This document shows positions 1 to 64,000 of a stretch of DNA of 64,000 nt, piece by piece. The notes below the pieces were generated by a model. That model was not told the DNA's origin. It saw only the letters and a list, made by a program, of their open reading frames with translations, and ran no database searches. Every line of letters starts with the position of its first letter. Position 1 is the first letter of the stretch. The translations under genes and the position numbers were made by a program. The stretch lies in contig JAQWNG010000025.1 in assembly GCA_029246385.1 (NCBI GenBank), positions 248,001 to 312,000 on the forward strand. Direction: 5' to 3'. Origin of the DNA: Halioglobus sp. (lineage in GTDB: Bacteria > Pseudomonadota > Gammaproteobacteria > Pseudomonadales > Halieaceae).

Positions 1-39
1 TTTTCGTTATTCACTCTGCAAGCGATCTGTACCGTTTTG

Positions 40-1515
40 CTATTTCCAGCCCCGCTTATTCTCAGCCATTTCGCGGTTTTTGGCATCGAAGGCAGCGCGC
101 AGTTGCATTAACTTTTTGGGGTTCCGGTTGGACGTATCATAGGATTCCCGCGTGTCGCCCGCCAGATCGAAGAGCCATTCTTTCTTTGGTATGGCAACAC
201 CTATAGGCGCTTGGTCGGTGCCATAAAGAACACCCGCAGCTCCGCGGTATTTATAGTACTGGTCGCGCACCGCGAACAGGGTCTCACCGTCATAATAGTA
301 AAGATAATCATGCGGAGATGGGCCGCCTTGGGTCAAAATGTTAAGAATACTGCGGCCATCGAGGATTCGATCAGATGGCGACGGTAGCTGCAATAGGTCC
401 AGCACCGTTGGTAGTAGATCAATGCCCATTGCCATTGCATGTTCAGTCCTGTCTGCCGCAATGCCCGCGGGCCAGTGTGCAATGAAGGGCACTCGCATGC
501 CGCCTTCGAAGGTGTTGCCCTTGCGGCCACGCTGACCGCCTGCGTCCCCCAGAAACCAGGGGCCGTTGTCTGAGGTGATGACGACCAGTGTATTGTCCAG
601 ATTTCCTGTGTGCTCGAGCGCCGCCACAATTGCACCAACGCTATCGTCTATTTCTTCCAGCACGTCACCGTAAAGACCGGCTCTGGAAGTGCCGCTGCGC
701 TCGGGTCTAGTGGCGAGTGGGGCGTGAGGAAAATTGTGGGCGAAATAGAGGAAGAAGGGCTCCTCAGCATGTTGCTCGATGAAATTGGTAGCCGCTTGAG
801 TATAGCGCTCGGTTAAGAAGCGCTGGTCTACCGGTGCTTCGGTGACGATATTGCGGTTGGCGTAGAGGGCAAAGGGCTGCATATCGTTGCTGTATAAAGC
901 GCCAAAGTAGCTGTCAAATCCCATGTCGTTGGGTAGTGATGGACTGCGATCTCCAAGGTGCCATTTGCCGACCATACCGGTGGCGTAGCCTGCTGCGTTC
1001 AGTACTTCGGACAGTGTAATTTCCTCCGCCGGCAGGCGAACATTGGCCTTTGGGGTGAGCAAGGTGTTGAACAAAAAGCCCTTGGCGCCTCCCGTCGGGA
1101 AGACCACATTGGGCAGCCCCGCTCGCGCCGCCAGTCGTCCGGTAAGATATCCTGCGCGTGAAGGAGTGCATACCGGTGCAGGGGAATAAAAGTCAGTCAG
1201 CACAACACCGTCGGCGGCTAACGCATTAATATTGGGTGTGGCGATCATCAGGCTACCCTCGGCACCCGCGCCAATATCGCCGTAGCCCATGTCATCATAA
1301 AGGATAAAGAGAATATTGGGAGCGGCCCAATTGCGTTTGTCGTGTTCACTAATTTGGGTTAGATAATCGTGTTTGTTGTGAAGCCTAGTTTGATTCTCGG
1401 ATTGCCCGCTGCCGGCCAGATGATACCCCGTAAAAAGCACAGTCAGCACAATCAGGACTAACAGGGTGCTGACGGCTGCCGTGACTCTGTTCCAAAAAAA
1501 AGTGAAAATTTTCAT
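40..1515 (-). CDS. Membrane-anchored sulfatase (formylglycine type)
   Basis: A 491-residue sulfatase expected to hydrolyse sulfate esters outside the cytoplasm. An N-terminal hydrophobic segment (about residues 10-32) looks like a signal anchor. The metal-binding Asp pair is D74-D75 (ILYDDMGYGD), and the signature CTPSR at C116 is the site converted to formylglycine by a sulfatase-maturing enzyme, which is not in this window. A second metal-site segment, TSDNGPWF, lies mid-protein. The ATG at 1515 precedes the hydrophobic segment. The substrate cannot be told from sequence. It is divergent from the SDR gene at 1658. Confidence 0.9.
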   Translation of the reverse strand: MKIFTFFWNRVTAAVSTLLVLIVLTVLFTGYHLAGSGQSENQTRLHNKHDYLTQISEHDKRNWAAPNILFILYDDMGYGDIGAGAEGSLMIATPNINALAADGVVLTDFYSPAPVCTPSRAGYLTGRLAARAGLPNVVFPTGGAKGFLFNTLLTPKANVRLPAEEITLSEVLNAAGYATGMVGKWHLGDRSPSLPNDMGFDSYFGALYSNDMQPFALYANRNIVTEAPVDQRFLTERYTQAATNFIEQHAEEPFFLYFAHNFPHAPLATRPERSGTSRAGLYGDVLEEIDDSVGAIVAALEHTGNLDNTLVVITSDNGPWFLGDAGGQRGRKGNTFEGGMRVPFIAHWPAGIAADRTEHAMAMGIDLLPTVLDLLQLPSPSDRILDGRSILNILTQGGPSPHDYLYYYDGETLFAVRDQYYKYRGAAGVLYGTDQAPIGVAIPKKEWLFDLAGDTRESYDTSNRNPKKLMQLRAAFDAKNREMAENKRGWK

Positions 1516-1657
1516 CTTGGTTCAGTTTCCATCAATGTAGCCGCCTAATTGCACTGGAAATTAGTAGTGCAGGCAGAGATACTGTCATATTAGTCTTACC
1601 CACTCAAATTCTTGCATTGCACAACAGTGCGGCGGAACGGTTTTTGGAGGCCACATT

Positions 1658-2422
1658 GTGAAAAATCTGCAGGGGAAAAGCATTTTAGTTTGTGGTGGTG
1701 CAACCGGTATTGGTGCGTCCACAGTTCGTCGATTGTGTGAAGAGGGCGCGCGCGTGGGCGTTGGCGACTTTAATATGGCTGCAGCCGAGACCTTGGTTGG
1801 AGAATTGAATCTTGCCGGCTTCGAGGCCACGGCTTGGTACTTTGATCAGTCCGATCAGGCGACTATTACTGCCCTCGTCGATTCAGCGGTTGAACATTTT
1901 GGTCGGTTGGATGGCCTGTTTGCGAACGTGGCCGACTTGCAGGCGGTGTTGGCGGATGGTGATATTCTCAGTAATGATAGCGCGTTATGGGAGCGCACTT
2001 TGCTGGTGAACGTGATCGGCACAGCGATGCTGTTGCGTGCCGCACTGCCGCACATGCTCGAGAATGGCAGTGGGTCCCTGGTCTTGACCTCGTCAGATGC
2101 CGCGGTGATTGGGGAGCCTGAGCGGCCGGCTTATGCTGCATCAAAGGCAGGCGTTAATTCGCTATGTCGCCACATTGCCTCCAAGTGGGGCCCTAAAGGT
2201 ATTCGTTGCAACACGATATCGCCGGGCTTTGTGTTGACCGAGCAGTTGGACGCAAATATGAGCCAAGACATGAAAGACTCGATGCTGAGGGGAGTGCGGA
2301 GTCAGCGTCACGGTGCACCACAAGACGTTGCCGGCGCAGTAGCATTTTTGCTGTCCGATGATGGCGAATGGGTCAATGGCCAGACTTGGCGTGTCAACGG
2401 TGGGGTCAGCTATGCCAATTAG
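1658..2422 (+). CDS. Short-chain dehydrogenase/reductase (SDR)
   Basis: A 254-residue classical-length SDR, predicted NAD(P)-dependent oxidation of an alcohol or reduction of a ketone. The N-terminal nucleotide loop is GGATGIG (from G13). The catalytic set is S145/S146 with Y159-x3-K163 (YAASK). The usual NNAG motif is replaced by NVAD (about residues 90-93), an unusual variation. The start is GTG at 1658 with GGAGG at 1646-1650. It is the first gene of a plus-strand run with an SRPBCC protein 38 nt downstream. The substrate is unknown. The company of EthD and TauD proteins suggests catabolism of a hydrophobic or organosulfur compound, which is inference. Confidence 0.88.
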   Translation: MKNLQGKSILVCGGATGIGASTVRRLCEEGARVGVGDFNMAAAETLVGELNLAGFEATAWYFDQSDQATITALVDSAVEHFGRLDGLFANVADLQAVLADGDILSNDSALWERTLLVNVIGTAMLLRAALPHMLENGSGSLVLTSSDAAVIGEPERPAYAASKAGVNSLCRHIASKWGPKGIRCNTISPGFVLTEQLDANMSQDMKDSMLRGVRSQRHGAPQDVAGAVAFLLSDDGEWVNGQTWRVNGGVSYAN

Positions 2423-2460
2423 TCGATCAGTGAATAGTTGTCACCCACAGGAGCTTAAGA

Positions 2461-2919
2461 ATGATTACCGCTAACAGTGTCTCGAGTGAGGAAATTGTCA
2501 TCAATGCACCAGCTGAAGTGGTTTGGGATGTCATTCTTGATTTTGCCAATTACGGCCTATGGAACACCTTTTGCCCCATTATGAAGGGCGAGGCGGTCAT
2601 TGGCTCGCCGCTTGAAATGCAGGTCGATTTAGGCAATGGGCTGCAGTCGCAGGTGGAGTATGTGACAAGAATTGAGCCCACCCATACCATTGTGTGGTCC
2701 ATGGAGAATAAGCCCGGTGATCCGATTCATGCGGACCGCATTCAGCGTATAACGCCTATCGATGAATTCAGCTGTCGCTATTGCAGTATTGATGAGTTTA
2801 GTGGCGAATTTGCGGGGCCGATGATTGAACAGTTGGGTGAGCAGGTGGAGAAGGGTTTCAACGATTGCGCCTTGGGCATCAAGACGCGGGCAGAAGAGCT
2901 GTACCGGGCGTCAGCATAG
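2461..2919 (+). CDS. SRPBCC-fold (START/polyketide-cyclase-like) protein
   Basis: A 152-residue protein with the SRPBCC pattern: beta strand and 'APAEVVWDVI' helix near the N-terminus, a run of strands, and a long C-terminal helix (GEQVEKGFNDCALGIK). Such proteins bind hydrophobic ligands in a helix-grip cavity. Some are cyclases, many have no known activity. It lies 38 nt after the SDR gene and 54 nt before the EthD-like gene, so the three are probably co-transcribed. No catalytic residue can be assigned. Confidence 0.75.
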   Translation: MITANSVSSEEIVINAPAEVVWDVILDFANYGLWNTFCPIMKGEAVIGSPLEMQVDLGNGLQSQVEYVTRIEPTHTIVWSMENKPGDPIHADRIQRITPIDEFSCRYCSIDEFSGEFAGPMIEQLGEQVEKGFNDCALGIKTRAEELYRASA

Positions 2920-2973
2920 TCTCTGATTCTGGTGGCGGCGGCGATTGATTGTTATGCAAAAGAGTAGTCCAGC

Positions 2974-3660
2974 ATGGAAAAGAGTATTTATTTTTTGCAG
3001 AAGCCCGCGACGATCTCAGTCGAGGCGTTCCGACATAGTCTGCTCAACATGCTGGTACCGCGTCTGCAGTTGCTGGGCGCTTCGCAGCTAACGATTAATG
3101 TTGCGGATATCAATCCAAATATACAAGAACAGGCTCCCAGTCGCCTGATCGGGCCTTGGCAGGCACTGTCGGCTGCAGTGTCATTTTGGCATGAATGTTT
3201 GGATCAGCGTGCGCCTCTTGAATCGAGTTTGAGAGATGTTAGCGACTCCCTGTCTGGCTATTTAGTCACGGAATCTGTGCCGCAGGCTTTCGATCCAGTG
3301 TGGGAGGGCGGGCAGCGGCGGCCAGGGGTGACCCAATTTGGGGCCAACGGTAAGCCCCACGATATATCCGATGAGATGTTCTATCATAATTGGCAGGTGT
3401 TGCATTCCACCTCCTCATTTGATTTGCACCCCCTTCGCTGGTCCTATGTGCGCAACGCTGTGGCCCGCGCATTGACCGAAGATGCGCCCACCTATCGGGC
3501 CATCGTTTGTGAGCATTTTCGCGAACTGGCTGACTTCACGGATGATCAGCGCTACTTCGGTACTGAGGAAGCCTTACTCGCTATGCTCAAAGAGCTTCCA
3601 GGGTTCTGTGATGTCAATAATATGGTCTCGCTGGCAATGAGTGAGTACTATTTTCGATAA
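2974..3660 (+). CDS. EthD-domain-like protein, function unknown
   Basis: A 228-residue soluble protein. Its opening (KSIYFLQKPATISVEAFRHS) and the second-half segment around FYHNWQVLHS are typical of EthD/dimeric alpha-beta barrel proteins, which carry two ferredoxin-like repeats. Relatives accompany oxygenases and dehydrogenases in degradation clusters, but their chemistry is mostly unknown. No signal peptide or transmembrane segment is seen. It lies 54 nt after the SRPBCC gene. The next gene (TauD-like) follows after 152 nt and may have its own promoter. Confidence 0.6.
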   Translation: MEKSIYFLQKPATISVEAFRHSLLNMLVPRLQLLGASQLTINVADINPNIQEQAPSRLIGPWQALSAAVSFWHECLDQRAPLESSLRDVSDSLSGYLVTESVPQAFDPVWEGGQRRPGVTQFGANGKPHDISDEMFYHNWQVLHSTSSFDLHPLRWSYVRNAVARALTEDAPTYRAIVCEHFRELADFTDDQRYFGTEEALLAMLKELPGFCDVNNMVSLAMSEYYFR

Positions 3661-3812
3661 TCAGAAACCGTAGTCGTATCGCTAGCTCGCCGTTCTGATA
3701 TTGCATGATATGGCGACTGGTATACAGTAGGGTTATAGCGTTGTGCTCGGCTGTAACCCGAGTCTCGCCGCGCAGCTAAAGCCCAAGCCCCTCGTTCTAT
3801 TGGAGGCATTTG

Positions 3813-4682
3813 ATGATTAAGGTTATTCCGTCCAACCAAGCCTGTGGCGCTACTGTCACCGGGGTGGATCTCTCTAGAAAGCTCGATACTGCGGTTTTGC
3901 GGGCAGTGCGTTCAGCTTGGCTGGAACATCATGTCCTCGCTTTTCCCGACCAGACGCTGACAAACGCAGATTTAGAACGGATCGTGCAAAGTCTGGGGGT
4001 CTTTGGCAGTGAGCCTTACTTCGAGCCAATGGCGGGGAGCGAGCACGTTGTGGCCTTAATGCGAAAGGCCGATGAAAAAGCGCCGCTGTTCGCGGACAAT
4101 TGGCACTCCGACTGGAGTTTTATGCCAGAGCCACCGATCGGAACCTGCCTGTATAGCCGGGTCATCCCGCCAATCGGCGGAGACACCGGTTTTATAAACC
4201 AGCAAAAGGCTTTGGCAGAAATGCCTGCCGCACTGCGCGCAAAAATTGAGGGACGCATAGCACTCCATTCTGCAGCAGGCGCCTATGCGCCCGATGGCAT
4301 GTATGGCGAGAAGGACAAGGCCGCAGGGCGCAGTATGGCTATTCGCTACTCTGAGGACGCCAGGGACGTTTGCGGCCACCCGTTTGTTTTGCCGCACCCG
4401 GAAAGCGCTCGTGAGACCTTGCTGGGCTGCTTAGGTTACATAATAGGTGTCGAAGGCATGACAGACGAAGAAGCGCTGCCCTTGCTATTGGAACTGCATC
4501 AATGGCAAACGCGGGAAGAGTTCCAATACAGCCATAAGTGGCAGAAAAATATGTTTGTGATCTGGGACAATCGTAGTCTGCTGCACAAGGCCAATGGCGG
4601 TTATGAGGGCTATGATCGTTTATTGCATAGGATAACGGTGGCATCAGACCCGCAAAAGTACCTCAATGTGAAAGCGACGTAA
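3813..4682 (+). CDS. TauD/TfdA-family Fe(II)/2-oxoglutarate dioxygenase
   Basis: A 289-residue dioxygenase of the TauD/TfdA family, which hydroxylates a substrate while decarboxylating 2-oxoglutarate (taurine, alkyl sulfates and aryloxyacetates are known substrates). The iron-binding facial triad is visible as H98-S-D100 (NWHSDWSF) and the distal H272 (LLHRITV). The ATG at 3813 has GGAGG 6 nt upstream and is preferred to the TTG one codon earlier. A sulfatase, SDR and EthD protein nearby make an organosulfur or hydrophobic substrate plausible, but the sequence does not prove it. Confidence 0.85.
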   Translation: MIKVIPSNQACGATVTGVDLSRKLDTAVLRAVRSAWLEHHVLAFPDQTLTNADLERIVQSLGVFGSEPYFEPMAGSEHVVALMRKADEKAPLFADNWHSDWSFMPEPPIGTCLYSRVIPPIGGDTGFINQQKALAEMPAALRAKIEGRIALHSAAGAYAPDGMYGEKDKAAGRSMAIRYSEDARDVCGHPFVLPHPESARETLLGCLGYIIGVEGMTDEEALPLLLELHQWQTREEFQYSHKWQKNMFVIWDNRSLLHKANGGYEGYDRLLHRITVASDPQKYLNVKAT

Positions 4683-4784
4683 ATACCTTTTAGGTGCAAT
4701 TGAGTGACTGCGGCAACAAGATTTGCCATACTTCGTCCAAACTGTTTGACTGTTTACATTCAATACTCTTTAGGGTGCATACGT

Positions 4785-5378
4785 ATGACTATCAAAATAA
4801 TCACCGCATTATCTACTGCTCTACTGGTTGGGTTAGCCGGTTGCGCTAGTACAACGCCTGGAACCGGTTCGAGTCGCAATCAGATCATTTCTGTGCAATA
4901 CGGTACTGTCGAGAACGTCCAGCAGGTGGCGATGGCGCCTAGTTATGGTGCGAGCTCTCTCATTGGTGGTGCGCTCGGGTTACTGGCAACGGGCGGGCGC
5001 TCAAGCGCGACGAAGGTTGCGGGTACTGCGGCTGGTGCGGGACTGGGTGCCCTTGTTGCGAGGGAAACGGCTGGCACTGCGGAGCGATTTACCGTGCGCT
5101 TGGTGAATAACAGTACGATTGATATTGTATTGGAGAATCAGGATGTTCGGGTTGGAGATTGCGTGTCTGTAGAGCAAGGTACGCACGCGAATATCAGGCG
5201 CGTTTCCTCAGTTTTGTGTTCCACCCCTGAGTCCCATCCCGCCTACAGTTCGATGAAGGCAGAGACAACGCGTGAGTCATCTGATTGTGCGGCGGCCAAG
5301 CAAGAGTTACTTAAGGCTCAAACAACAGAGCAGACTGATATCGCTTATAAAAAAATGCGCGCGTTTTGCGAAAGTTGA
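4785..5378 (+). CDS. Glycine-zipper outer-membrane lipoprotein (SlyB/Pcp-like)
   Basis: A 197-residue predicted lipoprotein. The signal peptide from the ATG at 4785 ends in the lipobox LAGC, giving lipidated C20. An internal Gly/Ala-rich glycine-zipper stretch (about residues 65-95: SSLIGGALGLLATGG then AGTAAGAGLGALV) matches SlyB/Pcp-type outer-membrane lipoproteins. The C-terminal part is less typical and ends in a charged helix. An in-frame start at 4704 would bury the signal peptide, so 4785 is preferred. A clear intrinsic terminator follows at 5426-5454. Confidence 0.8.
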   Translation: MTIKIITALSTALLVGLAGCASTTPGTGSSRNQIISVQYGTVENVQQVAMAPSYGASSLIGGALGLLATGGRSSATKVAGTAAGAGLGALVARETAGTAERFTVRLVNNSTIDIVLENQDVRVGDCVSVEQGTHANIRRVSSVLCSTPESHPAYSSMKAETTRESSDCAAAKQELLKAQTTEQTDIAYKKMRAFCES

Positions 5379-5425
5379 TAGTGCACGGCGAGTTATCGAA
5401 GTCTTCCTGACCAAATCAAGCCTAG

Positions 5426-5454
5426 AACGCCGTCCTGCAGCGACGGCGTTTTTT
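5426..5454 (+). terminator. Rho-independent terminator
   Basis: A perfect 9-bp stem AACGCCGTC/GACGGCGTT with a 7-nt loop, running straight into a six-T tract. It ends the transcript of the SlyB-like lipoprotein gene. Confidence 0.92.
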
Positions 5455-5493
5455 GTGTAAATACCAACCACTATTGAGTGTCGGCTCCACGTT

Positions 5494-6852
5494 ATGGAAA
5501 AAATTACTCATGTCGTTGTCAATCCATTAAACTCGTTAACCTTGCTGTCTAGGGGAGATGTCGAAGAGCTTACCGGTAGTGGCGGCGATTTATTTACACT
5601 ATTTCGACACTGTGCCCTGGCAATTCTGAACACCGACAGTGAAAAGGACGATGCTGAAAAAGTCTTGGCCGATTACGAAGACTTTGATGTTCGCCTAATA
5701 CCGCAGCCCCGGGGACTTAGGCTGGAGTTATTTAACGCGCCACCTCAGTCATTTGTTGATGGGAAAATGATCCGTGGTATTCAGGAACATCTGTTTTCAG
5801 CACTGCGTGACATTATTTATACAGAATTCAAAATCACGGCCGCGCAACCTAAGCTACCTAGCTCTGCTCAGATCACTGACACGGTGTTTCATATTCTGCG
5901 TAATGCCCGCGTCGTGCGACCTGACCAGTCACCTCAGATGGTGGTGTGTTGGGGCGGCCACTCCATTCCTCGGGAAGAGTATGCTTACGCAAAAAACGTA
6001 GGCTATCAGCTCGGTTTACGTGGACTTGATGTCGTGACCGGCTGCGGCATTGGCGCAATGAAGGGCCCGATGAAAGGTGCCGCTGTAGGACACGCTAAGC
6101 AGCATATCAAAGACGGCCGTTATGTTGGGATTAGCGAGCCAGGTATTATTACGTCCGAATCGCCTAATGCCATCGTTAATGAGCTGGTGATTATGCCAGA
6201 TATTGAGAAACGTCTGGAGGCTTTCGTTCGGCTTGCCCACGCTATTATTATTTTTCCTGGCGGCGTAGGAACCGTCGAAGAAATTCTTTATCTGCTCAGC
6301 ATCCTAATGCATCCAGACAACCATGAGGCCATTCCATTGGTGCTCACCGGACCTGAGTCCTGTGGCGAGTACTTTGAAGAGCTCGAGCGGTTTTTAATCG
6401 ATTGTTTCGGTAAGGACGTAAGGTCTTATTATCGTCTCATCGTGGGTGCCGAGAAAGAAGTCGGCAATGCTATTCGCGTCGCCAACGATGAAGTGCACGC
6501 AAGACGCCGTGCTGCGCATCAGGCCTATTACTTCAACTGGGAGTTAGTAATCTCGCCCGATCTGCAGGCGCCTTTTGTGCCCACTCACGAAGCGATGGCA
6601 GCACTGCAGCTTCACATGCGGCTGCCCAGGCATGAATTGGCTAGTGCGCTACGCTGTGTGTTTTCAGGTCTGGTCGCCGGCAACGTAAAAACGTTTGGTA
6701 TTGAGCAGGTGCGCACGCGGGGTCCCTACCAATTGTCAGGAGACAAAAGCCTCTTATCCAGTATGGATCGACTGCTGAGGACGTTGGTTAGGCAGAAACG
6801 CATGAAGTTGGATCAGAAGCAATATCAGCCCTGCTATCAATTAGTGGGATGA
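5494..6852 (+). CDS. ppnN: Pyrimidine/purine nucleotide 5'-monophosphate nucleosidase PpnN (YgdH, LOG family)
   Basis: A 452-residue protein, the length of E. coli PpnN (about 454), which cleaves nucleoside monophosphates to base and ribose 5-phosphate and is stimulated by (p)ppGpp. The LOG-fold motifs are visible: the CGIGAMKGPMKGAAVGH segment and PGGVGTVEEILYLLS (PGGxGT). The additional N- and C-terminal domains typical of PpnN, absent from short plant-type LOG proteins, are present. It has its own leader after the terminator at 5454. Its stop overlaps by 16 nt the end of the convergent membrane gene. Confidence 0.93.
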   Translation: MEKITHVVVNPLNSLTLLSRGDVEELTGSGGDLFTLFRHCALAILNTDSEKDDAEKVLADYEDFDVRLIPQPRGLRLELFNAPPQSFVDGKMIRGIQEHLFSALRDIIYTEFKITAAQPKLPSSAQITDTVFHILRNARVVRPDQSPQMVVCWGGHSIPREEYAYAKNVGYQLGLRGLDVVTGCGIGAMKGPMKGAAVGHAKQHIKDGRYVGISEPGIITSESPNAIVNELVIMPDIEKRLEAFVRLAHAIIIFPGGVGTVEEILYLLSILMHPDNHEAIPLVLTGPESCGEYFEELERFLIDCFGKDVRSYYRLIVGAEKEVGNAIRVANDEVHARRRAAHQAYYFNWELVISPDLQAPFVPTHEAMAALQLHMRLPRHELASALRCVFSGLVAGNVKTFGIEQVRTRGPYQLSGDKSLLSSMDRLLRTLVRQKRMKLDQKQYQPCYQLVG

Positions 6853-7151
6853 TCGCTCACCACGGGTCGGCGGCGCCAGTATTTCCATAGGCCAATGAGT
6901 GAAGCACCTATCCAGAATACCTCAATCACTAAGCTGGCAAGGTTGAAGTTGAAGCATAAACTGAAAAGCAGGAAGGTAGCGCCAGCTAGATTGATCATAT
7001 TGTAGCTAAGGCTTTTAGGATTAATTTTTTCGAGCTGTAGCAAAAAATAGGCTAGTACAACCATTAATGTGCCTAGCAGTCCGATAGCGTCAATAATATT
7101 ATTTTGCATAGCCAATAGTCCAAGGGTCCGAGTAAAGTTCGAGCCTATCAC
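6837..7151 (-). CDS. Small integral membrane protein (CBU_0592-like)
   Basis: A predicted 90- or 104-residue membrane protein with about three hydrophobic helices (IIDAIGLLGTLMVVLAYFLL, MINLAGATFLLFSL, LVIEVFWIGASLIGLW) and a basic C-terminal tail. The pattern resembles the small CBU_0592 family, whose function is unknown. The GTG at 7151 gives 104 residues. The ATG at 7109 gives 90 and starts closer to the first helix. Neither has a strong Shine-Dalgarno sequence. It converges on ppnN with a 16-nt overlap. Confidence 0.7.
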   Translation of the reverse strand: MIGSNFTRTLGLLAMQNNIIDAIGLLGTLMVVLAYFLLQLEKINPKSLSYNMINLAGATFLLFSLCFNFNLASLVIEVFWIGASLIGLWKYWRRRPVVSDHPTN

Positions 7152-7235
7152 ACAATAATTTTTTCAGTCCCGATGGCTGTTGTATTCAGAGGGTAGTTCA
7201 CTGCAGGTTCACGTTTCAGGCGACGAGAAATTCTT

Positions 7236-8468
7236 GTGCGAAAAAAAATAGAGCACTACGATGTTGTTATTTTGGGTGGCGGCGCGGCAGGGTTGTTCTG
7301 TGCCGCAGTTGCCGGTGCGCGCGGTCGCCGTGTTTTGGTGTTGGAAAAGGCGAACAAGGTAGGGAAGAAGATTCTCATGTCCGGCGGGGGCCGGTGTAAC
7401 TTCACTAATCTATTCATCGAGCCGGAAAATTTTATTTCTGCTAACCCGCATTTTTGTAAGTCGGCGTTGAGTCAGTATACGCAGTGGGACTTTATTGCCA
7501 TGGTTGATCGCCATGGCATAGATTATGAAGAGCGTGCGCACGGGCAGCTTTTTTGTCAAAACTCTGCGCAGGATATTTTGAAGATGTTAGTGTGTGAATG
7601 CGAACAGGTTGATGTAGCAATCTGTTCTCGGTGTGGGGTCGAGTCCATCGAGGTTCTGGATAATCCAGTCAGTCGTTTTTCTGTGGGCTTCATTCAGGGG
7701 CCAGATAAGGAGAAATCTCATCGCTCCGTCGTTTGCCAATCGCTGGTGGTGGCCACCGGAGCGCTTTCTATTCCCACGCTGGGTGGCAGTGGAATCGGTT
7801 ATGATATTGCGGCGCGGTTTTCATTGGCATTGACGCAGCGCAGAGCAGGGCTGGTGCCGTTAATGTTCAGTGATGCTATAAAATCTCTGTGTGATCGGTT
7901 GGCTGGCGTGGCTTTGGAGGTGGAAGCTTGCTGCAATGGCCAGTCTTTTACTGAAAATATTCTATTTACTCACCGAGGGGTTAGTGGACCAGTCATCCTG
8001 CAAATCTCTAATTATTGGTCTCCGGGGGATACAGTGTCAATTAATCTACTTCCGCATCTCGATGTTAGAGAGTGGCTACTTCAGTCTAAGCGCAAACACA
8101 GTCAGAGCTTATTGCGTACACTGCTGACGCAAAAACTACCCAAGGCACTAGTCGCTGAATTGCAGGCGCTGTGGTGGTCACATGAAGCGGAGCAGAAGCT
8201 TGGTGACTATAGTGACCTGAGATTAGACGCGGTTGCCGGGTTACTCGAGAACTGGCAATTAAAGCCTTCTGGCACTGAGGGTTATCGAACGGCTGAGGTC
8301 ACTTTAGGGGGGGTCGATACTGTTGGAGTTAGTTCACGCACGATGGAGGCCAACGCGCACGATGGGCTGTTCTTCATCGGGGAAGTATTAGATGTCAGTG
8401 GACATCTGGGTGGTTATAACTTTCAGTGGGCTTGGTCTTCGGGTTTTTGTGCGGGGCAATATGCATAG
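7236..8468 (+). CDS. HI0933/YhiN-family flavoprotein (NAD(P)/FAD-dependent oxidoreductase)
   Basis: A 410-residue flavoprotein of the HI0933 (YhiN/BaiN-like) family. The N-terminal FAD-binding Rossmann motif GGGAAG lies at about residues 14-19, followed by KVGKKILMSGGGRCNFTN, a hallmark of the family. The C-terminal ending (GEVLDVSGHLGGYNFQWAWSSG) closes the FAD site. The physiological substrate is not established. The start is GTG at 7236. Another flavoprotein follows 166 nt downstream on the same strand, but co-transcription is uncertain. Confidence 0.92.
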   Translation: MRKKIEHYDVVILGGGAAGLFCAAVAGARGRRVLVLEKANKVGKKILMSGGGRCNFTNLFIEPENFISANPHFCKSALSQYTQWDFIAMVDRHGIDYEERAHGQLFCQNSAQDILKMLVCECEQVDVAICSRCGVESIEVLDNPVSRFSVGFIQGPDKEKSHRSVVCQSLVVATGALSIPTLGGSGIGYDIAARFSLALTQRRAGLVPLMFSDAIKSLCDRLAGVALEVEACCNGQSFTENILFTHRGVSGPVILQISNYWSPGDTVSINLLPHLDVREWLLQSKRKHSQSLLRTLLTQKLPKALVAELQALWWSHEAEQKLGDYSDLRLDAVAGLLENWQLKPSGTEGYRTAEVTLGGVDTVGVSSRTMEANAHDGLFFIGEVLDVSGHLGGYNFQWAWSSGFCAGQYA

Positions 8469-8634
8469 TGTTCTAGGCACGACTGTCGCCCATCAGCCCT
8501 TTGAGAGCCATACTTTACCTTGCAATCTGCAGGTTCAGGGATGTCGACTTGGCTTTACTGACGAATATGCGAGAGAATCGAGCATGTTCACCGGTTGGCG
8601 TCCAGCCAAAGATTTATGACCTCAGCGTTTTGCC

Positions 8635-10269
8635 ATGCTCAGACTCAATGAAATTAAACTCCCGCTCGATCATGATGCTGATGCTCTAACGGCGGCCATT
8701 ATCGAGAGGTTGGGTATTGGCGAGGATGATCTCTGCAGCTTTAGTGTTTTCAAGCGCAGTTACGATGCGCGTAAAAAATCCAATATTCTACTGATTTATC
8801 AACTTGATGTTGAGCTGCGCGAGGTGCGAGAGCTTCAGTTATTAGAGCGGTTTCAAAGTGACGCTCGTATTGGCCCTAGCCCGAATACAGACTATTGTTT
8901 TGTCGCCCAAGCCAGTTCGGGTTTTCCACGAGGGCAGCAGCAGCGGCCTCTTGTTATTGGCTTTGGCCCCTGCGGAATCTTGGCAGCACTGCTGCTCGCT
9001 CAGATGGGGCTCAAGCCAATTGTGCTTGAGCGGGGACGCGAGGTGCGTCAACGCACGAAGGATACTTGGGCAATGTGGCGTAAACGTGAACTCAATACCG
9101 AGTCTAATGTGCAGTTTGGTGAGGGTGGGGCCGGCACATTTTCAGACGGCAAGCTCTATAGCCAGATTAAAGACCGCCGGCATTTAGGTCGCAAGGTGCT
9201 GTCCGAATTTGTGCAAGCTGGTGCACCTGAGGAAATTTTGTATGTAAGCAAGCCACATATCGGCACTTTTAAGTTAGTAAAAATGGTAGAAAGGATGCGC
9301 GCCGAAATTATTCGCTTGGGAGGCGAGGTGCGTTTTGAGGGAAAAGTTGAATCACTGTTGCGTGAAGAAGATGCCGACGGCGCGGGCCAGGTAACCGGCC
9401 TGACCATGGCTAGTGGTGAAACCTTGCTGAGTCAACATATCGTGCTGGCGGTAGGACATAGCGCTCGCGACACCTTTGAGATGTTGTCCGATCAGGGCGT
9501 TTATATCGAAGCCAAACCGTTTTCTCTAGGCTTTCGTATTGAGCATCCACAGTCGATAGTCGATCAGGCGCGGTTTGGTGAATACGCGGGCAACCCGATA
9601 TTGGGTGCCGCAGATTACAAGCTGGTACATCATTGTGATAATGGCCGTGCGGTTTACAGTTTTTGTATGTGTCCCGGCGGTACCGTGGTTGCGGCAACGT
9701 CGGAAGAGTGTCGTGTAGTGACTAATGGAATGTCACAGTATTCGCGTAATGAGCGCAATGCTAACTCAGCGATTGTTGTGGGTATAAACCCGGAAGAGGA
9801 TTATCCGGATAATATTTTTGCCGGCATCGACCTGCAGCGCGGACTGGAGTCACTGGCTTATACAATGGGCGGTGGGAATTATAATGCGCCGGCCCAGTTG
9901 GTGGGTGATTTTCTTAAGGGCCAGGCCTCTAAAGCGTTAGGCAGCGTGGTGCCATCTTATCAGCCGGGGGTGACGCTGACGGATTTATCGGATGCATTGC
10001 CAGAGTTTGCGATTGCAGCGATTCGTGAGGCAATTCCGGCGTTCGACAGGCAGATTAAAGGGTTTGCTATGTCTGACGCGGTACTGACCGGGATTGAAAC
10101 CCGAAGCTCATCGCCTATCTGTATTCGACGGGGCAAGGATTACCAGAGTAAAAACACGCGAGGTCTGTACCCGGCCGGCGAGGGTGCCGGCTATGCCGGC
10201 GGTATATTGTCGGCGGCTATAGATGGCATCAAAGTTGCTGAGGCAATGGCGCTGGATATACTTAAGTAA
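8635..10269 (+). CDS. FAD-dependent dehydrogenase of the COG2509 family
   Basis: A 544-residue uncharacterised flavoprotein. An N-terminal alpha-beta domain (about residues 1-95) is followed by the dinucleotide-binding motif GFGPCGILAAL, then FGEGGAGTFSDGKLYSQIKD, and a C-terminal FAD-closing segment (YPAGEGAGYAGGILSAA). This order and length are typical of COG2509 dehydrogenases, for which no firm substrate is known. It follows the HI0933 flavoprotein. No clear terminator is seen between this gene and the convergent radical SAM gene at 10385. Confidence 0.88.
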   Translation: MLRLNEIKLPLDHDADALTAAIIERLGIGEDDLCSFSVFKRSYDARKKSNILLIYQLDVELREVRELQLLERFQSDARIGPSPNTDYCFVAQASSGFPRGQQQRPLVIGFGPCGILAALLLAQMGLKPIVLERGREVRQRTKDTWAMWRKRELNTESNVQFGEGGAGTFSDGKLYSQIKDRRHLGRKVLSEFVQAGAPEEILYVSKPHIGTFKLVKMVERMRAEIIRLGGEVRFEGKVESLLREEDADGAGQVTGLTMASGETLLSQHIVLAVGHSARDTFEMLSDQGVYIEAKPFSLGFRIEHPQSIVDQARFGEYAGNPILGAADYKLVHHCDNGRAVYSFCMCPGGTVVAATSEECRVVTNGMSQYSRNERNANSAIVVGINPEEDYPDNIFAGIDLQRGLESLAYTMGGGNYNAPAQLVGDFLKGQASKALGSVVPSYQPGVTLTDLSDALPEFAIAAIREAIPAFDRQIKGFAMSDAVLTGIETRSSSPICIRRGKDYQSKNTRGLYPAGEGAGYAGGILSAAIDGIKVAEAMALDILK

Positions 10270-10384
10270 ACCACTGACAAATACGCTCGCAGGGCTGGTC
10301 TAACTAGACGCTCCATTTATGCCAGTCGTCTGGCTGTTGAGGTGATGATGCAGATAGGTTCTATCTTCGGTCGTGATCGATATA

Positions 10385-12307
10385 TCAGGCAGGCATGGCT
10401 AAAGCTTGAACCGTCACCGGTTGTAACGCTGCGGTGTGCTCGGCTTTACTGCTAGATCGCTCCGCGTGAATCCACACGCCACCATCTGGATCCTTGATAA
10501 TGTCACCGACGCCGCCGGGAATATGTATGTCGATTTCCGTAGGCTTCTCAGCAAACAAATCTGCAGCCGGAAACTCCATGCCTTCCAAGCTATCTATTAC
10601 CTTATCAGCGTCAAAATTGAACTGTGCAGTAACGTCGCGAGTGGCGCCGGTGTGGGGTGCAAAGGCTTGATCTAACGCCAGTAATTGCGTCACTCGCTGC
10701 TGCAAGCTCGCCGTCTCGACGGTATTGTCCATATGCTCAGTGATCCATTGCATCGCCACACGCCTCACACAGTCATAGGTGCGCTCTGGATAAGTGAATG
10801 AGGTCACAAATAGCTCCTCACGAAACTCATAGACACCCATTTTGTCAGCGGCATCAAGGCCGGGAATTTCTTGACTGAACTCGGCGCACAATGCCTGCAG
10901 CATTGAGCGCATCATGCCTGCCACCGGCACGGTCTCACTCAAGGCTAAATAGCGCAGAGTGAGGGGTATCATGTAGCCACGGCTCATCAACATATGAGCG
11001 GTGATAAGGAAGTAGCCTTCTACCCCTTCTTCTGTAGAAAAGGTCATGCATCCAACAACATACTCTCCCTTGGCTTTACCGTAACCGGCTACCGGCAGTG
11101 TTTCTATCTGATATTCTTCGCGCTTGCCGTAGAATTCCGTGCCGGGCAGCAGGGTGTACCCGAAAATATTAATGGTGGGAAAAACTGCAAAGAGTCGATC
11201 GAGATTGGTCTCGAAGCTGGTCAGATTGTCACCGATCAAGCCCCAGATGAGTTCGCAAGCGATCGGCACACGGGCTTTTGCCATCTCGCGCGCAATAGGC
11301 TCATATTTATTAGCGTCCATATTGGTACGATGACACAGCTCCAGCGCCAGCGGTGTTAAAGTTTGCAGCGCCAAATGGTAATGCGGCAACAAGCTGTTTT
11401 TATGCAACAGTAGTACAATTTCCTGTGATCGCGGGCCGTGTTTTTTGGACCAAGACGTCGCAAACGTGTGCGGTAGCCCGGTACGCTGCTTTATCTCGCA
11501 TAATGCCTTTGCTTTCTCAACATCCTCGCGTAAGGCTCCAAAGTTGGAATCGGTCAGCCAGATGTTTTTAATACCGGCATCTACAATGAAATTCCAGTCC
11601 TGGCGTATGCGGTCCACAGAAAAAGACAACATTTTGGTGCCAATGGCGCCGGTTCCCCACTCGCAAAAGGCGCACTTGAAGGGGCAGCCACGGCTAGTTT
11701 CGTAGGCGATGCAGTCATACGGATTACCCTCATCGTCCAGCAAGCTGATGACGTCAAGGGCTGATGGCAACAGATTGAGATTGCGAAAACGCGGCCGCTC
11801 CGGAGTCATTACTAACTCGTCTTTTTCCACAAAGGCGAGGCCTGCAACGTCATGCCATTGTGCAGGGCCCATTGCGTCCAAAAACTCAGTAAAGGTCGCT
11901 TCGCCCTCGCCCATGACCACGATGTCTACCGCCTCTGAAAAAAGGTAATCACTGGCTTTTTGCACGTGAGGACCCCCGACAACGATCAATAGCTCGGGAC
12001 ACAAGACTTTGACTTTCCGCATTAAATCGAGAAACTCCGCGGCGTTCCATGTATAAACAGAAAAACCCATTACCGGTTGCATGCCCTGAGCTGCGGCTGC
12101 CTGCGCGCGAGGGAGTTCCTCTTGTTGCCATTGTTCGAGCCACTGAGCAATGCGCTCAGGGTGATTAACAAAATGCACCAGTTGGATGTCTGTCTGGGCG
12201 GTTTTTTTACCAAACGTATGATAATAAGCTTTGAGTCCCCCAGTGGTCATAGGGGCGGCAGGAAAAGTGTCTGAATCTAGGGATAAAAGCCATATGGGAC
12301 GCTGCAT
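10385..12307 (-). CDS. B12-binding-domain radical SAM protein
   Basis: A predicted 640-residue cobalamin-type radical SAM enzyme. The N-terminal third has a cobalamin-binding Rossmann-like fold (VVGGPHVQ... VVMGEGE) without an obvious DxHxxG loop. The [4Fe-4S]-binding motif is CPFKCAFC (CxxxCxxC), within SRGCPFKCAFCEWG, followed by a TIM-barrel region and a C-terminal extension of about 200 residues. Relatives are methyltransferases, cyclases or other radical enzymes. The reaction here is unknown. The ATG at 12307 is preferred to an in-frame TTG at 12349. It lies about 100 nt after nspC on the same strand, downstream of a polyamine gene block. Confidence 0.85.
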   Translation of the reverse strand: MQRPIWLLSLDSDTFPAAPMTTGGLKAYYHTFGKKTAQTDIQLVHFVNHPERIAQWLEQWQQEELPRAQAAAAQGMQPVMGFSVYTWNAAEFLDLMRKVKVLCPELLIVVGGPHVQKASDYLFSEAVDIVVMGEGEATFTEFLDAMGPAQWHDVAGLAFVEKDELVMTPERPRFRNLNLLPSALDVISLLDDEGNPYDCIAYETSRGCPFKCAFCEWGTGAIGTKMLSFSVDRIRQDWNFIVDAGIKNIWLTDSNFGALREDVEKAKALCEIKQRTGLPHTFATSWSKKHGPRSQEIVLLLHKNSLLPHYHLALQTLTPLALELCHRTNMDANKYEPIAREMAKARVPIACELIWGLIGDNLTSFETNLDRLFAVFPTINIFGYTLLPGTEFYGKREEYQIETLPVAGYGKAKGEYVVGCMTFSTEEGVEGYFLITAHMLMSRGYMIPLTLRYLALSETVPVAGMMRSMLQALCAEFSQEIPGLDAADKMGVYEFREELFVTSFTYPERTYDCVRRVAMQWITEHMDNTVETASLQQRVTQLLALDQAFAPHTGATRDVTAQFNFDADKVIDSLEGMEFPAADLFAEKPTEIDIHIPGGVGDIIKDPDGGVWIHAERSSSKAEHTAALQPVTVQALAMPA

Positions 12308-12409
12308 GTTACGAATATCCGCTTTAATAAAAGCAGTAAGTATCGCCAACCTTGCCGCGAATGTCAGCGAATTTTTCTTGCACTCGGATTTAAAGGTCTA
12401 GTGGATATA

Positions 12410-13576
12410 TTAGGACAGTCGATCCTTGAACGACTCGTAGCCGAACTCACGGACAATCTCAAGTTCGTCAGTTTCCGAATTCCATAGTGCAATCGCGGGT
12501 AGTTTAGTGCCGTTGAAGGTGCTGGTTTTGACCATGGTGTAGTGGGACATGTCGCCGAACATAAGGCGCTGCCCGACGTGTAGAGGTTTGGCAAAGCTAT
12601 AATCGCCCAAGACGTCGCCCGCTAGGCAGGTCAGACCGCCCAAGCGGTAGGTATGTTCGAGCTCCTCTGGCTCTGATGCCCCTATAACGTCGGCGCGGTA
12701 GGGCATCTCCAGCAGGTCCGGCATGTGACAGGTTGCAGAAGTATCAACAATAGCCTGCTCTAGTTGATTCCAGCTTAGGTCCAATACTTCTGTAACCAAA
12801 ACACCGGTGCCAACAGCAATGGCCTCGCCAGGCTCTAGGTAAACCTGTACGTCATACCGGCTGGAGAACGCACGAATACACGCGATCAATTCGTCTGTCT
12901 GGTAGCCTGGAAGCGTGATGTGATGCCCGCCACCAAAATTGACCCACTGCAGAGTACCCAGCAAGTGTCCGAATTGTTCTTCTACCACTCGCAGTGTTCG
13001 CTGCAGCGGTGGAAAATCTTGCTCGCACAGTGTGTGAAAGTGCAGACCACTGATGTGTTCAAGTTCGCCGGCATCCAATTGTGATAGCGGAATACCTAGC
13101 CGCGACCCTGGGGCGCATGGGTCATAGATTGGAGCGCTCCCCTCGGAGTGCTCGGGGTTGATTCGCAGGCCAAATCTCAGTTCAGGCCGGCGGCTTCTGG
13201 CCTTCAATGCTAGCGGTCGAAAGCGACGCCACTGCGCACAGCTGTTAAAGACAACGTGGTCAGCAATTTCGAGAATTTCCTTTAAATCGTCTTCGCTGTA
13301 GGCGGCGCTGAACACATGAACTTCGCCTGCATAGTGTTCTCTGCCCAGGCGAGCCTCGTGAAGGCCGCTGGCACAAGTGCCGCTCAGGTAGCTAGATACT
13401 AGGGGCGCTAGGCGCCACATAGAAAACGCCTTTAGGGCGGACAGCACTCTCGCGCCACTGTCTTCAGCCAAATGCGCGAGGATTTTCAAGTTGCGCTCTA
13501 CTGCGACCTCATCAACCACAAAACAGGGTGACGGCAGCCGCTCGAGATTCAGTTTTTGAAAGTTCGTGAATTGCAT
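12410..13576 (-). CDS. nspC: Carboxynorspermidine/carboxyspermidine decarboxylase NspC
   Basis: A 388-residue PLP enzyme of the alanine-racemase fold that decarboxylates carboxy(nor)spermidine to the triamine. The PLP lysine lies in VLSALKAFSMW near the N-terminus. Other family markers are HFHTLCEQ, WVNFGGGHH and a C-terminal GDYSF...GQRLMFGDMSHYTMVK region. It starts 18 nt after the stop of the gene for its partner, carboxynorspermidine synthase. This pairing is what identifies it rather than diaminopimelate decarboxylase (a separate lysA lies at 32152-33417). Confidence 0.92.
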   Translation of the reverse strand: MQFTNFQKLNLERLPSPCFVVDEVAVERNLKILAHLAEDSGARVLSALKAFSMWRLAPLVSSYLSGTCASGLHEARLGREHYAGEVHVFSAAYSEDDLKEILEIADHVVFNSCAQWRRFRPLALKARSRRPELRFGLRINPEHSEGSAPIYDPCAPGSRLGIPLSQLDAGELEHISGLHFHTLCEQDFPPLQRTLRVVEEQFGHLLGTLQWVNFGGGHHITLPGYQTDELIACIRAFSSRYDVQVYLEPGEAIAVGTGVLVTEVLDLSWNQLEQAIVDTSATCHMPDLLEMPYRADVIGASEPEELEHTYRLGGLTCLAGDVLGDYSFAKPLHVGQRLMFGDMSHYTMVKTSTFNGTKLPAIALWNSETDELEIVREFGYESFKDRLS

Positions 13577-13594
13577 AACCCTATTTCCGTCGGT

Positions 13595-14806
13595 CTATTT
13601 CCCGACGATATCCAGCTGAAAACTCGGATCTAGCTCCACCACTTTCCACGGTAACCCATAACGATTCATGTCGCACATAAACGGGTCGGGATCGCACTGC
13701 TCTATATTCCACACGCCGGGTTTGCGCCACTTGCCCTCAAGTATCATTTTGGCACCAATGGCCGCAGGAACTCCTGTAGTGTAGGAAATGGCCTGTGACT
13801 GGACTTCCTCATAGCAGCGTTGGTGGTCGCTGATATTGTAGATATACATCACCTTTTCTTTGCCGTTTTTGACTCCGCGCACGATGCAACCGATGCACGT
13901 TTTGCCTTTGGTGAGACCTCCTAACGCAGAGGGCTCGGGCAGTAGTTGTGCTAAAAATTGAATGGGCACTATAGATTGACCCTGAAAGTCGACAGGCGAG
14001 ATGCTAGTCAGTCCAACATTTTCAAGGACCTCCAGGTGTTTTAAATAATTGTCAGAAAAACTCATCCAAAACTGGGCGCGTATAAGACTGGGAAAATGCG
14101 TGCTGAGTGATTCCAGTTCTTCATGATACATCCGATAAATATTAAATGTGCCAACACCCTCCGGGCAGCTATAGCGGGCCTTCTTTGTCATGGCCGCTGT
14201 CGTCACAAACTCGCCGTTCTCCCAGTGGCGGCACGCGGCTGACACTTCACGAATATTAATCTCAGGGTTGAAATTAGTGGCAAAGGGATAGCCGTGATCG
14301 CCGCCGTTGATATCGATGATGTCGAGTTCATGAATTTCATCCAGGTAGTGTTTGGCGATATAGGCAGTAAAGACGTTGGTAGCCCCGGGGTCGAATCCGC
14401 TGCCTAACAGTGCAGTCAATCCTGCGTCCACAAAACGTTGCTGGTAATCCCATTGCCATCGATACTCAAATTGGGCCGTATCAATCGGCTCGTAGTTGGC
14501 GGTATCCAAGTAGTGAACGCCAGTCTCAAGGCAAGCATCCATAATGGTCAGGTCCTGATAGGGTAGCGCTACGTTGATAACAAGTTTCGGCTCTTCTCTG
14601 CGCAGCAGTTTGACCAGTGCGGGTACATCGTCGGCATCTACTTGTGCCGTGTGGATCGGTCGGCTCAGCTGGGCGGCAATCGCCTGACACTTGGATTCGG
14701 TACGACTGGCTAGAACGATTTCAGTAAACACCTCGCTCAGCTGTGCACATTTGTGCGCCACTACGCCGCCGACACCGCCAGCGCCGATTATCATCACCTT
14801 AGACAT
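13595..14806 (-). CDS. Carboxynorspermidine synthase (saccharopine dehydrogenase family)
   Basis: A 403-residue member of the saccharopine-dehydrogenase fold, predicted to condense aspartate semialdehyde with a diamine (putrescine or diaminopropane) using NADPH. The N-terminal Rossmann motif GAGGVGGVVAHK is clear, and the segment VLASRTESKCQ fits NADPH binding. The identity as carboxynorspermidine synthase rests on the following nspC gene (18 nt gap) and the preceding speA (26 nt gap). The product could be carboxyspermidine or carboxynorspermidine depending on the diamine used. Confidence 0.92.
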   Translation of the reverse strand: MSKVMIIGAGGVGGVVAHKCAQLSEVFTEIVLASRTESKCQAIAAQLSRPIHTAQVDADDVPALVKLLRREEPKLVINVALPYQDLTIMDACLETGVHYLDTANYEPIDTAQFEYRWQWDYQQRFVDAGLTALLGSGFDPGATNVFTAYIAKHYLDEIHELDIIDINGGDHGYPFATNFNPEINIREVSAACRHWENGEFVTTAAMTKKARYSCPEGVGTFNIYRMYHEELESLSTHFPSLIRAQFWMSFSDNYLKHLEVLENVGLTSISPVDFQGQSIVPIQFLAQLLPEPSALGGLTKGKTCIGCIVRGVKNGKEKVMYIYNISDHQRCYEEVQSQAISYTTGVPAAIGAKMILEGKWRKPGVWNIEQCDPDPFMCDMNRYGLPWKVVELDPSFQLDIVGK

Positions 14807-14832
14807 TGCCTTTCGCCTTTTCTTTATCTGTT

Positions 14833-16779
14833 TTATTCATGCTCAAAATACGTGTAGCCGTTCAAGCTTTCTTTAAAAGCCCGCAAAATCTCCTGACGTT
14901 GCGCAACACTTATTTTACCGGCGCGCACTGCATCTTCCGCCACTAAGCGAAACTTTTCTTGCATCTGTTTGGGTTCATATTCGACATAGCTGAGCACATC
15001 AGAGATACTGTCACCGTGAAATTCCCGCTCAAATTCGAATGCGCCACCGGAATCGATGGCAACATTGACCACGTTGGTATCGCCAAACAGGTTGTGTAAG
15101 TCGCCAAGCGTTTCCTGATAGGCGCCCACAAGGAATACGCCAATGTAGTAGTCCTCGTTTGGTTTTAATGCGTGCAGGCTCAGTGTCCGACTGATCCCGT
15201 CTGGAGTAGAAAAGTGATCTATCTTGCCATCACAGTCACAGGTTAAGTCGGCCAATACTGCCGACCGGGTGGGCTGCTCATTTAAGCGATGAATCGGCAT
15301 AATAGGAAACACTTGATCAATAGCCCATATATCCGGAAGTGACTGAAACAAGCTGAAATTACCGTAGTAAATATCTGACAACAGCTCTGGCAGATTTTCG
15401 AGTTCAGGTGGCACTCTGTTCAACTGAGGGAGTATCGCCGCTACTTTCTGCAGCACGGCTAGATATATGTTTTCCCCTAATGCCCTCTCCCTCAGAGTAG
15501 CTTGACCATGATGAAACTCCTCGCGCAATTCATCTCGATAGAACAGGGCATCGTTATAACTCTCCTGAAAGTTTTCCGCGCACACTGTGTTGAGTGCCGA
15601 TTGAAGGTTTATCAGCGTCTCATTACATTTGGCCGGTAGCGTGTTGGCGATCGAGCCGGGATTACTGGTGCGCACATCGAGTATATTGAACAGCAACATC
15701 GAGGAATAGGCGACAGTGGCACGGCCGGACTCGCTAATAATGACAGGATGCGCAACGCCCAGTGGGTCTAGCGTCTCACAAATACTCTCCACAATATTGA
15801 TGCAGTACTCATGCAGTTGGTAGTTCATGCTGTTAGTGCTGTTGGTGCGCGCGCCCTCGTAGTCTACTGCGAGGCCACCGCCTAGGTCGAGGTAACCCAT
15901 TGGTGCGCCCTCCTCAATTAGGCCGGCGTAAAAGCGGCAGGCATCTAGTACTCCGCTGCGTACATTGCGAATATTGGGAATCTGCGAACCTAAATGGCAG
16001 TGCAATAACTGCAGACAGTGCAACATTCCTACGTCGCGCAGGTTATCCGCAATACTGATTAGTGCGTCTGTAGACAGTCCAAATATAGAGCGATCTCCAC
16101 TGTCTTGGCTCCAGTGACCGTCAACCGCGACGCTGTTTTTGATACGTACACCAATCAGTGGCTCGACGCCTAGTATTCGACTGCGCTCAAGTAGGAGCGG
16201 TAATTCGGCTATGGATTCCAGTACAAAAAAACACGCAATGCCCATTTGTCTGGCATAGAGTCCTAGGTCGATAAACTCGGCATCTTTGTAGCCATTACAT
16301 ACAATCAAACTGTCGTGGTCTTTCAGGTGGGACAGCGCGATAATCAATTCTGCTTTGCTGCCGGCTTCAAAGCCATGGTGATAACGGCGCCCGTAGTCGG
16401 CGATTTCTTCGATAACATGGCACTGCTGGTTAACCTTGATCGGAAATACGCCGCGGTAGGTATTTTGATAGCCGCCCTGCTTTATCGCCCGCGCAAACGA
16501 GTCATTTATGGTCTTGATGCGATGATCAAGCAGATTGCGGATACGCAACACCGCCGGCATGTGCAGCCCTCTCGCCCGCATCCCCAATACGATATCCATG
16601 ATAGAGACAGCGACCTGATGATCTCCAAAGTCTACATTAACCTGGGCTTCCCCCTGTTCAGAAAGATCAAAGTATCCAGCGCCCCAGGTATTGATGCCGT
16701 AGAGTTCGGCACTGCGCTCGCTACTCCAACCTGTAGGCGTGTTTGCAGCTGATGTGATGGTTGATGGTTTTGTGGGCAT
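14833..16779 (-). CDS. speA: Biosynthetic arginine decarboxylase SpeA
   Basis: A predicted 648-residue PLP-dependent arginine decarboxylase converting arginine to agmatine, of the usual size for the family. The PLP lysine is in FPIKVNQQ, with HCHLGSQI and LDLGGGLAVDYEG further on. The ATG at 16779 has a GAGAGA Shine-Dalgarno-like sequence and is preferred to the upstream GTG at 16800. It heads a minus-strand unit with carboxynorspermidine synthase and nspC. The enzymes from agmatine to putrescine are not in the window. Confidence 0.95.
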   Translation of the reverse strand: MPTKPSTITSAANTPTGWSSERSAELYGINTWGAGYFDLSEQGEAQVNVDFGDHQVAVSIMDIVLGMRARGLHMPAVLRIRNLLDHRIKTINDSFARAIKQGGYQNTYRGVFPIKVNQQCHVIEEIADYGRRYHHGFEAGSKAELIIALSHLKDHDSLIVCNGYKDAEFIDLGLYARQMGIACFFVLESIAELPLLLERSRILGVEPLIGVRIKNSVAVDGHWSQDSGDRSIFGLSTDALISIADNLRDVGMLHCLQLLHCHLGSQIPNIRNVRSGVLDACRFYAGLIEEGAPMGYLDLGGGLAVDYEGARTNSTNSMNYQLHEYCINIVESICETLDPLGVAHPVIISESGRATVAYSSMLLFNILDVRTSNPGSIANTLPAKCNETLINLQSALNTVCAENFQESYNDALFYRDELREEFHHGQATLRERALGENIYLAVLQKVAAILPQLNRVPPELENLPELLSDIYYGNFSLFQSLPDIWAIDQVFPIMPIHRLNEQPTRSAVLADLTCDCDGKIDHFSTPDGISRTLSLHALKPNEDYYIGVFLVGAYQETLGDLHNLFGDTNVVNVAIDSGGAFEFEREFHGDSISDVLSYVEYEPKQMQEKFRLVAEDAVRAGKISVAQRQEILRAFKESLNGYTYFEHE

Positions 16780-17056
16780 AAGTTGTCTCTCGTCATGCAC
16801 ATGCGGCTACTAATCGGCGGCTAACATGCCGTTGCACCGGTGGGTACTGTGCCGATACTAGCTCTGACGCCAAATCAGGGCCTAGAGCACTGCGTAAAGA
16901 AGCACTTTGCCAACCGTAAGAGCATGCGCCCGTCACGCGCACAAGATCAGAACGTGCCACTTTAGAGGGACGGTTGGCCCCAACACAAAACACCATTATT
17001 TTCTCTCTCCAGTTAAGGCCTAAACTGTCGCAATACCAATGCAATTTCATGCGCAT

Positions 17057-17365
17057 GACTGGCCATTCGACGACATAAGATGTCCATTGTCAAAGTGTCG
17101 CCGCGATTTTATTCCTGCCCAACCAGAACGCAAGTTTTTTTTGAGTCGAACGCGCCTTACATCACAACGAAGCTCGACTGGGACAGGTTGAAAAGGCGCT
17201 GATATAACCTTACGCTATAGCGCTGTTTGAAAGCTGCACAGTGTAGTCTGAACAGGTATTTTCGTGAGTCTCTTGTTGCCGGCGTTGCGCCGGATACGAC
17301 TGCTTGCATCTAAGGTCTGTTTGACGCGCGTTTGCGCTATTTTTTTTGAGTAAGAGGGACAGTGA
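17057..17365. other. Intergenic region between speA leader and NUDIX gene
   Basis: About 310 bp without a supported gene. It holds a GC hairpin CCGGCG-TTG-CGCCGG (17279-17293). Close upstream of the NUDIX start there is a weak GCGC-GTTT-GCGC hairpin followed by a T-rich run (17326-17347), which resembles a small terminator or attenuator. No coding signal is visible. Confidence 0.5.
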
Positions 17366-18103
17366 ATGAACTGCAATGAGCAGCGTGACTCCAATTACGT
17401 TTCGCCGGATGAATTGCGCATTACTCCCCGTGCAGTGCGTCCTAAGGATGCAGCCACTCTCATTATTGTGCGTGGCGGGGGGAAGGAGCCACGCGTGTTA
17501 CTGGGCAAGCGTGCCGCAAGCCATAAGTTCATGCCAAATAAATTTGTTTTTCCCGGTGGCAAGGTGGACCCGGCAGATAGCCGCATTGTGCCGCCGCACG
17601 ATTTGCACCCGCAAGTGATGGAACGTTTGCGCCGAGGTTGCTCTGAAGTGCGAGCTCGCGCGCTCGCATTAGCTGCAATTCGTGAGACCTACGAGGAGAC
17701 AGGACTGCTTGTTGGAGAGTCCTATACGCCCACATTAAAAACCCGCTCGCGACACTGGGCTAATTTTTTACAGCATGATGTCAATCCGCGGCTGGATGTC
17801 CTTCAGCTTATTGCTCGAGCCATTACGCCGCCCTATCGCAGCCGCCGATTCGACGCTCGCTTCTTCATGGTTGATGCGGAGCATATTCAAGGGGAGATAC
17901 ATGAGCGACCGCAGGGCTCCGGAGAGCTATTAGATTTGCATTGGGTGGGGCTATCAAAGGCGCAGGGCATGGATCAGCTCCCGCACATCACTCGAGCCGT
18001 GTTGCAGGAGCTGGAACGGCGATTACGCGAGGGCGCTGGCCCCGAAGTTCCTGGCCCCTTTGTTCTTGTGCGGCATGGCAAATCTGTGACTGAGTCAATC
18101 TGA
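17366..18103 (+). CDS. NUDIX hydrolase (NUDT19-like, extended Nudix box)
   Basis: A 245-residue NUDIX family protein. The core catalytic part RETYEETGL (REUxEExGU) is present and is preceded, with an insertion of about 45 residues, by FPGGKVDPADS. This split box is typical of the NUDT19-like group, some of which hydrolyse CoA derivatives. The first Glu of the canonical box is not at its usual place. The start is ATG at 17366 with AGAGGGA upstream. It stands alone and converges on the DUF4136 lipoprotein gene. The substrate is not known. Confidence 0.85.
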   Translation: MNCNEQRDSNYVSPDELRITPRAVRPKDAATLIIVRGGGKEPRVLLGKRAASHKFMPNKFVFPGGKVDPADSRIVPPHDLHPQVMERLRRGCSEVRARALALAAIRETYEETGLLVGESYTPTLKTRSRHWANFLQHDVNPRLDVLQLIARAITPPYRSRRFDARFFMVDAEHIQGEIHERPQGSGELLDLHWVGLSKAQGMDQLPHITRAVLQELERRLREGAGPEVPGPFVLVRHGKSVTESI

Positions 18104-18127
18104 CATCTGCTGCCCGGCCAATTAATA

Positions 18128-18748
18128 TTATTCAGGTGGAAAGGAAGCAAAAATGGCGGCTGCAGCCGCGTTGTATTTACCTTGGTCTTCGCTGTGCTGG
18201 CCCTTCAGGCGCGATTGAGTAACACCTCGCCATACCGATTTTTTTAGCGTCGGGTCAATCAAATCGACGATGAAGGTGCCCTGCATATAGTTCTGTACAG
18301 AGACCTCGGTACGGGTTGGGGCACAGTTCCAGCAGTTGTAAGCACTATAACGGTTGTAGCCCCCGTAATATCCACTGTATCCCCTGCCTATGCCCATCGT
18401 TGGAGTCTGATAGGTGCGCACGTCAGTTTTGTTCTGTGTGTCTAAAGTCCAACTGAGCAAAAGATCAGCATTGGACGCATCTGTCACCATCTGAAAGCCT
18501 CGAGCGGTCAGTGCATACGATAGCGCTTCGTCGATACGGTCGCGTTGTATGTCGCTCAATTGCATCGGATTATCTCCCAAGACCTCGCCAGAGTTTCGAT
18601 AAAAAGCGATTTTCTTCACCGCACTAAAATCGTAATCGGCTTTGTAATCTACGGTTGGCTTGGGTGGGCCGCTAGCGCAGGCCCCTAACATAATGCTGAT
18701 TGCAGCTACAGCTATTGCTCGCAATAGGGTTCGAGGGGAATTAATCAT
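18128..18748 (-). CDS. DUF4136 lipoprotein
   Basis: A predicted 206-residue lipoprotein. The start at 18748 gives a short signal peptide ending in the lipobox LGAC. An upstream in-frame start (18775) would lengthen the n-region. The body resembles DUF4136: the YDFSAVKKIAFY opening, a central aromatic/Gly-rich loop (RGYSGYYGGYNRYSAYNCWNC), and a C-terminal strand-helix region. The function is unknown, with a likely location at the outer membrane facing the periplasm. Confidence 0.82.
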   Translation of the reverse strand: MINSPRTLLRAIAVAAISIMLGACASGPPKPTVDYKADYDFSAVKKIAFYRNSGEVLGDNPMQLSDIQRDRIDEALSYALTARGFQMVTDASNADLLLSWTLDTQNKTDVRTYQTPTMGIGRGYSGYYGGYNRYSAYNCWNCAPTRTEVSVQNYMQGTFIVDLIDPTLKKSVWRGVTQSRLKGQHSEDQGKYNAAAAAIFASFPPE

Positions 18749-18831
18749 TAGACTCTCCAATTGGGGGCGGAACATGTCGCTTCTGTAAGCTGCAGTGTAA
18801 CCAATTATCAGTCATTTGGGCATGAAGCCGT

Positions 18832-19734
18832 TTACTTTATACTGCACGGTGGATGCGAATAGGCAATGTGCTCGCGGTGGTGAGCGGGGTCGGCGGCTGG
18901 CATTTGACCATTGTGGGCGTCCATCCACTGGAGATATTGCAGTGGCAGAACCGGACTGAGCCGTTCTTCCAGTATTCCGATGCGTGTCAACATCGTATGC
19001 AGTCGTCCAATCGCGGGGTCAACGGTGCCGGGTCCGCGGCTCCGCAAAAAAAAGGCCTGCAGTAATGCCCCTGCGTCACCTCCTGCGACTTGGCTGAGTA
19101 ACACCTCGAAGTCACGATTTTGTGCCTGATAATCACCATGTAGCCAGCGGCATATATGTTGGTTAATCTGCGTTAACGCCGATACTACCAGAGCCTGGCT
19201 GACAGGTGGATAATCTCCGGGCGCGCTTGTGGGTAACCAGAACGAACGGTACTCATCGCTGGCCAGAGTGGCATTGAAAATCAGTGCGGGTAATTGCTGC
19301 TGCCTATTGCGCCAAGCTGCCTCGAGTGCGCTTGCTAGTTTGGTATGGTCTTTGCGCAGCAGGTCAGTACATGACGGCGCTCGCCGCAGATATTCGAGTT
19401 CCAGCAGTAGACGCTGCGATGGTTTTGCCTGTCGGCCGAGGCTGCTGTAACGCTTGCCGAGGGTAGCCTGCACGGAGCACCCACTGAGACGCACTAGATC
19501 AAGCGTGTCGAGAGTCACCAAAGGGATATGCAGCTGAAGGTCGCCAACTAACGGCGGCGCCTTTAGTTCGTCGGCGGGCGCAACAGATTGGGTTGAGCCT
19601 GTTCTTCGGAGGTAAGCCTCAAATCGTGTATTAGGCTCATCAGGCCGGCAACCATATAGTGAGACAAGAAGCACGATATACAGGGGCCATGGATTGGACC
19701 CATGTTGAATTTCCGCATCGCGTCGGCGCAGCAT
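18832..19734 (-). CDS. DUF3080-like lipoprotein
   Basis: A 300-residue predicted lipoprotein with an N-terminal hydrophobic segment (WPLYIVLLVSLYGC) ending in a lipobox cysteine near residue 29. The remainder is helical and soluble, with the layout seen in gammaproteobacterial DUF3080 proteins (for example LDTLDLVRLSGCSVQATLGKR and a C-terminal PVLPLQYLQWMDAHN). The function is unknown. It is encoded on the same strand as the DUF4136 lipoprotein, 83 nt upstream. Confidence 0.7.
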   Translation of the reverse strand: MLRRRDAEIQHGSNPWPLYIVLLVSLYGCRPDEPNTRFEAYLRRTGSTQSVAPADELKAPPLVGDLQLHIPLVTLDTLDLVRLSGCSVQATLGKRYSSLGRQAKPSQRLLLELEYLRRAPSCTDLLRKDHTKLASALEAAWRNRQQQLPALIFNATLASDEYRSFWLPTSAPGDYPPVSQALVVSALTQINQHICRWLHGDYQAQNRDFEVLLSQVAGGDAGALLQAFFLRSRGPGTVDPAIGRLHTMLTRIGILEERLSPVLPLQYLQWMDAHNGQMPAADPAHHREHIAYSHPPCSIK

Positions 19735-19826
19735 ACATCACCTCCTGCAGAGGCCTACCCTCTTATAGCGCAAAGGGCCATGCTATGCAGCATCAATTCT
19801 AGTCTATTGAAGCCGCGCTGCGGATG

Positions 19827-20447
19827 TCAGGCTGTCCGGGCAGTCGCACGTTGCTGCCAGGCTTGCAAATGTGAGCAGGTGTCGGGAATAGATTCTTTTA
19901 TCCAAGTTAAAAAATCAATCATCACTAAAAGGTCGATATCAGCAATGGTAAAGTTGTCACCCGCCAGCCAGGTTGATGCGGCCAAATGTGCGTCCAGTTG
20001 CGGCAGAATGTGGTGCACTTGCAGTAATCCGCGTTCCGCCAGTTCAGGTATTTGCGGGGTATCCAACGGCCCCGGTAATGCCCGGTTGTGAAAATGTTTA
20101 CCCCTGTTGCGCAGGACGCTGGCGATGGCAATCATCAGACTTTGAAATAGGCGATGGCACCAGCTGATGGCCTGAGCTCGTTCTAGCGGCGTACTGCCCA
20201 TAAGCGGTTGCTCGGGATAAAGTTCTTCTAAATAAGCGAATATACCAATCACTTCTGTTAGTACTGTGCCGTCGTCCAGCACAAGCGCTGGTAGGGTGCA
20301 CGTCGGGTTGATCTGCCGGTAACGGTCCTGCAGTTGCTCAGCCGTCATCATATCGATCTGTTGCGTTTCGATTTCAATGCCTTTGAGCTTGAGGAACAGC
20401 GTCAGGCGCCGCGGGTTGGGAGCCGGATCATAAGTGTAGAGTTTCAT
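19827..20447 (-). CDS. Glutathione S-transferase family protein
   Basis: A 206-residue GST-fold protein. The N-terminal thioredoxin-like domain carries LPALVLDDGTVLTEVIGIFAYLE (cis-Pro and the glutathione gamma-glutamyl-binding region). The C-terminal helical domain has the family N-capping segment WLAGDNFTIADIDLLV. The first residues (KLYTYDPAPNPRR) suggest a Ser/Pro-type active-site region rather than a tyrosine. The substrate is unknown. Divergent from the cytochrome gene. Confidence 0.9.
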   Translation of the reverse strand: MKLYTYDPAPNPRRLTLFLKLKGIEIETQQIDMMTAEQLQDRYRQINPTCTLPALVLDDGTVLTEVIGIFAYLEELYPEQPLMGSTPLERAQAISWCHRLFQSLMIAIASVLRNRGKHFHNRALPGPLDTPQIPELAERGLLQVHHILPQLDAHLAASTWLAGDNFTIADIDLLVMIDFLTWIKESIPDTCSHLQAWQQRATARTA

Positions 20448-20584
20448 CTGTGGCCTTTTTCGGTAGATATTTAGTGGTAAAAAATCTGGCTAGAGACGCT
20501 AGCCGGAGCATTGCTAGTGTGTCGCGATTTTTTGTTTTGAGCAATAGTTTCAATCATCACGTTTTATCGCCCAGTATATTTGGC

Positions 20585-20590
20585 TATAAT
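20585..20590 (+). promoter_or_regulatory. Candidate sigma70 -10 element for the cytochrome c gene
   Basis: A perfect TATAAT lies 28 nt upstream of the preferred GTG start of the cytochrome gene and would give a leader of about 20 nt. The -35 region (around 20562-20567) is T-rich but poor. Confidence 0.45.
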
Positions 20591-20618
20591 GAAGCCCACA
20601 CCAATCGAGGAACTCGTC

Positions 20619-21047
20619 GTGATCAACCGTGTAGCTTTTAGTTTTTTAGCCGCTCTCCTGATAAGTAGCGCAGTCGCCGCAGATTTGACCAATGCCCAGC
20701 GTGACGCCATCGTGGAGCGGATCAAGCCAGTTGGCGAATCCTGTGTGGAAGGCGACAGTACCTGTGCTGCCGCTCCTGCTACTGTGGTCAGTGCTGAACC
20801 GCGAACAGGAGAGGAAGTTTATAATGCAGCCTGCATGGCCTGCCACAGTACTGGCGCAGCAGGTGCTCCTAAATACGGTGATGCCGTGGCTTGGAGCGGT
20901 CGAATCGCTAAGGGTATGCCGGCACTTTACGCCACGGGTGTCGGTGGTGTTCCCGGCACTGGCATGATTGCCAAGGGCGGCTGTATGAGCTGCTCTGATG
21001 ATGATGTTTATGCAGCTGTTGATTACATGGTTGCGGGTAGCCAGTAA
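20619..21047 (+). CDS. Cytochrome c5-like monohaem protein
   Basis: A predicted 142-residue periplasmic monohaem cytochrome. From the GTG at 20619 (GAGGAA 6 nt upstream) it has a clean signal peptide ending at SAVAA. The haem-binding CMACH is at residues 72-76. The distal Met is probably in GTGMIAKGG, and CMSCSDDDVYAAVDYM is the typical c5 C-terminal ending. It should carry electrons in the periplasm. Longer in-frame starts (ATG 20589) overlap the putative promoter and are less likely. Confidence 0.9.
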   Translation: MINRVAFSFLAALLISSAVAADLTNAQRDAIVERIKPVGESCVEGDSTCAAAPATVVSAEPRTGEEVYNAACMACHSTGAAGAPKYGDAVAWSGRIAKGMPALYATGVGGVPGTGMIAKGGCMSCSDDDVYAAVDYMVAGSQ

Positions 21048-21061
21048 AAAAAGCTTTTCAT

Positions 21062-23059
21062 TCAGGCGAATAGGTTTTTAAGCCCGGTTAACGTTTCCTG
21101 TCCCCGTTCCTCGTTCGCCTCTTGGGAGTCCTTACCGCCGCCCTGCCATTGCAGGTCGTCATTCGGTATTTCTTCAAGAAAACGGCTGGGCTCGCAATCG
21201 ATGGTCTCGCCGAACTGGCGGCGATTCAGTGCCATAGTCATGGTCAATGTTTGTTGCGCCCGCGTGATGCCAACATAGGCCAACCGCCGCTCCTCTTCAA
21301 TATTATCTTCCTCAATACTTGCTCGGTGGGGCAGTATTTTTTCCTCCATGCCGATGATGCAGACGTGCGGGAATTCCAGCCCTTTGGCGGCGTGCAGCGT
21401 CATCAGCTGCACGCTCTCAGGCCCTTTTTCCTCCTCATCTTGTTGTTCTAAAAGGTCCCGCAGTACCAGGCGGGAGATTGCCTCGTCCAGTGTAACCTGC
21501 TCGCTCGACATAACCCGCTGCAAGCCATCGATTAAAAAATGAACATTACCCATGCGTCGTTCTGCCACGTCCTCGTTGGAGCTGAGTTGGCCAAGCCAGC
21601 CCTCATAGTCGATATCGCGCACCATCTGACGCACGCCTGAGACGCTATCATAGCCCTCGCAACTGCGACGCACGCCATCCATCCACTGACGAAACTCGCG
21701 CAGACGTTTGAGCCCAGCCTCCGGTACCTGATTCGAATCAATGCGGTCGCAGGCCTGGTTCAAATTGCAGCGATTGGCGAGGGCGAAATTGCCTAATGCT
21801 TCGAGAGTCGAGGTGCCCAGCTTGCGCCTAGGTACGTTTGCAATACGCAAAAAAGCGTTGTCGTCGTTTTCGTTTATGATGAGGCGTAGGTAGGCCATGA
21901 TGTCTTTGACCTCATTGCGAGCGAAGAACGACACCCCGCCACTGAGATGGTAGGGCACCTGCTGCTGTTGCAGCGCCAACTCAATCAAGCGCGATTGGTG
22001 GTTGCCTCGATACAGGACGGCGTAGTCGCCAAAGCGTGTGCGTCGGCGTAATTTGTGGTCAAGAATTTCTGCAACGACTTGGTCGGCTTCGTGCTGTTCG
22101 TCACTGCAGCGAATAATGCGTATGGGTTCACCGTAGCCAAGTTCGCTCCAAAGCTTCTTGTCAAACACGTGAGGATTATTGGCGATCAATGTATTTGCGG
22201 CTTTGAGTATACGCACTGTGGAGCGATAGTTTTGCTCCAGTTTGACAACCTTCAGACCCGAGAAGTCCTTTTGCAATTGTATCAAGTTCTCAGGCCGCGC
22301 GCCTCGCCAAGCATAAATAGATTGGTCATCGTCTCCTACTACCGTCAGGCCGCTGCCGAGGCCTATTAGCTGCTTTACCAGTAAATACTGGCTAGTGTTG
22401 GTGTCCTGATATTCATCGACTAACAAGTAGTGGATTTGGTTCTGCCACTTTTCTAAAATGGCAGGAGCGTGTTCAAACAGTATTGTAGGCAGTAGGATCA
22501 AATCGTCGAAATCAAGCGCGTTGTAGGCTTTGAGTGCACGTTTGTAGCGTATATAGGCCTGAGCGCTTAGCATATCTGCTGGGCTGCTGGCGCCTGCCAT
22601 CGCCTGCTCTGGCAGTATGCGGTCATTTTTCCAGCTGGAAATGCGCTGTGCAATAGTGTTTGTCTGATCGCCCTCGGCACCGTGCTCCTGAATCAGAAGA
22701 TCACGTATCAGGGTTCGTGTGTCCTCCCCGTCGAAGATGGAAAACCCCGATTTAAGTCCCAGTTCTTTGCGCTCGCTACGGATGATCTTCAGGCCTAATT
22801 GATGAAATGTACTGACCGTGAGACCTTCGGCTGCATTGTCGCGCAGCAGCTTGCCTAGCCGTTCCTTCATCTCCCGTGCCGCTTTATTGGTAAAGGTCAC
22901 CGCTGCAATGTGACTAGCATTGATGCCACAGGTGTCTACCAGATAGGCAATTTTTTGAGTGATAACGCTGGTTTTACCGCTGCCAGCGCCGGCAAGGACT
23001 AACAGGGGGCCATCTATATACCGCACGGCCTCGCGTTGTTGGATATTCAGCTCTGGCAC
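21062..23059 (-). CDS. rep: ATP-dependent DNA helicase Rep
   Basis: A 665-residue superfamily 1A helicase, 3'-5', aiding replication-fork progress. The Walker A motif is AGAGSGKT near residue 22, with DEYQDTN (motif II), VVGDDDQSIYAWRGA (motif III) and VQLMTLHAAKGLEFP (motif V) all present. Length and opening (MPELNIQQREAVRYI) match Rep better than UvrD. It lies 4 nt after the hotdog thioesterase gene on the same strand and converges on the cytochrome gene. Confidence 0.94.
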   Translation of the reverse strand: MPELNIQQREAVRYIDGPLLVLAGAGSGKTSVITQKIAYLVDTCGINASHIAAVTFTNKAAREMKERLGKLLRDNAAEGLTVSTFHQLGLKIIRSERKELGLKSGFSIFDGEDTRTLIRDLLIQEHGAEGDQTNTIAQRISSWKNDRILPEQAMAGASSPADMLSAQAYIRYKRALKAYNALDFDDLILLPTILFEHAPAILEKWQNQIHYLLVDEYQDTNTSQYLLVKQLIGLGSGLTVVGDDDQSIYAWRGARPENLIQLQKDFSGLKVVKLEQNYRSTVRILKAANTLIANNPHVFDKKLWSELGYGEPIRIIRCSDEQHEADQVVAEILDHKLRRRTRFGDYAVLYRGNHQSRLIELALQQQQVPYHLSGGVSFFARNEVKDIMAYLRLIINENDDNAFLRIANVPRRKLGTSTLEALGNFALANRCNLNQACDRIDSNQVPEAGLKRLREFRQWMDGVRRSCEGYDSVSGVRQMVRDIDYEGWLGQLSSNEDVAERRMGNVHFLIDGLQRVMSSEQVTLDEAISRLVLRDLLEQQDEEEKGPESVQLMTLHAAKGLEFPHVCIIGMEEKILPHRASIEEDNIEEERRLAYVGITRAQQTLTMTMALNRRQFGETIDCEPSRFLEEIPNDDLQWQGGGKDSQEANEERGQETLTGLKNLFA

Positions 23060-23063
23060 GCGG

Positions 23064-23480
23064 TCAGAGCTTCCTGACGACTTTTGCGACGGAACTGGCA
23101 GTGGCCGTGAGAAGTCCGTCGCTGTTGTGCAGTTGAGCTTCTAAAAACGCAGTTTTATAACTGCATTTGACGATCCTGCCTACCGCATGCAGACAGCCTG
23201 CTCGGGTGGGTTCCAGATAAGTGGTGTTGATGTCGAGGGATGACAGCCCGATTATGTCTTCGCCTGAAGCGAATACAGCGTGGCTCATGGCTGCGTCCAG
23301 CATAACGGTGACAAATCCACCTTGCACTACATCGATAGAATGACAAAAGTCCCTACTGACCCTAAATTCGAAGCTGCAGGACTGTTCCCCGTGATCGACA
23401 GCTACCACTTTACCGCCTAGCATCTGAATAAAGTGCGGTCGGTTTGCATTGAGCCTCTCAATGACCGAAGGCTCACTCAT
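23064..23480 (-). CDS. PaaI-type hotdog thioesterase
   Basis: A predicted 138-residue hotdog-fold acyl-CoA thioesterase. The core HSIDVVQGGFVTVMLDAAMSHA matches the PaaI active-site helix with Gly-Gly and Asp. SSLDINTTYLEPTRAG is the conserved second half. The start at 23480 (MSEPS) is preferred, and an in-frame ATG at 23498 is possible. It is directly upstream of rep (4 nt), so probably co-transcribed. The natural acyl substrate is not known. Confidence 0.87.
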   Translation of the reverse strand: MSEPSVIERLNANRPHFIQMLGGKVVAVDHGEQSCSFEFRVSRDFCHSIDVVQGGFVTVMLDAAMSHAVFASGEDIIGLSSLDINTTYLEPTRAGCLHAVGRIVKCSYKTAFLEAQLHNSDGLLTATASSVAKVVRKL

Positions 23481-23525
23481 GTAAAAATACTGCCGCATAC
23501 ATGCACGGGTGCCACAGTTGATAGA

Positions 23526-23807
23526 TCATTCGTAAGTGCACAGGTAGGCTGTCTCTGTCGCCACTTTAAGTGCAAACGTTTTATTAGCCTCTACGATAAA
23601 GCGGTCTCCTGCCCTGTAGGTTACCCAGTTCTTCGCGCCAGGCAGTTTCACGGTAAGAGCACCGCTAATGACCGTCATAGTTTCTTTTTGACTAGTGCCA
23701 AACTCGAAGTCGCCAGTCGCCATAACGCCGACTGTGGCGGGCACCGTTGCGGTCTGAAAGCCGATAGAAGCGACCTTGCCATCAAAGTATTGGTTAATGT
23801 TAAACAT
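23526..23807 (-). CDS. ppnP: Pyrimidine/purine nucleoside phosphorylase PpnP (YaiE)
   Basis: A 93-residue cupin-like protein of the PpnP (DUF1255) family, which phosphorolyses many nucleosides to base and ribose 1-phosphate. Length and the segments [23 protein letters not shown] and [15 protein letters not shown] match the family. The ATG at 23807 has GAGGAA upstream. A longer frame extends to 23990 but has no family similarity. Confidence 0.92.
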
Positions 23808-23973
23808 GCGAGTTCCTCGGGGTACTGGACGTTGAAAAGCAGGGATCGATTCTCGCTTTTTTTTGAGGGTAAAGTAAAAAGAAAATTGCAGTGCTGGCAA
23901 ATTAAATCGACAAAAAGGCCATGTGTCTATGACCGAGTAATACATGCAGGTGCGGCAAGTTGCAAGGTTTGCT

Positions 23974-25458
23974 TCAGTGACGGAAAGCAAGAGCCTCGCT
24001 GATATGTGCTATGCCGATGGATGTGGACTGTTCGAGATCGGCGAGTGTGCGCGCTACTCGCAGCGTCCGATGTAGCCCCCGTCCAGATAAATTTAGCCGT
24101 GTTGCAGCTGCTACAAGGCATTTTTTTTCTTCCTCTCCCAGTAAGCAAATGTTGGCTAACCTGTTGGCTGGGAGGTGCGAATTAGGTCTACCCTGGCGTT
24201 CTTCCTGCAACGCGCGGCAGCGATAGACGCGTTCTCGGACGACACTAGATGCTTCGCTAGCGGTGGTTGGAGTCAACAATTCTGCAGGCGTTAACCGGCT
24301 GACCTGAGCGTGAAGGTCGATGCGGTCTAATAACGGCCCTGACACGCGTGATCGATAGCGCTGGATTTGTTCTGGCGTGCAGCGGCAGGATCTTTCGGGA
24401 TCGCCAAGGTAGCCGCAGGGGCAGGGGTTCATCGCGGCGATTAATTGAAATCGCGCGGGATAGGTAATCCTGTGATTCGCGCGGGCCAGAGTGATTTCAC
24501 CGGACTCCATCGGTTCTCTAAGGGCTTCAAGGCAGCGGCGATTAAATTCTGGCAGTTCGTCCAAAAACAGCACGCCCCCATGAGCAAGGGAAATTTCCCC
24601 GGGTCGCGGTTTGCTGCCACCGCCGACTAGAGCTGCAGCGCTGGCACTGTGGTGTGGGCTGCGAAAGGGCTGCTGAAAGATAACGTCGCCCCCGGCCGGA
24701 GGGCTATAAAGATCCCGCAATGCCAGGCCAAGTAGAATGTCGTGGGGAGCAGGGGCCGGCAGTATCCCGGGCAAGCGACTGGCAAGAAGCGTTTTTCCGG
24801 TACCCGGAGGACCCCAAAGAAGGAGGTTATGGCCACCTCCGGCGGCTATTTCCAGTGCGCGCCGGGCGCTTTCCTGGCCTACAACGTCGCGTAAATCTGG
24901 GTGTCTCTGCGCAGCAGCGGCTTCGGCCCTTGCAACCGGGACGTTCTCGCTGCCGCTGAGGTGCGCGCAAAGTGTAAGAATGTCTGCTGCGGCAATCACT
25001 CGGCTGCCAGGAACAATGGCAGCAGTTGGGGCGCATGCCGCGGCAACGACTAGTTTGCGGCTCTTACTGCTCGCCGCGATTGCTGCGGCAATCACACCCG
25101 GGACGGCCCGCAGACTGCCATCAAGCGCCAACTCTGCGAGAAATTCATGTCGTGCAAGGTGGCCCTGCGATACTTGCCCCGATGCACTAAGAATACCCAA
25201 TGCGATAGGGAGGTCAAAACGCCCGCCCTCTTTGGGTAGGTCTGCTGGAGCCAGATTTACGGTAATGCGGCGATCAGGGAAGGCGAAGTGGGAGTTAAGG
25301 ATAGCGCTGCGCACTCGGTCTTTACTTTCTCGCACGGCTGTCTCTGGCAAGCCCACAATATTAAAGGCCGGTAGCCCGTTGGATAAATGTGTTTCTACCT
25401 CTACCAAGGGCGCGTCAATACCCGATAGCGCACGACTATAAATTACAGACAGTTCCAT
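23974..25458 (-). CDS. comM: YifB/ComM-family Mg-chelatase-like AAA+ ATPase
   Basis: A 494-residue AAA+ protein. The N-terminal Lon-like (ChlI-type) domain is followed by Walker [17 protein letters not shown], Walker [10 protein letters not shown], and a C-terminal Mg-chelatase domain (LTPAELLT...[17 protein letters not shown]). ComM is a hexameric helicase aiding branch migration during integration of transformed DNA. It lies downstream of ubiK on the same strand, 68 nt apart. Confidence 0.93.
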
Positions 25459-25526
25459 GACTCTTCCTTGAGTTTGTCGTTATGTCTTCTAGGGCGCAAT
25501 CCTGCGCTGTGGCGGAAACCCGCTAT

Positions 25527-25787
25527 TTACTGCAGCGTCAGATGTTCAAGTTCTTTAGCCATTTCCTCCAATGTGGCTTCTAATAAAACAACGCGTGCAC
25601 GAGTGCGCTGGAGTATTTCAGTCTGGGCGTCAAACTCATCGCGGCTTACCATATCAAGTCGAGACACTGCTGACTGCGCCAATGCCCGCAAGCTCTTATC
25701 CACGTCACCCTTAACGCCACTAGTGCTTACCATTTCGCTGACTTGTTGCAAAATGTCCCAAGGTGGTGGGGTTTTTTTTAGTGCCAT
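25527..25787 (-). CDS. ubiK: Ubiquinone biosynthesis accessory factor UbiK
   Basis: An 86-residue BMFP (YqiC/UbiK) family protein. The N-terminal amphipathic helix is followed by a C-terminal coiled coil (SRLDMVSRDEFDAQTEILQR... LEATLEEMAKELEHL), the standard layout. It binds the Ubi complex and membranes. It is divergent from the porin-glnK-amtB unit and probably leads into comM. Confidence 0.9.
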   Translation of the reverse strand: MALKKTPPPWDILQQVSEMVSTSGVKGDVDKSLRALAQSAVSRLDMVSRDEFDAQTEILQRTRARVVLLEATLEEMAKELEHLTLQ

Positions 25788-25863
25788 AAGCGTACCGTTA
25801 CGCGTAGTTTTTACTCACCCAAAGTGTAGATCATTTTTGTGATTGGGCACAGTGCATAAATGC

Positions 25864-25878
25864 GCACCATATTGGTGC
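25864..25878 (+). promoter_or_regulatory. NtrC-type enhancer palindrome
   Basis: The sequence GCACCATATTGGTGC is a perfect 15-bp dyad with the NtrC operator form GCAC-N7-GTGC. Its centre (25871) is about 130 bp upstream of the start site predicted from the sigma54 promoter at 25975-25990, the usual enhancer distance. A weaker related dyad, GCACAACAATGTTGC, follows at 25882-25896. Confidence 0.75.
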
Positions 25879-25974
25879 GACGCACAACAATGTTGCCTGG
25901 TCATCGGTTTTAATGAGCGCATGCTCGATGAATATATTCCATACGTTATTGAATAATAACAATAATATAGTTTT

Positions 25975-25990
25975 TGGCACGCCTGATGCT
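25975..25990 (+). promoter_or_regulatory. Sigma54 (RpoN) -24/-12 promoter
   Basis: TGGCAC-N5-ATGCT has the GG and GC doublets (25976-25977 and 25988-25989) spaced 12 nt apart from first base to first base, as needed for RpoN. Only one base of the TTGC part deviates. The predicted start is near 26001, giving an 82-nt leader before the porin ATG. Confidence 0.72.
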
Positions 25991-26082
25991 TTATCTAGGG
26001 TGGAAACTGATGGAAAGGCGGACTGCCCACTGATGCCTCACCACAGCCTGTAATCTAATGTTTAATTTTAGGAGCAAGCAGC

Positions 26083-26817
26083 ATGAAAAACAAAATACTA
26101 GGAACAGCAGCAGTGACTTCAGCCCTTTTAGCCAGTATGGCGACAGCGCCAGTCTCCGCTTTTGACATCAGTGGCAACATCGCTTTGGTCTCTGACTACC
26201 GCTTTCGGGGTATCTCTCAGTCCAATGAAGATGCTGCCGTTCAGGGTGGCCTGGATGCGACATTTGATTCTGGTTTTTATATAGGTACATGGGCGTCATC
26301 GGTTGACTTCGGTGATGTCACTGACGGCAGTGGAAGCTTTGGAACGATGGAGATCGACTATTACGCGGGCTGGGGCGGACCTATCGCGGATAGTGATTTC
26401 AGCGTTGATGTTGGTTACATGTATTACCAATATCCCGGCGACACCGTAGACCCCAGCGGCGATTACCAAGAGATTCACGCCACTGGCTCATGGAAGGATT
26501 TATCTATAGGTGTGATCTACTCCGATGACTTTTATGCGGAGACGGGCAAGTACATGTACTACTCTGGCGACTACAGTATGACCTTCGCAGAAGACTTTTC
26601 TTTGGCATTGCACGCGGGCTACAACGACTTTGATAAAGCAGGTTTCTTCGCAACCGATACAGATACCTACGCCGATTACTCGGTCACGCTTGGTTATACG
26701 TTCAAAGGCGTTGATCTGTCAGTGGCTTGGGTAGGCACAGACCTAGACGATGAGGATTGCTTCGATTCAAGTATCTGTGATGACACTGCCGTTTTTAGTA
26801 TCAGCAAAAGCTTTTAA
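26083..26817 (+). CDS. TorF-family putative porin
   Basis: A 244-residue outer-membrane beta-barrel protein. The signal peptide is cleaved after VSA (residue 26). The opening strand ALVSDYRFRGISQS is typical of the TorF/Gcw_chp family, followed by alternating beta strands and a terminal phenylalanine (SISKSF). Shine-Dalgarno AGGAG precedes the ATG. Placed before glnK and amtB and behind NtrC/sigma54 elements, it is likely a nitrogen-responsive outer-membrane channel, possibly for ammonium or small nitrogen compounds. That role is inference. Confidence 0.87.
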   Translation: MKNKILGTAAVTSALLASMATAPVSAFDISGNIALVSDYRFRGISQSNEDAAVQGGLDATFDSGFYIGTWASSVDFGDVTDGSGSFGTMEIDYYAGWGGPIADSDFSVDVGYMYYQYPGDTVDPSGDYQEIHATGSWKDLSIGVIYSDDFYAETGKYMYYSGDYSMTFAEDFSLALHAGYNDFDKAGFFATDTDTYADYSVTLGYTFKGVDLSVAWVGTDLDDEDCFDSSICDDTAVFSISKSF

Positions 26818-26820
26818 TAG

Positions 26821-27207
<387 letters not shown>

Positions 27208-27245
27208 CATTATTCCTAAACGACCGTTAGCGGAGAGCTACACTC

Positions 27246-28505
27246 ATGGAACAAAATATTTTCGAACTACAGTACGCGCTAGATACATTTTACTTCCTGA
27301 TCTGCGGTGCACTAGTCATGTGGATGGCAGCAGGCTTTGCAATGTTGGAGGCTGGTTTAGTTCGCTCCAAGAACACAACAGAAATATTACTAAAGAATAT
27401 CTCACTGTATGCAGTAGCATGTACCATGTACATGATCTGCGGTTATGCAATTATGTATGGGGGTGGTGACTTCTCTGCATTTTTGAGTGGCATAGAGTCT
27501 AACGGCGTGACGGGTGCAGAAGAGCCGGCTACTTACGCACCCTCTGCGGACTTCTTTTTTCAAGTAGTGTTTGTCGCCACAGCAATGTCTATTGTGTCCG
27601 GTGCTGTCGCCGAGCGCATGAAATTGTGGGCTTTTCTTGCCTTCGCGGTTGTCATGGCGGGCTTCATCTATCCGATGGAAGGCTCCTGGACATGGGGTGG
27701 ACAGTCGGTTTTCGGCCTGTACACATTGGGTGATCTTGGCTTCTCTGACTTTGCTGGGTCTGGCATCGTGCACATGGCCGGAGCGTCGGCAGCCCTCGCT
27801 GGTGTTCTTCTGCTGGGAGCGCGGAAAGGCAAGTATGGCGCAGACGGTTCTGTTAAGCCGATCCCTGGCGCCAACATGCCGATGGCAACGTTAGGAACCT
27901 TCATTCTTTGGATGGGCTGGTTCGGCTTTAATGGGGGCTCTGTGCTGGCAACCGCAAGCGTCGATAGTGCGAATGCTGTTGCAGTGGTCTTCATGAACAC
28001 TAATGCAGCGGCAGCGGGTGGTCTCATCGCAGCTATGATCTTAGCCAAACTTATGTTTGGCAAGGCAGATCTGACGATGGCCCTTAACGGTGCATTAGCG
28101 GGATTGGTCGCTATTACGGCAGAGCCCTCTACACCTACCGCTTTGCAGGCTACATTATTTGGCGGTCTTGGTGGTGCGCTGGTGGTGTTTGCCATCGTGA
28201 CATTGGATAAGCTGAAGATTGATGACCCTGTCGGTGCCATCTCAGTGCATGGTGTGGTTGGTTTGCTGGGGTTGCTACTCGTGCCAGTTACCAACGGCGA
28301 AAATTCATCATTTGGTGGTCAACTTATCGGTGCTGCGACGATCTTCGTGTGGGTATTTGTCACTAGCTTGATCGTGTGGAGTGTTCTCAAAATGGTCATG
28401 GGAATCCGTGTCAGCGAGCAAGAAGAATACGAGGGTATTGACGTGTCAGAGTGTGGAATGGAAGCTTACCCGGAATTTGTTGGGGCTAGTGGCAGCGGGC
28501 GCTAA
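27246..28505 (+). CDS. amtB: Ammonium transporter AmtB
   Basis: A 419-residue Amt/Mep/Rh transporter with about eleven membrane helices. The family signature region DFAGSGIVHMAGASAALAG, with its conserved pore histidine, and the later SVHGVVGLLG with the second pore histidine are present. WMGWFGFNGGS is also typical. There is no extra cytoplasmic domain. Coupled to glnK, it is expected to be expressed under nitrogen limitation. An intrinsic terminator follows at 28549-28571. Confidence 0.95.
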   Translation: MEQNIFELQYALDTFYFLICGALVMWMAAGFAMLEAGLVRSKNTTEILLKNISLYAVACTMYMICGYAIMYGGGDFSAFLSGIESNGVTGAEEPATYAPSADFFFQVVFVATAMSIVSGAVAERMKLWAFLAFAVVMAGFIYPMEGSWTWGGQSVFGLYTLGDLGFSDFAGSGIVHMAGASAALAGVLLLGARKGKYGADGSVKPIPGANMPMATLGTFILWMGWFGFNGGSVLATASVDSANAVAVVFMNTNAAAAGGLIAAMILAKLMFGKADLTMALNGALAGLVAITAEPSTPTALQATLFGGLGGALVVFAIVTLDKLKIDDPVGAISVHGVVGLLGLLLVPVTNGENSSFGGQLIGAATIFVWVFVTSLIVWSVLKMVMGIRVSEQEEYEGIDVSECGMEAYPEFVGASGSGR

Positions 28506-28548
28506 CAACGATAGTCCTTGCGGGGCGCTTTTAGCGACCCGTCTTTCG

Positions 28549-28571
28549 GGGGCCTTCGGGCCCCTTTTTTT
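28549..28571 (+). terminator. Rho-independent terminator after amtB
   Basis: Stem GGGGCC/GGCCCC with a TTCG tetraloop and seven Ts immediately after. It ends the porin-glnK-amtB transcript. Confidence 0.95.
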
Positions 28572-28680
28572 ATGTCTGAATCAGACTGCGTTATACTAAT
28601 TGCGGAGTTTTGGTTTCTACGTGTTATTGTTAGACTACTTGTATAGTTTTCACCTAAATAAATGTCGAGGTAAATGTAAA

Positions 28681-28884
28681 ATGTTTAAAAGGTTAATTAT
28701 TGCGTTCAGTATTCTAGCATTCAGCACGGGTTTGACGGCATGCGGTGGTGGCGGGTCCACGACCAGGGTTGAGACCACGGGAACTCAGGGGCAGCAGTTA
28801 CTAGATTTGAAGAAGGCGCTCGATCAGGGCGTGATTACCGAGAGTGAATACAAGCGAACTAAGAACAAAATTCTAAAGGGCTAA
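28681..28884 (+). CDS. Small SHOCT-domain lipoprotein
   Basis: A 67-residue predicted lipoprotein. The signal peptide from the ATG at 28681 ends at lipobox LTAC (Cys about residue 21), followed by a Gly/Ser/Thr linker. A C-terminal SHOCT-like helix pair (LLDLKKALDQGVITESEY) completes the protein. An in-frame extension back to 28600 would bury the signal. The SHOCT motif mediates oligomerisation in other proteins. The role here is unknown. Confidence 0.75.
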   Translation: MFKRLIIAFSILAFSTGLTACGGGGSTTRVETTGTQGQQLLDLKKALDQGVITESEYKRTKNKILKG

Positions 28885-28902
28885 TGACAGCATTCGGCGC
28901 CC

Positions 28903-29610
28903 CTAGCGGGCGTCAGCAATATGATTGATAGCTTCGGGTAGTTGCCGTAAATTTACGATCTCGCGGTCGGGCTTGTTCCCAGAGGGCCACGGTTTCCGCT
29001 GGGCATTGACCCACACCGTGTGCATACCTATGTCCCGCGCTCCCTGAACGTCATGGTCAGGGTCATCACCGACGTGAATAATCTGCTTAGCGGTCATCCC
29101 CGTTTTTTGGAGAGCAGCTTTGAACATAGCGGGATGAGGTTTGCTAGTGCCTATCGATTCTGCGGAAAACGCGAACTCAAAATATTCGGCGGCATCGGTC
29201 TTGTAGATATCAGCGTTTCCATTGGTAAGGGCGCCTAGGATATAGCGTTGCGCTAGTCGTTTTAGAACATCTAAGGCATCTTCATACAGCACGACTTTGT
29301 GCCGCTCGACTAAAAATGCCTCAAATGCTTCTTTTGCGCCGCTGCGTGACTCCTCTTCAGAGTAACCTCCCGCGATCTGGAGTTCATAAAGCATCTGAGT
29401 GCGCATGTCACTGACGTGGTGCGCTAGGGCGGGGTGACGCCGCCAGACAGATGTCTTAAACGCCAAGAGGGCCTCATGATCGAAAGCGTCCACGGCGCCG
29501 GGTCGGTGTTGCAGTAGCCATTGTTGTTGTGCGTACTCAGCTTTGATAAGTGGAGGCTCCACATCCCACAAGGTGTTATCCAGGTCAAAGGTGATAACGG
29601 AAATCGTCAA
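28903..29610 (-). CDS. HAD-superfamily hydrolase
   Basis: A predicted 235-residue HAD phosphatase. Motif I is FDLDNTLW (nucleophile D9, acid D11), motif II is GALTNG, and motif IV is HVGDDPDHDVQGA. The cap domain lies between motifs I and II (C1 type, YjjG/gph-like). The start is placed at TTG 29610, 1 nt after the xerC stop, because a perfect AAGGAG lies 7 nt upstream inside the xerC end. An upstream start at 29655 is less likely. The substrate is unknown, possibly a sugar or nucleotide phosphate. Confidence 0.88.
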   Translation of the reverse strand: MTISVITFDLDNTLWDVEPPLIKAEYAQQQWLLQHRPGAVDAFDHEALLAFKTSVWRRHPALAHHVSDMRTQMLYELQIAGGYSEEESRSGAKEAFEAFLVERHKVVLYEDALDVLKRLAQRYILGALTNGNADIYKTDAAEYFEFAFSAESIGTSKPHPAMFKAALQKTGMTAKQIIHVGDDPDHDVQGARDIGMHTVWVNAQRKPWPSGNKPDREIVNLRQLPEAINHIADAR

Positions 29611-29611
29611 C

Positions 29612-30544
29612 CTAGTCTCCTTTGCGGCGCTTAGCGCGCGGATGTGCTGCATCATACACCTTGGAGAGATGCTGGAAGTCTAGATGAGTGTATATCTGTG
29701 TGGTGGAAATATTTGCGTGGCCTAGCAGTTCTTGGACGGCGCGCAGGTCTCCGCTGGATTCTAGCATGTGACTGGCGAATGAGTGGCGCAACATGTGAGG
29801 ATGTATGTCCTGGTGCATGCCAGATTTTCGACCTTGCAACTTCAAGCGTGCCTGAATATTACGTACGCTAATGCGGCGGCCCCGATTGCTGGTGAATAGC
29901 GCACCGGGGTCAGTTGTTCCTGCACTGTCTGGCTCACGCACCTTTAGCCAGCGCGCAATAGTGTGCAGCGCTGTCGCACCTATCGGGACGGTTCGCGTTT
30001 TTCTACCCTTACCGGTTACGGTAAGCAGCTTGGATTGTGGGTCTATGTCGTGGATATTGATCGCTGCTAATTCTGCTAGACGCAGCCCCGAGGAGTAAAA
30101 TAACTCTGCCATTGCGCTGTCGCGACATGCGACTGCTGTGTCTGAGTCGAAGGCAAGGTACTTATCGACTTGATCTGCATCCAGCGTCTTAGGAAGTTTG
30201 CGGGGTTTGCGAGGAGCCTGCACGCTAGTCGCCGGATTGCGGAGTATGCCGTTTTCACGCCCGAGGAAGTTGTAATATGAACGGGTAGCAGAAAGGCTGC
30301 GTTGAATGCTGCCACCGGCGAGGCCGCGGCGATGGAGTTGACTTGCCCATGCGCGAATATCGGACTCTATCAGCGTCTCTATGGTCTCCTTAGTGTTGGC
30401 TTTGCAGTAACGCTGTAGAGATAGGAGGTCGCGCTTATAATTGCTGATGGTATGAGGTGAAAGTCTGCGTACGTCTCGCAAATAAGTGATAAACCGCTCA
30501 GCGGATTCGGTTAGTGGATTATCCGGCGCCGTGCTGTCGACCAC
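29612..30544 (-). CDS. xerC: Tyrosine recombinase XerC
   Basis: A 310-residue tyrosine recombinase that resolves chromosome dimers at dif together with XerD. Catalytic residues are visible: R in SSGLRLAEL, H-x-x-R in HMLRHSFASH, H in LLGHANIS, and the nucleophile Y in TTQIYTHLDF. The N-terminal SAM-like domain spans about residues 10-95. The start is GTG at 30544. It is 7 nt downstream of the DUF484 gene, the standard dapF-DUF484-xerC order, so it is housekeeping and not an integrase of the island at 33.8-37.6 kb. Confidence 0.95.
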   Translation of the reverse strand: MVDSTAPDNPLTESAERFITYLRDVRRLSPHTISNYKRDLLSLQRYCKANTKETIETLIESDIRAWASQLHRRGLAGGSIQRSLSATRSYYNFLGRENGILRNPATSVQAPRKPRKLPKTLDADQVDKYLAFDSDTAVACRDSAMAELFYSSGLRLAELAAINIHDIDPQSKLLTVTGKGRKTRTVPIGATALHTIARWLKVREPDSAGTTDPGALFTSNRGRRISVRNIQARLKLQGRKSGMHQDIHPHMLRHSFASHMLESSGDLRAVQELLGHANISTTQIYTHLDFQHLSKVYDAAHPRAKRRKGD

Positions 30545-30551
30545 GATTTGC

Positions 30552-31259
30552 CTAGCGATCCGTATCTGGCAGGCCGGGAAGCAGTTTCGCTATAACCTCG
30601 GAAATATGAGCAAGAAATAGTGTGCCCGTTTTGCTGTTATAGCGGTTGGCGTCTGAACTGCCCACGGCAATCAGCCCTAAGGGTTCGGTAGACCCCAATG
30701 GCATGATAGCGGCCGAACCTACGCCGTCTCCGTCTGGAAACAGGTATGTTAGTTCCTCCGTCCTCAGCGTGCCGCAAACGGCTTTGTGGCCTCGGAAGAG
30801 GGAGCCGATCTCTTTTTTTATGGCCTCATGAGATGCGGTTCGATACGCATCATCAATGCCATTGTTGGCATATAGAATCATGCTTGCATACTCGACATTA
30901 AAGTCAGCAGTCATCGATGTGATAAAAGTATCGTAAAGTGCTACGACGGACTTAGCGTCTAATAGTTTCAGTACTAGGGCGCGGGTTTGCTCAAATAGAG
31001 CGTCGTTGTCCTTTGCGTTCGCGGAAAGCGCGGTAAGTCGTTGGCGTAATTCCGTGCTGCGTTCGCGCATAACACTGACCTGCTTCTCCACTAGCGAAAC
31101 AGCGCTACCTGATGCATGTGAAACATGCAGAAAGTCCAGCATATCGGGATAACGCTGTAGGAAATCATCATGGTTCTTCAGATATTCACACACAATTTCG
31201 TCATTGATTTCGCCGTATGCGTTTTGTAGATCTGAGTTTTGTTTTTTGCTGATTGCCAT
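30552..31259 (-). CDS. DUF484 family protein (GAF-like)
   Basis: A 235-residue protein of the DUF484 family, found between dapF and xerC in many gammaproteobacteria. The N-terminal segment (EIVCEYLKNHDDFLQRYPDML) and coiled-coil (SVMRERSTELRQRLTALSANAKDNDALFEQ) precede a GAF-like C-terminal domain (GSAAIMPLGSTEPLGLIAVGSSD). The function is unknown. Co-transcribed with dapF (43 nt) and xerC (7 nt). Confidence 0.9.
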   Translation of the reverse strand: MAISKKQNSDLQNAYGEINDEIVCEYLKNHDDFLQRYPDMLDFLHVSHASGSAVSLVEKQVSVMRERSTELRQRLTALSANAKDNDALFEQTRALVLKLLDAKSVVALYDTFITSMTADFNVEYASMILYANNGIDDAYRTASHEAIKKEIGSLFRGHKAVCGTLRTEELTYLFPDGDGVGSAAIMPLGSTEPLGLIAVGSSDANRYNSKTGTLFLAHISEVIAKLLPGLPDTDR

Positions 31260-31302
31260 GATTAGTAACTCTTCTGCCCAGGATGGCCCCGCTAACGAGG
31301 AT

Positions 31303-32133
31303 TCAGATTTTTATACTTCCGTCGAATACCACCGCGGTAGGCCCTGTCATTATAACCGGCTGATCTTCCCCCTCCCACGACACCGAAAGCTTACCTCCCG
31401 GCAGCGCTACTGTCACGGAATCACTTAGCCAGCCGCGTAAAATACCGTAAACAACCGCCGCGCAGGCTCCCGTCCCACAGGCCAGAGTTTCACCAACGCT
31501 GCGCTCATACACCCGCAGCCTTATCTCATTTTTCGCGACAATTTCCATAAAACTGACGTTAACGTGCTGTGGAAAGTCAGAATGTGACTCGATAAGTGGA
31601 CCAAGATGCTCGATTTCGCTCGCACTGGTGCTCTCAACCCGCAATATAGCATGTGGATTCCCCATCGAAACTGCGCCAATCTCGAGCTCGGCCTTGCCTG
31701 CGAGAAGCGCATAGCTCTGATGTCTGGCGGCTGCCGAGAAGGGAATTTTTTCGGGTTCGAGCTCTGGAGTACCCATATCGACTTCAACTTCATTGTTGCC
31801 GAGTACGCGTAGTTCAATAATGCCGGCGGCCGTTTCCACGGTGATAGTCCGCTTGCGGGTCAGTTTTTTCTCGCGTACGAAGACCGCGAAACAGCGAGCG
31901 CCATTACCGCACTGCTGAACCTCATTGCCGTCGGCATTATAGATGCGGTAATGAAAATCTACCTGCGGACTGTCCGGCGGTTCCACTGCCAATACCTGAT
32001 CGCAGCCTACGCCAAAATGTCGGTCCGCCAGTCTGCGCACGTCTTGCGGGCGGAGCTTGTAATCCTGGCTTATCAAGTCAATGATGACGAAGTCGTTACC
32101 AGCGCCGTGCATTTTGGTGAAGTGTAATTGCAT
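31303..32133 (-). CDS. dapF: Diaminopimelate epimerase DapF
   Basis: A 276-residue enzyme converting LL- to meso-diaminopimelate for lysine and peptidoglycan. The two catalytic cysteines lie in QQCGNGARCF and GETLACGTGAC. The MHGAGNDFVIID opening is typical. It lies 18 nt after lysA in the lptM-lysA-dapF-DUF484-xerC unit. Confidence 0.96.
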   Translation of the reverse strand: MQLHFTKMHGAGNDFVIIDLISQDYKLRPQDVRRLADRHFGVGCDQVLAVEPPDSPQVDFHYRIYNADGNEVQQCGNGARCFAVFVREKKLTRKRTITVETAAGIIELRVLGNNEVEVDMGTPELEPEKIPFSAAARHQSYALLAGKAELEIGAVSMGNPHAILRVESTSASEIEHLGPLIESHSDFPQHVNVSFMEIVAKNEIRLRVYERSVGETLACGTGACAAVVYGILRGWLSDSVTVALPGGKLSVSWEGEDQPVIMTGPTAVVFDGSIKI

Positions 32134-32151
32134 TCTATGCTCGTCGTCTGA

Positions 32152-33417
32152 TTATTCAGAGGCGCTCTGATCGGGCAACACAGTCTCGCCACGGATAAGA
32201 TCAGCCAGCGTTTCGCGCGGTCGCACCAGATGTGCATGATCAGCGTCCACCATGATTTCTGGGGCGCGGCCACGGCTGTTATAATTAGAGCTCATAGTAA
32301 ACCCATAGGCACCGGCGCCAAACATCGCTAGCAAATCACCTTGAGCAAGTGTCAGCTCTCGTCCCTTTCCAAGGAAATCACCGGTTTCACACACGGGGCC
32401 CACTACATCCCACTCCGCGCATTGTCCCTCTGCAGTTTTCTCTACGCACTGGATGTCCATCCAAGCTTCATAAAGTGCCGGGCGCAGCATATCGTTCATC
32501 GCGGTATCTACCAGTGCAAAGTGATGATCAGGCGTAGGTTTAAGATACTCCACCTGCATGACGAGCACGCCTGCGTTGGCAGCAATGGAACGGCCAGGTT
32601 CAAACATTAGCTGTACACTGCGATCACCTAGTACCTCCCTAATCGCAGTGATGTACTCGCCGATGGAGGGCGGCTCTTCATCGCGGTAATGTACACCGAG
32701 TCCGCCGCCCAGATCCAGATGGCGAATGACGATGCCCAGCCCCGCTAGCGTGTCGACGAGTTCCAGTAGTCGGTGCAGAGCGTCAATAAACGGACTGATT
32801 TCCGTCAGCTGTGAACCTATGTGGCAGTCGAGGCCGACGATCTGCACGTTATCTAATTTTGCGGCGTGCTGGTATACCCGCAGTGCTTCATCGATCGTTA
32901 GCCCAAACTTGTTTTCACGCAGGCCGGTGGAGATATAGGGATGCGTTTTTGCATCCACATCAGGGTTCACCCTGATGGATACCGGTGCAATTTGACTGAG
33001 CTGCCCCGCGACCGTGTTCAGTACTTCTAGCTCTGCTGCAGATTCAAGGTTGAAGCAGTGAATGCCCAGTTCCAGCGCCCTCGCCATTTCTTCAGATTTT
33101 TTACTGACGCCAGAAAATACGACATTGGCTGGATCGCCGCCAGCGGCGATTACGCGTTCCAACTCTCCGCCTGATACGATATCAAAGCCTGCACCTAGTT
33201 TTGCCAGGACATTGAGTACGGCTAGATTGGAATTGGCCTTTACTGCGTAGCAAATCAGGTGATCGACACCTTCAAGTGCTCGTCGGTATTCCATGAAGGC
33301 ATGTTCCAGCGCTGATCGGGAATAGATATAGCAGGGCGTTCCGTGGGTGGCCGCGATTTCGCTGACAGCTACGTTTTCTGCGTACAGGCTACCCTCACGA
33401 TAAGTAAAATAGCTCAT
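32152..33417 (-). CDS. lysA: Diaminopimelate decarboxylase LysA
   Basis: A 421-residue PLP enzyme that makes lysine from meso-diaminopimelate. The PLP lysine is in CYAVKANSN, and HIGSQL, LDLGGGLGV and the C-terminal GPVCETGDFLGKGREL are family hallmarks. It is intact. The first codons are duplicated as a stub in the right repeat around 37570-37643, where they read MNYFIYREGSLYA compared with MSYFTYREGSLYA here. Preceded by lptM 14 nt upstream. Confidence 0.96.
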   Translation of the reverse strand: MSYFTYREGSLYAENVAVSEIAATHGTPCYIYSRSALEHAFMEYRRALEGVDHLICYAVKANSNLAVLNVLAKLGAGFDIVSGGELERVIAAGGDPANVVFSGVSKKSEEMARALELGIHCFNLESAAELEVLNTVAGQLSQIAPVSIRVNPDVDAKTHPYISTGLRENKFGLTIDEALRVYQHAAKLDNVQIVGLDCHIGSQLTEISPFIDALHRLLELVDTLAGLGIVIRHLDLGGGLGVHYRDEEPPSIGEYITAIREVLGDRSVQLMFEPGRSIAANAGVLVMQVEYLKPTPDHHFALVDTAMNDMLRPALYEAWMDIQCVEKTAEGQCAEWDVVGPVCETGDFLGKGRELTLAQGDLLAMFGAGAYGFTMSSNYNSRGRAPEIMVDADHAHLVRPRETLADLIRGETVLPDQSASE

Positions 33418-33431
33418 TAGTTTGCTTCGCC

Positions 33432-33587
33432 TCAGGATGCTTTGCTGTTTTGCTCGGCGCCGCCTGCGGGTGCGGCTGGTGGCGCTGGGGCGTTTTCAGG
33501 GGGCATATACAGCGCCCCTGTTTGCCCACACCCGCTGAGGATGCTAACGGTGAGTGCAATTAGCATGAAAATACGGGGATAAGACAT
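33432..33587 (-). CDS. lptM: LptM-type small lipoprotein, copy A
   Basis: A 51-residue lipoprotein. From the ATG at 33587 the signal peptide (MSYPRIFMLIALTVSIL) ends at lipobox LSGC (C20), followed by GQTGALYMPPE, the LptM (YifL) signature close to GQKGPLYLP. The tail is Pro/Ala-rich. LptM assists disulfide maturation of the LptD-LptE LPS translocon. It sits 14 nt before lysA as usual. It is part of the left copy of the direct repeat. A diverged second copy lies at 37656-37811. Confidence 0.88.
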   Translation of the reverse strand: MSYPRIFMLIALTVSILSGCGQTGALYMPPENAPAPPAAPAGGAEQNSKAS

Positions 33588-33688
33588 ACGCTACTCCGGT
33601 TGGTAATGTGCCAAAGTATACCGCCTGCTAGTAAACGGCGCGAACAGCCCTACTATTGAATTATGCACACTTTAGCTAAACAAGTACT

Positions 33689-33784
33689 GTGATACCTAAA
33701 TTAGCATGCGACTCTTCCATAGCATGCATTTTCGAGGCGCTGTAAAAGACTCCGCACTAGATTGCTGCCGATATTGACTATCAG
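33689..33784 (+). pseudogene. cyaY: Remnant of cyaY 5' end (truncated, with stops)
   Basis: Starting at GTG 33689, the frame aligns codon for codon with the intact cyaY at 37914: GTG-ATA, then TTT/TTC-GAG-GCx-(T/C)TG, then an exact 15-nt match GATATTGACTATCAG (33770-33784 against 37995-38009). In-frame TAA and TAG codons interrupt it, and similarity stops after about 32 codons. It is the dead cyaY fragment of the left repeat. Confidence 0.85.
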
Positions 33785-33986
33785 CAAATATATAAACTCG
33801 GAGCGGAGGGCCTGCTAGATCGTCTGGTCGCACTGCGCGGCGACTTCTAAAACTACGCGATACCGTTCCAGCTGTCGCGACGCTACAGTCGTGTTGCTTA
33901 GGAGGCAGTCAAGATAAACGCATGGTTACCTGGTTGAGTGCAGCGATGCAGGGCATGATTTTTTTAACGGTGCAAGCTTTTGCTGA
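33785..33986. other. Degenerate sequence inside the island
   Basis: No intact gene was found. A plus-strand frame from about 33802 reads as a protein-like string (LGAEGLLDRLVALRGDF, stop, NYAIPFQLSRRYSRVA, stop), which could be a second gene remnant, but no family was recognised. Confidence 0.35.
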
Positions 33987-35151
33987 CTATGAAAATGATG
34001 CTGGCTCTTTCCGCACCCAATCCTCACCCTTTTTGACAAGTGTTAATCCTCGATTCAGAAGCCTTTTGACCGGCATTCCCTTTTCATACCACCACCGGTT
34101 ATGCAAGGTCCGCTTGCGATTTTTATAATGCCAGAGCCTTGGTTTTGTATTTTCCTCGAGTGAGCCCTATGAAGCTTGTCTGTGCTTTGCTTTTGTAGCC
34201 GATGACCTCGCGGCGGTAGGTGATGTCGCCGGAGTTTGGAAAACTCTTAGTAGACCTTTCTTCAAACTTGCCAGTTTCTGTTCTTGAGGCTTTTACTGTC
34301 ATGTGAGCGACAAGGCCCTTTTCGATATTGTAGTTGCTAGCAAAATAAACTTGAGTTCCGTCAGGGTTGCCTTGTGGTCTGGATCATAAGCTTCCTAGGC
34401 ATCGCCAACTTCTTCTGGAAAGCAGATTTGCGACCTAGCATCACTGAAACTCCAACGGCTACCTGCTGGTTACCCACAAGGTCATACTCGCCGTTGCCAA
34501 GCCAACGTTGGTGAGGGGGCTGAGCTAGAGCGGTGGCAGTACATATTCTGCCCATCAAGATCCGACCACGTGCGACTGGGACTGAAAGGCGGCCCCTGTT
34601 TAGCCAATTTATTTCGCATCATGAGGACAGGATGATTGCGGTTGGGAAGGGCGCGTTAACCAGTGCCGTCACCTAAGGTTTCTGGTCTTGAGTTTTCTTT
34701 AATCGCCATTCGGACGGCGAGAAGTTCGGGACCTTTGCCCCGAAAACGTTGGTTACCATACAACCAGTGATCTTCAGATTCGGTTTCGCCAAGAAACTCA
34801 ATGCCGTGTCCTATTGTGACTGTCTTTCCCGTATCCACGTCCAGCCACTGATTCGCAATACCGTCCTTATAACATTATCCTTTGCCATTATATTGGAAAT
34901 AGAAAAGCCAGTTATGACTGGTTAGCCCAGAGCGGATAAAGGCCTAATCCGATTAGCGCGTCTTCGTTTTTGTGGAGATCATACAGATGTATTTCGGCCT
35001 TCTTTTTCGCCGTGCCGCCGGCCCAACGATTGAGACTGATGTACCGTCCGCCTGGACCCCAGCACTGAGTATTGTGATAATTTGCGTAATCGCGTTTAGC
35101 AGGATCGTGAGTCAATCGCCACAGGGTGGTATAAGGCCTGCTTGGATCAGG
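33987..35151 (-). pseudogene. Frameshifted beta-propeller-like protein remnant
   Basis: Minus-strand fragments in different frames read as one broken gene. They are 35151-34912 (DPAKRDYANYHNTQCWGPGG then RYISLNRW), 34916-34656 (HNWLFYFQYNGKG, stop, then GIANQWLDVDTGKTVTIGHG), about 34384-34123 (NPDGTQVYFASNYNIEKG) and about 34165-33987 (HYKNRKRTLHNRWWYEKG). The PGGRYISL and PDGTQVYFAS units resemble TolB/oligogalacturonide-lyase-type propeller repeats. At least two frameshifts and several stops make it non-functional. Family assignment is tentative. Confidence 0.6.
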
Positions 35152-35327
35152 CTATTTAAACACCGTCTTTTCCGCTTCTAGCCCTATCCTCTCCTGGCTA
35201 CGTTGCTTTTCAATGGTTTTTTCGCGGCGACGTGTTTTGCCTTTTTCTTTGAGCTGAAGAGATGGTCATCGAGAGAGTATCTAGACTTCATTACGCACTG
35301 TACAGCGAGTATCTGATGTTGGTGCAG
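35152..35327. other. Region between propeller remnant and sulfotransferase
   Basis: No intact gene. A short minus-strand open stretch (about 35265-35152) encodes a charged peptide (LKEKGKTRRREKTIEKQRSQ) and ends in a TAG just before the first propeller fragment. It may be the tail of another lost gene. Confidence 0.3.
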
Positions 35328-36302
35328 TTACTTTGCTTGCCCCTTAAATGCGCCCTCCCGATGAAGCTTAAAGAAATACCGTGAGCCTTTAACTAAGCCT
35401 TTTTCATTGCAATGAAACCTTAATGCGTTAACGCCATCATACATCTTGAGAAGGGCTAGTCTGCCTGAACTTAATTTTAGCGCTCTAAGTGTCGGTTCAT
35501 TGAAGTAGCCCATAGAGTGACCTGTTGTACAGCAAATGCGCTCTATGGTCCGTATTTCTTTTTGCGTTAAATTTTCTTTATATCTATTCCTGTTGGTTGT
35601 GATTAATCCAATATGCCCTTTCGCAGCACCAAGATTTTCAGTGGCGTGCTCCAGAATGGACAGACCTTTTTCGAAGTCACAATCAACAAATAAACAAATT
35701 TTTGCTATGACATTATCAGGGTTTTTCAATAAGTCTTCATAATGGATTTCTAAATAATTATCCGGATATTGTTGGCGATACTTTATCGCAGCGTCCATGG
35801 TGACAGACCACCTATGGGCCGCTCGTTTGAGGCTCATTCCCCATGCTTGGCGCACAGAAGCACTATAGTCACGCGGGTCTCTAATGATATGGACCATTCT
35901 TATGTCTGGCCATATTTTTATCAGCATGTCTAAATGTAAAATATAGCCTGGTGTTTTATCACCGAACCGGGCGTTCGCCTCGCCTTTCACTCCATAATAG
36001 CGAAGAATGTTCTCAAGGAATGCCGCCCAGTTAAGCTCGGAACCCATGTCTTTAAAATTAATTTCTTCAATCCGCGGTTTTTCCTGCACTAAAAAAAATT
36101 TTGTTGAATAAAACCTGTTAAGCGCCGCCCGTAAATTGTTTACGTCATTGAGATTATATTCCATGCCAAACGCCCGAATGAATTCCGGAATAAAATGTGT
36201 TTCTGAGTCCGGTATAGAAATTTTCGAGTGATTGTTAAGTATATCCCTAAGTAACTTAGTGCCGCTGCGCGGCATTCCGCTAATAAAGATCGGTTTCGTC
36301 AT
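35328..36302 (-). CDS. Sulfotransferase family protein
   Basis: A 324-residue PAPS-dependent sulfotransferase fold protein. The 5'-phosphosulfate-binding loop is FISGMPRSGTKLLRDIL at the N-terminus, and the 3'-phosphate-binding segment is MVHIIRDPRDYSASVRQAWG (RDPRD with Ser). It should transfer sulfate to an acceptor such as a surface glycan or lipid. There is no signal peptide. It lies 33 nt after a GT4 glycosyltransferase on the same strand and is more AT-rich than the neighbouring housekeeping genes, suggesting acquired DNA. The acceptor is unknown. Confidence 0.87.
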   Translation of the reverse strand: MTKPIFISGMPRSGTKLLRDILNNHSKISIPDSETHFIPEFIRAFGMEYNLNDVNNLRAALNRFYSTKFFLVQEKPRIEEINFKDMGSELNWAAFLENILRYYGVKGEANARFGDKTPGYILHLDMLIKIWPDIRMVHIIRDPRDYSASVRQAWGMSLKRAAHRWSVTMDAAIKYRQQYPDNYLEIHYEDLLKNPDNVIAKICLFVDCDFEKGLSILEHATENLGAAKGHIGLITTNRNRYKENLTQKEIRTIERICCTTGHSMGYFNEPTLRALKLSSGRLALLKMYDGVNALRFHCNEKGLVKGSRYFFKLHREGAFKGQAK

Positions 36303-36335
36303 AGTTGTTGGCCAGCTAACATAAAGTTGATGAGA

Positions 36336-37463
36336 TTATAAAAAGTGACTGATTACAGTTTTAGCCCTTATCGACCAGCTATATTTTGTCGCTATATCTT
36401 GGTGGGCGTTGCTGGATATTGACAGGCGCAAGTCTTGGTCGTTAATCAGTCGTTTTATTGATGAGACCCAAGCCCCGTAGTCAGCAGGCTCGCATAATAA
36501 GGCGTTTCTTTCGTCCTCAAGGACTTCGCGCAAAACGGGGATATCGGAGCAAATTATTGCTTTACCTGCGGCCATGTATTCAAAAATTTTAAGAGGTGAC
36601 ATCCATTTGCTGGTATCAAGTCCGCTGGTAACCATTACTGTTTCCTGATATGGGGCTAAAAGAATATCCATTTTTAGGCTGATCTCTGCCGCTTTTTGCG
36701 GGGAAACAAAGCCATAAAAGCTGAGATTTTTAGTGGCGGTGGATTGCTTTTTCCAATACGTTACGTCATCTGGATTCCCGCCGACGACGTGAAAGTTTGC
36801 CGCAGGAATAGCCCGCGCAGCTTCTATGATGACTTCGATACCTCTTCCCTTGTAAAGGTGCCCAACATAGCCGATTGATACATTGTTTTTATCGAAGCTA
36901 TGGGTAATATTCTTTGCTATGTCAGATCCATCATGGGCTACCAGAACCCGAGCTGGGTCTATCGGATGTGCTTCTATCAACAGTTCTTTTAATGCCTTTG
37001 AAATGACAACAAGCATCTTCACTCTGTCTGAGCGTAAAACGAAATTTAACAATAATCGATCTAGATACTTGAATTCCGTTAGTGGCGTGTGAGTTTCAAA
37101 AATAGTATTATTGCGAAGCAGGCAAGCGAAAAATGCGATTTCCATAGAACGCGTATAGAAAATATCGGTGCCGTTGAACTTCGCCTTGATCGCAGAAATA
37201 AAACCATGGATGTAGACCCCCACTTTGGGCAGCCACAACGTTTTTTCTATTTGGAAGTTACGGGTTACTCCGTAGAACGCATAGACATCATCAACTCCCT
37301 TCAGACGACCCTTCCTGCGCGGAGGGACAACTAATGTGGTTTGATGGCCGTCGGCAGCCAATGCCTGGCACATTTTCATGACATGCACACTATTGGCAAA
37401 TCGTGAGGGTATTATCGATCTGGCCGAATACATAATTTTGAGCGGACTGCCATTCTTTTTCAT
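36336..37463 (-). CDS. GT4-family glycosyltransferase
   Basis: A 375-residue GT-B fold glycosyltransferase. The N-terminal acceptor domain begins KIMYSARSIIPSRFANSVHVMKMCQAL. The C-terminal nucleotide-sugar domain has IGYVGHLYKGRGIEVIIEAA, followed by SPLKIFEYMAAGKAIICSDIPVLREVL with the E-x7-E type motif of GT4 enzymes. It probably extends a surface polysaccharide or glycolipid. Paired with the sulfotransferase 33 nt downstream, the two may make a sulfated glycan. AT-rich like its partner. Confidence 0.88.
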   Translation of the reverse strand: MKKNGSPLKIMYSARSIIPSRFANSVHVMKMCQALAADGHQTTLVVPPRRKGRLKGVDDVYAFYGVTRNFQIEKTLWLPKVGVYIHGFISAIKAKFNGTDIFYTRSMEIAFFACLLRNNTIFETHTPLTEFKYLDRLLLNFVLRSDRVKMLVVISKALKELLIEAHPIDPARVLVAHDGSDIAKNITHSFDKNNVSIGYVGHLYKGRGIEVIIEAARAIPAANFHVVGGNPDDVTYWKKQSTATKNLSFYGFVSPQKAAEISLKMDILLAPYQETVMVTSGLDTSKWMSPLKIFEYMAAGKAIICSDIPVLREVLEDERNALLCEPADYGAWVSSIKRLINDQDLRLSISSNAHQDIATKYSWSIRAKTVISHFL

Positions 37464-37564
37464 AGTTAAAGCTTGTCTATTGTGACGCCAGTGAGCAACA
37501 GATTAAGCGGGGAATTTTATTGGCATTTCCTCGCGCCGATCGGAAAAATATACAGCGACCCGCA

Positions 37565-37643
37565 ATGCGAGTGTCAGTAACCATACTCATGGCAACGTTT
37601 GCCGCATACAGGCTGCCCTCACGATAAATAAAGTAGTTCATTA
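37565..37643 (-). pseudogene. lysA: lysA 5' stub
   Basis: The minus-strand frame from ATG 37643 reads MNYFIYREGSLYAANVAMS, matching the start of intact LysA (MSYFTYREGSLYAENVAVS). Similarity fades after about 20 codons and the PLP-binding region is absent. It is the truncated lysA of the right repeat. Confidence 0.82.
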
Positions 37644-38009
37644 CTTCCTCTCGCCTCAGCGCACCCTCTTCTTATGCACAGCGTCCTCTGCGGATGCGAC
37701 CGGTGGTCGCGGGGCCTCCTCGGACGGCGTGTATAGCGCACGTGTTTGCGAGCACCCACTGGAAACGCCAATGATGAATGCAGTTAACACGAAAGTATGG
37801 AAATAAGGCATAGGTTGCTCAAGGCAATAGTGAGGCAAAGTATACCGTTCGCTGGTAAGCGGCGCTAACAGCCCTTATTATTGAATTGTGCACATTTTGG
37901 TGGGACAAGTCCTGTGATAACTGAATTAGAATTCAATAAATTGATAGAACTCACCTTTGAGGCTTTGGAGGAGGCCTTGGATCAGATCGATGCGGATATT
38001 GACTATCAG
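37595..38009. repeat. Right direct repeat (lysA 5' stub - lptM - cyaY 5' end)
   Basis: A 415-bp counterpart of 33371-33784. It begins inside a lysA remnant (first codons MNYFIYREGSLYAANVA on the minus strand, possibly extending to about 37570), contains the second lptM, and ends within codon 32 of intact cyaY. The last 15 nt are identical between copies. Confidence 0.88.
37656..37811 (-). CDS. lptM: LptM-type small lipoprotein, copy B (diverged)
   Basis: A 51-residue open frame with exactly the length of copy A. From the ATG at 37811 the signal peptide ends at SSGC, a weak lipobox with Ser instead of a hydrophobic residue at -3. The mature part starts SQTRALYTPSE, where copy A has GQTGALYMPPE and the family consensus is near GQKGPLYLP. 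The tail is charged (HKKRVR). It may still be expressed, but loss of conserved positions suggests relaxed selection. In place of lysA it is followed by a lysA stub. Confidence 0.65.
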   Translation of the reverse strand: MPYFHTFVLTAFIIGVSSGCSQTRALYTPSEEAPRPPVASAEDAVHKKRVR

Positions 38010-38237
38010 ACGGTTGGCAGTGTGCTAACCGTCGAATTCGACAACGAAACAAAACTGGTGTTCAGTTGTCAGCCACCAACACGGCAGCTATGGCTAGCAG
38101 CGCGCTCTGGCGGATTTCACTTTGCTTACGATGAAGCAGTAGGCGATTGGCGGGGAACTCGAGATGGCCAGTTGTTTCAACCTTTTGTTGTTGAGCAGAT
38201 GCGGGCTCAGGGAGGCGTGACCTTTGAATGGCGTTAA
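37914..38237 (+). CDS. cyaY: Iron donor / frataxin homologue CyaY
   Basis: A 107-residue bacterial frataxin that binds iron and regulates Fe-S cluster assembly on IscS/IscU. The acidic first helix (ITELEFNKLIELTFEALEEA then DQIDADID) and the strands SVLTVEFDNETKLVFSCQPP, RQLWLAARSGGFHF and W-containing ending are typical. The GTG at 37914 starts the family-matching sequence. Its 5' end belongs to the right repeat, and a dead copy lies at 33689-33784. The DUF3187 frame begins within its last codons. Confidence 0.92.
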   Translation: MITELEFNKLIELTFEALEEALDQIDADIDYQTVGSVLTVEFDNETKLVFSCQPPTRQLWLAARSGGFHFAYDEAVGDWRGTRDGQLFQPFVVEQMRAQGGVTFEWR

Positions 38238-39240
38238 TGTTTTTGGCCACACGGTGCGCCTGCATCGAATCCTGAGAATGGCAGGATTGCCAGCAATTCT
38301 AGTTATATTGCCGGTGTCGGCGAGTGAGCCCTTGTACGTGAAAAACCTGAGTCCGGTAGCAGGGTTAATTGGTCTTCCCTCCCAGCGAGACGCGCAAATT
38401 ACCCCAAGTGGGCAAATTGCCGCGGCACTTTATAGCAGCGTTGCTAATGACTATGTCAATGAGAGTAGCGACACTGAACTCCTCAATCTGGACGGCGAAA
38501 CTCTGCGTGTCGCCCTTGAATTGCGTTATGGGCTGTCGAAAAACTGGGGCATACAGTTAGAAGTCCCCTGGCTACAGCAGAGTGGCGGAGAGCTAGACGG
38601 CGTCATTGATGATTGGCACGATTTTTGGGGGATGTCCGATGGCGGGCGATCTGAGGTGGCCAGAAATATCTTGGATTATCGGTATACGAGCCCGGCGGGT
38701 GGCTTTTCTTTGCAGGAGGACACGTCTGGGATGGGCGATATAAGCTTGTCCTTACACCATGTCTTTTATCAGGACGAGAGTTCTGCTGTCAGTCTGGCAT
38801 TGGGCTACAAGTTTGCCACTGGGGACGAAGACGACTTTTTAGGCAGTGGTGCCGATGATGTTTTTATCGCCCTGCGCTTTTCCGGCGCTCAAATGTCGAA
38901 CCTGCCTTTGACTTGGCACGGACAGGCAGGTTACTTGCGTGCTGGGGATAGCAACTTGCTCGACGGCTTTCAGGAGCAGAACCTCTGGTTTGCGGGAGTC
39001 GCCTTAGACTGGCAGTTCGCGCAGCGTTGGTCGGTCATTGCTCAGCTAGATGGCCACGCCGCGCCTCTCGAGAGCAGTCTGACCGGCGTGGGTGATGATG
39101 CGGTATTGGCAACGCTGGGCGCACGTTGGTATTTCGCGCCGGATTGGTCGGTAGATGTGAATTTTGTTGAGGATATTCGCGTTACGACGGCGCCGGATGT
39201 GACATTTCAGGCAAGCCTGCAATACCGCCCTGAGCCCTGA
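38224..39240 (+). CDS. DUF3187 predicted outer-membrane protein
   Basis: A predicted 338-residue exported beta-barrel-like protein. A basic n-region and hydrophobic stretch (LRMAGLPAILVILPVSAS) form the signal peptide. The mature part starts EPLYVKNLSPVAGLIGLP and has alternating strands with many aromatic and acidic residues, as in DUF3187 proteins. The TTG at 38224 has GGAGG 8 nt upstream inside cyaY and overlaps it by 14 nt. GTG 38254 would give a shorter signal. The function is unknown. The stop lies in a short 7-nt tandem repeat (GCCCTGA type). Confidence 0.72.
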   Translation: MNGVNVFGHTVRLHRILRMAGLPAILVILPVSASEPLYVKNLSPVAGLIGLPSQRDAQITPSGQIAAALYSSVANDYVNESSDTELLNLDGETLRVALELRYGLSKNWGIQLEVPWLQQSGGELDGVIDDWHDFWGMSDGGRSEVARNILDYRYTSPAGGFSLQEDTSGMGDISLSLHHVFYQDESSAVSLALGYKFATGDEDDFLGSGADDVFIALRFSGAQMSNLPLTWHGQAGYLRAGDSNLLDGFQEQNLWFAGVALDWQFAQRWSVIAQLDGHAAPLESSLTGVGDDAVLATLGARWYFAPDWSVDVNFVEDIRVTTAPDVTFQASLQYRPEP

Positions 39241-39294
39241 GCCCTGGCCGCGCTCGACAAATGTCGGGCCAAGGGACGGGGGTCAAGCCGTTGA

Positions 39295-40701
39295 TTAAGG
39301 CGTCTGCCTGGCTTGCAGCCTAGATCGGGCTCGCAGCACCGCGTCTGCCACTTGGTCTGGCGCAGTGCCGCCTAGATGGTTGCGCGCTGAGACTGACCCT
39401 TCTAGCGTGAGGACATCGAACACATCTTCGCGGATATCGGCGCAAAAGCTTTGCAGTGTCGTAAGTGACATTTCTGATAAGTCTTTCCCGCACTCGATGC
39501 CATGGGCTACGGCCTTTCCAACCACTTCATGGGCGTCACGAAAGGGTAGCCCTAGGCGCACTAAATAGTCTGCCAAATCAGTAGCAGTGGAGAAGCCGCG
39601 ACGCGCTGCTTCGTACATTATCTCAGCCCTGGGCTTAATTGCTGGCACCATGTCGGCGTAGGCTCGCAGCGAATCAAATACCGTATCGATAGTGTCGAAC
39701 AGAGGTTCTTTGTCTTCCTGATTGTCTTTGTTGTAGGCCAGTGGCTGGCTCTTCATCAGTGTTAGTAGGGCAATGAGGTGCCCATTAACGCGTCCGACTT
39801 TGCCGCGCACCAGTTCCGGCACATCCGGATTCTTTTTTTGCGGCATGATGGAAGAGCCGGTGCAGAAACGTTCGGGCAGTTCAATGAAATTAAACTGGGC
39901 GGAGCTCCACAGCACCAGTTCTTCAGACATGCGTGACAGGTGGGTCATCAGGAGGGCAGAGAAAGCACAAAATTCGATTGCAAAGTCGCGATCGGACACC
40001 GAGTCCAAGGAGTTTTCGGTCGGCTTGTCAAAGCCCAGAGCTGCCGCCGTGTGCACGCGATCTATCGGGTAAGTGGTGCCGGCGAGAGCCGCCGCTCCCA
40101 GCGGCGACTGGTTAAGTCGCTCACGACAGTCCACCAGGCGGCCATAGTCGCGCTCCAGCATTTCATTCCATGCCAGCAGGTGATGGCCAAAAACAACGGG
40201 CTGCGCGGTCTGCAAATGCGTAAATCCTGGCATAATAGTAGCGCTATGAGCCGCTGCGAGTTCAATTGTGCCGTGTTGCAGGCGGGTGAGTTCGCCAGCG
40301 ATGCGATCAATAGCCTCGCGCAAATAAAGACGGATGTCAGTGGCAACCTGATCGTTGCGGGATCGGCCGGTGTGCAGTTTTTTTCCGGCCACGCCAATCA
40401 GAGCCGTCAGGCGGGCCTCGATATTCATATGCACGTCTTCGAACTCGATTGACCACTGAAAGTTGCCTGCGTCGATTTCCTGCCGTATCTGGGTTAGACC
40501 GCCTTCAATTTGCTCCAGTTCGGCGGGTGTCAGCACATTCACTGAGTGCAACATTCGGGCGTGAGCCAGGGAGCCTTCAATATCCTGGACGGCCATGCGC
40601 AGGTCGAAGCCGACCGAGGCAGTGAAACGCTGTACGAAGGCGTCTGTCGCTTCATTGAAGCGGCCGCCCCACAGTTTGCTGGTGTCCTTTTCTTTGCTCA
40701 T
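39295..40701 (-). CDS. argH: Argininosuccinate lyase ArgH
   Basis: A 468-residue fumarase/aspartase superfamily enzyme that splits argininosuccinate into arginine and fumarate. The signature [12 protein letters not shown] is present, as are [12 protein letters not shown] and the HLQTAQPV region. Full length. It is divergent from hemC with 200 nt between them. Confidence 0.96.
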
Positions 40702-40902
40702 AGTGCTCGAACTTCCGTAGTCACGTCATCCTCTAGAGGTATTTTCGCCTTGTTTGTTGAGCACAGTATACCAGCTACTTGGTGATGGCGGTTTAGGTTT
40801 TGCTTATTCTCATCGGCGCAGTCAGGTGGTTCACCCTCACGGTATTGACAAATTGCTGGGTGTCGCCGACTTGATGCCTGACTGTTATCATGCAAAGCGA
40901 GA

Positions 40903-41853
40903 ATGTCTAGGATGTTGAGCATGTCGCGCACATTGATCATTGCTACCCGAGAGAGTCCTCTGGCCCTTTGGCAGGCGGAATTTGTCCGATCGGCCCTGAC
41001 CCAAGCACATCCGGATGTGGATGTGCAATTGCTGGGTCTGACCTCGCGCGGAGACCAGTTGCTTGATGTGCCGCTGACTAAGGTGGGCGGCAAAGGTCTG
41101 TTTGTAAGAGAGTTGGAAGAAGCCCTGTTGGATGGCCGCGCGGACATCGCAGTGCATTCCATGAAAGATGTTCCTATGGCCTTCCCGGCAGGTTTGAGGC
41201 TGGGGGTTATCTGCGCCCGGGAAGATCCTTCCGATGCCTTTGTTAGTAACCAATATCGTACGTTTGAAGAGTTACCGGCTGGGAGCGTGGTGGGAACCTC
41301 GAGCTTACGGCGTGAGTGTCAGCTGCGGTCAAGGCGGCCCGATCTTGACATCAAGTTTTTGCGCGGCAACGTCAATACAAGGCTGCGCAAGCTTGACGAG
41401 GCACAATATGACGCGATTATCTTAGCCAGTGCCGGACTCATACGCCTAGGCTTTGCTGAGCGTATTGCTCAGCGTATGGCTATCTGCGACTCTCTGCCGG
41501 CGGGTGGTCAAGGCGCTGTGGGTATAGAATTACGCAGTGACGATAGTGCGACCCTGTCTCTGTTGCAAACTGTGCATCACGAGGCCACTGCTAGGCGAGT
41601 GACGGCCGAGCGAGCAATGAATAAGCGACTTGAGGGCGGGTGTCAGGTGCCGATAGGCTGCTACGCAGACTATGTTAATAGCAAAGAGACATTGTTGTTG
41701 CGAGGACTCGTTGGTAATCCGGACGGCTCGAAAATATTGCGTGCACAAGCTATTGCGCCTGCGGGCGAGGCCGAGCAGCTGGGTATTTCTGTAGCGGAAG
41801 ACTTATTATCGCAAGGGGCTGCGGCTATTTTGGCGGATGTTTATGGTGGCTGA
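40903..41853 (+). CDS. hemC: Hydroxymethylbilane synthase HemC
   Basis: A 316-residue porphobilinogen deaminase that builds the linear tetrapyrrole. The dipyrromethane cofactor is attached to the Cys in [13 protein letters not shown]. The HSMKDVP and GTSSLRR motifs bind substrate. Three in-frame ATGs (40903, 40912, 40921) are possible starts. The family sequence ([14 protein letters not shown]) begins just after the third. First gene of hemC-hemD-hemX-hemY, overlapping hemD by 17 nt. Confidence 0.96.
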
Positions 41854-42637
41854 GAGTGCCTTCGCATCGCGCAGGGTACTGGTGACGCGTCCGGCGGGCG
41901 ATGCATCGGATATGCTGTGCGCGTCGCTTAAAATGGATGGCTACAAGGTCTTCAGTCAGCCTCTGTTAGTGTTGCAGGGGTCGCCAAAGCTTACTGTCGC
42001 ACAGTGTCAGATGGTGCTGCAGCTGGACCTTTATCAGCATGTTATTTTTATCAGCTCTAACGCAGTGCATTTTGGCATGCCTCTGATTGAAGATCGTTGG
42101 CCTCATTTGCCGATAGCTGTTAATTGGTATGCCATTGGCGCCGCGACGGCCGCGAAACTCGAGCGCTTCAATGTTGAGGCGTTTACGCCGGGACGTGTCA
42201 TGACCAGCGAGGGCTTGCTGGCGCTTACATTGCTGCAGAATGTGCGCGATCAGCGCGTGCTTATTGTAAAGGGACACGGTGGTCGGGATACGCTGGCACA
42301 GGAACTGACACGACGCGGTGCGTTAGTCGATGAGCTACCTTGCTACACTCGCTGCCTTCCGGAGATGCACGCTGGCGAGCTGGCTGCGAATTTGACCCAG
42401 TGGCGTATCGACGTGATTTTGATCACCAGTGGCGAGGGGTTATCTAATCTGCAGGTCTTGCTTACCCCGGCAGAAACTAATAACTTAAAGCGCATAGCGT
42501 TGATTGTGCCATCGCCACGGGTTGCCGGTATGGCACACAGTGCTGGTTTCGATCAGGTTGTGACAGCTGAAAATGCATCGGATTTGGCGATGTTGCGCGC
42601 CCTGAAGGAATGGCGACGTGGCACTGGGGGACGATAA
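41837..42637 (+). CDS. hemD: Uroporphyrinogen-III synthase HemD
   Basis: A 266-residue enzyme of low general conservation that closes hydroxymethylbilane to uroporphyrinogen III. Family marks are [13 protein letters not shown] at the start, [10 protein letters not shown] and the [12 protein letters not shown] segment. It overlaps hemC by 17 nt and touches hemX (its TAA is followed at once by the hemX TTG), indicating tight co-translation. Confidence 0.9.
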
Positions 42638-43795
42638 TTGAGTGATCAGGACAGCAACAATAGCGAACAACCGGATGAGGCACCGAAAACCGCGGCGGCA
42701 GTAAAAAAGCCAGTCACTCAGCATCCTACGGCGTTCCCCGGTGGCAAAGCAGCTGCGGCGCCCAGTAAAGGGGCCTCTTGGGCCGGCTGGTTGGCATTAC
42801 TTTTGGTGATTGTGCTGGGGCTCGGCGTGGCCTGGGTGATTCGTGAAGGTCAACTCATGGGGCTTGCCCTGACGGCACGCTTGGCACAGCTCGAAACTGT
42901 ATCCCAAAGTAAGCAGAGCAGCCAGAAGGCACTAGGCGATCAATTACGAACTGAGTTGCGCTCTGGGCTTGCGACGCTTGATAGTAAAGAAAGCGGTGAA
43001 TTATCTCGACTTGCTCAAAATGTAAAGTCTCTAAAGAAAGAGTTAGCAAAGCAGCAGGCAGCTTTAGCGCGCTTCAGTGTCAGTGACCGCGAGAATTGGC
43101 TGCTTGCAGAAACGGGTCACTTGTTACGTCTGGCTAACCAGCGGTTAGTGATGGCCGCAGACCCCGTTGCTGCCGAGGCATTGTTGAAAAGTGCAGATGC
43201 TGTTTTACGCGGAGTTAATGATCCTAGTCTTCACCTTGTGCGCGCGACTATTGCTAAGGAAGTTGCCGCACTACGTGCTCTGCCTAAGGTGGACTTAGAG
43301 GGGATTTATTTAAGCCTAGCGGCGTTAATTGAGCAGGCGGATAAACTAGTTATCTTTCAGCTGCCCAAGCCGGCAGTGCGTCCGCAGCCAGCGCCGGCCG
43401 GTGATTGGCAGGGCCGGCTGCATCAGGGCTATAAAGCGGCTCTAGGCAAGCTCTCTGACTATGTCATTATCCGCCGACGGGATGTCCCTATGCAGGCCCT
43501 GATGGACCCGCAATGGGAGGGGCTAGTGCGTCAGAATCTGCGCATGTTGTTAGAGCAGGCACAGATAGCGTTGTTGTCAGGTAATCAGGTGGTCTATCGC
43601 GAGAGTCTTAAGTCGGCCCAGCAAGGCGTTTTACAGTTTCAGGCGGCAGATCAGGTCGGTGCCAAGGCGATCTCCACCGAGATTACTCGACTGCAGGGCC
43701 TCACTATCAGTGTTGCGCCGCCTGATATTTCGCGTTCGCTGCAGGCTTTAGATGATGCTATTGAGAAGCGCTTGCAGTCCGAAGGCGGCCAATAG
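42638..43795 (+). CDS. hemX: HemX-like membrane protein of the heme operon
   Basis: A 385-residue protein with a Pro/Ala/Lys-rich cytoplasmic N-terminus, one membrane helix (about residues 47-69, WAGWLALLLVIVLGLGVAWVI), then a coiled coil and a helical periplasmic domain. This is the HemX (DUF513-type) layout. Despite its frequent name uroporphyrinogen-III C-methyltransferase, no SAM-binding motif is visible, so an accessory role in heme synthesis is more likely. It starts with TTG at 42638 behind a GGGGGA Shine-Dalgarno sequence within the hemD end. Confidence 0.88.
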   Translation: MSDQDSNNSEQPDEAPKTAAAVKKPVTQHPTAFPGGKAAAAPSKGASWAGWLALLLVIVLGLGVAWVIREGQLMGLALTARLAQLETVSQSKQSSQKALGDQLRTELRSGLATLDSKESGELSRLAQNVKSLKKELAKQQAALARFSVSDRENWLLAETGHLLRLANQRLVMAADPVAAEALLKSADAVLRGVNDPSLHLVRATIAKEVAALRALPKVDLEGIYLSLAALIEQADKLVIFQLPKPAVRPQPAPAGDWQGRLHQGYKAALGKLSDYVIIRRRDVPMQALMDPQWEGLVRQNLRMLLEQAQIALLSGNQVVYRESLKSAQQGVLQFQAADQVGAKAISTEITRLQGLTISVAPPDISRSLQALDDAIEKRLQSEGGQ

Positions 43796-43797
43796 GC

Positions 43798-45021
43798 ATG
43801 CGTAAATTATTTATTGTTTCTCTGGTCGCACTGTTGCTGGGTGCGGGTCTTGTTGCCCTCATTGAGGCCGATCCAGGCTATATCCTGTTGTCGTTTGGCA
43901 ACTACACATTGGAGGCGAGCCTGTGGGTGGGGTTATTATTATTTGCGCTTCTGCTCCTAGCGGTCTATCTGCTGATTCGTTTAACGTACCGGATTATTGG
44001 TGGACAGCGGTCGCTGCTCTCATGGCTGGGAACTCGCAAAGCAGATAAGGCCCTGCGACTCAGTACTCGCGGATTGATCAGTTTTATCGAGGGTAATTGG
44101 GTAGAAGCGCGGCGTCAGTTATTAACTGGCGTGCAAAACAATCAGGCACCTTTGGTCAATTATCTATTGGCCGCGCAGTCCAGCGCAAAATTGCATGATA
44201 CCGACAAAGTGCTTGGCTATTTGCAAGCTGCTGGTGAATTGGAGCCTGCGGCCTCTGTGGCGATTGAAATGATGCATGCTGAAATGAAGTTGCAGGCATT
44301 CGAGTATAAGCAGGCTCTTGCATTGCTGACGCAGGCGAAAAGTAATATTCCCCGTACGCCCTATGTACTTAGCCTGTTAAGTCAAGCTTACCAAGGATTG
44401 AATGACTGGGACATGTTGCTGGAGTTGTTACCACAACTGCGAAAGCATAAACAGCTGTCGAGTAACGCGTTTGCGCAGCTCGAGAAACAGGTGCATCACA
44501 ACAGGTTGCAGCTGTGTAATGCAGACTTAGACCGCTTGCACGTAATTTGGAAAAGGGTGCCGAAGCACCTCCGGGGTGATATCGACATCGTCGAGACCTA
44601 TGTGCGTCACCTCATCAAGTATCAGGACTCTGACGCAGCTGAGAAAGTCATCCTACGTGCCCTGAAGCAGTCATGGCAGCCTGTGTTAGTGCGCGCGTAT
44701 GGTCGTCTAGAGTGTCAGAGTGCCAGTCGTCAATTGTCTCAGGCTGAAAAGTGGTTAAAAGTGCATCCAGACGATGCTCAGTTGTTTCTGTGCTTGGGTC
44801 GTTTGTCGGCACGCACGGAAGCGTGGAGTAAGTCACGGCAATATTTCGAGAGCAGCTACCGGGTTGAACGCAGTGCGGAAATTTGCGCTGAGTTGGGTCG
44901 CTTGGCGACAAGTTTTGGCGAAAGTGAGGTTGCTTCCGCGTACTTTTGTGAGGGTTTGTTGCTGAGCGAAGATAAGCTGCCTGATTTAGCCTTGCCGCTT
45001 AAAATCGGCGGTGACGCCTAA
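43798..45021 (+). CDS. hemY: HemY-like TPR membrane protein of the heme operon
   Basis: A 407-residue protein with two N-terminal membrane helices (FIVSLVALLLGAGLVALI and LWVGLLLFALLLLAVYLLI), followed by HemY/TPR-type helical repeats to the end. This is the gammaproteobacterial HemY, unrelated to protoporphyrinogen oxidase of the same name. It starts 2 nt after hemX. It converges on ubiD. Confidence 0.92.
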   Translation: MRKLFIVSLVALLLGAGLVALIEADPGYILLSFGNYTLEASLWVGLLLFALLLLAVYLLIRLTYRIIGGQRSLLSWLGTRKADKALRLSTRGLISFIEGNWVEARRQLLTGVQNNQAPLVNYLLAAQSSAKLHDTDKVLGYLQAAGELEPAASVAIEMMHAEMKLQAFEYKQALALLTQAKSNIPRTPYVLSLLSQAYQGLNDWDMLLELLPQLRKHKQLSSNAFAQLEKQVHHNRLQLCNADLDRLHVIWKRVPKHLRGDIDIVETYVRHLIKYQDSDAAEKVILRALKQSWQPVLVRAYGRLECQSASRQLSQAEKWLKVHPDDAQLFLCLGRLSARTEAWSKSRQYFESSYRVERSAEICAELGRLATSFGESEVASAYFCEGLLLSEDKLPDLALPLKIGGDA

Positions 45022-45083
45022 TACTGTTATGACAACTTAGACATTGCGCTTTATCGGGTTGACGGCATGCAGTCGAGGTCAGG

Positions 45084-46568
45084 CTAGGGTTTGATGCCAA
45101 GTTCGTCCCATAATGCGTCAATCCGCTGTTTTATCGGTTCGCTCATGGCGATGGGTTGGCCCCACTCACGCTGGGTTTCTCCTGTCCATTTGTTCGTCGC
45201 ATCAAAACCCACCTTGGAGCCCAGTCCAGATACCGGTGAGGCAAAGTCTAGATAGTCGATGGGTGTGTTCTCGATGAAGACCGAATCTCTGTGCGGATCC
45301 ATGCGTGTGGTCATGGCCCAGATAACATCTTTCCAATCCCTAGCATTTACATCCTCGTCTGTGACAATGACGAATTTGGTATACATAAACTGTCGCAAGA
45401 AAGACCATACACCCAACATGATGCGTTTGGCATGTCCGGGGTATTCCTTGCGTATGGTGACTACCGCTAAGCGGTAGGAACAGCCTTCTGGCGGCAAGTA
45501 AAAGTCGACAATCTCTGGAAACTGCTTTTGCAGTATGGGAATAAACACTTCATTGAGGGCCATCCCCAGTATGGCGGGTTCGTCGGGCGGGCGTCCGGTA
45601 TGGGTGCTGTGGTAAATTGGTGACTCTCGGTGAGTGATAGCTTTAACGGTAAATACAGGAAAGCGCTCCACCTCATTGTAATAACCTGTATGGTCGCCAA
45701 ACGGGCCTTCGTCAGCCATTTCGTCCGGTGCGATATAGCCCTCCAAAATGTATTCTGCGGAGGCGGGTAACTGCAGGCCATGTTCGCGACAAAGTGGTGT
45801 GAAACATTCAGCCACCTCGGTCTTGCTGCCACGCAACAGACCGGCAAAAGCGTATTCTGATAGGGTGTCAGGAACCGGAGTGACGGCCGCTAAGGTCGTG
45901 GCCGGGTCAGCGCCTAACGCAACGGCCACTGGGTAGCGTTTCCCTGGGTGCTTTTTCTTCCACTCCCTGAAATCCAGTGCGCCGCCACGATGTGATAGCC
46001 AGCGCATGATCAATTTGTTACGCGCCAGAAGCTGCAGACGATAAATCCCGAGGTTCTGGCGCTCTTTATTTGGTCCGCGGGTTATTACCAGGGGCCAGGT
46101 AATTAGGGGTGCTGCATCGCCTGGCCAGCAGGTCTGAATAGGCAGGTCGTAAAGATCGACATCTGCGCCCTGCTTTACATGATATTGGCACAGTGGATTA
46201 CGCACCACCTTCGGCGCCATGTGCAGGACCCGCTTTAGCAGTGGCGCTTTGTCCCATAGATCACGCATGCCCTTAGGTGGGTCTGGCTGGCGCAGATAAG
46301 CAAGCAGCTCTCCGATTTCGCGGAGGGCGTTTAGGTCTTGTGCGCCCATGCCTAGGGCAACACGCTGTTCAGTACCGAACAAATTAGCGAGGAGCGGAGT
46401 ATTAAAACCTTTCGGATTTTCGAACAGGAGGGCAGGGCCGCCGGCGCGCAGAGTGCGGTCGGCGATTTCTGTTATTTCGAGTTTGGGGTCGACCTCAGTT
46501 TGAATGCGCACCAGTTCACCGCGCTTTTCCAGTGCAGCAATAAAATCTCTCAGATCAGTGTATTTCAC
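45084..46568 (-). CDS. ubiD: 4-hydroxy-3-polyprenylbenzoate decarboxylase UbiD
   Basis: A 494-residue prenylated-FMN-dependent decarboxylase of ubiquinone synthesis. The length matches E. coli UbiD, and the conserved segments [28 protein letters not shown] and the C-terminal GIKP-type ending are present. Activity needs UbiX, which is not in this window. Same strand as rho, 149 nt upstream of nothing recognised as a partner. Confidence 0.95.
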
Positions 46569-46717
46569 TAGGCTTTAGTCTATTCGTTAAAGATTACCGC
46601 AGGACATTACACGTTGTAACCTTAAGAAACAACGCGTCGAGCCCGCTTGGCGCTGCTATTATGTCGGGGCCCAAACACGAGATTCGCTGTTGCGCATTGT
46701 TCGATTAGAACCGGCAG

Positions 46718-47986
46718 CTACTTGCGCTTCATAGACTTAAAGAATTCTTCATTCGTTTTAGTCTCTTTAAGTTTATCAGTCAAGAACTCAATAGCTGCGA
46801 GGTCTTCCATGCCGTGCAACAGCTTTCGCAGAATCCACATGCGCTGCAGTTCATCATCCGCGGTAAGCAGCTCTTCCCGACGCGTCCCGGAGCGACGAAT
46901 ATTGATGGCTGGATAAACACGCTTTTCAGAGATCTTGCGATCTAGATGCAATTCTAGGTTGCCCGTGCCTTTAAATTCCTCATAGATTACCTCATCCATC
47001 TTGGAGCCAGTGTCGACGAGTGCCGTTGCAATGATTGAAAGGCTGCCGCCTTCTTCAATATTACGCGCTGCACCAAAGAAACGTTTTGGACGCTCCAGAG
47101 CATGAGCGTCGACGCCGCCGGTCAATACTTTTCCAGAGCTGGGAATGACTGTGTTGTAGGCGCGAGCCAAGCGAGTAATGGAATCGAGCAAAATCACCAC
47201 GTCCTTTTTATGCTCGACCAGACGCTTGGCTTTCTCAATCACCATGTCGGCAACCTGCACGTGACGCGATGGCGGTTCGTCGAAGGTAGAGGCGACCACC
47301 TCGGCTCCGCGAATACCGACCGAGCGTTGCATTTCAGTCACTTCCTCCGGACGCTCATCAATTAACAGCACAATGATATAGCATTCGGGGTTGTTGGTGA
47401 TTATTGCTTGGGCGATGCTTTGCATCATGATGGTTTTACCCGCCTTGGGCGGGGCAACCAGTAATCCTCGCTGACCTTTGCCGATCGGCGCGACTAGGTC
47501 AATGATTCGGCCTGTTAGATCCTCAGTGCTTCCGTTACCCGTTTCCAGCGTCAGACGTTGGTCAGGAAACAGGGGTGTGAGGTTTTCAAAAAGGGCTTTG
47601 TGCTTAGAGTTTTCAGGTCTGTCGAGGTTGACCTCGTCTACTTTTAATAGTGCAAAGTAGCGTTCGCTGTCTTTCGGTGGACGAATTTTGCCTGAGATAG
47701 TGTCGCCCGTGCGCAGATTAAATCGCCGAATTTGGCTGGGTGATACGTATATGTCGTCCGGGCCTGCCAAGTATGAGCTGTCGGCGGAGCGCAAGAAGCC
47801 AAAGCCATCCTGTAAGATTTCCAGTACGCCGTCGCCATAAATGTCTTCACCACTTTTGGCGTGACGCTTCAATACGGCGAAAATAATATCTTGTTTACGC
47901 GATCGGGCCATATTATCGAGGCCCATCTCTTTGGCGATATCAATAATGTCTTGGGTAGATTTTGCTTTTAGGTCAGTCAGATTCAT
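46718..47986 (-). CDS. rho: Transcription termination factor Rho
   Basis: A 422-residue RNA helicase/terminator, the expected size. The RNA-binding Q/CSD part begins [10 protein letters not shown] and includes [19 protein letters not shown]. Walker A is PPKAGKT, and the Q-loop/R-loop region ([26 protein letters not shown]) is intact. The start ATG 47986 matches the E. coli N-terminus. A longer frame to 48073 is non-homologous. No Shine-Dalgarno sequence is visible (upstream reads ACCTCCCTT), which is odd for rho. Confidence 0.96.
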
Positions 47987-48127
47987 AAGGGAGGTTAGTA
48001 TGCGTTTGATTGGATAGAAGTATGGGGTACGAATAAAAGCCAGCTGGAGATACCAACAAAAGCTATTGTTCAATGAATTACAAATTTACGGGTTGGGCAC
48101 AAGGGATGCACCGAAGTCAAACATAGC

Positions 48128-48145
48128 ACGGCCCGATAGGGCCGT
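48128..48145. other. Hairpin between trxA and rho
   Basis: A perfect inverted repeat ACGGCCC-GATA-GGGCCGT in the 231-bp gap between trxA and rho. On the minus strand there is no T-tract, so it is probably part of the rho leader rather than a terminator. Confidence 0.55.
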
Positions 48146-48217
48146 CTACTGCTTTTTTCTCAATACGCCAAGCGATTGGGCGTGCTGGGGGCTCCTATGA
48201 ATATGGCTTCGACCTTT

Positions 48218-48544
48218 TTAGATCATTTCCTCGATAAAATCTTTCAATTGCGTCTTAGATAGTGCGCCAACCTTAGTCGCTTCTGCGCTGCCATTCTTGA
48301 ATATGATTAATGTCGGGATGCCTCGAATGCCAAACTTTTGGGGAATATCCGGATTAGCGTCTACGTCGACTTTGCATATCTTCAATGTGTCGCCGTAATC
48401 AGCGGCAAGCTCATCCAGCACTGGCGCAATCATCTTGCAGGGGCCGCACCATTCTGCCCAGAAATCAACTAATACTGGGACGTCGGACTCTAATACTTCC
48501 GCATCAAAAGTGGCATCGCTGATGTGTACGATTTGTTCGCTCAT
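48218..48544 (-). CDS. trxA: Thioredoxin TrxA
   Basis: A 108-residue thioredoxin reducing protein disulfides in the cytoplasm. The active site is W32-C-G-P-C36 ([16 protein letters not shown]), with the cis-Pro in RGIPTLIIF. Upstream of rho on the same strand, a common gammaproteobacterial pair. Confidence 0.96.
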
Positions 48545-48896
48545 ACTGGTCTCCGATTAATCTAAATTCTAAATTATCACGTGTTGTTAAAAGAACCTCA
48601 ATGATACCACTGGATTGTTGGCACACAACTGCCGAACTAGAGTTTTTTGAAGTGGTCCGATTTTTTAGCGCTATTAGCCGAATATTACTTGATTCGTCTC
48701 ATTTTGTCGGTTGTGTTTCTAGGTAGGCGCGAGTTTACTGACTTAGTGCTACAAACTGCACTGAGCCAATTTTCGTTTTAATGTTCCCTCGAAACTAAAT
48801 TAATAGTAAACCTCACCGTGATAAGATTAGCCTAGGTGGGTGCTTGATCTTATGAGATTTAGGCATACTCAAGCTAATTAACTTCAGGTTTTCAAT
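48545..48896. other. Divergent intergenic region, trxA / VTT-FAD fusion
   Basis: About 350 bp, AT-rich, with no open frame of note. It must contain the promoters for trxA (leftward) and the fusion gene (rightward). No single promoter stands out by eye. Confidence 0.5.
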
Positions 48897-51032
48897 GTGC
48901 GCAACCCAAAGATTCTAGTAATAGCCCTCATGGTATTTGCCGTCAGTGCTTGGTGGTTTTTCGATCTCGGCAGCTACTTGCAGCTCGAAAATCTGCAGCA
49001 AAGCGTTGGCGGGCTTCGTAAGTGGTGCGAGGCTAATTCGTTGTTGGCGGGTCTGCTGTTTTTTTTGGGTTATATTTTAGTCACGGCGCTGTCGTTGCCA
49101 GGTTCAGCCGTGATGACATTGGCGGGCGGCGCTATTTTCGGGTTCTGGTATGCAATGCTGTTGGTGTCATTTGCCAGCAGTGTCGGTGCGACGTTGGCTT
49201 TTATTGTGTCGCGGTTGCTTTTGCGGGACTGGGTGCAGCAGCGTTTCAGTCGTCATTTGTCAGCATTAAACAGAGGTTTTGAAAAAGATGGCGCGTTTTA
49301 CCTGTTTTCTCTTCGGCTGGTGCCTCTTTTCCCGTTTTTTGTGATCAATTTACTGATGGGTTTACTGCCGATTCGCACTTGGCCTTTTTACTGGGTGTCG
49401 CAGTTGGGTATGTTGCCGGCAACGGTCTTGTTCGTCAACGCGGGTACACAATTGGGTGAGCTAGACTCCCTTTCTGGAATAATCTCTCTGCCGTTGCTCG
49501 GCTCCTTTGTCCTATTGGCGGTCTTTCCCTTTATGGCCAGATGGTTAGTTGCAGTTTTGAAGTCCCGCCTAGTTTTGGGGCGCTACACTAAACCCAAGCA
49601 GTTCGATAATAACCTTATTGTGATCGGTGCCGGGTCGGGAGGACTTGTTGCCGCGCTGATTGCAGCCACGGTAAAAGCAGAGGTTACCCTGATTGAGCGG
49701 CACCAGATGGGCGGTGATTGCTTGAATACCGGATGTGTCCCAAGCAAGGCTCTGATTCGTTCTGCCCGCATTGCGCAGTATGCGCAACGTGCAGAAGAGT
49801 TCGGGTTAGCGCCAATGCCGGTAAAGGTAAATTTTCCTAAGGTAATGCAGCGCGTGCAGGATATTATTAAGACAATTGAGCCACATGATTCGGTGGAGCG
49901 ATTCAGTCAGCTAGGCGTGAACTGTGTCCAAGGTGATGCAAAAATTCTCTCACCGTGGGAGGTGCGGGTAAATGGGGAAACGTTGACGACACGAAATATT
50001 GTCATTGCGACGGGCGCCCGTCCTAGAGTGCCGGATATTCCCGGTCTCGCTACGCTAGATTATCTTACGTCGGATACAGTGTGGGATATCAGGGAACTGC
50101 CAGAGCGATTGTTGGTATTAGGTGCGGGCCCCATTGGCTGTGAGTTGGCCCAGTCTTTTGCTCGATTGGGAAGTAAAGTCGCGTTGGTGACGGATGTTGA
50201 TCGACTCCTGCTGCGAGAAGATTCAGAGGTATCCGAGCGGGTGCACGCTGAATTCATTCGACAAAATATAGAGGTGCATACAAACTTTAGCCCGTTGTCT
50301 TTTGATGCTGATGGCGACGTGCAGACCTGTGTTTTCAATACGCCACAGGGGCAGCAAAAATTGATGTTTGATCGAGTATTGCTGTCGGTGGGTCGCTGTG
50401 CAAATGTTGAGGAACTGGGGCTAGAGAATCTCGGTATCGCTGTTGGTCCCGGAGGTACGGTTGAAGTGGATGAGTTTTTGCGCACTGCTCTGCCGACTAT
50501 TTTTGCCTGCGGGGATGTGGTGGGACCCTATATGTTTACCCATATGGCGAGCCACCAAGCGTGGTATGCAGTGGTCAATGCACTGTTCGGTCGCCTTCGC
50601 AGGTTCAAAGTGGATTACTCGGTTGTGCCGTGGGCTACGTTCACCGACCCTGAAGTGGCGCGTGTTGGTCTCAATGAGTACGAGGCGCAGGCAAGCAATA
50701 TCGCTTTTGAGGTAAGCCGTTATGAACTGGCTGAGCTAGACCGCGCCATTGCCGACGGTGAGGCACACGGGTTTATCAAAGTCCTGACTGAACCAGGTCG
50801 AGACCGCATTCTCGGCGCTACGATCGTCGGTTATCACGCGTCGGAATTAATCAATGAATTTGTGTTGGCAATGAAGCATGGCCTCGGTCTAGGCAAAATA
50901 CTGGGTACCATTCATATATATCCCACACTGAGCGAAGGCAATAAGTTTGTAGCAGGTGAATGGCGCAAGTCACGTAAGCCAGAGTGGCTATTGCGTTGGG
51001 CGGAGCGTTACCATCGCTGGAGCAGAGGTTAG
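48897..51032 (+). CDS. VTT-domain / pyridine nucleotide-disulfide oxidoreductase fusion
   Basis: A 711-residue two-domain protein. Residues 1 to about 230 form a TVP38/TMEM64 (VTT/SNARE-associated) membrane domain with several helices (LVTALSLPGSAVMTLAGGAIFG and FSLRLVPLFPFF motifs). From about 238 a mercuric-reductase/lipoamide-dehydrogenase-like flavoprotein follows: FAD motif GAGSGG, redox pair C275-x4-C280 (GGDCLNTGCVPSKAL), NAD motif GAGPIGCE, and the C-terminal dimer domain with HIYPTLSE. The start is GTG at 48897. It probably reduces a membrane-associated substrate. The substrate is unknown. Confidence 0.9.
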   Translation: MRNPKILVIALMVFAVSAWWFFDLGSYLQLENLQQSVGGLRKWCEANSLLAGLLFFLGYILVTALSLPGSAVMTLAGGAIFGFWYAMLLVSFASSVGATLAFIVSRLLLRDWVQQRFSRHLSALNRGFEKDGAFYLFSLRLVPLFPFFVINLLMGLLPIRTWPFYWVSQLGMLPATVLFVNAGTQLGELDSLSGIISLPLLGSFVLLAVFPFMARWLVAVLKSRLVLGRYTKPKQFDNNLIVIGAGSGGLVAALIAATVKAEVTLIERHQMGGDCLNTGCVPSKALIRSARIAQYAQRAEEFGLAPMPVKVNFPKVMQRVQDIIKTIEPHDSVERFSQLGVNCVQGDAKILSPWEVRVNGETLTTRNIVIATGARPRVPDIPGLATLDYLTSDTVWDIRELPERLLVLGAGPIGCELAQSFARLGSKVALVTDVDRLLLREDSEVSERVHAEFIRQNIEVHTNFSPLSFDADGDVQTCVFNTPQGQQKLMFDRVLLSVGRCANVEELGLENLGIAVGPGGTVEVDEFLRTALPTIFACGDVVGPYMFTHMASHQAWYAVVNALFGRLRRFKVDYSVVPWATFTDPEVARVGLNEYEAQASNIAFEVSRYELAELDRAIADGEAHGFIKVLTEPGRDRILGATIVGYHASELINEFVLAMKHGLGLGKILGTIHIYPTLSEGNKFVAGEWRKSRKPEWLLRWAERYHRWSRG

Positions 51033-51170
51033 CTATCGCCATGCGTGATGACATCGGTGCAGGAGATATCCGCCGTGGACTCATGTAATGGGTTTGAATG
51101 GGAGCAAGCTAGATGAGGCCGGCTGCAGTGATTCTGTTCGGCTGCCGTTTTTACGCTGGTGTGAGCATTG

Positions 51171-51455
51171 ATGAGGCAGTGCTGGCGCTTGCCTGATATT
51201 GCGACTAATTTATGGTGTGTCTATATTTTGCAGTGTGCCGATGCGACGCTTTATACTGGTATTACAAAGGACCTGCAGCGCCGTATTCGGCAGCATAATG
51301 GCGCGCAAGCTGGCGGTCCAAAATATACTCGGGCGCGCCGGCCCGTCTGCCTGCTGTGGTCTGAAGAGATGCTTAATCACGGAGCTGCCTTACAGCGCGA
51401 GATAGCGATTAAGAAACTAAGTCGGGGTGACAAGCTTCGGTTAATTGATAACTAG
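51171..51455 (+). CDS. GIY-YIG nuclease-family protein (UPF0213)
   Basis: A predicted 94-residue single-domain GIY-YIG protein like YhbQ. The motif is CVYILQCADATLYTGITKDLQRR (VYIL / YTGIT with the conserved Tyr, Gly and Arg), then ALQREIAIKKLSRGDKLRLI. ATG 51171 preferred over TTG 51168. Family members have been linked to DNA nicking, but the physiological role is unclear. Confidence 0.88.
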   Translation: MRQCWRLPDIATNLWCVYILQCADATLYTGITKDLQRRIRQHNGAQAGGPKYTRARRPVCLLWSEEMLNHGAALQREIAIKKLSRGDKLRLIDN

Positions 51456-51604
51456 GCTTTAGCTGTTTAAACATTAGTTCGCCGTTGGGCTAATCTGTTA
51501 CTATTAATTGGGGCTTAGCTGTGCAGATAAATATCCCGATGCGCCGCATGAAGATGCTCGCTGATTGCCACGTCGCCTTGTCTATTGCATCGGACTGGCG
51601 CGCA

Positions 51605-53488
51605 TCACTGCGATAGTTCTTCTAGGATCTGTTGCTGTTCTAGCCAGATCTCATCCAGCTCTTCGGCGCGGATCTTAAGTTCCCCCTCGCGTTTCAGTAG
51701 GTCACTCAGTGTCTGCCTGTGAGCTTCTGTGTAGAGATCGTTGTTCTCAAGTTGCGCGCGCACTTCATGCATGGCGAGACTGGTCTGAGACATGTCAGTT
51801 TCAGTTTTATGCAGTTGTTTTTGTAGCGGTTTGAGTTTTGCACGCAGGGTGGCCGCTTGTTGGCGTTTTTCCTTGCGCGAGGTGTCCGCAGTACCCGTAT
51901 CTGGTTTGTCGGTTTGCCTATAGCTGGATAGGATCCAGCGCTCGTACCCTTCGAGGTCCTCGGTGTACTCCTCGATCTGACCACCGTGAACCAACAGAAG
52001 TTCTTCTGCAGTATTACGCAGCATATGGCGGTCGTGGCTCACTAGTACAAGCGCACCTTCATAGGCTTGCAGTGCGACTTCCATGGCGTGGCGCATCTCT
52101 AAATCAAGATGGTTAGTGGGTTCGTCCAGTACCAACAGGTTGGGTTTTTGCCAGACTACCATCGCCAGTGCTAGACGCGCTTTCTCGCCGCCTGAGAAGG
52201 GTGCGACCGCGGCGGTGGCGGCATCACCGCGGAAATTGAAACCACCCAAAAAATTGAGAATGTCTTGCTCCCGTGAGTCCGGACTCAGTCGTTGCAGGTG
52301 CACCACAGGGCTGGCCTCCATGTCTAAAGCTTCCAATTGCTGCTGGTCAAAGTAGCCGAGACTGACATGCTCACCGACAATGCGCGTGCCACCCATTAGA
52401 GGGAGGTCACCAATGAGGCTTTTCAGCAGAGTCGACTTTCCGGCACCGTTTCTGCCTAACAGCCCATAGCGACTGCCGGGGCGCAACTGTATATCCACAT
52501 CGGACAGCACCGTGACGCCACCGTACCCGAGCATAGCCTCATCGAGGCGCAGCAGAGGATCACTGCTTCTCGCTGGCGTAGGAAAACTAAAGTCAAAAGG
52601 CGAGTCGGCATGGGCTGGCGATAAAGATTGCATACGCTCTAGCTCCTTCAATCGACTCTGTGCCTGCTTAGCCTTAGTGGCCTTATAGCGGAAACGTCGC
52701 ACGAAATCATCAATTTCGGCAATTCGTCGTTGCTGCTTATCGTAGTTGGCCTGCTGGCTAGCGAGACGCTCCGCACGGAGGCGTTCGAAGTCGGAATAAT
52801 TACCTTTGTAGGTAAATAGTTGTTTTTGCTCTATATGGAGGATGCGTTCGCAGGTGGCATCGATGAAGTCTCGGTCATGCGAAATCATCAGCAGTGTGCC
52901 GCCGTACTGCTGCAGCCACACTTGCAGCCACAGCGTTGCATCTAGGTCTAAATGATTGGTGGGTTCGTCTAGTAACAAGATGTCTGAGGGTGTCATTAGC
53001 GCGCGTGCAAGGTTTAGTCGTATACGCCATCCGCCGGAAAATTCACTGACTGGCCTGCCGGCGGCATCTTCTGCGAACCCGAGGCCCTGCAGAAGACGCT
53101 GTGCTCGGCGTTCTGCGCTGTAGCCATCAATTTCCTCTAGCTGGGTGTGAACCCCCACGGTTTTATCGAATTCCCCGGCTGCTTCTAGCGTTGCTACTTC
53201 ATCATGTAATCGAGCTAATAGCGCGTCACCGCGCCAAACATATTCCCCCGCAGGCAGCGAGTTCGCGTGAATTTCCTGCGCCATATGCGATAGCCGTAAG
53301 GTGTTCATGCCTTCGATATCGCCAGTGTCAGCACCAATCTCACCCAGTAATAGTGAGAACAGACTAGATTTGCCACAGCCATTTGCGCCAATCAACGCCA
53401 GTCGCTGGCCTGGTTGTATGGTGGCATTGGCGCCCTGCAGCAGTAGTTTGCTGCCGCGACGAAAGTCTATGTTGCGCAGTATGATCAT
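51605..53488 (-). CDS. ABC-F ATP-binding protein, YheS-like
   Basis: A 627-residue ABC-F protein without membrane helices. Two ATPase domains carry Walker A GANGCGKSS and GRNGAGKST, with signatures EFSGGWRIRL and PFSGGEKARL, joined by a basic linker. The C-terminal coiled coil (LRAKLKPLQKQLHKTETDM...) completes it. Length and opening (MIILRNIDFRRGSKLLL) match E. coli YheS. Likely acts at the ribosome on stalled translation. Divergent from the TIGR02444 gene. Confidence 0.92.
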   Translation of the reverse strand: MIILRNIDFRRGSKLLLQGANATIQPGQRLALIGANGCGKSSLFSLLLGEIGADTGDIEGMNTLRLSHMAQEIHANSLPAGEYVWRGDALLARLHDEVATLEAAGEFDKTVGVHTQLEEIDGYSAERRAQRLLQGLGFAEDAAGRPVSEFSGGWRIRLNLARALMTPSDILLLDEPTNHLDLDATLWLQVWLQQYGGTLLMISHDRDFIDATCERILHIEQKQLFTYKGNYSDFERLRAERLASQQANYDKQQRRIAEIDDFVRRFRYKATKAKQAQSRLKELERMQSLSPAHADSPFDFSFPTPARSSDPLLRLDEAMLGYGGVTVLSDVDIQLRPGSRYGLLGRNGAGKSTLLKSLIGDLPLMGGTRIVGEHVSLGYFDQQQLEALDMEASPVVHLQRLSPDSREQDILNFLGGFNFRGDAATAAVAPFSGGEKARLALAMVVWQKPNLLVLDEPTNHLDLEMRHAMEVALQAYEGALVLVSHDRHMLRNTAEELLLVHGGQIEEYTEDLEGYERWILSSYRQTDKPDTGTADTSRKEKRQQAATLRAKLKPLQKQLHKTETDMSQTSLAMHEVRAQLENNDLYTEAHRQTLSDLLKREGELKIRAEELDEIWLEQQQILEELSQ

Positions 53489-53588
53489 GAGCTTGCGAAT
53501 TCTACCCGCCCCATCCGCTGCGGGCTAGTGCTTGCAGGTGCGGTTGGTGTAAGGTTTATGTTAAGTGTATGCGCGAATTGGTTACAGA

Positions 53589-54059
53589 ATGAGCAATAAC
53601 CCACTATGGGACTATTCCATCGCCACATATAGCCTAGAGGGTGTGGCACCCGCATGCCTTGCACTGCAGGACAACTTCGGCCTAGATGTGAACGTTTTAT
53701 TTTATGCCTCGTGGCTGGCGCAATTGGAGCGGCTTCTCAGTCATGATCACCTAGCAGGGATGGAGGCTCTCATCACCGATTGGCGCAGTGATAGAGTCAA
53801 ACCATTGCGCGCCCTGCGCATACGTTGGCGCCAAACGCCACAAGCCGGAAGTCTACGTGATCAGATTAAATCCTTGGAGCTGCGCGCAGAACGACAGCAG
53901 CAGAACATGATGTATTCCTACTGTAAGCGTTCTGCTGAATTGCCCTGGGCCGAACGGCCCTTGCGAGAAAACTTGGCTCTGGTCGCGTCTTTTGCCGGTC
54001 CGGACTGTGAGGGCCGGTCCGCTGCTATAGAGCATTTGGCGAGGTTATTCTCGTCGTGA
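53589..54059 (+). CDS. TIGR02444 family protein
   Basis: A predicted 156-residue helical protein. The segment NPLWDYSIATYSLEGVAPACLALQD then FGLDVNVLFYASWL near the N-terminus is characteristic of TIGR02444, a family of unknown function common in Pseudomonas relatives, often beside the YheS-like gene as here. ATG 53589 chosen; a longer frame begins at 53565. Confidence 0.88.
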   Translation: MSNNPLWDYSIATYSLEGVAPACLALQDNFGLDVNVLFYASWLAQLERLLSHDHLAGMEALITDWRSDRVKPLRALRIRWRQTPQAGSLRDQIKSLELRAERQQQNMMYSYCKRSAELPWAERPLRENLALVASFAGPDCEGRSAAIEHLARLFSS

Positions 54060-54212
54060 TGCAGGGGTAGCGCCTAGGCTTTGTGGATAGTAAGATGGTA
54101 AGTCCAGTGTGAAAGTTCAAAGGCCAATTAATGGTGTCCTTAGAGCGAAAACCCCACAATGGTAAGCATATACACAATTCTCACGATTTATTTGAAGACA
54201 ATGGGACGAATT

Positions 54213-55010
54213 ATGAAGAAGTATTTAGTGCTGTTTACGTTAGCCAGCCTTGTCGTTCTGCAAGGTTGTAACCCAAAGACACCGGCTGTTTCTGGCGGTG
54301 AAGCTGGATCCGCCGCTGCAGATGCTGCTCCTGCCACAGACGCTGATTTGGTAACACCTGATCAGAGGTTGAGCTACGGTATTGCGTTTGGCCTTGGCCA
54401 GCGTATGCAGGCTGACGGTGTGCCGCTGGATACAGGAGCATTTAGTGCCGGACTTTCCGATGCTATGTCGGGTGCAGAGTCGCGTCTGACCGAGGAAGAA
54501 ATTGCTGCGGAAATGCAGGCTTATCAGGAAAAGGCAGCGGCCGAAATGGCGGCTTCACAGGCTGAAGCGGGCGCAGCCAATGCGGCGGCTTCTGCAGCAT
54601 TCCTGGCAGCTAATGCAGCGAAAGAGGGTGTGGTTGTGACCGAATCAGGTCTGCAATACGAAGTCATTACTGAAGGGACAGGCCCAATGCCTGGGCCAGG
54701 TGATCAGGTTGAAGTGCATTACCGCGGCACCTTAGTTGATGGCACAGTATTCGACTCGTCCATCGACCGTGGTGAAACGGTGACTTTTGGCGTTGGTCAG
54801 GTCATCCCTGGCTGGACAGAGGCGTTGCAGCTTATGCCCACTGGCTCCAAATGGCTGCTGGCGATTCCGTCTGATTTGGCTTATGGCGCCGGTGGCGCGG
54901 GCCAGGTGATCGGCCCTGATTCAGCGTTGATTTTCGAAGTCGAGCTTATCGCCATTCCTGAAGCCGGAACAACCGAAGCTGACGCAGCAAACCCCACTGC
55001 CGAAGGTTAA
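54213..55010 (+). CDS. FKBP-type peptidyl-prolyl isomerase lipoprotein
   Basis: A 265-residue predicted lipoprotein. The signal peptide ends at lipobox LQGC (about residue 18). An FkpA/Mip-like N-terminal dimerisation helix (LSYGIAFGLGQRMQ, Ala-rich coiled region) precedes an FKBP domain with VEVHYRGTLVDGTVFDSS, VIPGWTEALQLMP, and a strand ending LIFEVELIAIPE. It should speed proline isomerisation in the periplasm. Unusually Ala-rich in the linker. A terminator-like hairpin follows at 55101-55137. Confidence 0.92.
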   Translation: MKKYLVLFTLASLVVLQGCNPKTPAVSGGEAGSAAADAAPATDADLVTPDQRLSYGIAFGLGQRMQADGVPLDTGAFSAGLSDAMSGAESRLTEEEIAAEMQAYQEKAAAEMAASQAEAGAANAAASAAFLAANAAKEGVVVTESGLQYEVITEGTGPMPGPGDQVEVHYRGTLVDGTVFDSSIDRGETVTFGVGQVIPGWTEALQLMPTGSKWLLAIPSDLAYGAGGAGQVIGPDSALIFEVELIAIPEAGTTEADAANPTAEG

Positions 55011-55100
55011 ACGATAGCGACTCCGGCGTCTTGGTTATCACCTGGCGCCGGTGTTGATATTGACGGCCCACAAGTAGCGGGCCTTCCAATGTAAAGCGCG

Positions 55101-55137
55101 ACGTCAACAGCCCATCAGGGGCTGGACGTTGTCTTTT
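55101..55137 (+). terminator. Probable intrinsic terminator after the FKBP gene
   Basis: Two stacked stems, ACGTC/GACGT outside and CAGCCC/GGGCTG inside, with a small AA bulge and a 5-nt loop, then TTGTCTTTTT. Confidence 0.75.
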
Positions 55138-55208
55138 TACAGCTCTAAAGATTCCCGTACCAGAACCTTTGGCACACTTGCCCAGCCGTTTTTAAAAAGT
55201 TGTCAATG

Positions 55209-55712
55209 TTACCCAGGATGGCGTCGCACTGTCTGCCACATACATATCAGAATCGCGACACAAAATACGGCTAGCGTTTGTTCTGGGATACTAAAACCAA
55301 GCAAAGACCAGCTGACATTCGCGCAATTGCCGTCACCGGCAAAAACGATACTCAGCGTATCTTCGAACGGTAGGTTTTCCAACATATAATCTAGGCTAGG
55401 ACCGCAGGCCGGTACCTGGTCTTCGGGCAGATGTTGCAGCCACACATGTCGAGCTGCTACGGCTGCCCCTGCGCATGCGGCTAGACCACACAGCGCCGCA
55501 TATACACGGCTGCCCCAGCCGAGCGGATTATGCACGGCTGCGATCAGCGCGATGAATCCCCATGCTAAGACAAAGACCCTCTGTGTCATGCAAAGTGGGC
55601 AGGCCTCTAAGTTGAGAAACGCCTGTAGATAGACTCGCGCAAACAGCATTGATACCGCGGCCAGTAGCATCAGGCCGATAAATGTCTGCCGGGGAGAGGG
55701 GGTGTGTAGCAT
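55209..55712 (-). CDS. dsbB: Disulfide bond formation protein DsbB
   Basis: A 167-residue four-helix membrane protein that reoxidises DsbA with quinone. The periplasmic CPLC pair is C38/C41 and the second pair lies in PACGPSLDYM and DGNCANVSW. The length is slightly below E. coli DsbB. It converges on the FKBP gene, and the sequence between ends in the terminator at 55137. Confidence 0.94.
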   Translation of the reverse strand: MLHTPSPRQTFIGLMLLAAVSMLFARVYLQAFLNLEACPLCMTQRVFVLAWGFIALIAAVHNPLGWGSRVYAALCGLAACAGAAVAARHVWLQHLPEDQVPACGPSLDYMLENLPFEDTLSIVFAGDGNCANVSWSLLGFSIPEQTLAVFCVAILICMWQTVRRHPG

Positions 55713-55810
55713 GGGTTTTGCATTCCTTGCGGTCAGTATAGGATAGTAGGCAACGCGAGTACATTAGGGACTTTTCTCTCTGAGCGCAATGGTAGGTCGC
55801 GCCGCCAGTG

Positions 55811-56395
55811 TTACAGCTGTTTGATTTGTGCTTTGGCGTAAGACTGCAACTGCGGATAGAAGTTTAGGAAGGTACGTTCCAGTGACCCCTTTAGTGGCGA
55901 TAGGCTCCGATCTATATCGAGAAATGGATTGTGGCGTTTGAAACGCTCACCAATGCGCTGAGCAGTGGCGGGCACGGTTTCCCACGTAAGGTAAAGGTTG
56001 AGCACGTCATATTCTTGCAGGCGCGCCAACATGATGCGCGCGCCATGACTCAAAGACGCTTCATGGCCGACCAGAGTGCGATAGGTTGCGGTATTAAAGT
56101 CCGCTAACGGGATATTAGAAAATCGGCACCAGTGCAGACTGAGATAGTGATCAAAGCTCAGGTCAATGAGTATTCCGGCATAGCGCCTCAAGTTGGCTGG
56201 AAATTGGCAGCGCAACTGCTGCACAAAGCTGTGTCTGTCCGTATAGGCATCTATCGCGCGGTGTAATTTTATACCGCGCTCGAAGTCCAAGGGTAGTTCT
56301 CCACGCAGTGGACCTTTGAAGTAGTCTCCTTCCAGCCCGCCGACAATTAGACCCTTGTTGGGTGAGGCAAGGTGGAAGTGAGCGAGGAAGTTCAT
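55811..56395 (-). CDS. acpH: Acyl carrier protein phosphodiesterase AcpH
   Basis: A 194-residue DUF479 enzyme removing the phosphopantetheine group from holo-ACP. It opens with MNFLAHFHLASPNKGLIVGGLEGDYFKG and carries HRAIDAYTDRHSFV, both family hallmarks with metal-binding His/Asp. Located 11 nt after gshA on the same strand. Confidence 0.92.
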   Translation of the reverse strand: MNFLAHFHLASPNKGLIVGGLEGDYFKGPLRGELPLDFERGIKLHRAIDAYTDRHSFVQQLRCQFPANLRRYAGILIDLSFDHYLSLHWCRFSNIPLADFNTATYRTLVGHEASLSHGARIMLARLQEYDVLNLYLTWETVPATAQRIGERFKRHNPFLDIDRSLSPLKGSLERTFLNFYPQLQSYAKAQIKQL

Positions 56396-56406
56396 TGTGA
56401 GACACC

Positions 56407-57993
56407 CTAAAGCCCATCGTACTGGGTGAAGAAATTGTCCAGATACTGCTCGAAGCTGATATCGTCCGAGGCTTCGATATTATGCTGAGCCCGCAATGAG
56501 CGCTGTGCTTCCTGTTCGAAGGCAATCTGGACATCTGCTGCAAGCGTTCGTTCACGGAAGTAGTGTGCCCATTTCTCGCTATAATCCATGGCTAGTCGAA
56601 AGAAAGGTATTTTTTTGTCGCGCATTTCTTTAAGTACACGAGCTGAGGGCGTGAGTTCCGGATCTGCTACCTTGTCAAATTGACGCTTCAGGCTGAACGT
56701 ATAGTCGCCTGACTCATGTGCCGTGTCGAGCATTTCGGCAATTGACTTCATCCCATCGAGCAACCCATTGGCCCACTCGACCATCGCGATGTTATCGCTT
56801 CCGTTGTTAAGCTGCAGACCGGGCTCTCTGCCAGTATTGACCACCGCCTTAAGGTTGGCGTTCTGCACGAGCTGTTCATCATCGCTGCAGGCAGGGCTGT
56901 CTTGTAGCAGACAATACAGTAAGAAGGTATCTAGGCATCGCATTTGTGTATCGTCCAGCCCCACAGGAGAGAATGGGTTGATGTCGACACTGCGCACTTC
57001 GATATATTCGATGCCGGCTCGGACCAATGCAGACAAAGGTGTTTCTCCTGAGTTTGCCACTCGCTTTGGCCGTATCGAGCTATAAAACTCGTTCTCAATT
57101 TGCAACAGGCTGTCATTTAGCTGTTGATAGTCGCCATCTTGTCCAGCTGGAATATTACTGTAAGCGAGATGTTGCTGCTTAATCGCACTTGATAGGGTAT
57201 TCACATAATCATCGAGAGAGTTGTAGCAGACGTTCAAATGTCTTTGGGCGTCGCTACTGTAGCCAAGCTCACCCATTCTCAACGCTGTGGCATAGGGCAG
57301 ATAAAGGCTTTTAGCCTGGTCGTCAAAGGCTTCCATATCATGGCGATCGAGTTCTCCTAGGAAGCTGGCGCAGACCGCGGGAGATGCCCCGAATAGATAA
57401 ATTAGTAGCCAAGAGTAGCGCCGAAAATTACGGATCAGTCCTAGATAGCGTTCGCTGATATAGTCTGTCCTGTCGCCCGGGCAGCCGTCACTCTCCCAAG
57501 CGTGGTCCCAGTATTCTTGTGGCATAGAAAAGTTATAGTGAATACCGGCAATGGCCTGCATGATGCGGCCATAGCGGTGACCCAAGCCGGATCGATACAC
57601 CGTTTTCATTCGCGCTACATTGGAGCTGCCGTACTGAGCTACCGGTATGCTGGCATCGCCGGACATAATGCAGGGCATGCTGGCTGACCATAGTATTTCG
57701 TCCCCAATTTTTTGATACACAAAGCTGTGGATGTCTTCTAACAATCGTAGGCCGTCCTCCATGCTGGTGCTGACCGGGGTGATGAATTCCAGCAGCGCTT
57801 CTGAATAATCGGTGGTAATCAAAGAGTGGGTTAGGGCGGAGCCCAGTCCAACGGGGTGCGGAGTCTGTGCCAGTGTTCCTTTGACGGCAATGCGCAGACT
57901 CTCTTTCTCAATGCCGCGATTGATACCTGTGAGCATACCCTTTGCGCGAGGTTGCCCCAGACTCTGCAGCTGCTTTTGCAAATGGGAAGACAA
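56407..57993 (-). CDS. gshA: Glutamate-cysteine ligase GshA
   Basis: A predicted 528-residue gamma-glutamylcysteine synthetase (type 1), the first step of glutathione synthesis. Typical segments are GINRGIEKESLRI, LGSALTHSLITTDYSEALLEFITP, YSNIPAGQDGDYQQ and EVRSVDINPFSPVG. The start is TTG 57993 with AAGGAG 6 nt upstream. The frame extends to 58146, but the family N-terminus begins after this TTG. Followed by acpH after 11 nt. Confidence 0.94.
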   Translation of the reverse strand: MSSHLQKQLQSLGQPRAKGMLTGINRGIEKESLRIAVKGTLAQTPHPVGLGSALTHSLITTDYSEALLEFITPVSTSMEDGLRLLEDIHSFVYQKIGDEILWSASMPCIMSGDASIPVAQYGSSNVARMKTVYRSGLGHRYGRIMQAIAGIHYNFSMPQEYWDHAWESDGCPGDRTDYISERYLGLIRNFRRYSWLLIYLFGASPAVCASFLGELDRHDMEAFDDQAKSLYLPYATALRMGELGYSSDAQRHLNVCYNSLDDYVNTLSSAIKQQHLAYSNIPAGQDGDYQQLNDSLLQIENEFYSSIRPKRVANSGETPLSALVRAGIEYIEVRSVDINPFSPVGLDDTQMRCLDTFLLYCLLQDSPACSDDEQLVQNANLKAVVNTGREPGLQLNNGSDNIAMVEWANGLLDGMKSIAEMLDTAHESGDYTFSLKRQFDKVADPELTPSARVLKEMRDKKIPFFRLAMDYSEKWAHYFRERTLAADVQIAFEQEAQRSLRAQHNIEASDDISFEQYLDNFFTQYDGL

Positions 57994-58142
57994 TCGAAAC
58001 TCCTTCTGGTGAGTAGGTTTGCTGACTATTGCAAAATAGGTTTCGGATAAACATAAGCTCATCCGGCCTATTGCAGCGGGCGGCAAGTGTATCTGCCAAC
58101 GTCGACAGAGTACAGTTGCACCGGTTTTTTGCCCTAGGGGGA

Positions 58143-59207
58143 TCATATAAGGCGGTTTAAATATTTTTCCAGTAGCTGGCAGGCAAAACTGTTTTGTACC
58201 TCATCATCTTGCCCTGTGGCCAACATAATGCGAGACATAATGAGTCCAAAGCGCATCCCGGCAAAAATTTGGTAATAGTCATAGTCCTGGGCGGAAAAGC
58301 CCGAGGCCTGTTCCCATTGAGCGATCGTTTGTTCATATGTTGGCAGACCCTCCAGTCGCGGCATGCCCAGTCCCTCGGCGAATGTGGCGTCAAGATAGTT
58401 GAACCATGCCAGGTCCTGCACCGGATTGCCTAACACCGCCATCTCCCAATCCAGCACGGCGGCCACACCATCCAGCGACGGCGTGAAGATAATATTCCCT
58501 AAGCGGGCGTCACCCCAGCACAGCACGGTGGGTTCTTCCTTTGGCTGATTAGTCTGCAGCCAAGCTAGTGCTCGCTGCACGATGGCGTGCTCTTCGCCTT
58601 CTAGCGCCCACCTCAGATAGTTCTCCCAGTAGACTAATTGCTGTTGCAGCGCCGTTTTGCCCGGCACCCGCAGTTTGCTGAAGCCCATTTTTTCGTAGTC
58701 CAGTTGATGGTAACGGGCCATCGTGTCCACTGCCGCACGCCAAAGGTGTTGACGTTTCTCTACGCTGGTTTCGTGCATCATCCAGCCGTCCATGTTGTAA
58801 GGCGGCATGTCCGTAGGTATGCGGCCTTCTGCACGCTTCATAAGGTAGAACTGCACGCCCAACAAAGACCTATCGGTTTCTAGTCCGCACAACTCCGGTA
58901 CGGGTATATCGCTGCATAGCCTGATTGCCGCCATTACGTCGTACTGCAGGCTTAAGTCGTAGTTAGGAAATACCGGGCGCGCAATTGCTGGCTGTAGTCT
59001 TGCTACTAGGGACTCCCTGCGCTGCTGCCCGTCTTCGTCCCAGGTTATGTCAAACAAAAGTGTGACATTGGACATGCCGGTGGCTTCTGGAATAGTAAGC
59101 TCTTGAATGCAGACGTCTTGCCCTCGGTTCGATGAAATCCAGGATTCGAGTTTTCGACGGGTATCATCGATATCCTCTATCAGTGGTGTTGGGCGGGCGT
59201 TATCCAT
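58143..59207 (-). CDS. APH-family phosphotransferase (ACAD10-like)
   Basis: A 354-residue aminoglycoside-phosphotransferase-fold protein. The catalytic loop CWGDARLGN has the Brenner Asp and Asn, with Trp where His is common, and the metal-binding LDWEMAVLG follows. This subgroup is often linked to acyl-CoA dehydrogenases, and its relatives phosphorylate hydroxyacyl-CoA. A similar role here is inference. 149 nt upstream of gshA, same strand. Confidence 0.87.
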   Translation of the reverse strand: MDNARPTPLIEDIDDTRRKLESWISSNRGQDVCIQELTIPEATGMSNVTLLFDITWDEDGQQRRESLVARLQPAIARPVFPNYDLSLQYDVMAAIRLCSDIPVPELCGLETDRSLLGVQFYLMKRAEGRIPTDMPPYNMDGWMMHETSVEKRQHLWRAAVDTMARYHQLDYEKMGFSKLRVPGKTALQQQLVYWENYLRWALEGEEHAIVQRALAWLQTNQPKEEPTVLCWGDARLGNIIFTPSLDGVAAVLDWEMAVLGNPVQDLAWFNYLDATFAEGLGMPRLEGLPTYEQTIAQWEQASGFSAQDYDYYQIFAGMRFGLIMSRIMLATGQDDEVQNSFACQLLEKYLNRLI

Positions 59208-59404
59208 GGATTAACTCCTGTCTTTCGGCGATTGACAATTGGATAGGATACTTGCGATCAGCATCTCTCGCTACTACTTGCCCCATGTTGGGGGAGACCG
59301 ATAGATCTCTGAGCAGGTGAGCCCTGCGGGTATTCTACAAACTGACGAAATCACAGACATTGCTTAACACTATGAATAACCGTCAGCATGCGCAGAATGA
59401 TTTT

Positions 59405-60397
59405 CTAAGCGATTCCTTCTTCGCGTAAGATTGGCATTACATCATTCATAAACAGATGTAGGCTTGACCATGCTAAATCTGGATGGATACCGCCACATAA
59501 CGGATGTAGCATGATCGGCTGTGGACCGACCATGTCTCTAGCTGCGTCTATGAGTTCTTGTGGGCGGTAAATTTTGTAGGCTCCGCTATCACGCAAATCG
59601 CCGCTGCTGTCAAAGTGCTTATAAGGGCTGAAAACGTTAGCCTTTTCCGCCCAGTTTGCATACATGTTTGTCTCATGCAGGAGGTGAGGAGCAATCTTTT
59701 CCCAGTAGGAGTCCGGATTCTCTGAGACAAAAGTCACAGTAGAGGGCGCGCTGGGCATCGGTCCTGGATCCGGCTTTCCCTGCGCCTTTAATTCTTCTCG
59801 ATAGTACTCGAATATTTCTGGCCCAGAGGGGATAAAGAAGTCAGAATCCCGAGCTGCGCGCCGCGCAGCGGGCCTGCTACTGCCCCCCATCAAAAGCATC
59901 GGCCGCGGCTGGCTAAAGGGCTTTGGTGTAATAGTAATAGTGCGGCCCTCATACTCAAAAGCCTCTCCGCTCCACGCATTTTTAAGAAACGGGCCTATGT
60001 CATCCATATATTTTTTACGCACACTGAGATCTTTACCAACGGCAATAAACTCTTCCTCTCGGTAGCCTCCACTGACCACAGGTATGACGCGACCTCGACT
60101 GATAATATCTAACACTGTTAGATCCTCTGCTAACCGCACGGGGTCGTGCAACGGAGCAATCAAAGCGGATATAAAAATACGCATACGCCGTGTGCGCGTT
60201 GCTATTGCGGAGGCTAATACCAGTGGCGAGGGACAATAGCCATCTGGAGAGCCATGATGTTCGGACAGGTGCACGCTGCCGATGTTGTTGCCGTCCCCCC
60301 ATTCGCACATTTCAATTGCAGCCTGATATAGATCAGCCTGTGATGCCTTTGCTATGGCAGGGAGGCGCATATCGAAGCGAAGCATAACATCAGGCAT
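59405..60397 (-). CDS. LLM-class flavin-dependent oxidoreductase
   Basis: A 330-residue bacterial-luciferase-like TIM barrel that uses reduced flavin (FMNH2 or F420-type). Typical features are the HLSEHHGSPDGY segment, RTRRMRIFISALIAPLHDPVRLAEDLTVLD and GRVIPVVSGGYREEE. It follows the zinc-ribbon gene by 33 nt and is the last gene of the moaA-MoxR-VWA group. Substrate unknown. Confidence 0.9.
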   Translation of the reverse strand: MPDVMLRFDMRLPAIAKASQADLYQAAIEMCEWGDGNNIGSVHLSEHHGSPDGYCPSPLVLASAIATRTRRMRIFISALIAPLHDPVRLAEDLTVLDIISRGRVIPVVSGGYREEEFIAVGKDLSVRKKYMDDIGPFLKNAWSGEAFEYEGRTITITPKPFSQPRPMLLMGGSSRPAARRAARDSDFFIPSGPEIFEYYREELKAQGKPDPGPMPSAPSTVTFVSENPDSYWEKIAPHLLHETNMYANWAEKANVFSPYKHFDSSGDLRDSGAYKIYRPQELIDAARDMVGPQPIMLHPLCGGIHPDLAWSSLHLFMNDVMPILREEGIA

Positions 60398-60430
60398 AGT
60401 GATTCCTTTGTAATCTCGCGACCCCTGGCT

Positions 60431-60634
60431 TCATTCGTTCACCTGCCATAAGATTTGTATGATGAGATAGACCCAAAGCAACGCGAGAACTACCAGACGC
60501 CATGTGCCCGGCTTCGATCGTTTCTTAACTGGGTTTGAGTCTTGAACACAGTTATATGAACCGCAGGCTGGGCATTTGCCACGTTTGCCGCTGCCTTTTC
60601 CGCGATAGCTACAATCTTTGCAGTAGAAAGCCAT
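60431..60634 (-). CDS. Small zinc-ribbon membrane protein
   Basis: A 67-residue protein with an N-terminal zinc-ribbon of two CxxC pairs (C5-x2-C8 and C21-x2-C24, plus C29) and one C-terminal membrane helix (about residues 44-63, WRLVVLALLWVYLIIQIL). No family recognised. It starts 5 nt after the VWA gene stop, so it is surely co-transcribed with it and may work with the MoxR-VWA pair at the membrane. Confidence 0.75.
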   Translation of the reverse strand: MAFYCKDCSYRGKGSGKRGKCPACGSYNCVQDSNPVKKRSKPGTWRLVVLALLWVYLIIQILWQVNE

Positions 60635-60639
60635 GAATG

Positions 60640-62061
60640 TTACCGGGTGCTCTTGAGAAGTTGGTCGACGATCCGCTCCAACTGCTTGAGGTTATTGCAC
60701 TCAGCGCTAAAATGGCAAGCACTCTGGTAGCGCAACATTTCTGAATCACCGCTACCCCAGGCTCGCCGAGACTCGGGGTTAAGCCAGATTACCTGTCTTG
60801 CGCGCTGGAAAATGCTTTGCAGAATATCCAGTTTGGGGTCGCCGTTGTTGTTGCGTGCATCCCCAAGAATGATCACCGTTGTATTACTGTTGATGTCGTC
60901 CAGCGCCAGTTTGGACAGGTCCATCAGGCTATTCCCATAATCTGTTGCCCCTCCGTACTTCCAATTGACGAGTTCTATGGCTTTCTCTACCGGGTAGTCA
61001 TCAAAATATGTGCTCACTTCGCCTAAGTGACTTGAAAAAGCAAAACTGCGGACTTTTGGCAGGATATCTTGCAGACTGTAAAGAAACAGGAGCAAAAATT
61101 TTGAGTAGGCAGCAACGGAACCGCTGACATCGCATACCGCCAATATTTGCGGTTTTTCCTTTTTTACCTGCCGCCAGTATGTATTGAACATGACGCCATC
61201 ATTGGGTATGCCCTTGCGCAAAGTCTTGGCCATATTCAGCTGCCCACGTTTAAGGTGCCTACGCTTGTGCGCATGGCGACTGGCTAGTTTTTTAGCCATC
61301 TTCCTTATCAGTTCATGCACTTTGTGAAGGTATATATGCTCGAGATTGTTTAGCCGCGTTTTGCTCAGAATATCGTCCATGAATTGCTGATTTTTGCCTT
61401 CCGCATGTAATAGATATTCCCGTTCCACATAATCACGCACCTGCTGCCGCAGGATGTCGCGGAAGCGTTGCAGCACAGCCAGTGCCGGATTCTCAGCTCT
61501 TTCTAATGCAATCACTGCATTGCGGATTTGCTCCTCACCCATCGCATCGAGAATTCGCCGAGTGAACTGGCCTTTTTGGGTGAACATTTGAATTTTTTGT
61601 AGGTCTACGCTTTGCGCCGCGGCATTAATTGCCAGTGTGAGCTCAGGACGATTATTGTTCAGCAGGTTCTCCATTAAGGGAGTATGCAATAGAGATTTTA
61701 GAGATGGATCACTCTTGGCAGCCATTTCTAGTGTTGAAATTTGACTGGTGAAAAAATTCTCCGACTGCACCGCAGCGTTATCTGCTTGATCTGCGTCTTT
61801 GCTCTCGTCCTGTTTGTTAGGTACTTCCTCGGAAGAAAAATTAGCGAGGTCCTGTTGAAAAAAACGATCGAAGCAGTCTAGGAAGATCACTTCTTCTGCC
61901 GGTGTCTTTGCAAGCGTCATCGCCAAGCCGTCGCGCAGTAGATTGCGGTCAGAATATCCCAGCGTGGTGGTTACACCAATGGCATCAAGTGTTTCTGCTG
62001 GAGAGACTCTGATGTCGTGGCTGCGCAAAACCTGAATAAAGTCGACAAGGTTGGACTGCAT
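60640..62061 (-). CDS. CoxE-like VWA-domain protein
   Basis: A 473-residue protein with a C-terminal von Willebrand A domain containing a MIDAS motif D311-V-S313-G-S315. A following Thr in GGATDYGNS and Asp in ILGDARNNNG complete it. The N-terminal part is helical with an acidic low-complexity linker (about residues 78-100). Such VWA proteins partner with the MoxR ATPase encoded 56 nt upstream, acting as metal-cofactor or complex maturation chaperones (CoxE/CoxD in CO dehydrogenase). The partner here is not known. Confidence 0.87.
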   Translation of the reverse strand: MQSNLVDFIQVLRSHDIRVSPAETLDAIGVTTTLGYSDRNLLRDGLAMTLAKTPAEEVIFLDCFDRFFQQDLANFSSEEVPNKQDESKDADQADNAAVQSENFFTSQISTLEMAAKSDPSLKSLLHTPLMENLLNNNRPELTLAINAAAQSVDLQKIQMFTQKGQFTRRILDAMGEEQIRNAVIALERAENPALAVLQRFRDILRQQVRDYVEREYLLHAEGKNQQFMDDILSKTRLNNLEHIYLHKVHELIRKMAKKLASRHAHKRRHLKRGQLNMAKTLRKGIPNDGVMFNTYWRQVKKEKPQILAVCDVSGSVAAYSKFLLLFLYSLQDILPKVRSFAFSSHLGEVSTYFDDYPVEKAIELVNWKYGGATDYGNSLMDLSKLALDDINSNTTVIILGDARNNNGDPKLDILQSIFQRARQVIWLNPESRRAWGSGDSEMLRYQSACHFSAECNNLKQLERIVDQLLKSTR

Positions 62062-62117
62062 GCTTGTTAGCTCTCCGTGCCGTTTTTGTGTAGCAAGATC
62101 TTTTCAGTAGCGCGTTA

Positions 62118-63071
62118 TTATGTGGTGCGTTTGTCTGATGAGCGAGTGCTCAGCAAGCTGCGTAACTCAGAATCTGCGGTTTCGATGTCTTCCTCATATT
62201 TTAGCAATACATTGAGTGTACTGCGGACTAGCTCCGCATCCAGCTGGTCAGCATGCAACAACAATAGACTTCGAGCCCAATCGATAGTTTCTGAAATGGC
62301 CGGTGCCTTCTTCAGATCCAGCTGGCGCAACGAGTGCACAAACTCCACAAGCTGATGGCGCAGTGCCTCGGTCACGTTGGGGACGCGAGTGCGAATGATG
62401 CGCTCCTCCAGTTCTACTGTCGGGAACGGAATATACAAATGGAGGCATCTCCGCTTTAACGCATCTGAAATGTCTCGCGTATTATTGCTGGTTAGAAATA
62501 CCATGGGCGTTGTGCGAGCTTTTACTGTGCCTATTTCCGGAATAGATATCTGATAATCGGACAAAATCTCCAGCAATAGTGATTCGAATTCGTAATCGGA
62601 CTTGTCAACTTCATCGATCAATAAAATAGCCCCTTTGTCCTGCTGCATCGCTTTCAGCAGAGGTCGCGGCTCCAAAAACTCCTCAGAGTAGAAAATATCA
62701 CCGAATTGGTGCAACTTCTCAACGGACTCAGCAAGTCCTATTGCGCCTTGTAATAAATCTCCGAGTTTTTCCTTCAGTACTTGGGTATACAGTAATTGTT
62801 TCCCGTATTTCCATTCGTAAAGTGCTTTGGCCTCATCGAGGCCCTCATAGCATTGCAGGCGAATCAGTGGAGTATCGAGCAATTGCGCAATGGTCTTAGC
62901 TAGCTCTGTCTTGCCTACGCCGGGGGGGCCCTCAATCAGAACGGGTTTACGCAACTGAAAAGCCAGAAACACAGCTGTCGCAATCTTGCGGCTGCAAATG
63001 TATCCGAAAGCCTCAAAGCCCTGTTCGATGAGCTCTACAGACTCAAGCTGCGGAAAATGTTGTGTGTGCAA
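62118..63071 (-). CDS. MoxR-family AAA+ ATPase
   Basis: A 317-residue MoxR/CoxD-type ATPase. Walker A is GPPGVGKT (residues 48-55), Walker B ILLIDEVDK, sensor I LTSNNTRDIS and arginine-finger RRCLHLYIPFP follow. MoxR ATPases with VWA partners insert metal or assemble enzyme complexes. Flanked by the VWA gene (56 nt) and by moaA (57 nt upstream). Confidence 0.92.
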   Translation of the reverse strand: MHTQHFPQLESVELIEQGFEAFGYICSRKIATAVFLAFQLRKPVLIEGPPGVGKTELAKTIAQLLDTPLIRLQCYEGLDEAKALYEWKYGKQLLYTQVLKEKLGDLLQGAIGLAESVEKLHQFGDIFYSEEFLEPRPLLKAMQQDKGAILLIDEVDKSDYEFESLLLEILSDYQISIPEIGTVKARTTPMVFLTSNNTRDISDALKRRCLHLYIPFPTVELEERIIRTRVPNVTEALRHQLVEFVHSLRQLDLKKAPAISETIDWARSLLLLHADQLDAELVRSTLNVLLKYEEDIETADSELRSLLSTRSSDKRTT

Positions 63072-63128
63072 TGGGGGACCTCAAGTTTGGAGCAGGCATT
63101 GTACGCGATACTGCGTGAGAAAATATGG

Positions 63129-64000
63129 TTATCCGCCGGTCGTATTCATAAAGCGAACGATGTCGGGTGTTTCGTTTAGATCGAAATGATGTTTTTCGGG
63201 CTTTATTGACACAGCCTCGATGATGGCTCTCTTCAGCGCATCCAATGTGTAATATTTAGAGCGGATCACACTGCGAAGATCAACAGAGTGTTCATTGCCT
63301 AGGCACAGTAGAAGCTGCCCTTCGGCGGTGACCCGCACTCGATTACACAGATGACAGAAGTTATTGCTATGCGGGGAAATAAAGCCGATTTTTGTCGGTG
63401 AGCCAGTGGTGCTGAAGTAGCGAGCGGGGCCTGCGGCGTCTGTTGGGTCACCCAATGCTTCAAGCGTATGTTGTGTTGAAATGATGTTTCGTAATGCCTC
63501 GCTGCTGCAGAAGCTCAAGGCACGGTCGTGTTCATTGATTCGCCCCAGCGGCATCTCTTCTATAAAAGCGATGTCAATACCCCTCTGGTGAGCGAAGTTG
63601 ACCAGATCCAGAACTTCATCCTCGTTACGGCCTTTCAGAATGACCGCATTAAGTCTTATTTGGTCAAAGCCCGCCTCAATGGCGGCGTCAATGCCTGCGA
63701 TGACCTGATTCAGGTTGCCATGGCGTGTGAGTTGGCGAAATCTGCGCGGCTGCAGGCTATCTAAGCTAATATTGATGCGGTCTACGCCAAGGTGGCGCAA
63801 GTCTGCGGCCATCCGATGCAGTTGCGAGCCATTGGTTGTTAGTGCCAATTGATCAAGGCCAAGTAGCTGCCCCAGGGGTTCGATTAGCGCCAAAATATTG
63901 TTGCGAATAAGTGGCTCTCCCCCGGTAAGGCGTATCTTGCCAACACCCAGTTCAACAAAGGCGCGCGCCACCTCTTGTATTTCCTCCAGTGTTAGCACCT
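63129..64000 (-). CDS. moaA: GTP 3',8-cyclase MoaA (partial, 5' end beyond window)
   Basis: About 290 residues of the molybdenum-cofactor enzyme MoaA that converts GTP to cyclic dehydro-GTP. The N-terminal radical SAM CxxxCxxC lies outside the window. Visible are KIRLTGGEPLIRNN, INISLDSLQPRRF, the C-terminal cluster CHLC-x13-C (CHLCNRVRVTAEGQLLLCLG), and the terminal GG that is required with MoaC. The gene continues past the right edge. Confidence 0.94.
   Translation of the reverse strand, partial: VLTLEEIQEVARAFVELGVGKIRLTGGEPLIRNNILALIEPLGQLLGLDQLALTTNGSQLHRMAADLRHLGVDRINISLDSLQPRRFRQLTRHGNLNQVIAGIDAAIEAGFDQIRLNAVILKGRNEDEVLDLVNFAHQRGIDIAFIEEMPLGRINEHDRALSFCSSEALRNIISTQHTLEALGDPTDAAGPARYFSTTGSPTKIGFISPHSNNFCHLCNRVRVTAEGQLLLCLGNEHSVDLRSVIRSKYYTLDALKRAIIEAVSIKPEKHHFDLNETPDIVRFMNTTGG

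What the first reader, a model, noticed from the sequence alone, without database searches (positions are those of the whole stretch)
33371..38009. Island bracketed by 415-bp direct repeats of the lysA-lptM-cyaY locus, as left by single-crossover integration
Segments 33371-33784 and 37595-38009 are collinear: both carry lysA 5' codons, a 51-codon lptM and about 32 codons of cyaY, offset by 4224-4225 bp. On the left, lysA is whole and cyaY is a dead stub. On the right, lysA is a stub and cyaY is whole. That mirror arrangement is what Campbell insertion of a circle carrying a fragment of this locus produces. The copies have diverged, so the event is old or the donor was a different species. No integrase, transposase or att site is seen, so homology rather than site-specific recombination is implied.
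Basis: partly seen in the sequence, partly recalled or inferred. Interest (0 to 1): 0.78.

Follow-up and report, generated by a model that had tools for sequence, protein, structure and literature searches.

The report
Gene island between duplicated promoters
In a marine bacterium, a stretch holding a promoter region shared by two core genes exists twice with foreign-looking sugar-modifying genes in between, so that each core gene apparently kept a promoter; some sister species hold other genes at the same spot.

Summary
The repeat is real and slightly longer than reported: 33298-33784 and 37522-38009, 68% identical over 489 columns. In 12 of 17 other same-genus genomes lysA and cyaY lie uninterrupted (starts 271-315 bp apart). 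In three they are 5.6, 1.6 and 16.8 kb apart; one is unresolved and one lacks the locus. The insert holds a GT4-type glycosyltransferase and a sulfotransferase, both GC-poor (44%, 41%), and a decayed gene.

Against a different-species donor: six copies from four carriers form one clade (100/100; AU p at most 3e-5 for placing right copies with other genus members). This lineage's own DNA was duplicated before these species split.

The copies then divided the work. Left keeps lysA-lptM; its cyaY stub is dead. Right keeps cyaY; its lysA stub is dead. The right lptM is still an open 51-codon frame in two species; constraint on it is visible in G005's lineage, not in the window's own. The divergent promoter core survives in both copies and may drive the cargo operon (inferred). 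Cargo differs in G007 and G011, so this is a flexible-island hotspot. Campbell integration of same-lineage DNA fits; tandem duplication followed by insertion fits nearly as well.

The parts
32152..33417 (-). lysA, whole
   Evidence: 421-aa ORF; orthologues beside cyaY in 12 same-genus genomes
33298..33785 (.). Left copy of the repeat (lysA 5' part, lptM, divergent promoter region, cyaY stub)
   Evidence: 68.3% over 489 columns to 37522-38009, E 2e-69
33432..33587 (-). lptM, left copy, native lipoprotein gene
   Evidence: LptM_cons PF13627 E 7e-8
33612..33665 (.). Core of the divergent promoter region, left copy; keeps TATACT on the lptM strand, has a 1-nt deletion on the cyaY side
   Evidence: 85% to the right copy, while the genic parts of the repeat are 65-68%; sequences; promoter role inferred
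33689..33785 (+). cyaY stub, dead
   Evidence: stops; no codon-position bias between G000 and G005 left copies, 15/12/12 differences
34008..35175 (-). Decayed remains of a gene intact in G011 (709 aa) and in G005
   Evidence: five tblastn pieces, 62-76% identity, four of them with stops inside
35328..36302 (-). Sulfotransferase, 324 aa
   Evidence: Sulfotransfer_3 E 5e-34; dN/dS 0.13 against G005
36336..37463 (-). GT4-type glycosyltransferase, 375 aa
   Evidence: PF13692, PF00534, PF13439; dN/dS 0.12 against G005
37522..38009 (.). Right copy of the repeat
   Evidence: homology to lysA starts at 37521-37522 also against four loci of relatives and G002
37522..37641 (-). lysA stub, dead
   Evidence: no third-position bias between G000 and G005 right copies, 17/17/10 differences
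37656..37811 (-). lptM2: right lptM copy, 51 codons, open in G000 and G005
   Evidence: G000 against G005: dN/dS 0.21, third positions 27/50 vs 24/100, p 3e-4; but by branch the bias is in G005 (4/4/15, p 7e-4), not in the window's copy (5/6/7, p 0.39); no Pfam match even at E 1
37836..37890 (.). Core of the divergent promoter region, right copy; serves cyaY and possibly lptM2-GT-sulfotransferase
   Evidence: 93% between G000 and G005 right copies; TATACT kept on the lptM strand; role inferred
37914..38237 (+). cyaY, whole
   Evidence: Frataxin_Cyay; 84-88% aa to the four clade members

Best explanation
This is an old flexible genomic island at the junction of lptM-lysA and cyaY, two divergently transcribed core units. 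In an ancestor of a small group of Halieaceae species, a segment of about 490 bp (lysA start, lptM, shared divergent promoter region, cyaY start) ended up in direct duplicate with foreign-looking genes between the copies. I favour one event, a single-crossover (Campbell-like) integration of DNA that already carried this lineage's own segment; that step is inferred. Because the segment contains the whole divergent promoter region, the insertion cost neither flank its promoter. The left copy kept serving lptM-lysA and the right copy cyaY, and the useless halves (left cyaY stub, right lysA stub) decayed. The right promoter's other face and the right lptM frame remain at the head of a leftward row lptM2-glycosyltransferase-sulfotransferase, which gives the cargo a ready promoter (inferred from order, strand and a retained -10-like box). 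The space between the copies has since been re-used: G011 holds another surface-polysaccharide-type cluster there and G007 an oxidoreductase gene that its relatives carry elsewhere.
For: Repeat statistics. Uninterrupted locus in 12 of 17 same-genus genomes and 5 further same-family genomes, lysA-cyaY starts 252-433 bp apart. Left and right copies one clade: 100/100 for six copies against eight genus members, 1.000 in a 27-row FastTree with ten copies; right copies with other genus members rejected. Orthologous left and right copies in G005, left cyaY stub in G011. Stubs dead, glycosyltransferase and sulfotransferase under selection. Promoter core better kept than the genic parts of the repeat in G000 (85% against 65-68%) and G005 (83% against 55-65%). 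Synonymous divergence of cargo (0.78, 0.98) close to that of cyaY, argH and DUF3187 (0.46, 0.65, 0.87), so inherited vertically since the G000-G005 ancestor. Cargo differs in G011 and G007. At E 1e-40 the sulfotransferase is found in 1 and the glycosyltransferase in 3 of 390 genomes sampled from the order, the window's own included; at most 5 candidates a genome were scored. The leftward -10-like box is kept in the right copies of G000 and G005, which have the leftward genes, and is altered in G007 and absent in G011, which lack them.
Against: Campbell and tandem-duplication-first leave the same final layout. No circle, plasmid or donor was found. Promoter activity is untested, and the sigma-70 scan found no site in the core and no excess over shuffles. 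G006 also keeps the box in its right copy, with its insert unknown. In G007 the core is only 71% alike between copies. G007, probably the basal species (81/80), shows only about 100 bp of repeat and neither stub, so its insertion could be independent. On the 92 intergenic columns alone the clade of all copies is unsupported (46/4), and left and right copies are not separated. The left part of the insert is hardly GC-shifted. Constraint on lptM2 is not visible on the window's own branch, though the native left lptM shows little either (6/2/6 and 3/5/7). Most relatives are metagenome assemblies.
Confidence: 0.5

Rival explanations
1. Tandem duplication first: slippage or recombination doubled the 490-bp segment; the redundant junction between the cyaY stub and the lysA stub was then a harmless landing site into which foreign DNA was inserted, more than once.
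For: Both copies are own-lineage DNA; cargo at the same site differs among G000/G005, G011 and G007; G007 received a gene that G000, G005 and G006 carry elsewhere.
Against: No genome with a cargo-free tandem repeat was seen among the 18 of the genus, of which G006 is unresolved and G003 lacks the locus; needs two steps.
Confidence: 0.33
2. Campbell insertion of a circle carrying a fragment of this locus from a different species.
For: Mirror layout and 32% divergence between copies; GC-poor glycosyltransferase and sulfotransferase.
Against: Six copies form one clade, 100/100; grouping the right copies with G010 or with G001/G002/G009/G016 is rejected at p 5e-6 and 3e-5 for the full repeat and at 4e-4 and 1e-4 for the lysA-lptM part. 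Divergence is explained by age and by decay of the stubs.
Confidence: 0.05
3. Site-specific or transposon-borne island with the repeat as an unusually long target duplication.
For: A stretch of about 93 bp of the G011 island matches sequence repeated in G001, in one copy beside a transposase gene.
Against: No integrase or transposase domain in the window's insert proteins scanned, no tRNA, the transposase-linked stretch not found in the window, G005 or G007 inserts, and 490 bp is far longer than known target duplications (recalled).
Confidence: 0.04
4. Assembly artefact: a false duplication in the window's contig.
For: Most relatives are metagenome assemblies; G006 contigs end in adapter-like sequence at this very place.
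Against: The copies differ at 32% of positions and recur in the same arrangement in the separate assembly G005, with partial forms in G011 and G007.
Confidence: 0.01

Closest known systems
Replacement flexible genomic islands of aquatic bacteria (PMC4033161; abstract and outline seen)
   Same: Variable surface-type genes at one core-gene junction, different content in relatives; exchange by homologous recombination proposed there
   Different: Here the island is bracketed by a direct duplication of the host's own divergent promoter region, and the compared genomes are different species
Campbell-type insertion-duplication (single crossover of a circle; recalled)
   Same: Direct repeat of a host segment around the insert, one truncated gene on each inner side
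   Different: No vector, integrase or replicon genes seen; old and decayed
Merodiploids formed during natural transformation (PMC3784515; abstract and outline seen)
   Same: Taken-up DNA that shares a segment with the host leads to direct duplication
   Different: Those tandem duplications are about 100-900 kb; this one is about 490 bp around a few kb
LptM (YifL), PF13627 (PMC10567701; passages seen)
   Same: Left copy matches the conserved LptM region; small lipoprotein; right copies keep 51 codons and the lipobox cysteine
   Different: Both right copies lack the Pfam match, change the residue after the cysteine and share a G-to-R change

Membership tests
Flexible genomic island at a core-gene hotspot | Empty site in relatives | tested here: met
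   12 of 17 other same-genus genomes uninterrupted
Flexible genomic island at a core-gene hotspot | Different cargo at the same site in related genomes | tested here: met
   G000/G005, G011 and G007 differ
Flexible genomic island at a core-gene hotspot | Composition unlike flanks | tested here: met
   Glycosyltransferase 44% and sulfotransferase 41% GC against 53-56% in lysA, dapF, argH, DUF3187 (cyaY 49%); the left part of the insert is only slightly low
Flexible genomic island at a core-gene hotspot | Recombination peaks in flanks between close strains | not tested
   No two strains of one species were at hand
Campbell-type integration | Direct repeat with mirror-image truncations | tested here: met
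Campbell-type integration | Circular donor carrying the segment | tested here: inconclusive
   No plasmid or phage match to the insert; collections are partial
Campbell-type integration from another species | Inner stub parts derive from a donor distinct from the host lineage | tested here: not met
   One clade with host copies, 100/100; a same-lineage donor cannot be told apart from the host
Integrative element (ICE/IME/prophage) | Integrase, tRNA att site, mobility genes | tested here: not met
   No such domains in the insert proteins scanned, no tRNA in the window
LptM family (right copy) | Match to LptM_cons PF13627 | tested here: not met
   No family at E 1 for the window copy or the G005 copy
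LptM family (right copy) | Association with LptDE | not testable with these tools
   needs a pull-down

The most novel reading that the evidence does not exclude
lptM2 is a re-purposed copy of the LPS-translocon lipoprotein that was kept because it works with the glycosyltransferase and sulfotransferase behind it, for example by helping the translocon handle a sulfated or otherwise altered LPS. The duplication would thus have given the cargo both a promoter and its own export cofactor.
Probability: 0.06. Interest if true: 0.65.

Novelty: new member of a known kind. Interest (0 to 1): 0.38.

Why it matters
It suggests how foreign genes can be lodged between two divergent core genes without breaking either: duplicating the shared promoter region makes the spot safe and may hand the cargo a promoter. 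The case is dated (before the split of these species), has sister species with other cargo, and separates dead stubs from kept genes by codon-position tests. It also offers a second lptM-like gene that could be tested.

Tried and rejected
Foreign-species donor: rejected by trees. Integrase, tRNA site, RNA element, plasmid or phage origin: nothing found. Identifying the 709-aa protein whose gene is decayed in the window: no Pfam or NCBIfam family at the limits used, only chance-level PDB hits and weak PHROGs matches. Sigma-70 scan: no site in the promoter core, 6 found in the region against 7.8 expected. Resolving G006: its contigs C76 and C96 both end inside lptM in adapter-like sequence, so it is left unresolved. 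The 92 intergenic columns alone neither support the clade of all copies nor separate left from right.

lptM2: in a neutral simulation both frames stayed open in 21-31% of runs, and start, cysteine and frame together in 2-6%, so an open frame alone is weak evidence. The codon-position bias between the two right copies turned out on a later check by branch to lie in G005 (4/4/15) and not in the window's own copy (5/6/7); comparisons of the window's right copy with left copies show none either (16/17/20 and 12/14/15). I therefore withdrew 'under selection' for the window's copy and lowered the probability of the novel reading from 0.08 to 0.06.

My first species tree used two out-of-frame protein queries; it was repeated in frame with the same pairs. 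The monooxygenase gene in the G007 insert is the only match at E 1e-60 in G007, while G000, G005 and G006 have it near another oxidoreductase-like gene; whether it moved or a second copy lies in an assembly gap is open.

The clades tested by AU were named after seeing the first tree. Rows left out: outgroups were 8 of the 17 uninterrupted loci; G006_L in all four trees; G011_R, G007_R and G006_R in the full and lysA-lptM trees; G007_L in the last tree.
Full report
WHAT IS THERE. The window lies in G000:C7:248001-312000. The 14 named relatives found with its CyaY are Halioglobus, Haliea, Halieaceae or unclassified gammaproteobacterial records, nearly all labelled as metagenome assemblies (titles). 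The two segments align over 33298-33784 and 37522-38009, 68.3% in 489 columns, E 2e-69; 54 random window segments reach a raw score of at most 13 against 171. Left: whole lysA, lptM, then a cyaY stub with stops. Right: a lysA stub, a 51-codon lptM, then whole cyaY. Between them lie, all on the minus strand, a GT4-type glycosyltransferase (36336-37463), a Sulfotransfer_3 sulfotransferase (35328-36302) and decayed pieces of a gene intact in G011 and G005. GC is 44% and 41% in the two intact genes, 53-56% in lysA, dapF, argH and DUF3187, and 49% in cyaY. The decayed left part of the insert is 47-51%, hardly below the flanks.

ANCESTRAL STATE. Of 17 other same-genus genomes, 12 have lysA and cyaY starts 271-315 bp apart; so have 5 further same-family genomes, at 252-433 bp. 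An lptM match lies between in 10 of those 12 by tblastn; in the other two (G002, G009) it is seen only in the DNA alignment. G005, G007 and G011 have the starts 5.6, 1.6 and 16.8 kb apart; the window has 4.5 kb. G006 is unresolved because both contigs end inside lptM in adapter-like sequence (adapter identity recalled). G003 (74% complete) has no close lysA (best 31% identity) and no cyaY match.

SAME LINEAGE, OLD. In a 14-row tree of the repeat, six left and right copies form one clade against eight other genus members with support 100/100; the right copies of G000 and G005 group at 100/99 and their left copies at 95/95. Forcing right copies to G010 or to G001/G002/G009/G016 is rejected (p 5e-6 and 3e-5); the lysA-lptM part alone gives 4e-4 and 1e-4; the interg+cyaY part 0.03 and 0.04. 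In the interg+cyaY tree the clade of copies has 95/94 and the left copies of G000, G005 and G011 group at 86/86, not starred. The 92 intergenic columns alone give no support for the clade, 46/4 (all). A 27-row FastTree with ten copies also gives one clade, 1.000. So the duplicated DNA is this lineage's own, and the duplication predates the G000-G005 split and, by the shared left stub, probably the G011 split. G007 is probably basal (81/80); it has only about 100 bp of repeat, 76% identical, and neither stub, so I cannot say whether it shares the event.

DIVISION OF LABOUR. Differences by codon position (first/second/third) between G000 and G005 show which parts live. Left lysA: 1, 2, 11. Right lysA stub: 17, 17, 10. 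Left cyaY stub: 15, 12, 12. Right lptM: 11, 13, 27 of 50 each, p 3e-4. NG86 dN/dS is 0.21 for right and 0.29 for left lptM, with dS 1.33 near saturation for the right; it is 0.12 for the glycosyltransferase and 0.13 for the sulfotransferase. Split by branch with G011's left copy as yardstick, the right-lptM bias lies in G005 (4, 4, 15; p 7e-4, or 0.017 with two yardsticks); the window's own copy shows 5, 6, 7 (p 0.39). The native left copies show little bias by the same method (6, 2, 6 and 3, 5, 7), so the test is weak for so short a gene. Right lptM copies share a G-to-R change and have S or A after the cysteine; neither matches a Pfam family even at E 1, whereas the left copies of G000 and G011 match LptM_cons. 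The 54-bp promoter core is 85% identical between the window's copies, while the lptM part is 65%, the lysA part 67% and the cyaY part 68%; in G005 the core is 83%, in G007 71%. The TATAAT-like box on the lptM strand is present in both copies in G000 and G005, altered in the right copy of G007 and absent from that of G011, which have no leftward operon there; G006 keeps it, with unknown insert. Promoter function is inferred; a consensus scan found no site in that core.

CARGO HISTORY. Cargo synonymous divergence between G000 and G005 is 0.78 (glycosyltransferase) and 0.98 (sulfotransferase), against 0.46, 0.65 and 0.87 for cyaY, argH and DUF3187, as expected if the cargo was inherited vertically since their ancestor. 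In G011 the 709-aa gene and 42 aligned residues of the sulfotransferase C-terminus remain, with methyltransferases, a GT2 glycosyltransferase, an acyltransferase and a radical SAM protein, and a stretch of about 93 bp that recurs seven times in G001, in one copy beside a transposase gene. In G007 the insert is a luciferase-like monooxygenase gene that G000, G005 and G006 carry elsewhere. At E 1e-40 the glycosyltransferase was found in 3 and the sulfotransferase in 1 of 390 genomes sampled from the order, the window's own included, with at most 5 candidates a genome scored.

MECHANISM. Shown: duplication of own-lineage DNA, cargo between the copies, decay of the redundant halves, different cargo in relatives. 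Inferred: that cargo and duplication arrived together by a single crossover (favoured), and that the right promoter copy drives lptM2-glycosyltransferase-sulfotransferase. Tandem duplication first is a close rival.

COMPARISON. The behaviour is that of flexible genomic islands, for which homologous recombination has been proposed (PMC4033161, abstract and outline). Transformation can generate duplications (PMC3784515, abstract and outline), and one-sided homology can anchor foreign DNA (PMC3240628, start of abstract in the listing). LptM assists LPS-translocon assembly in E. coli (PMC10567701, passages). A search for Halioglobus with 'genomic island' listed two papers, neither opened; I make no wider claim about what is in print.

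Noticed in passing
L041 start and L044 end (G006 contigs C76, C96): Both contigs end inside lptM in sequence that looks like a Nextera adapter (adapter recalled), so this public assembly appears broken artificially at the locus studied.
   Followed up: partly
L040:2054-3070: In G007 a luciferase-like monooxygenase gene sits in the lysA-cyaY junction and is the only match at E 1e-60 there, while G000, G005 and G006 have it elsewhere near another oxidoreductase-like gene.
   Followed up: partly
L039:3239-3344: A stretch of about 93-106 bp of the G011 island is 74-76% identical to sequence found seven times in G001, in one copy just upstream of a HTH_Tnp_1 transposase gene: a possible insertion-sequence remnant.
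   Followed up: partly
L042 and L043 (G005 contigs C46, C19): lysA of G005 is split over two contig ends with overlapping parts, so this assembly is broken inside lysA.
   Followed up: no
L039:1700-2123: Next to the left cyaY stub in G011 a broken frame reads like the start of an acyltransferase (by eye); Pfam gave no match to the fragment tried.
   Followed up: partly
57 genomes searched: The window's CyaY gave no match at E 0.001 in 29 of 57 genomes of the order, including several near-complete same-family ones, so this gene may often be lost or too diverged.
   Followed up: no
window 33786-34000: About 200 bp between the cyaY stub and the decayed gene has no recognisable gene but aligns loosely with G005.
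   Followed up: partly
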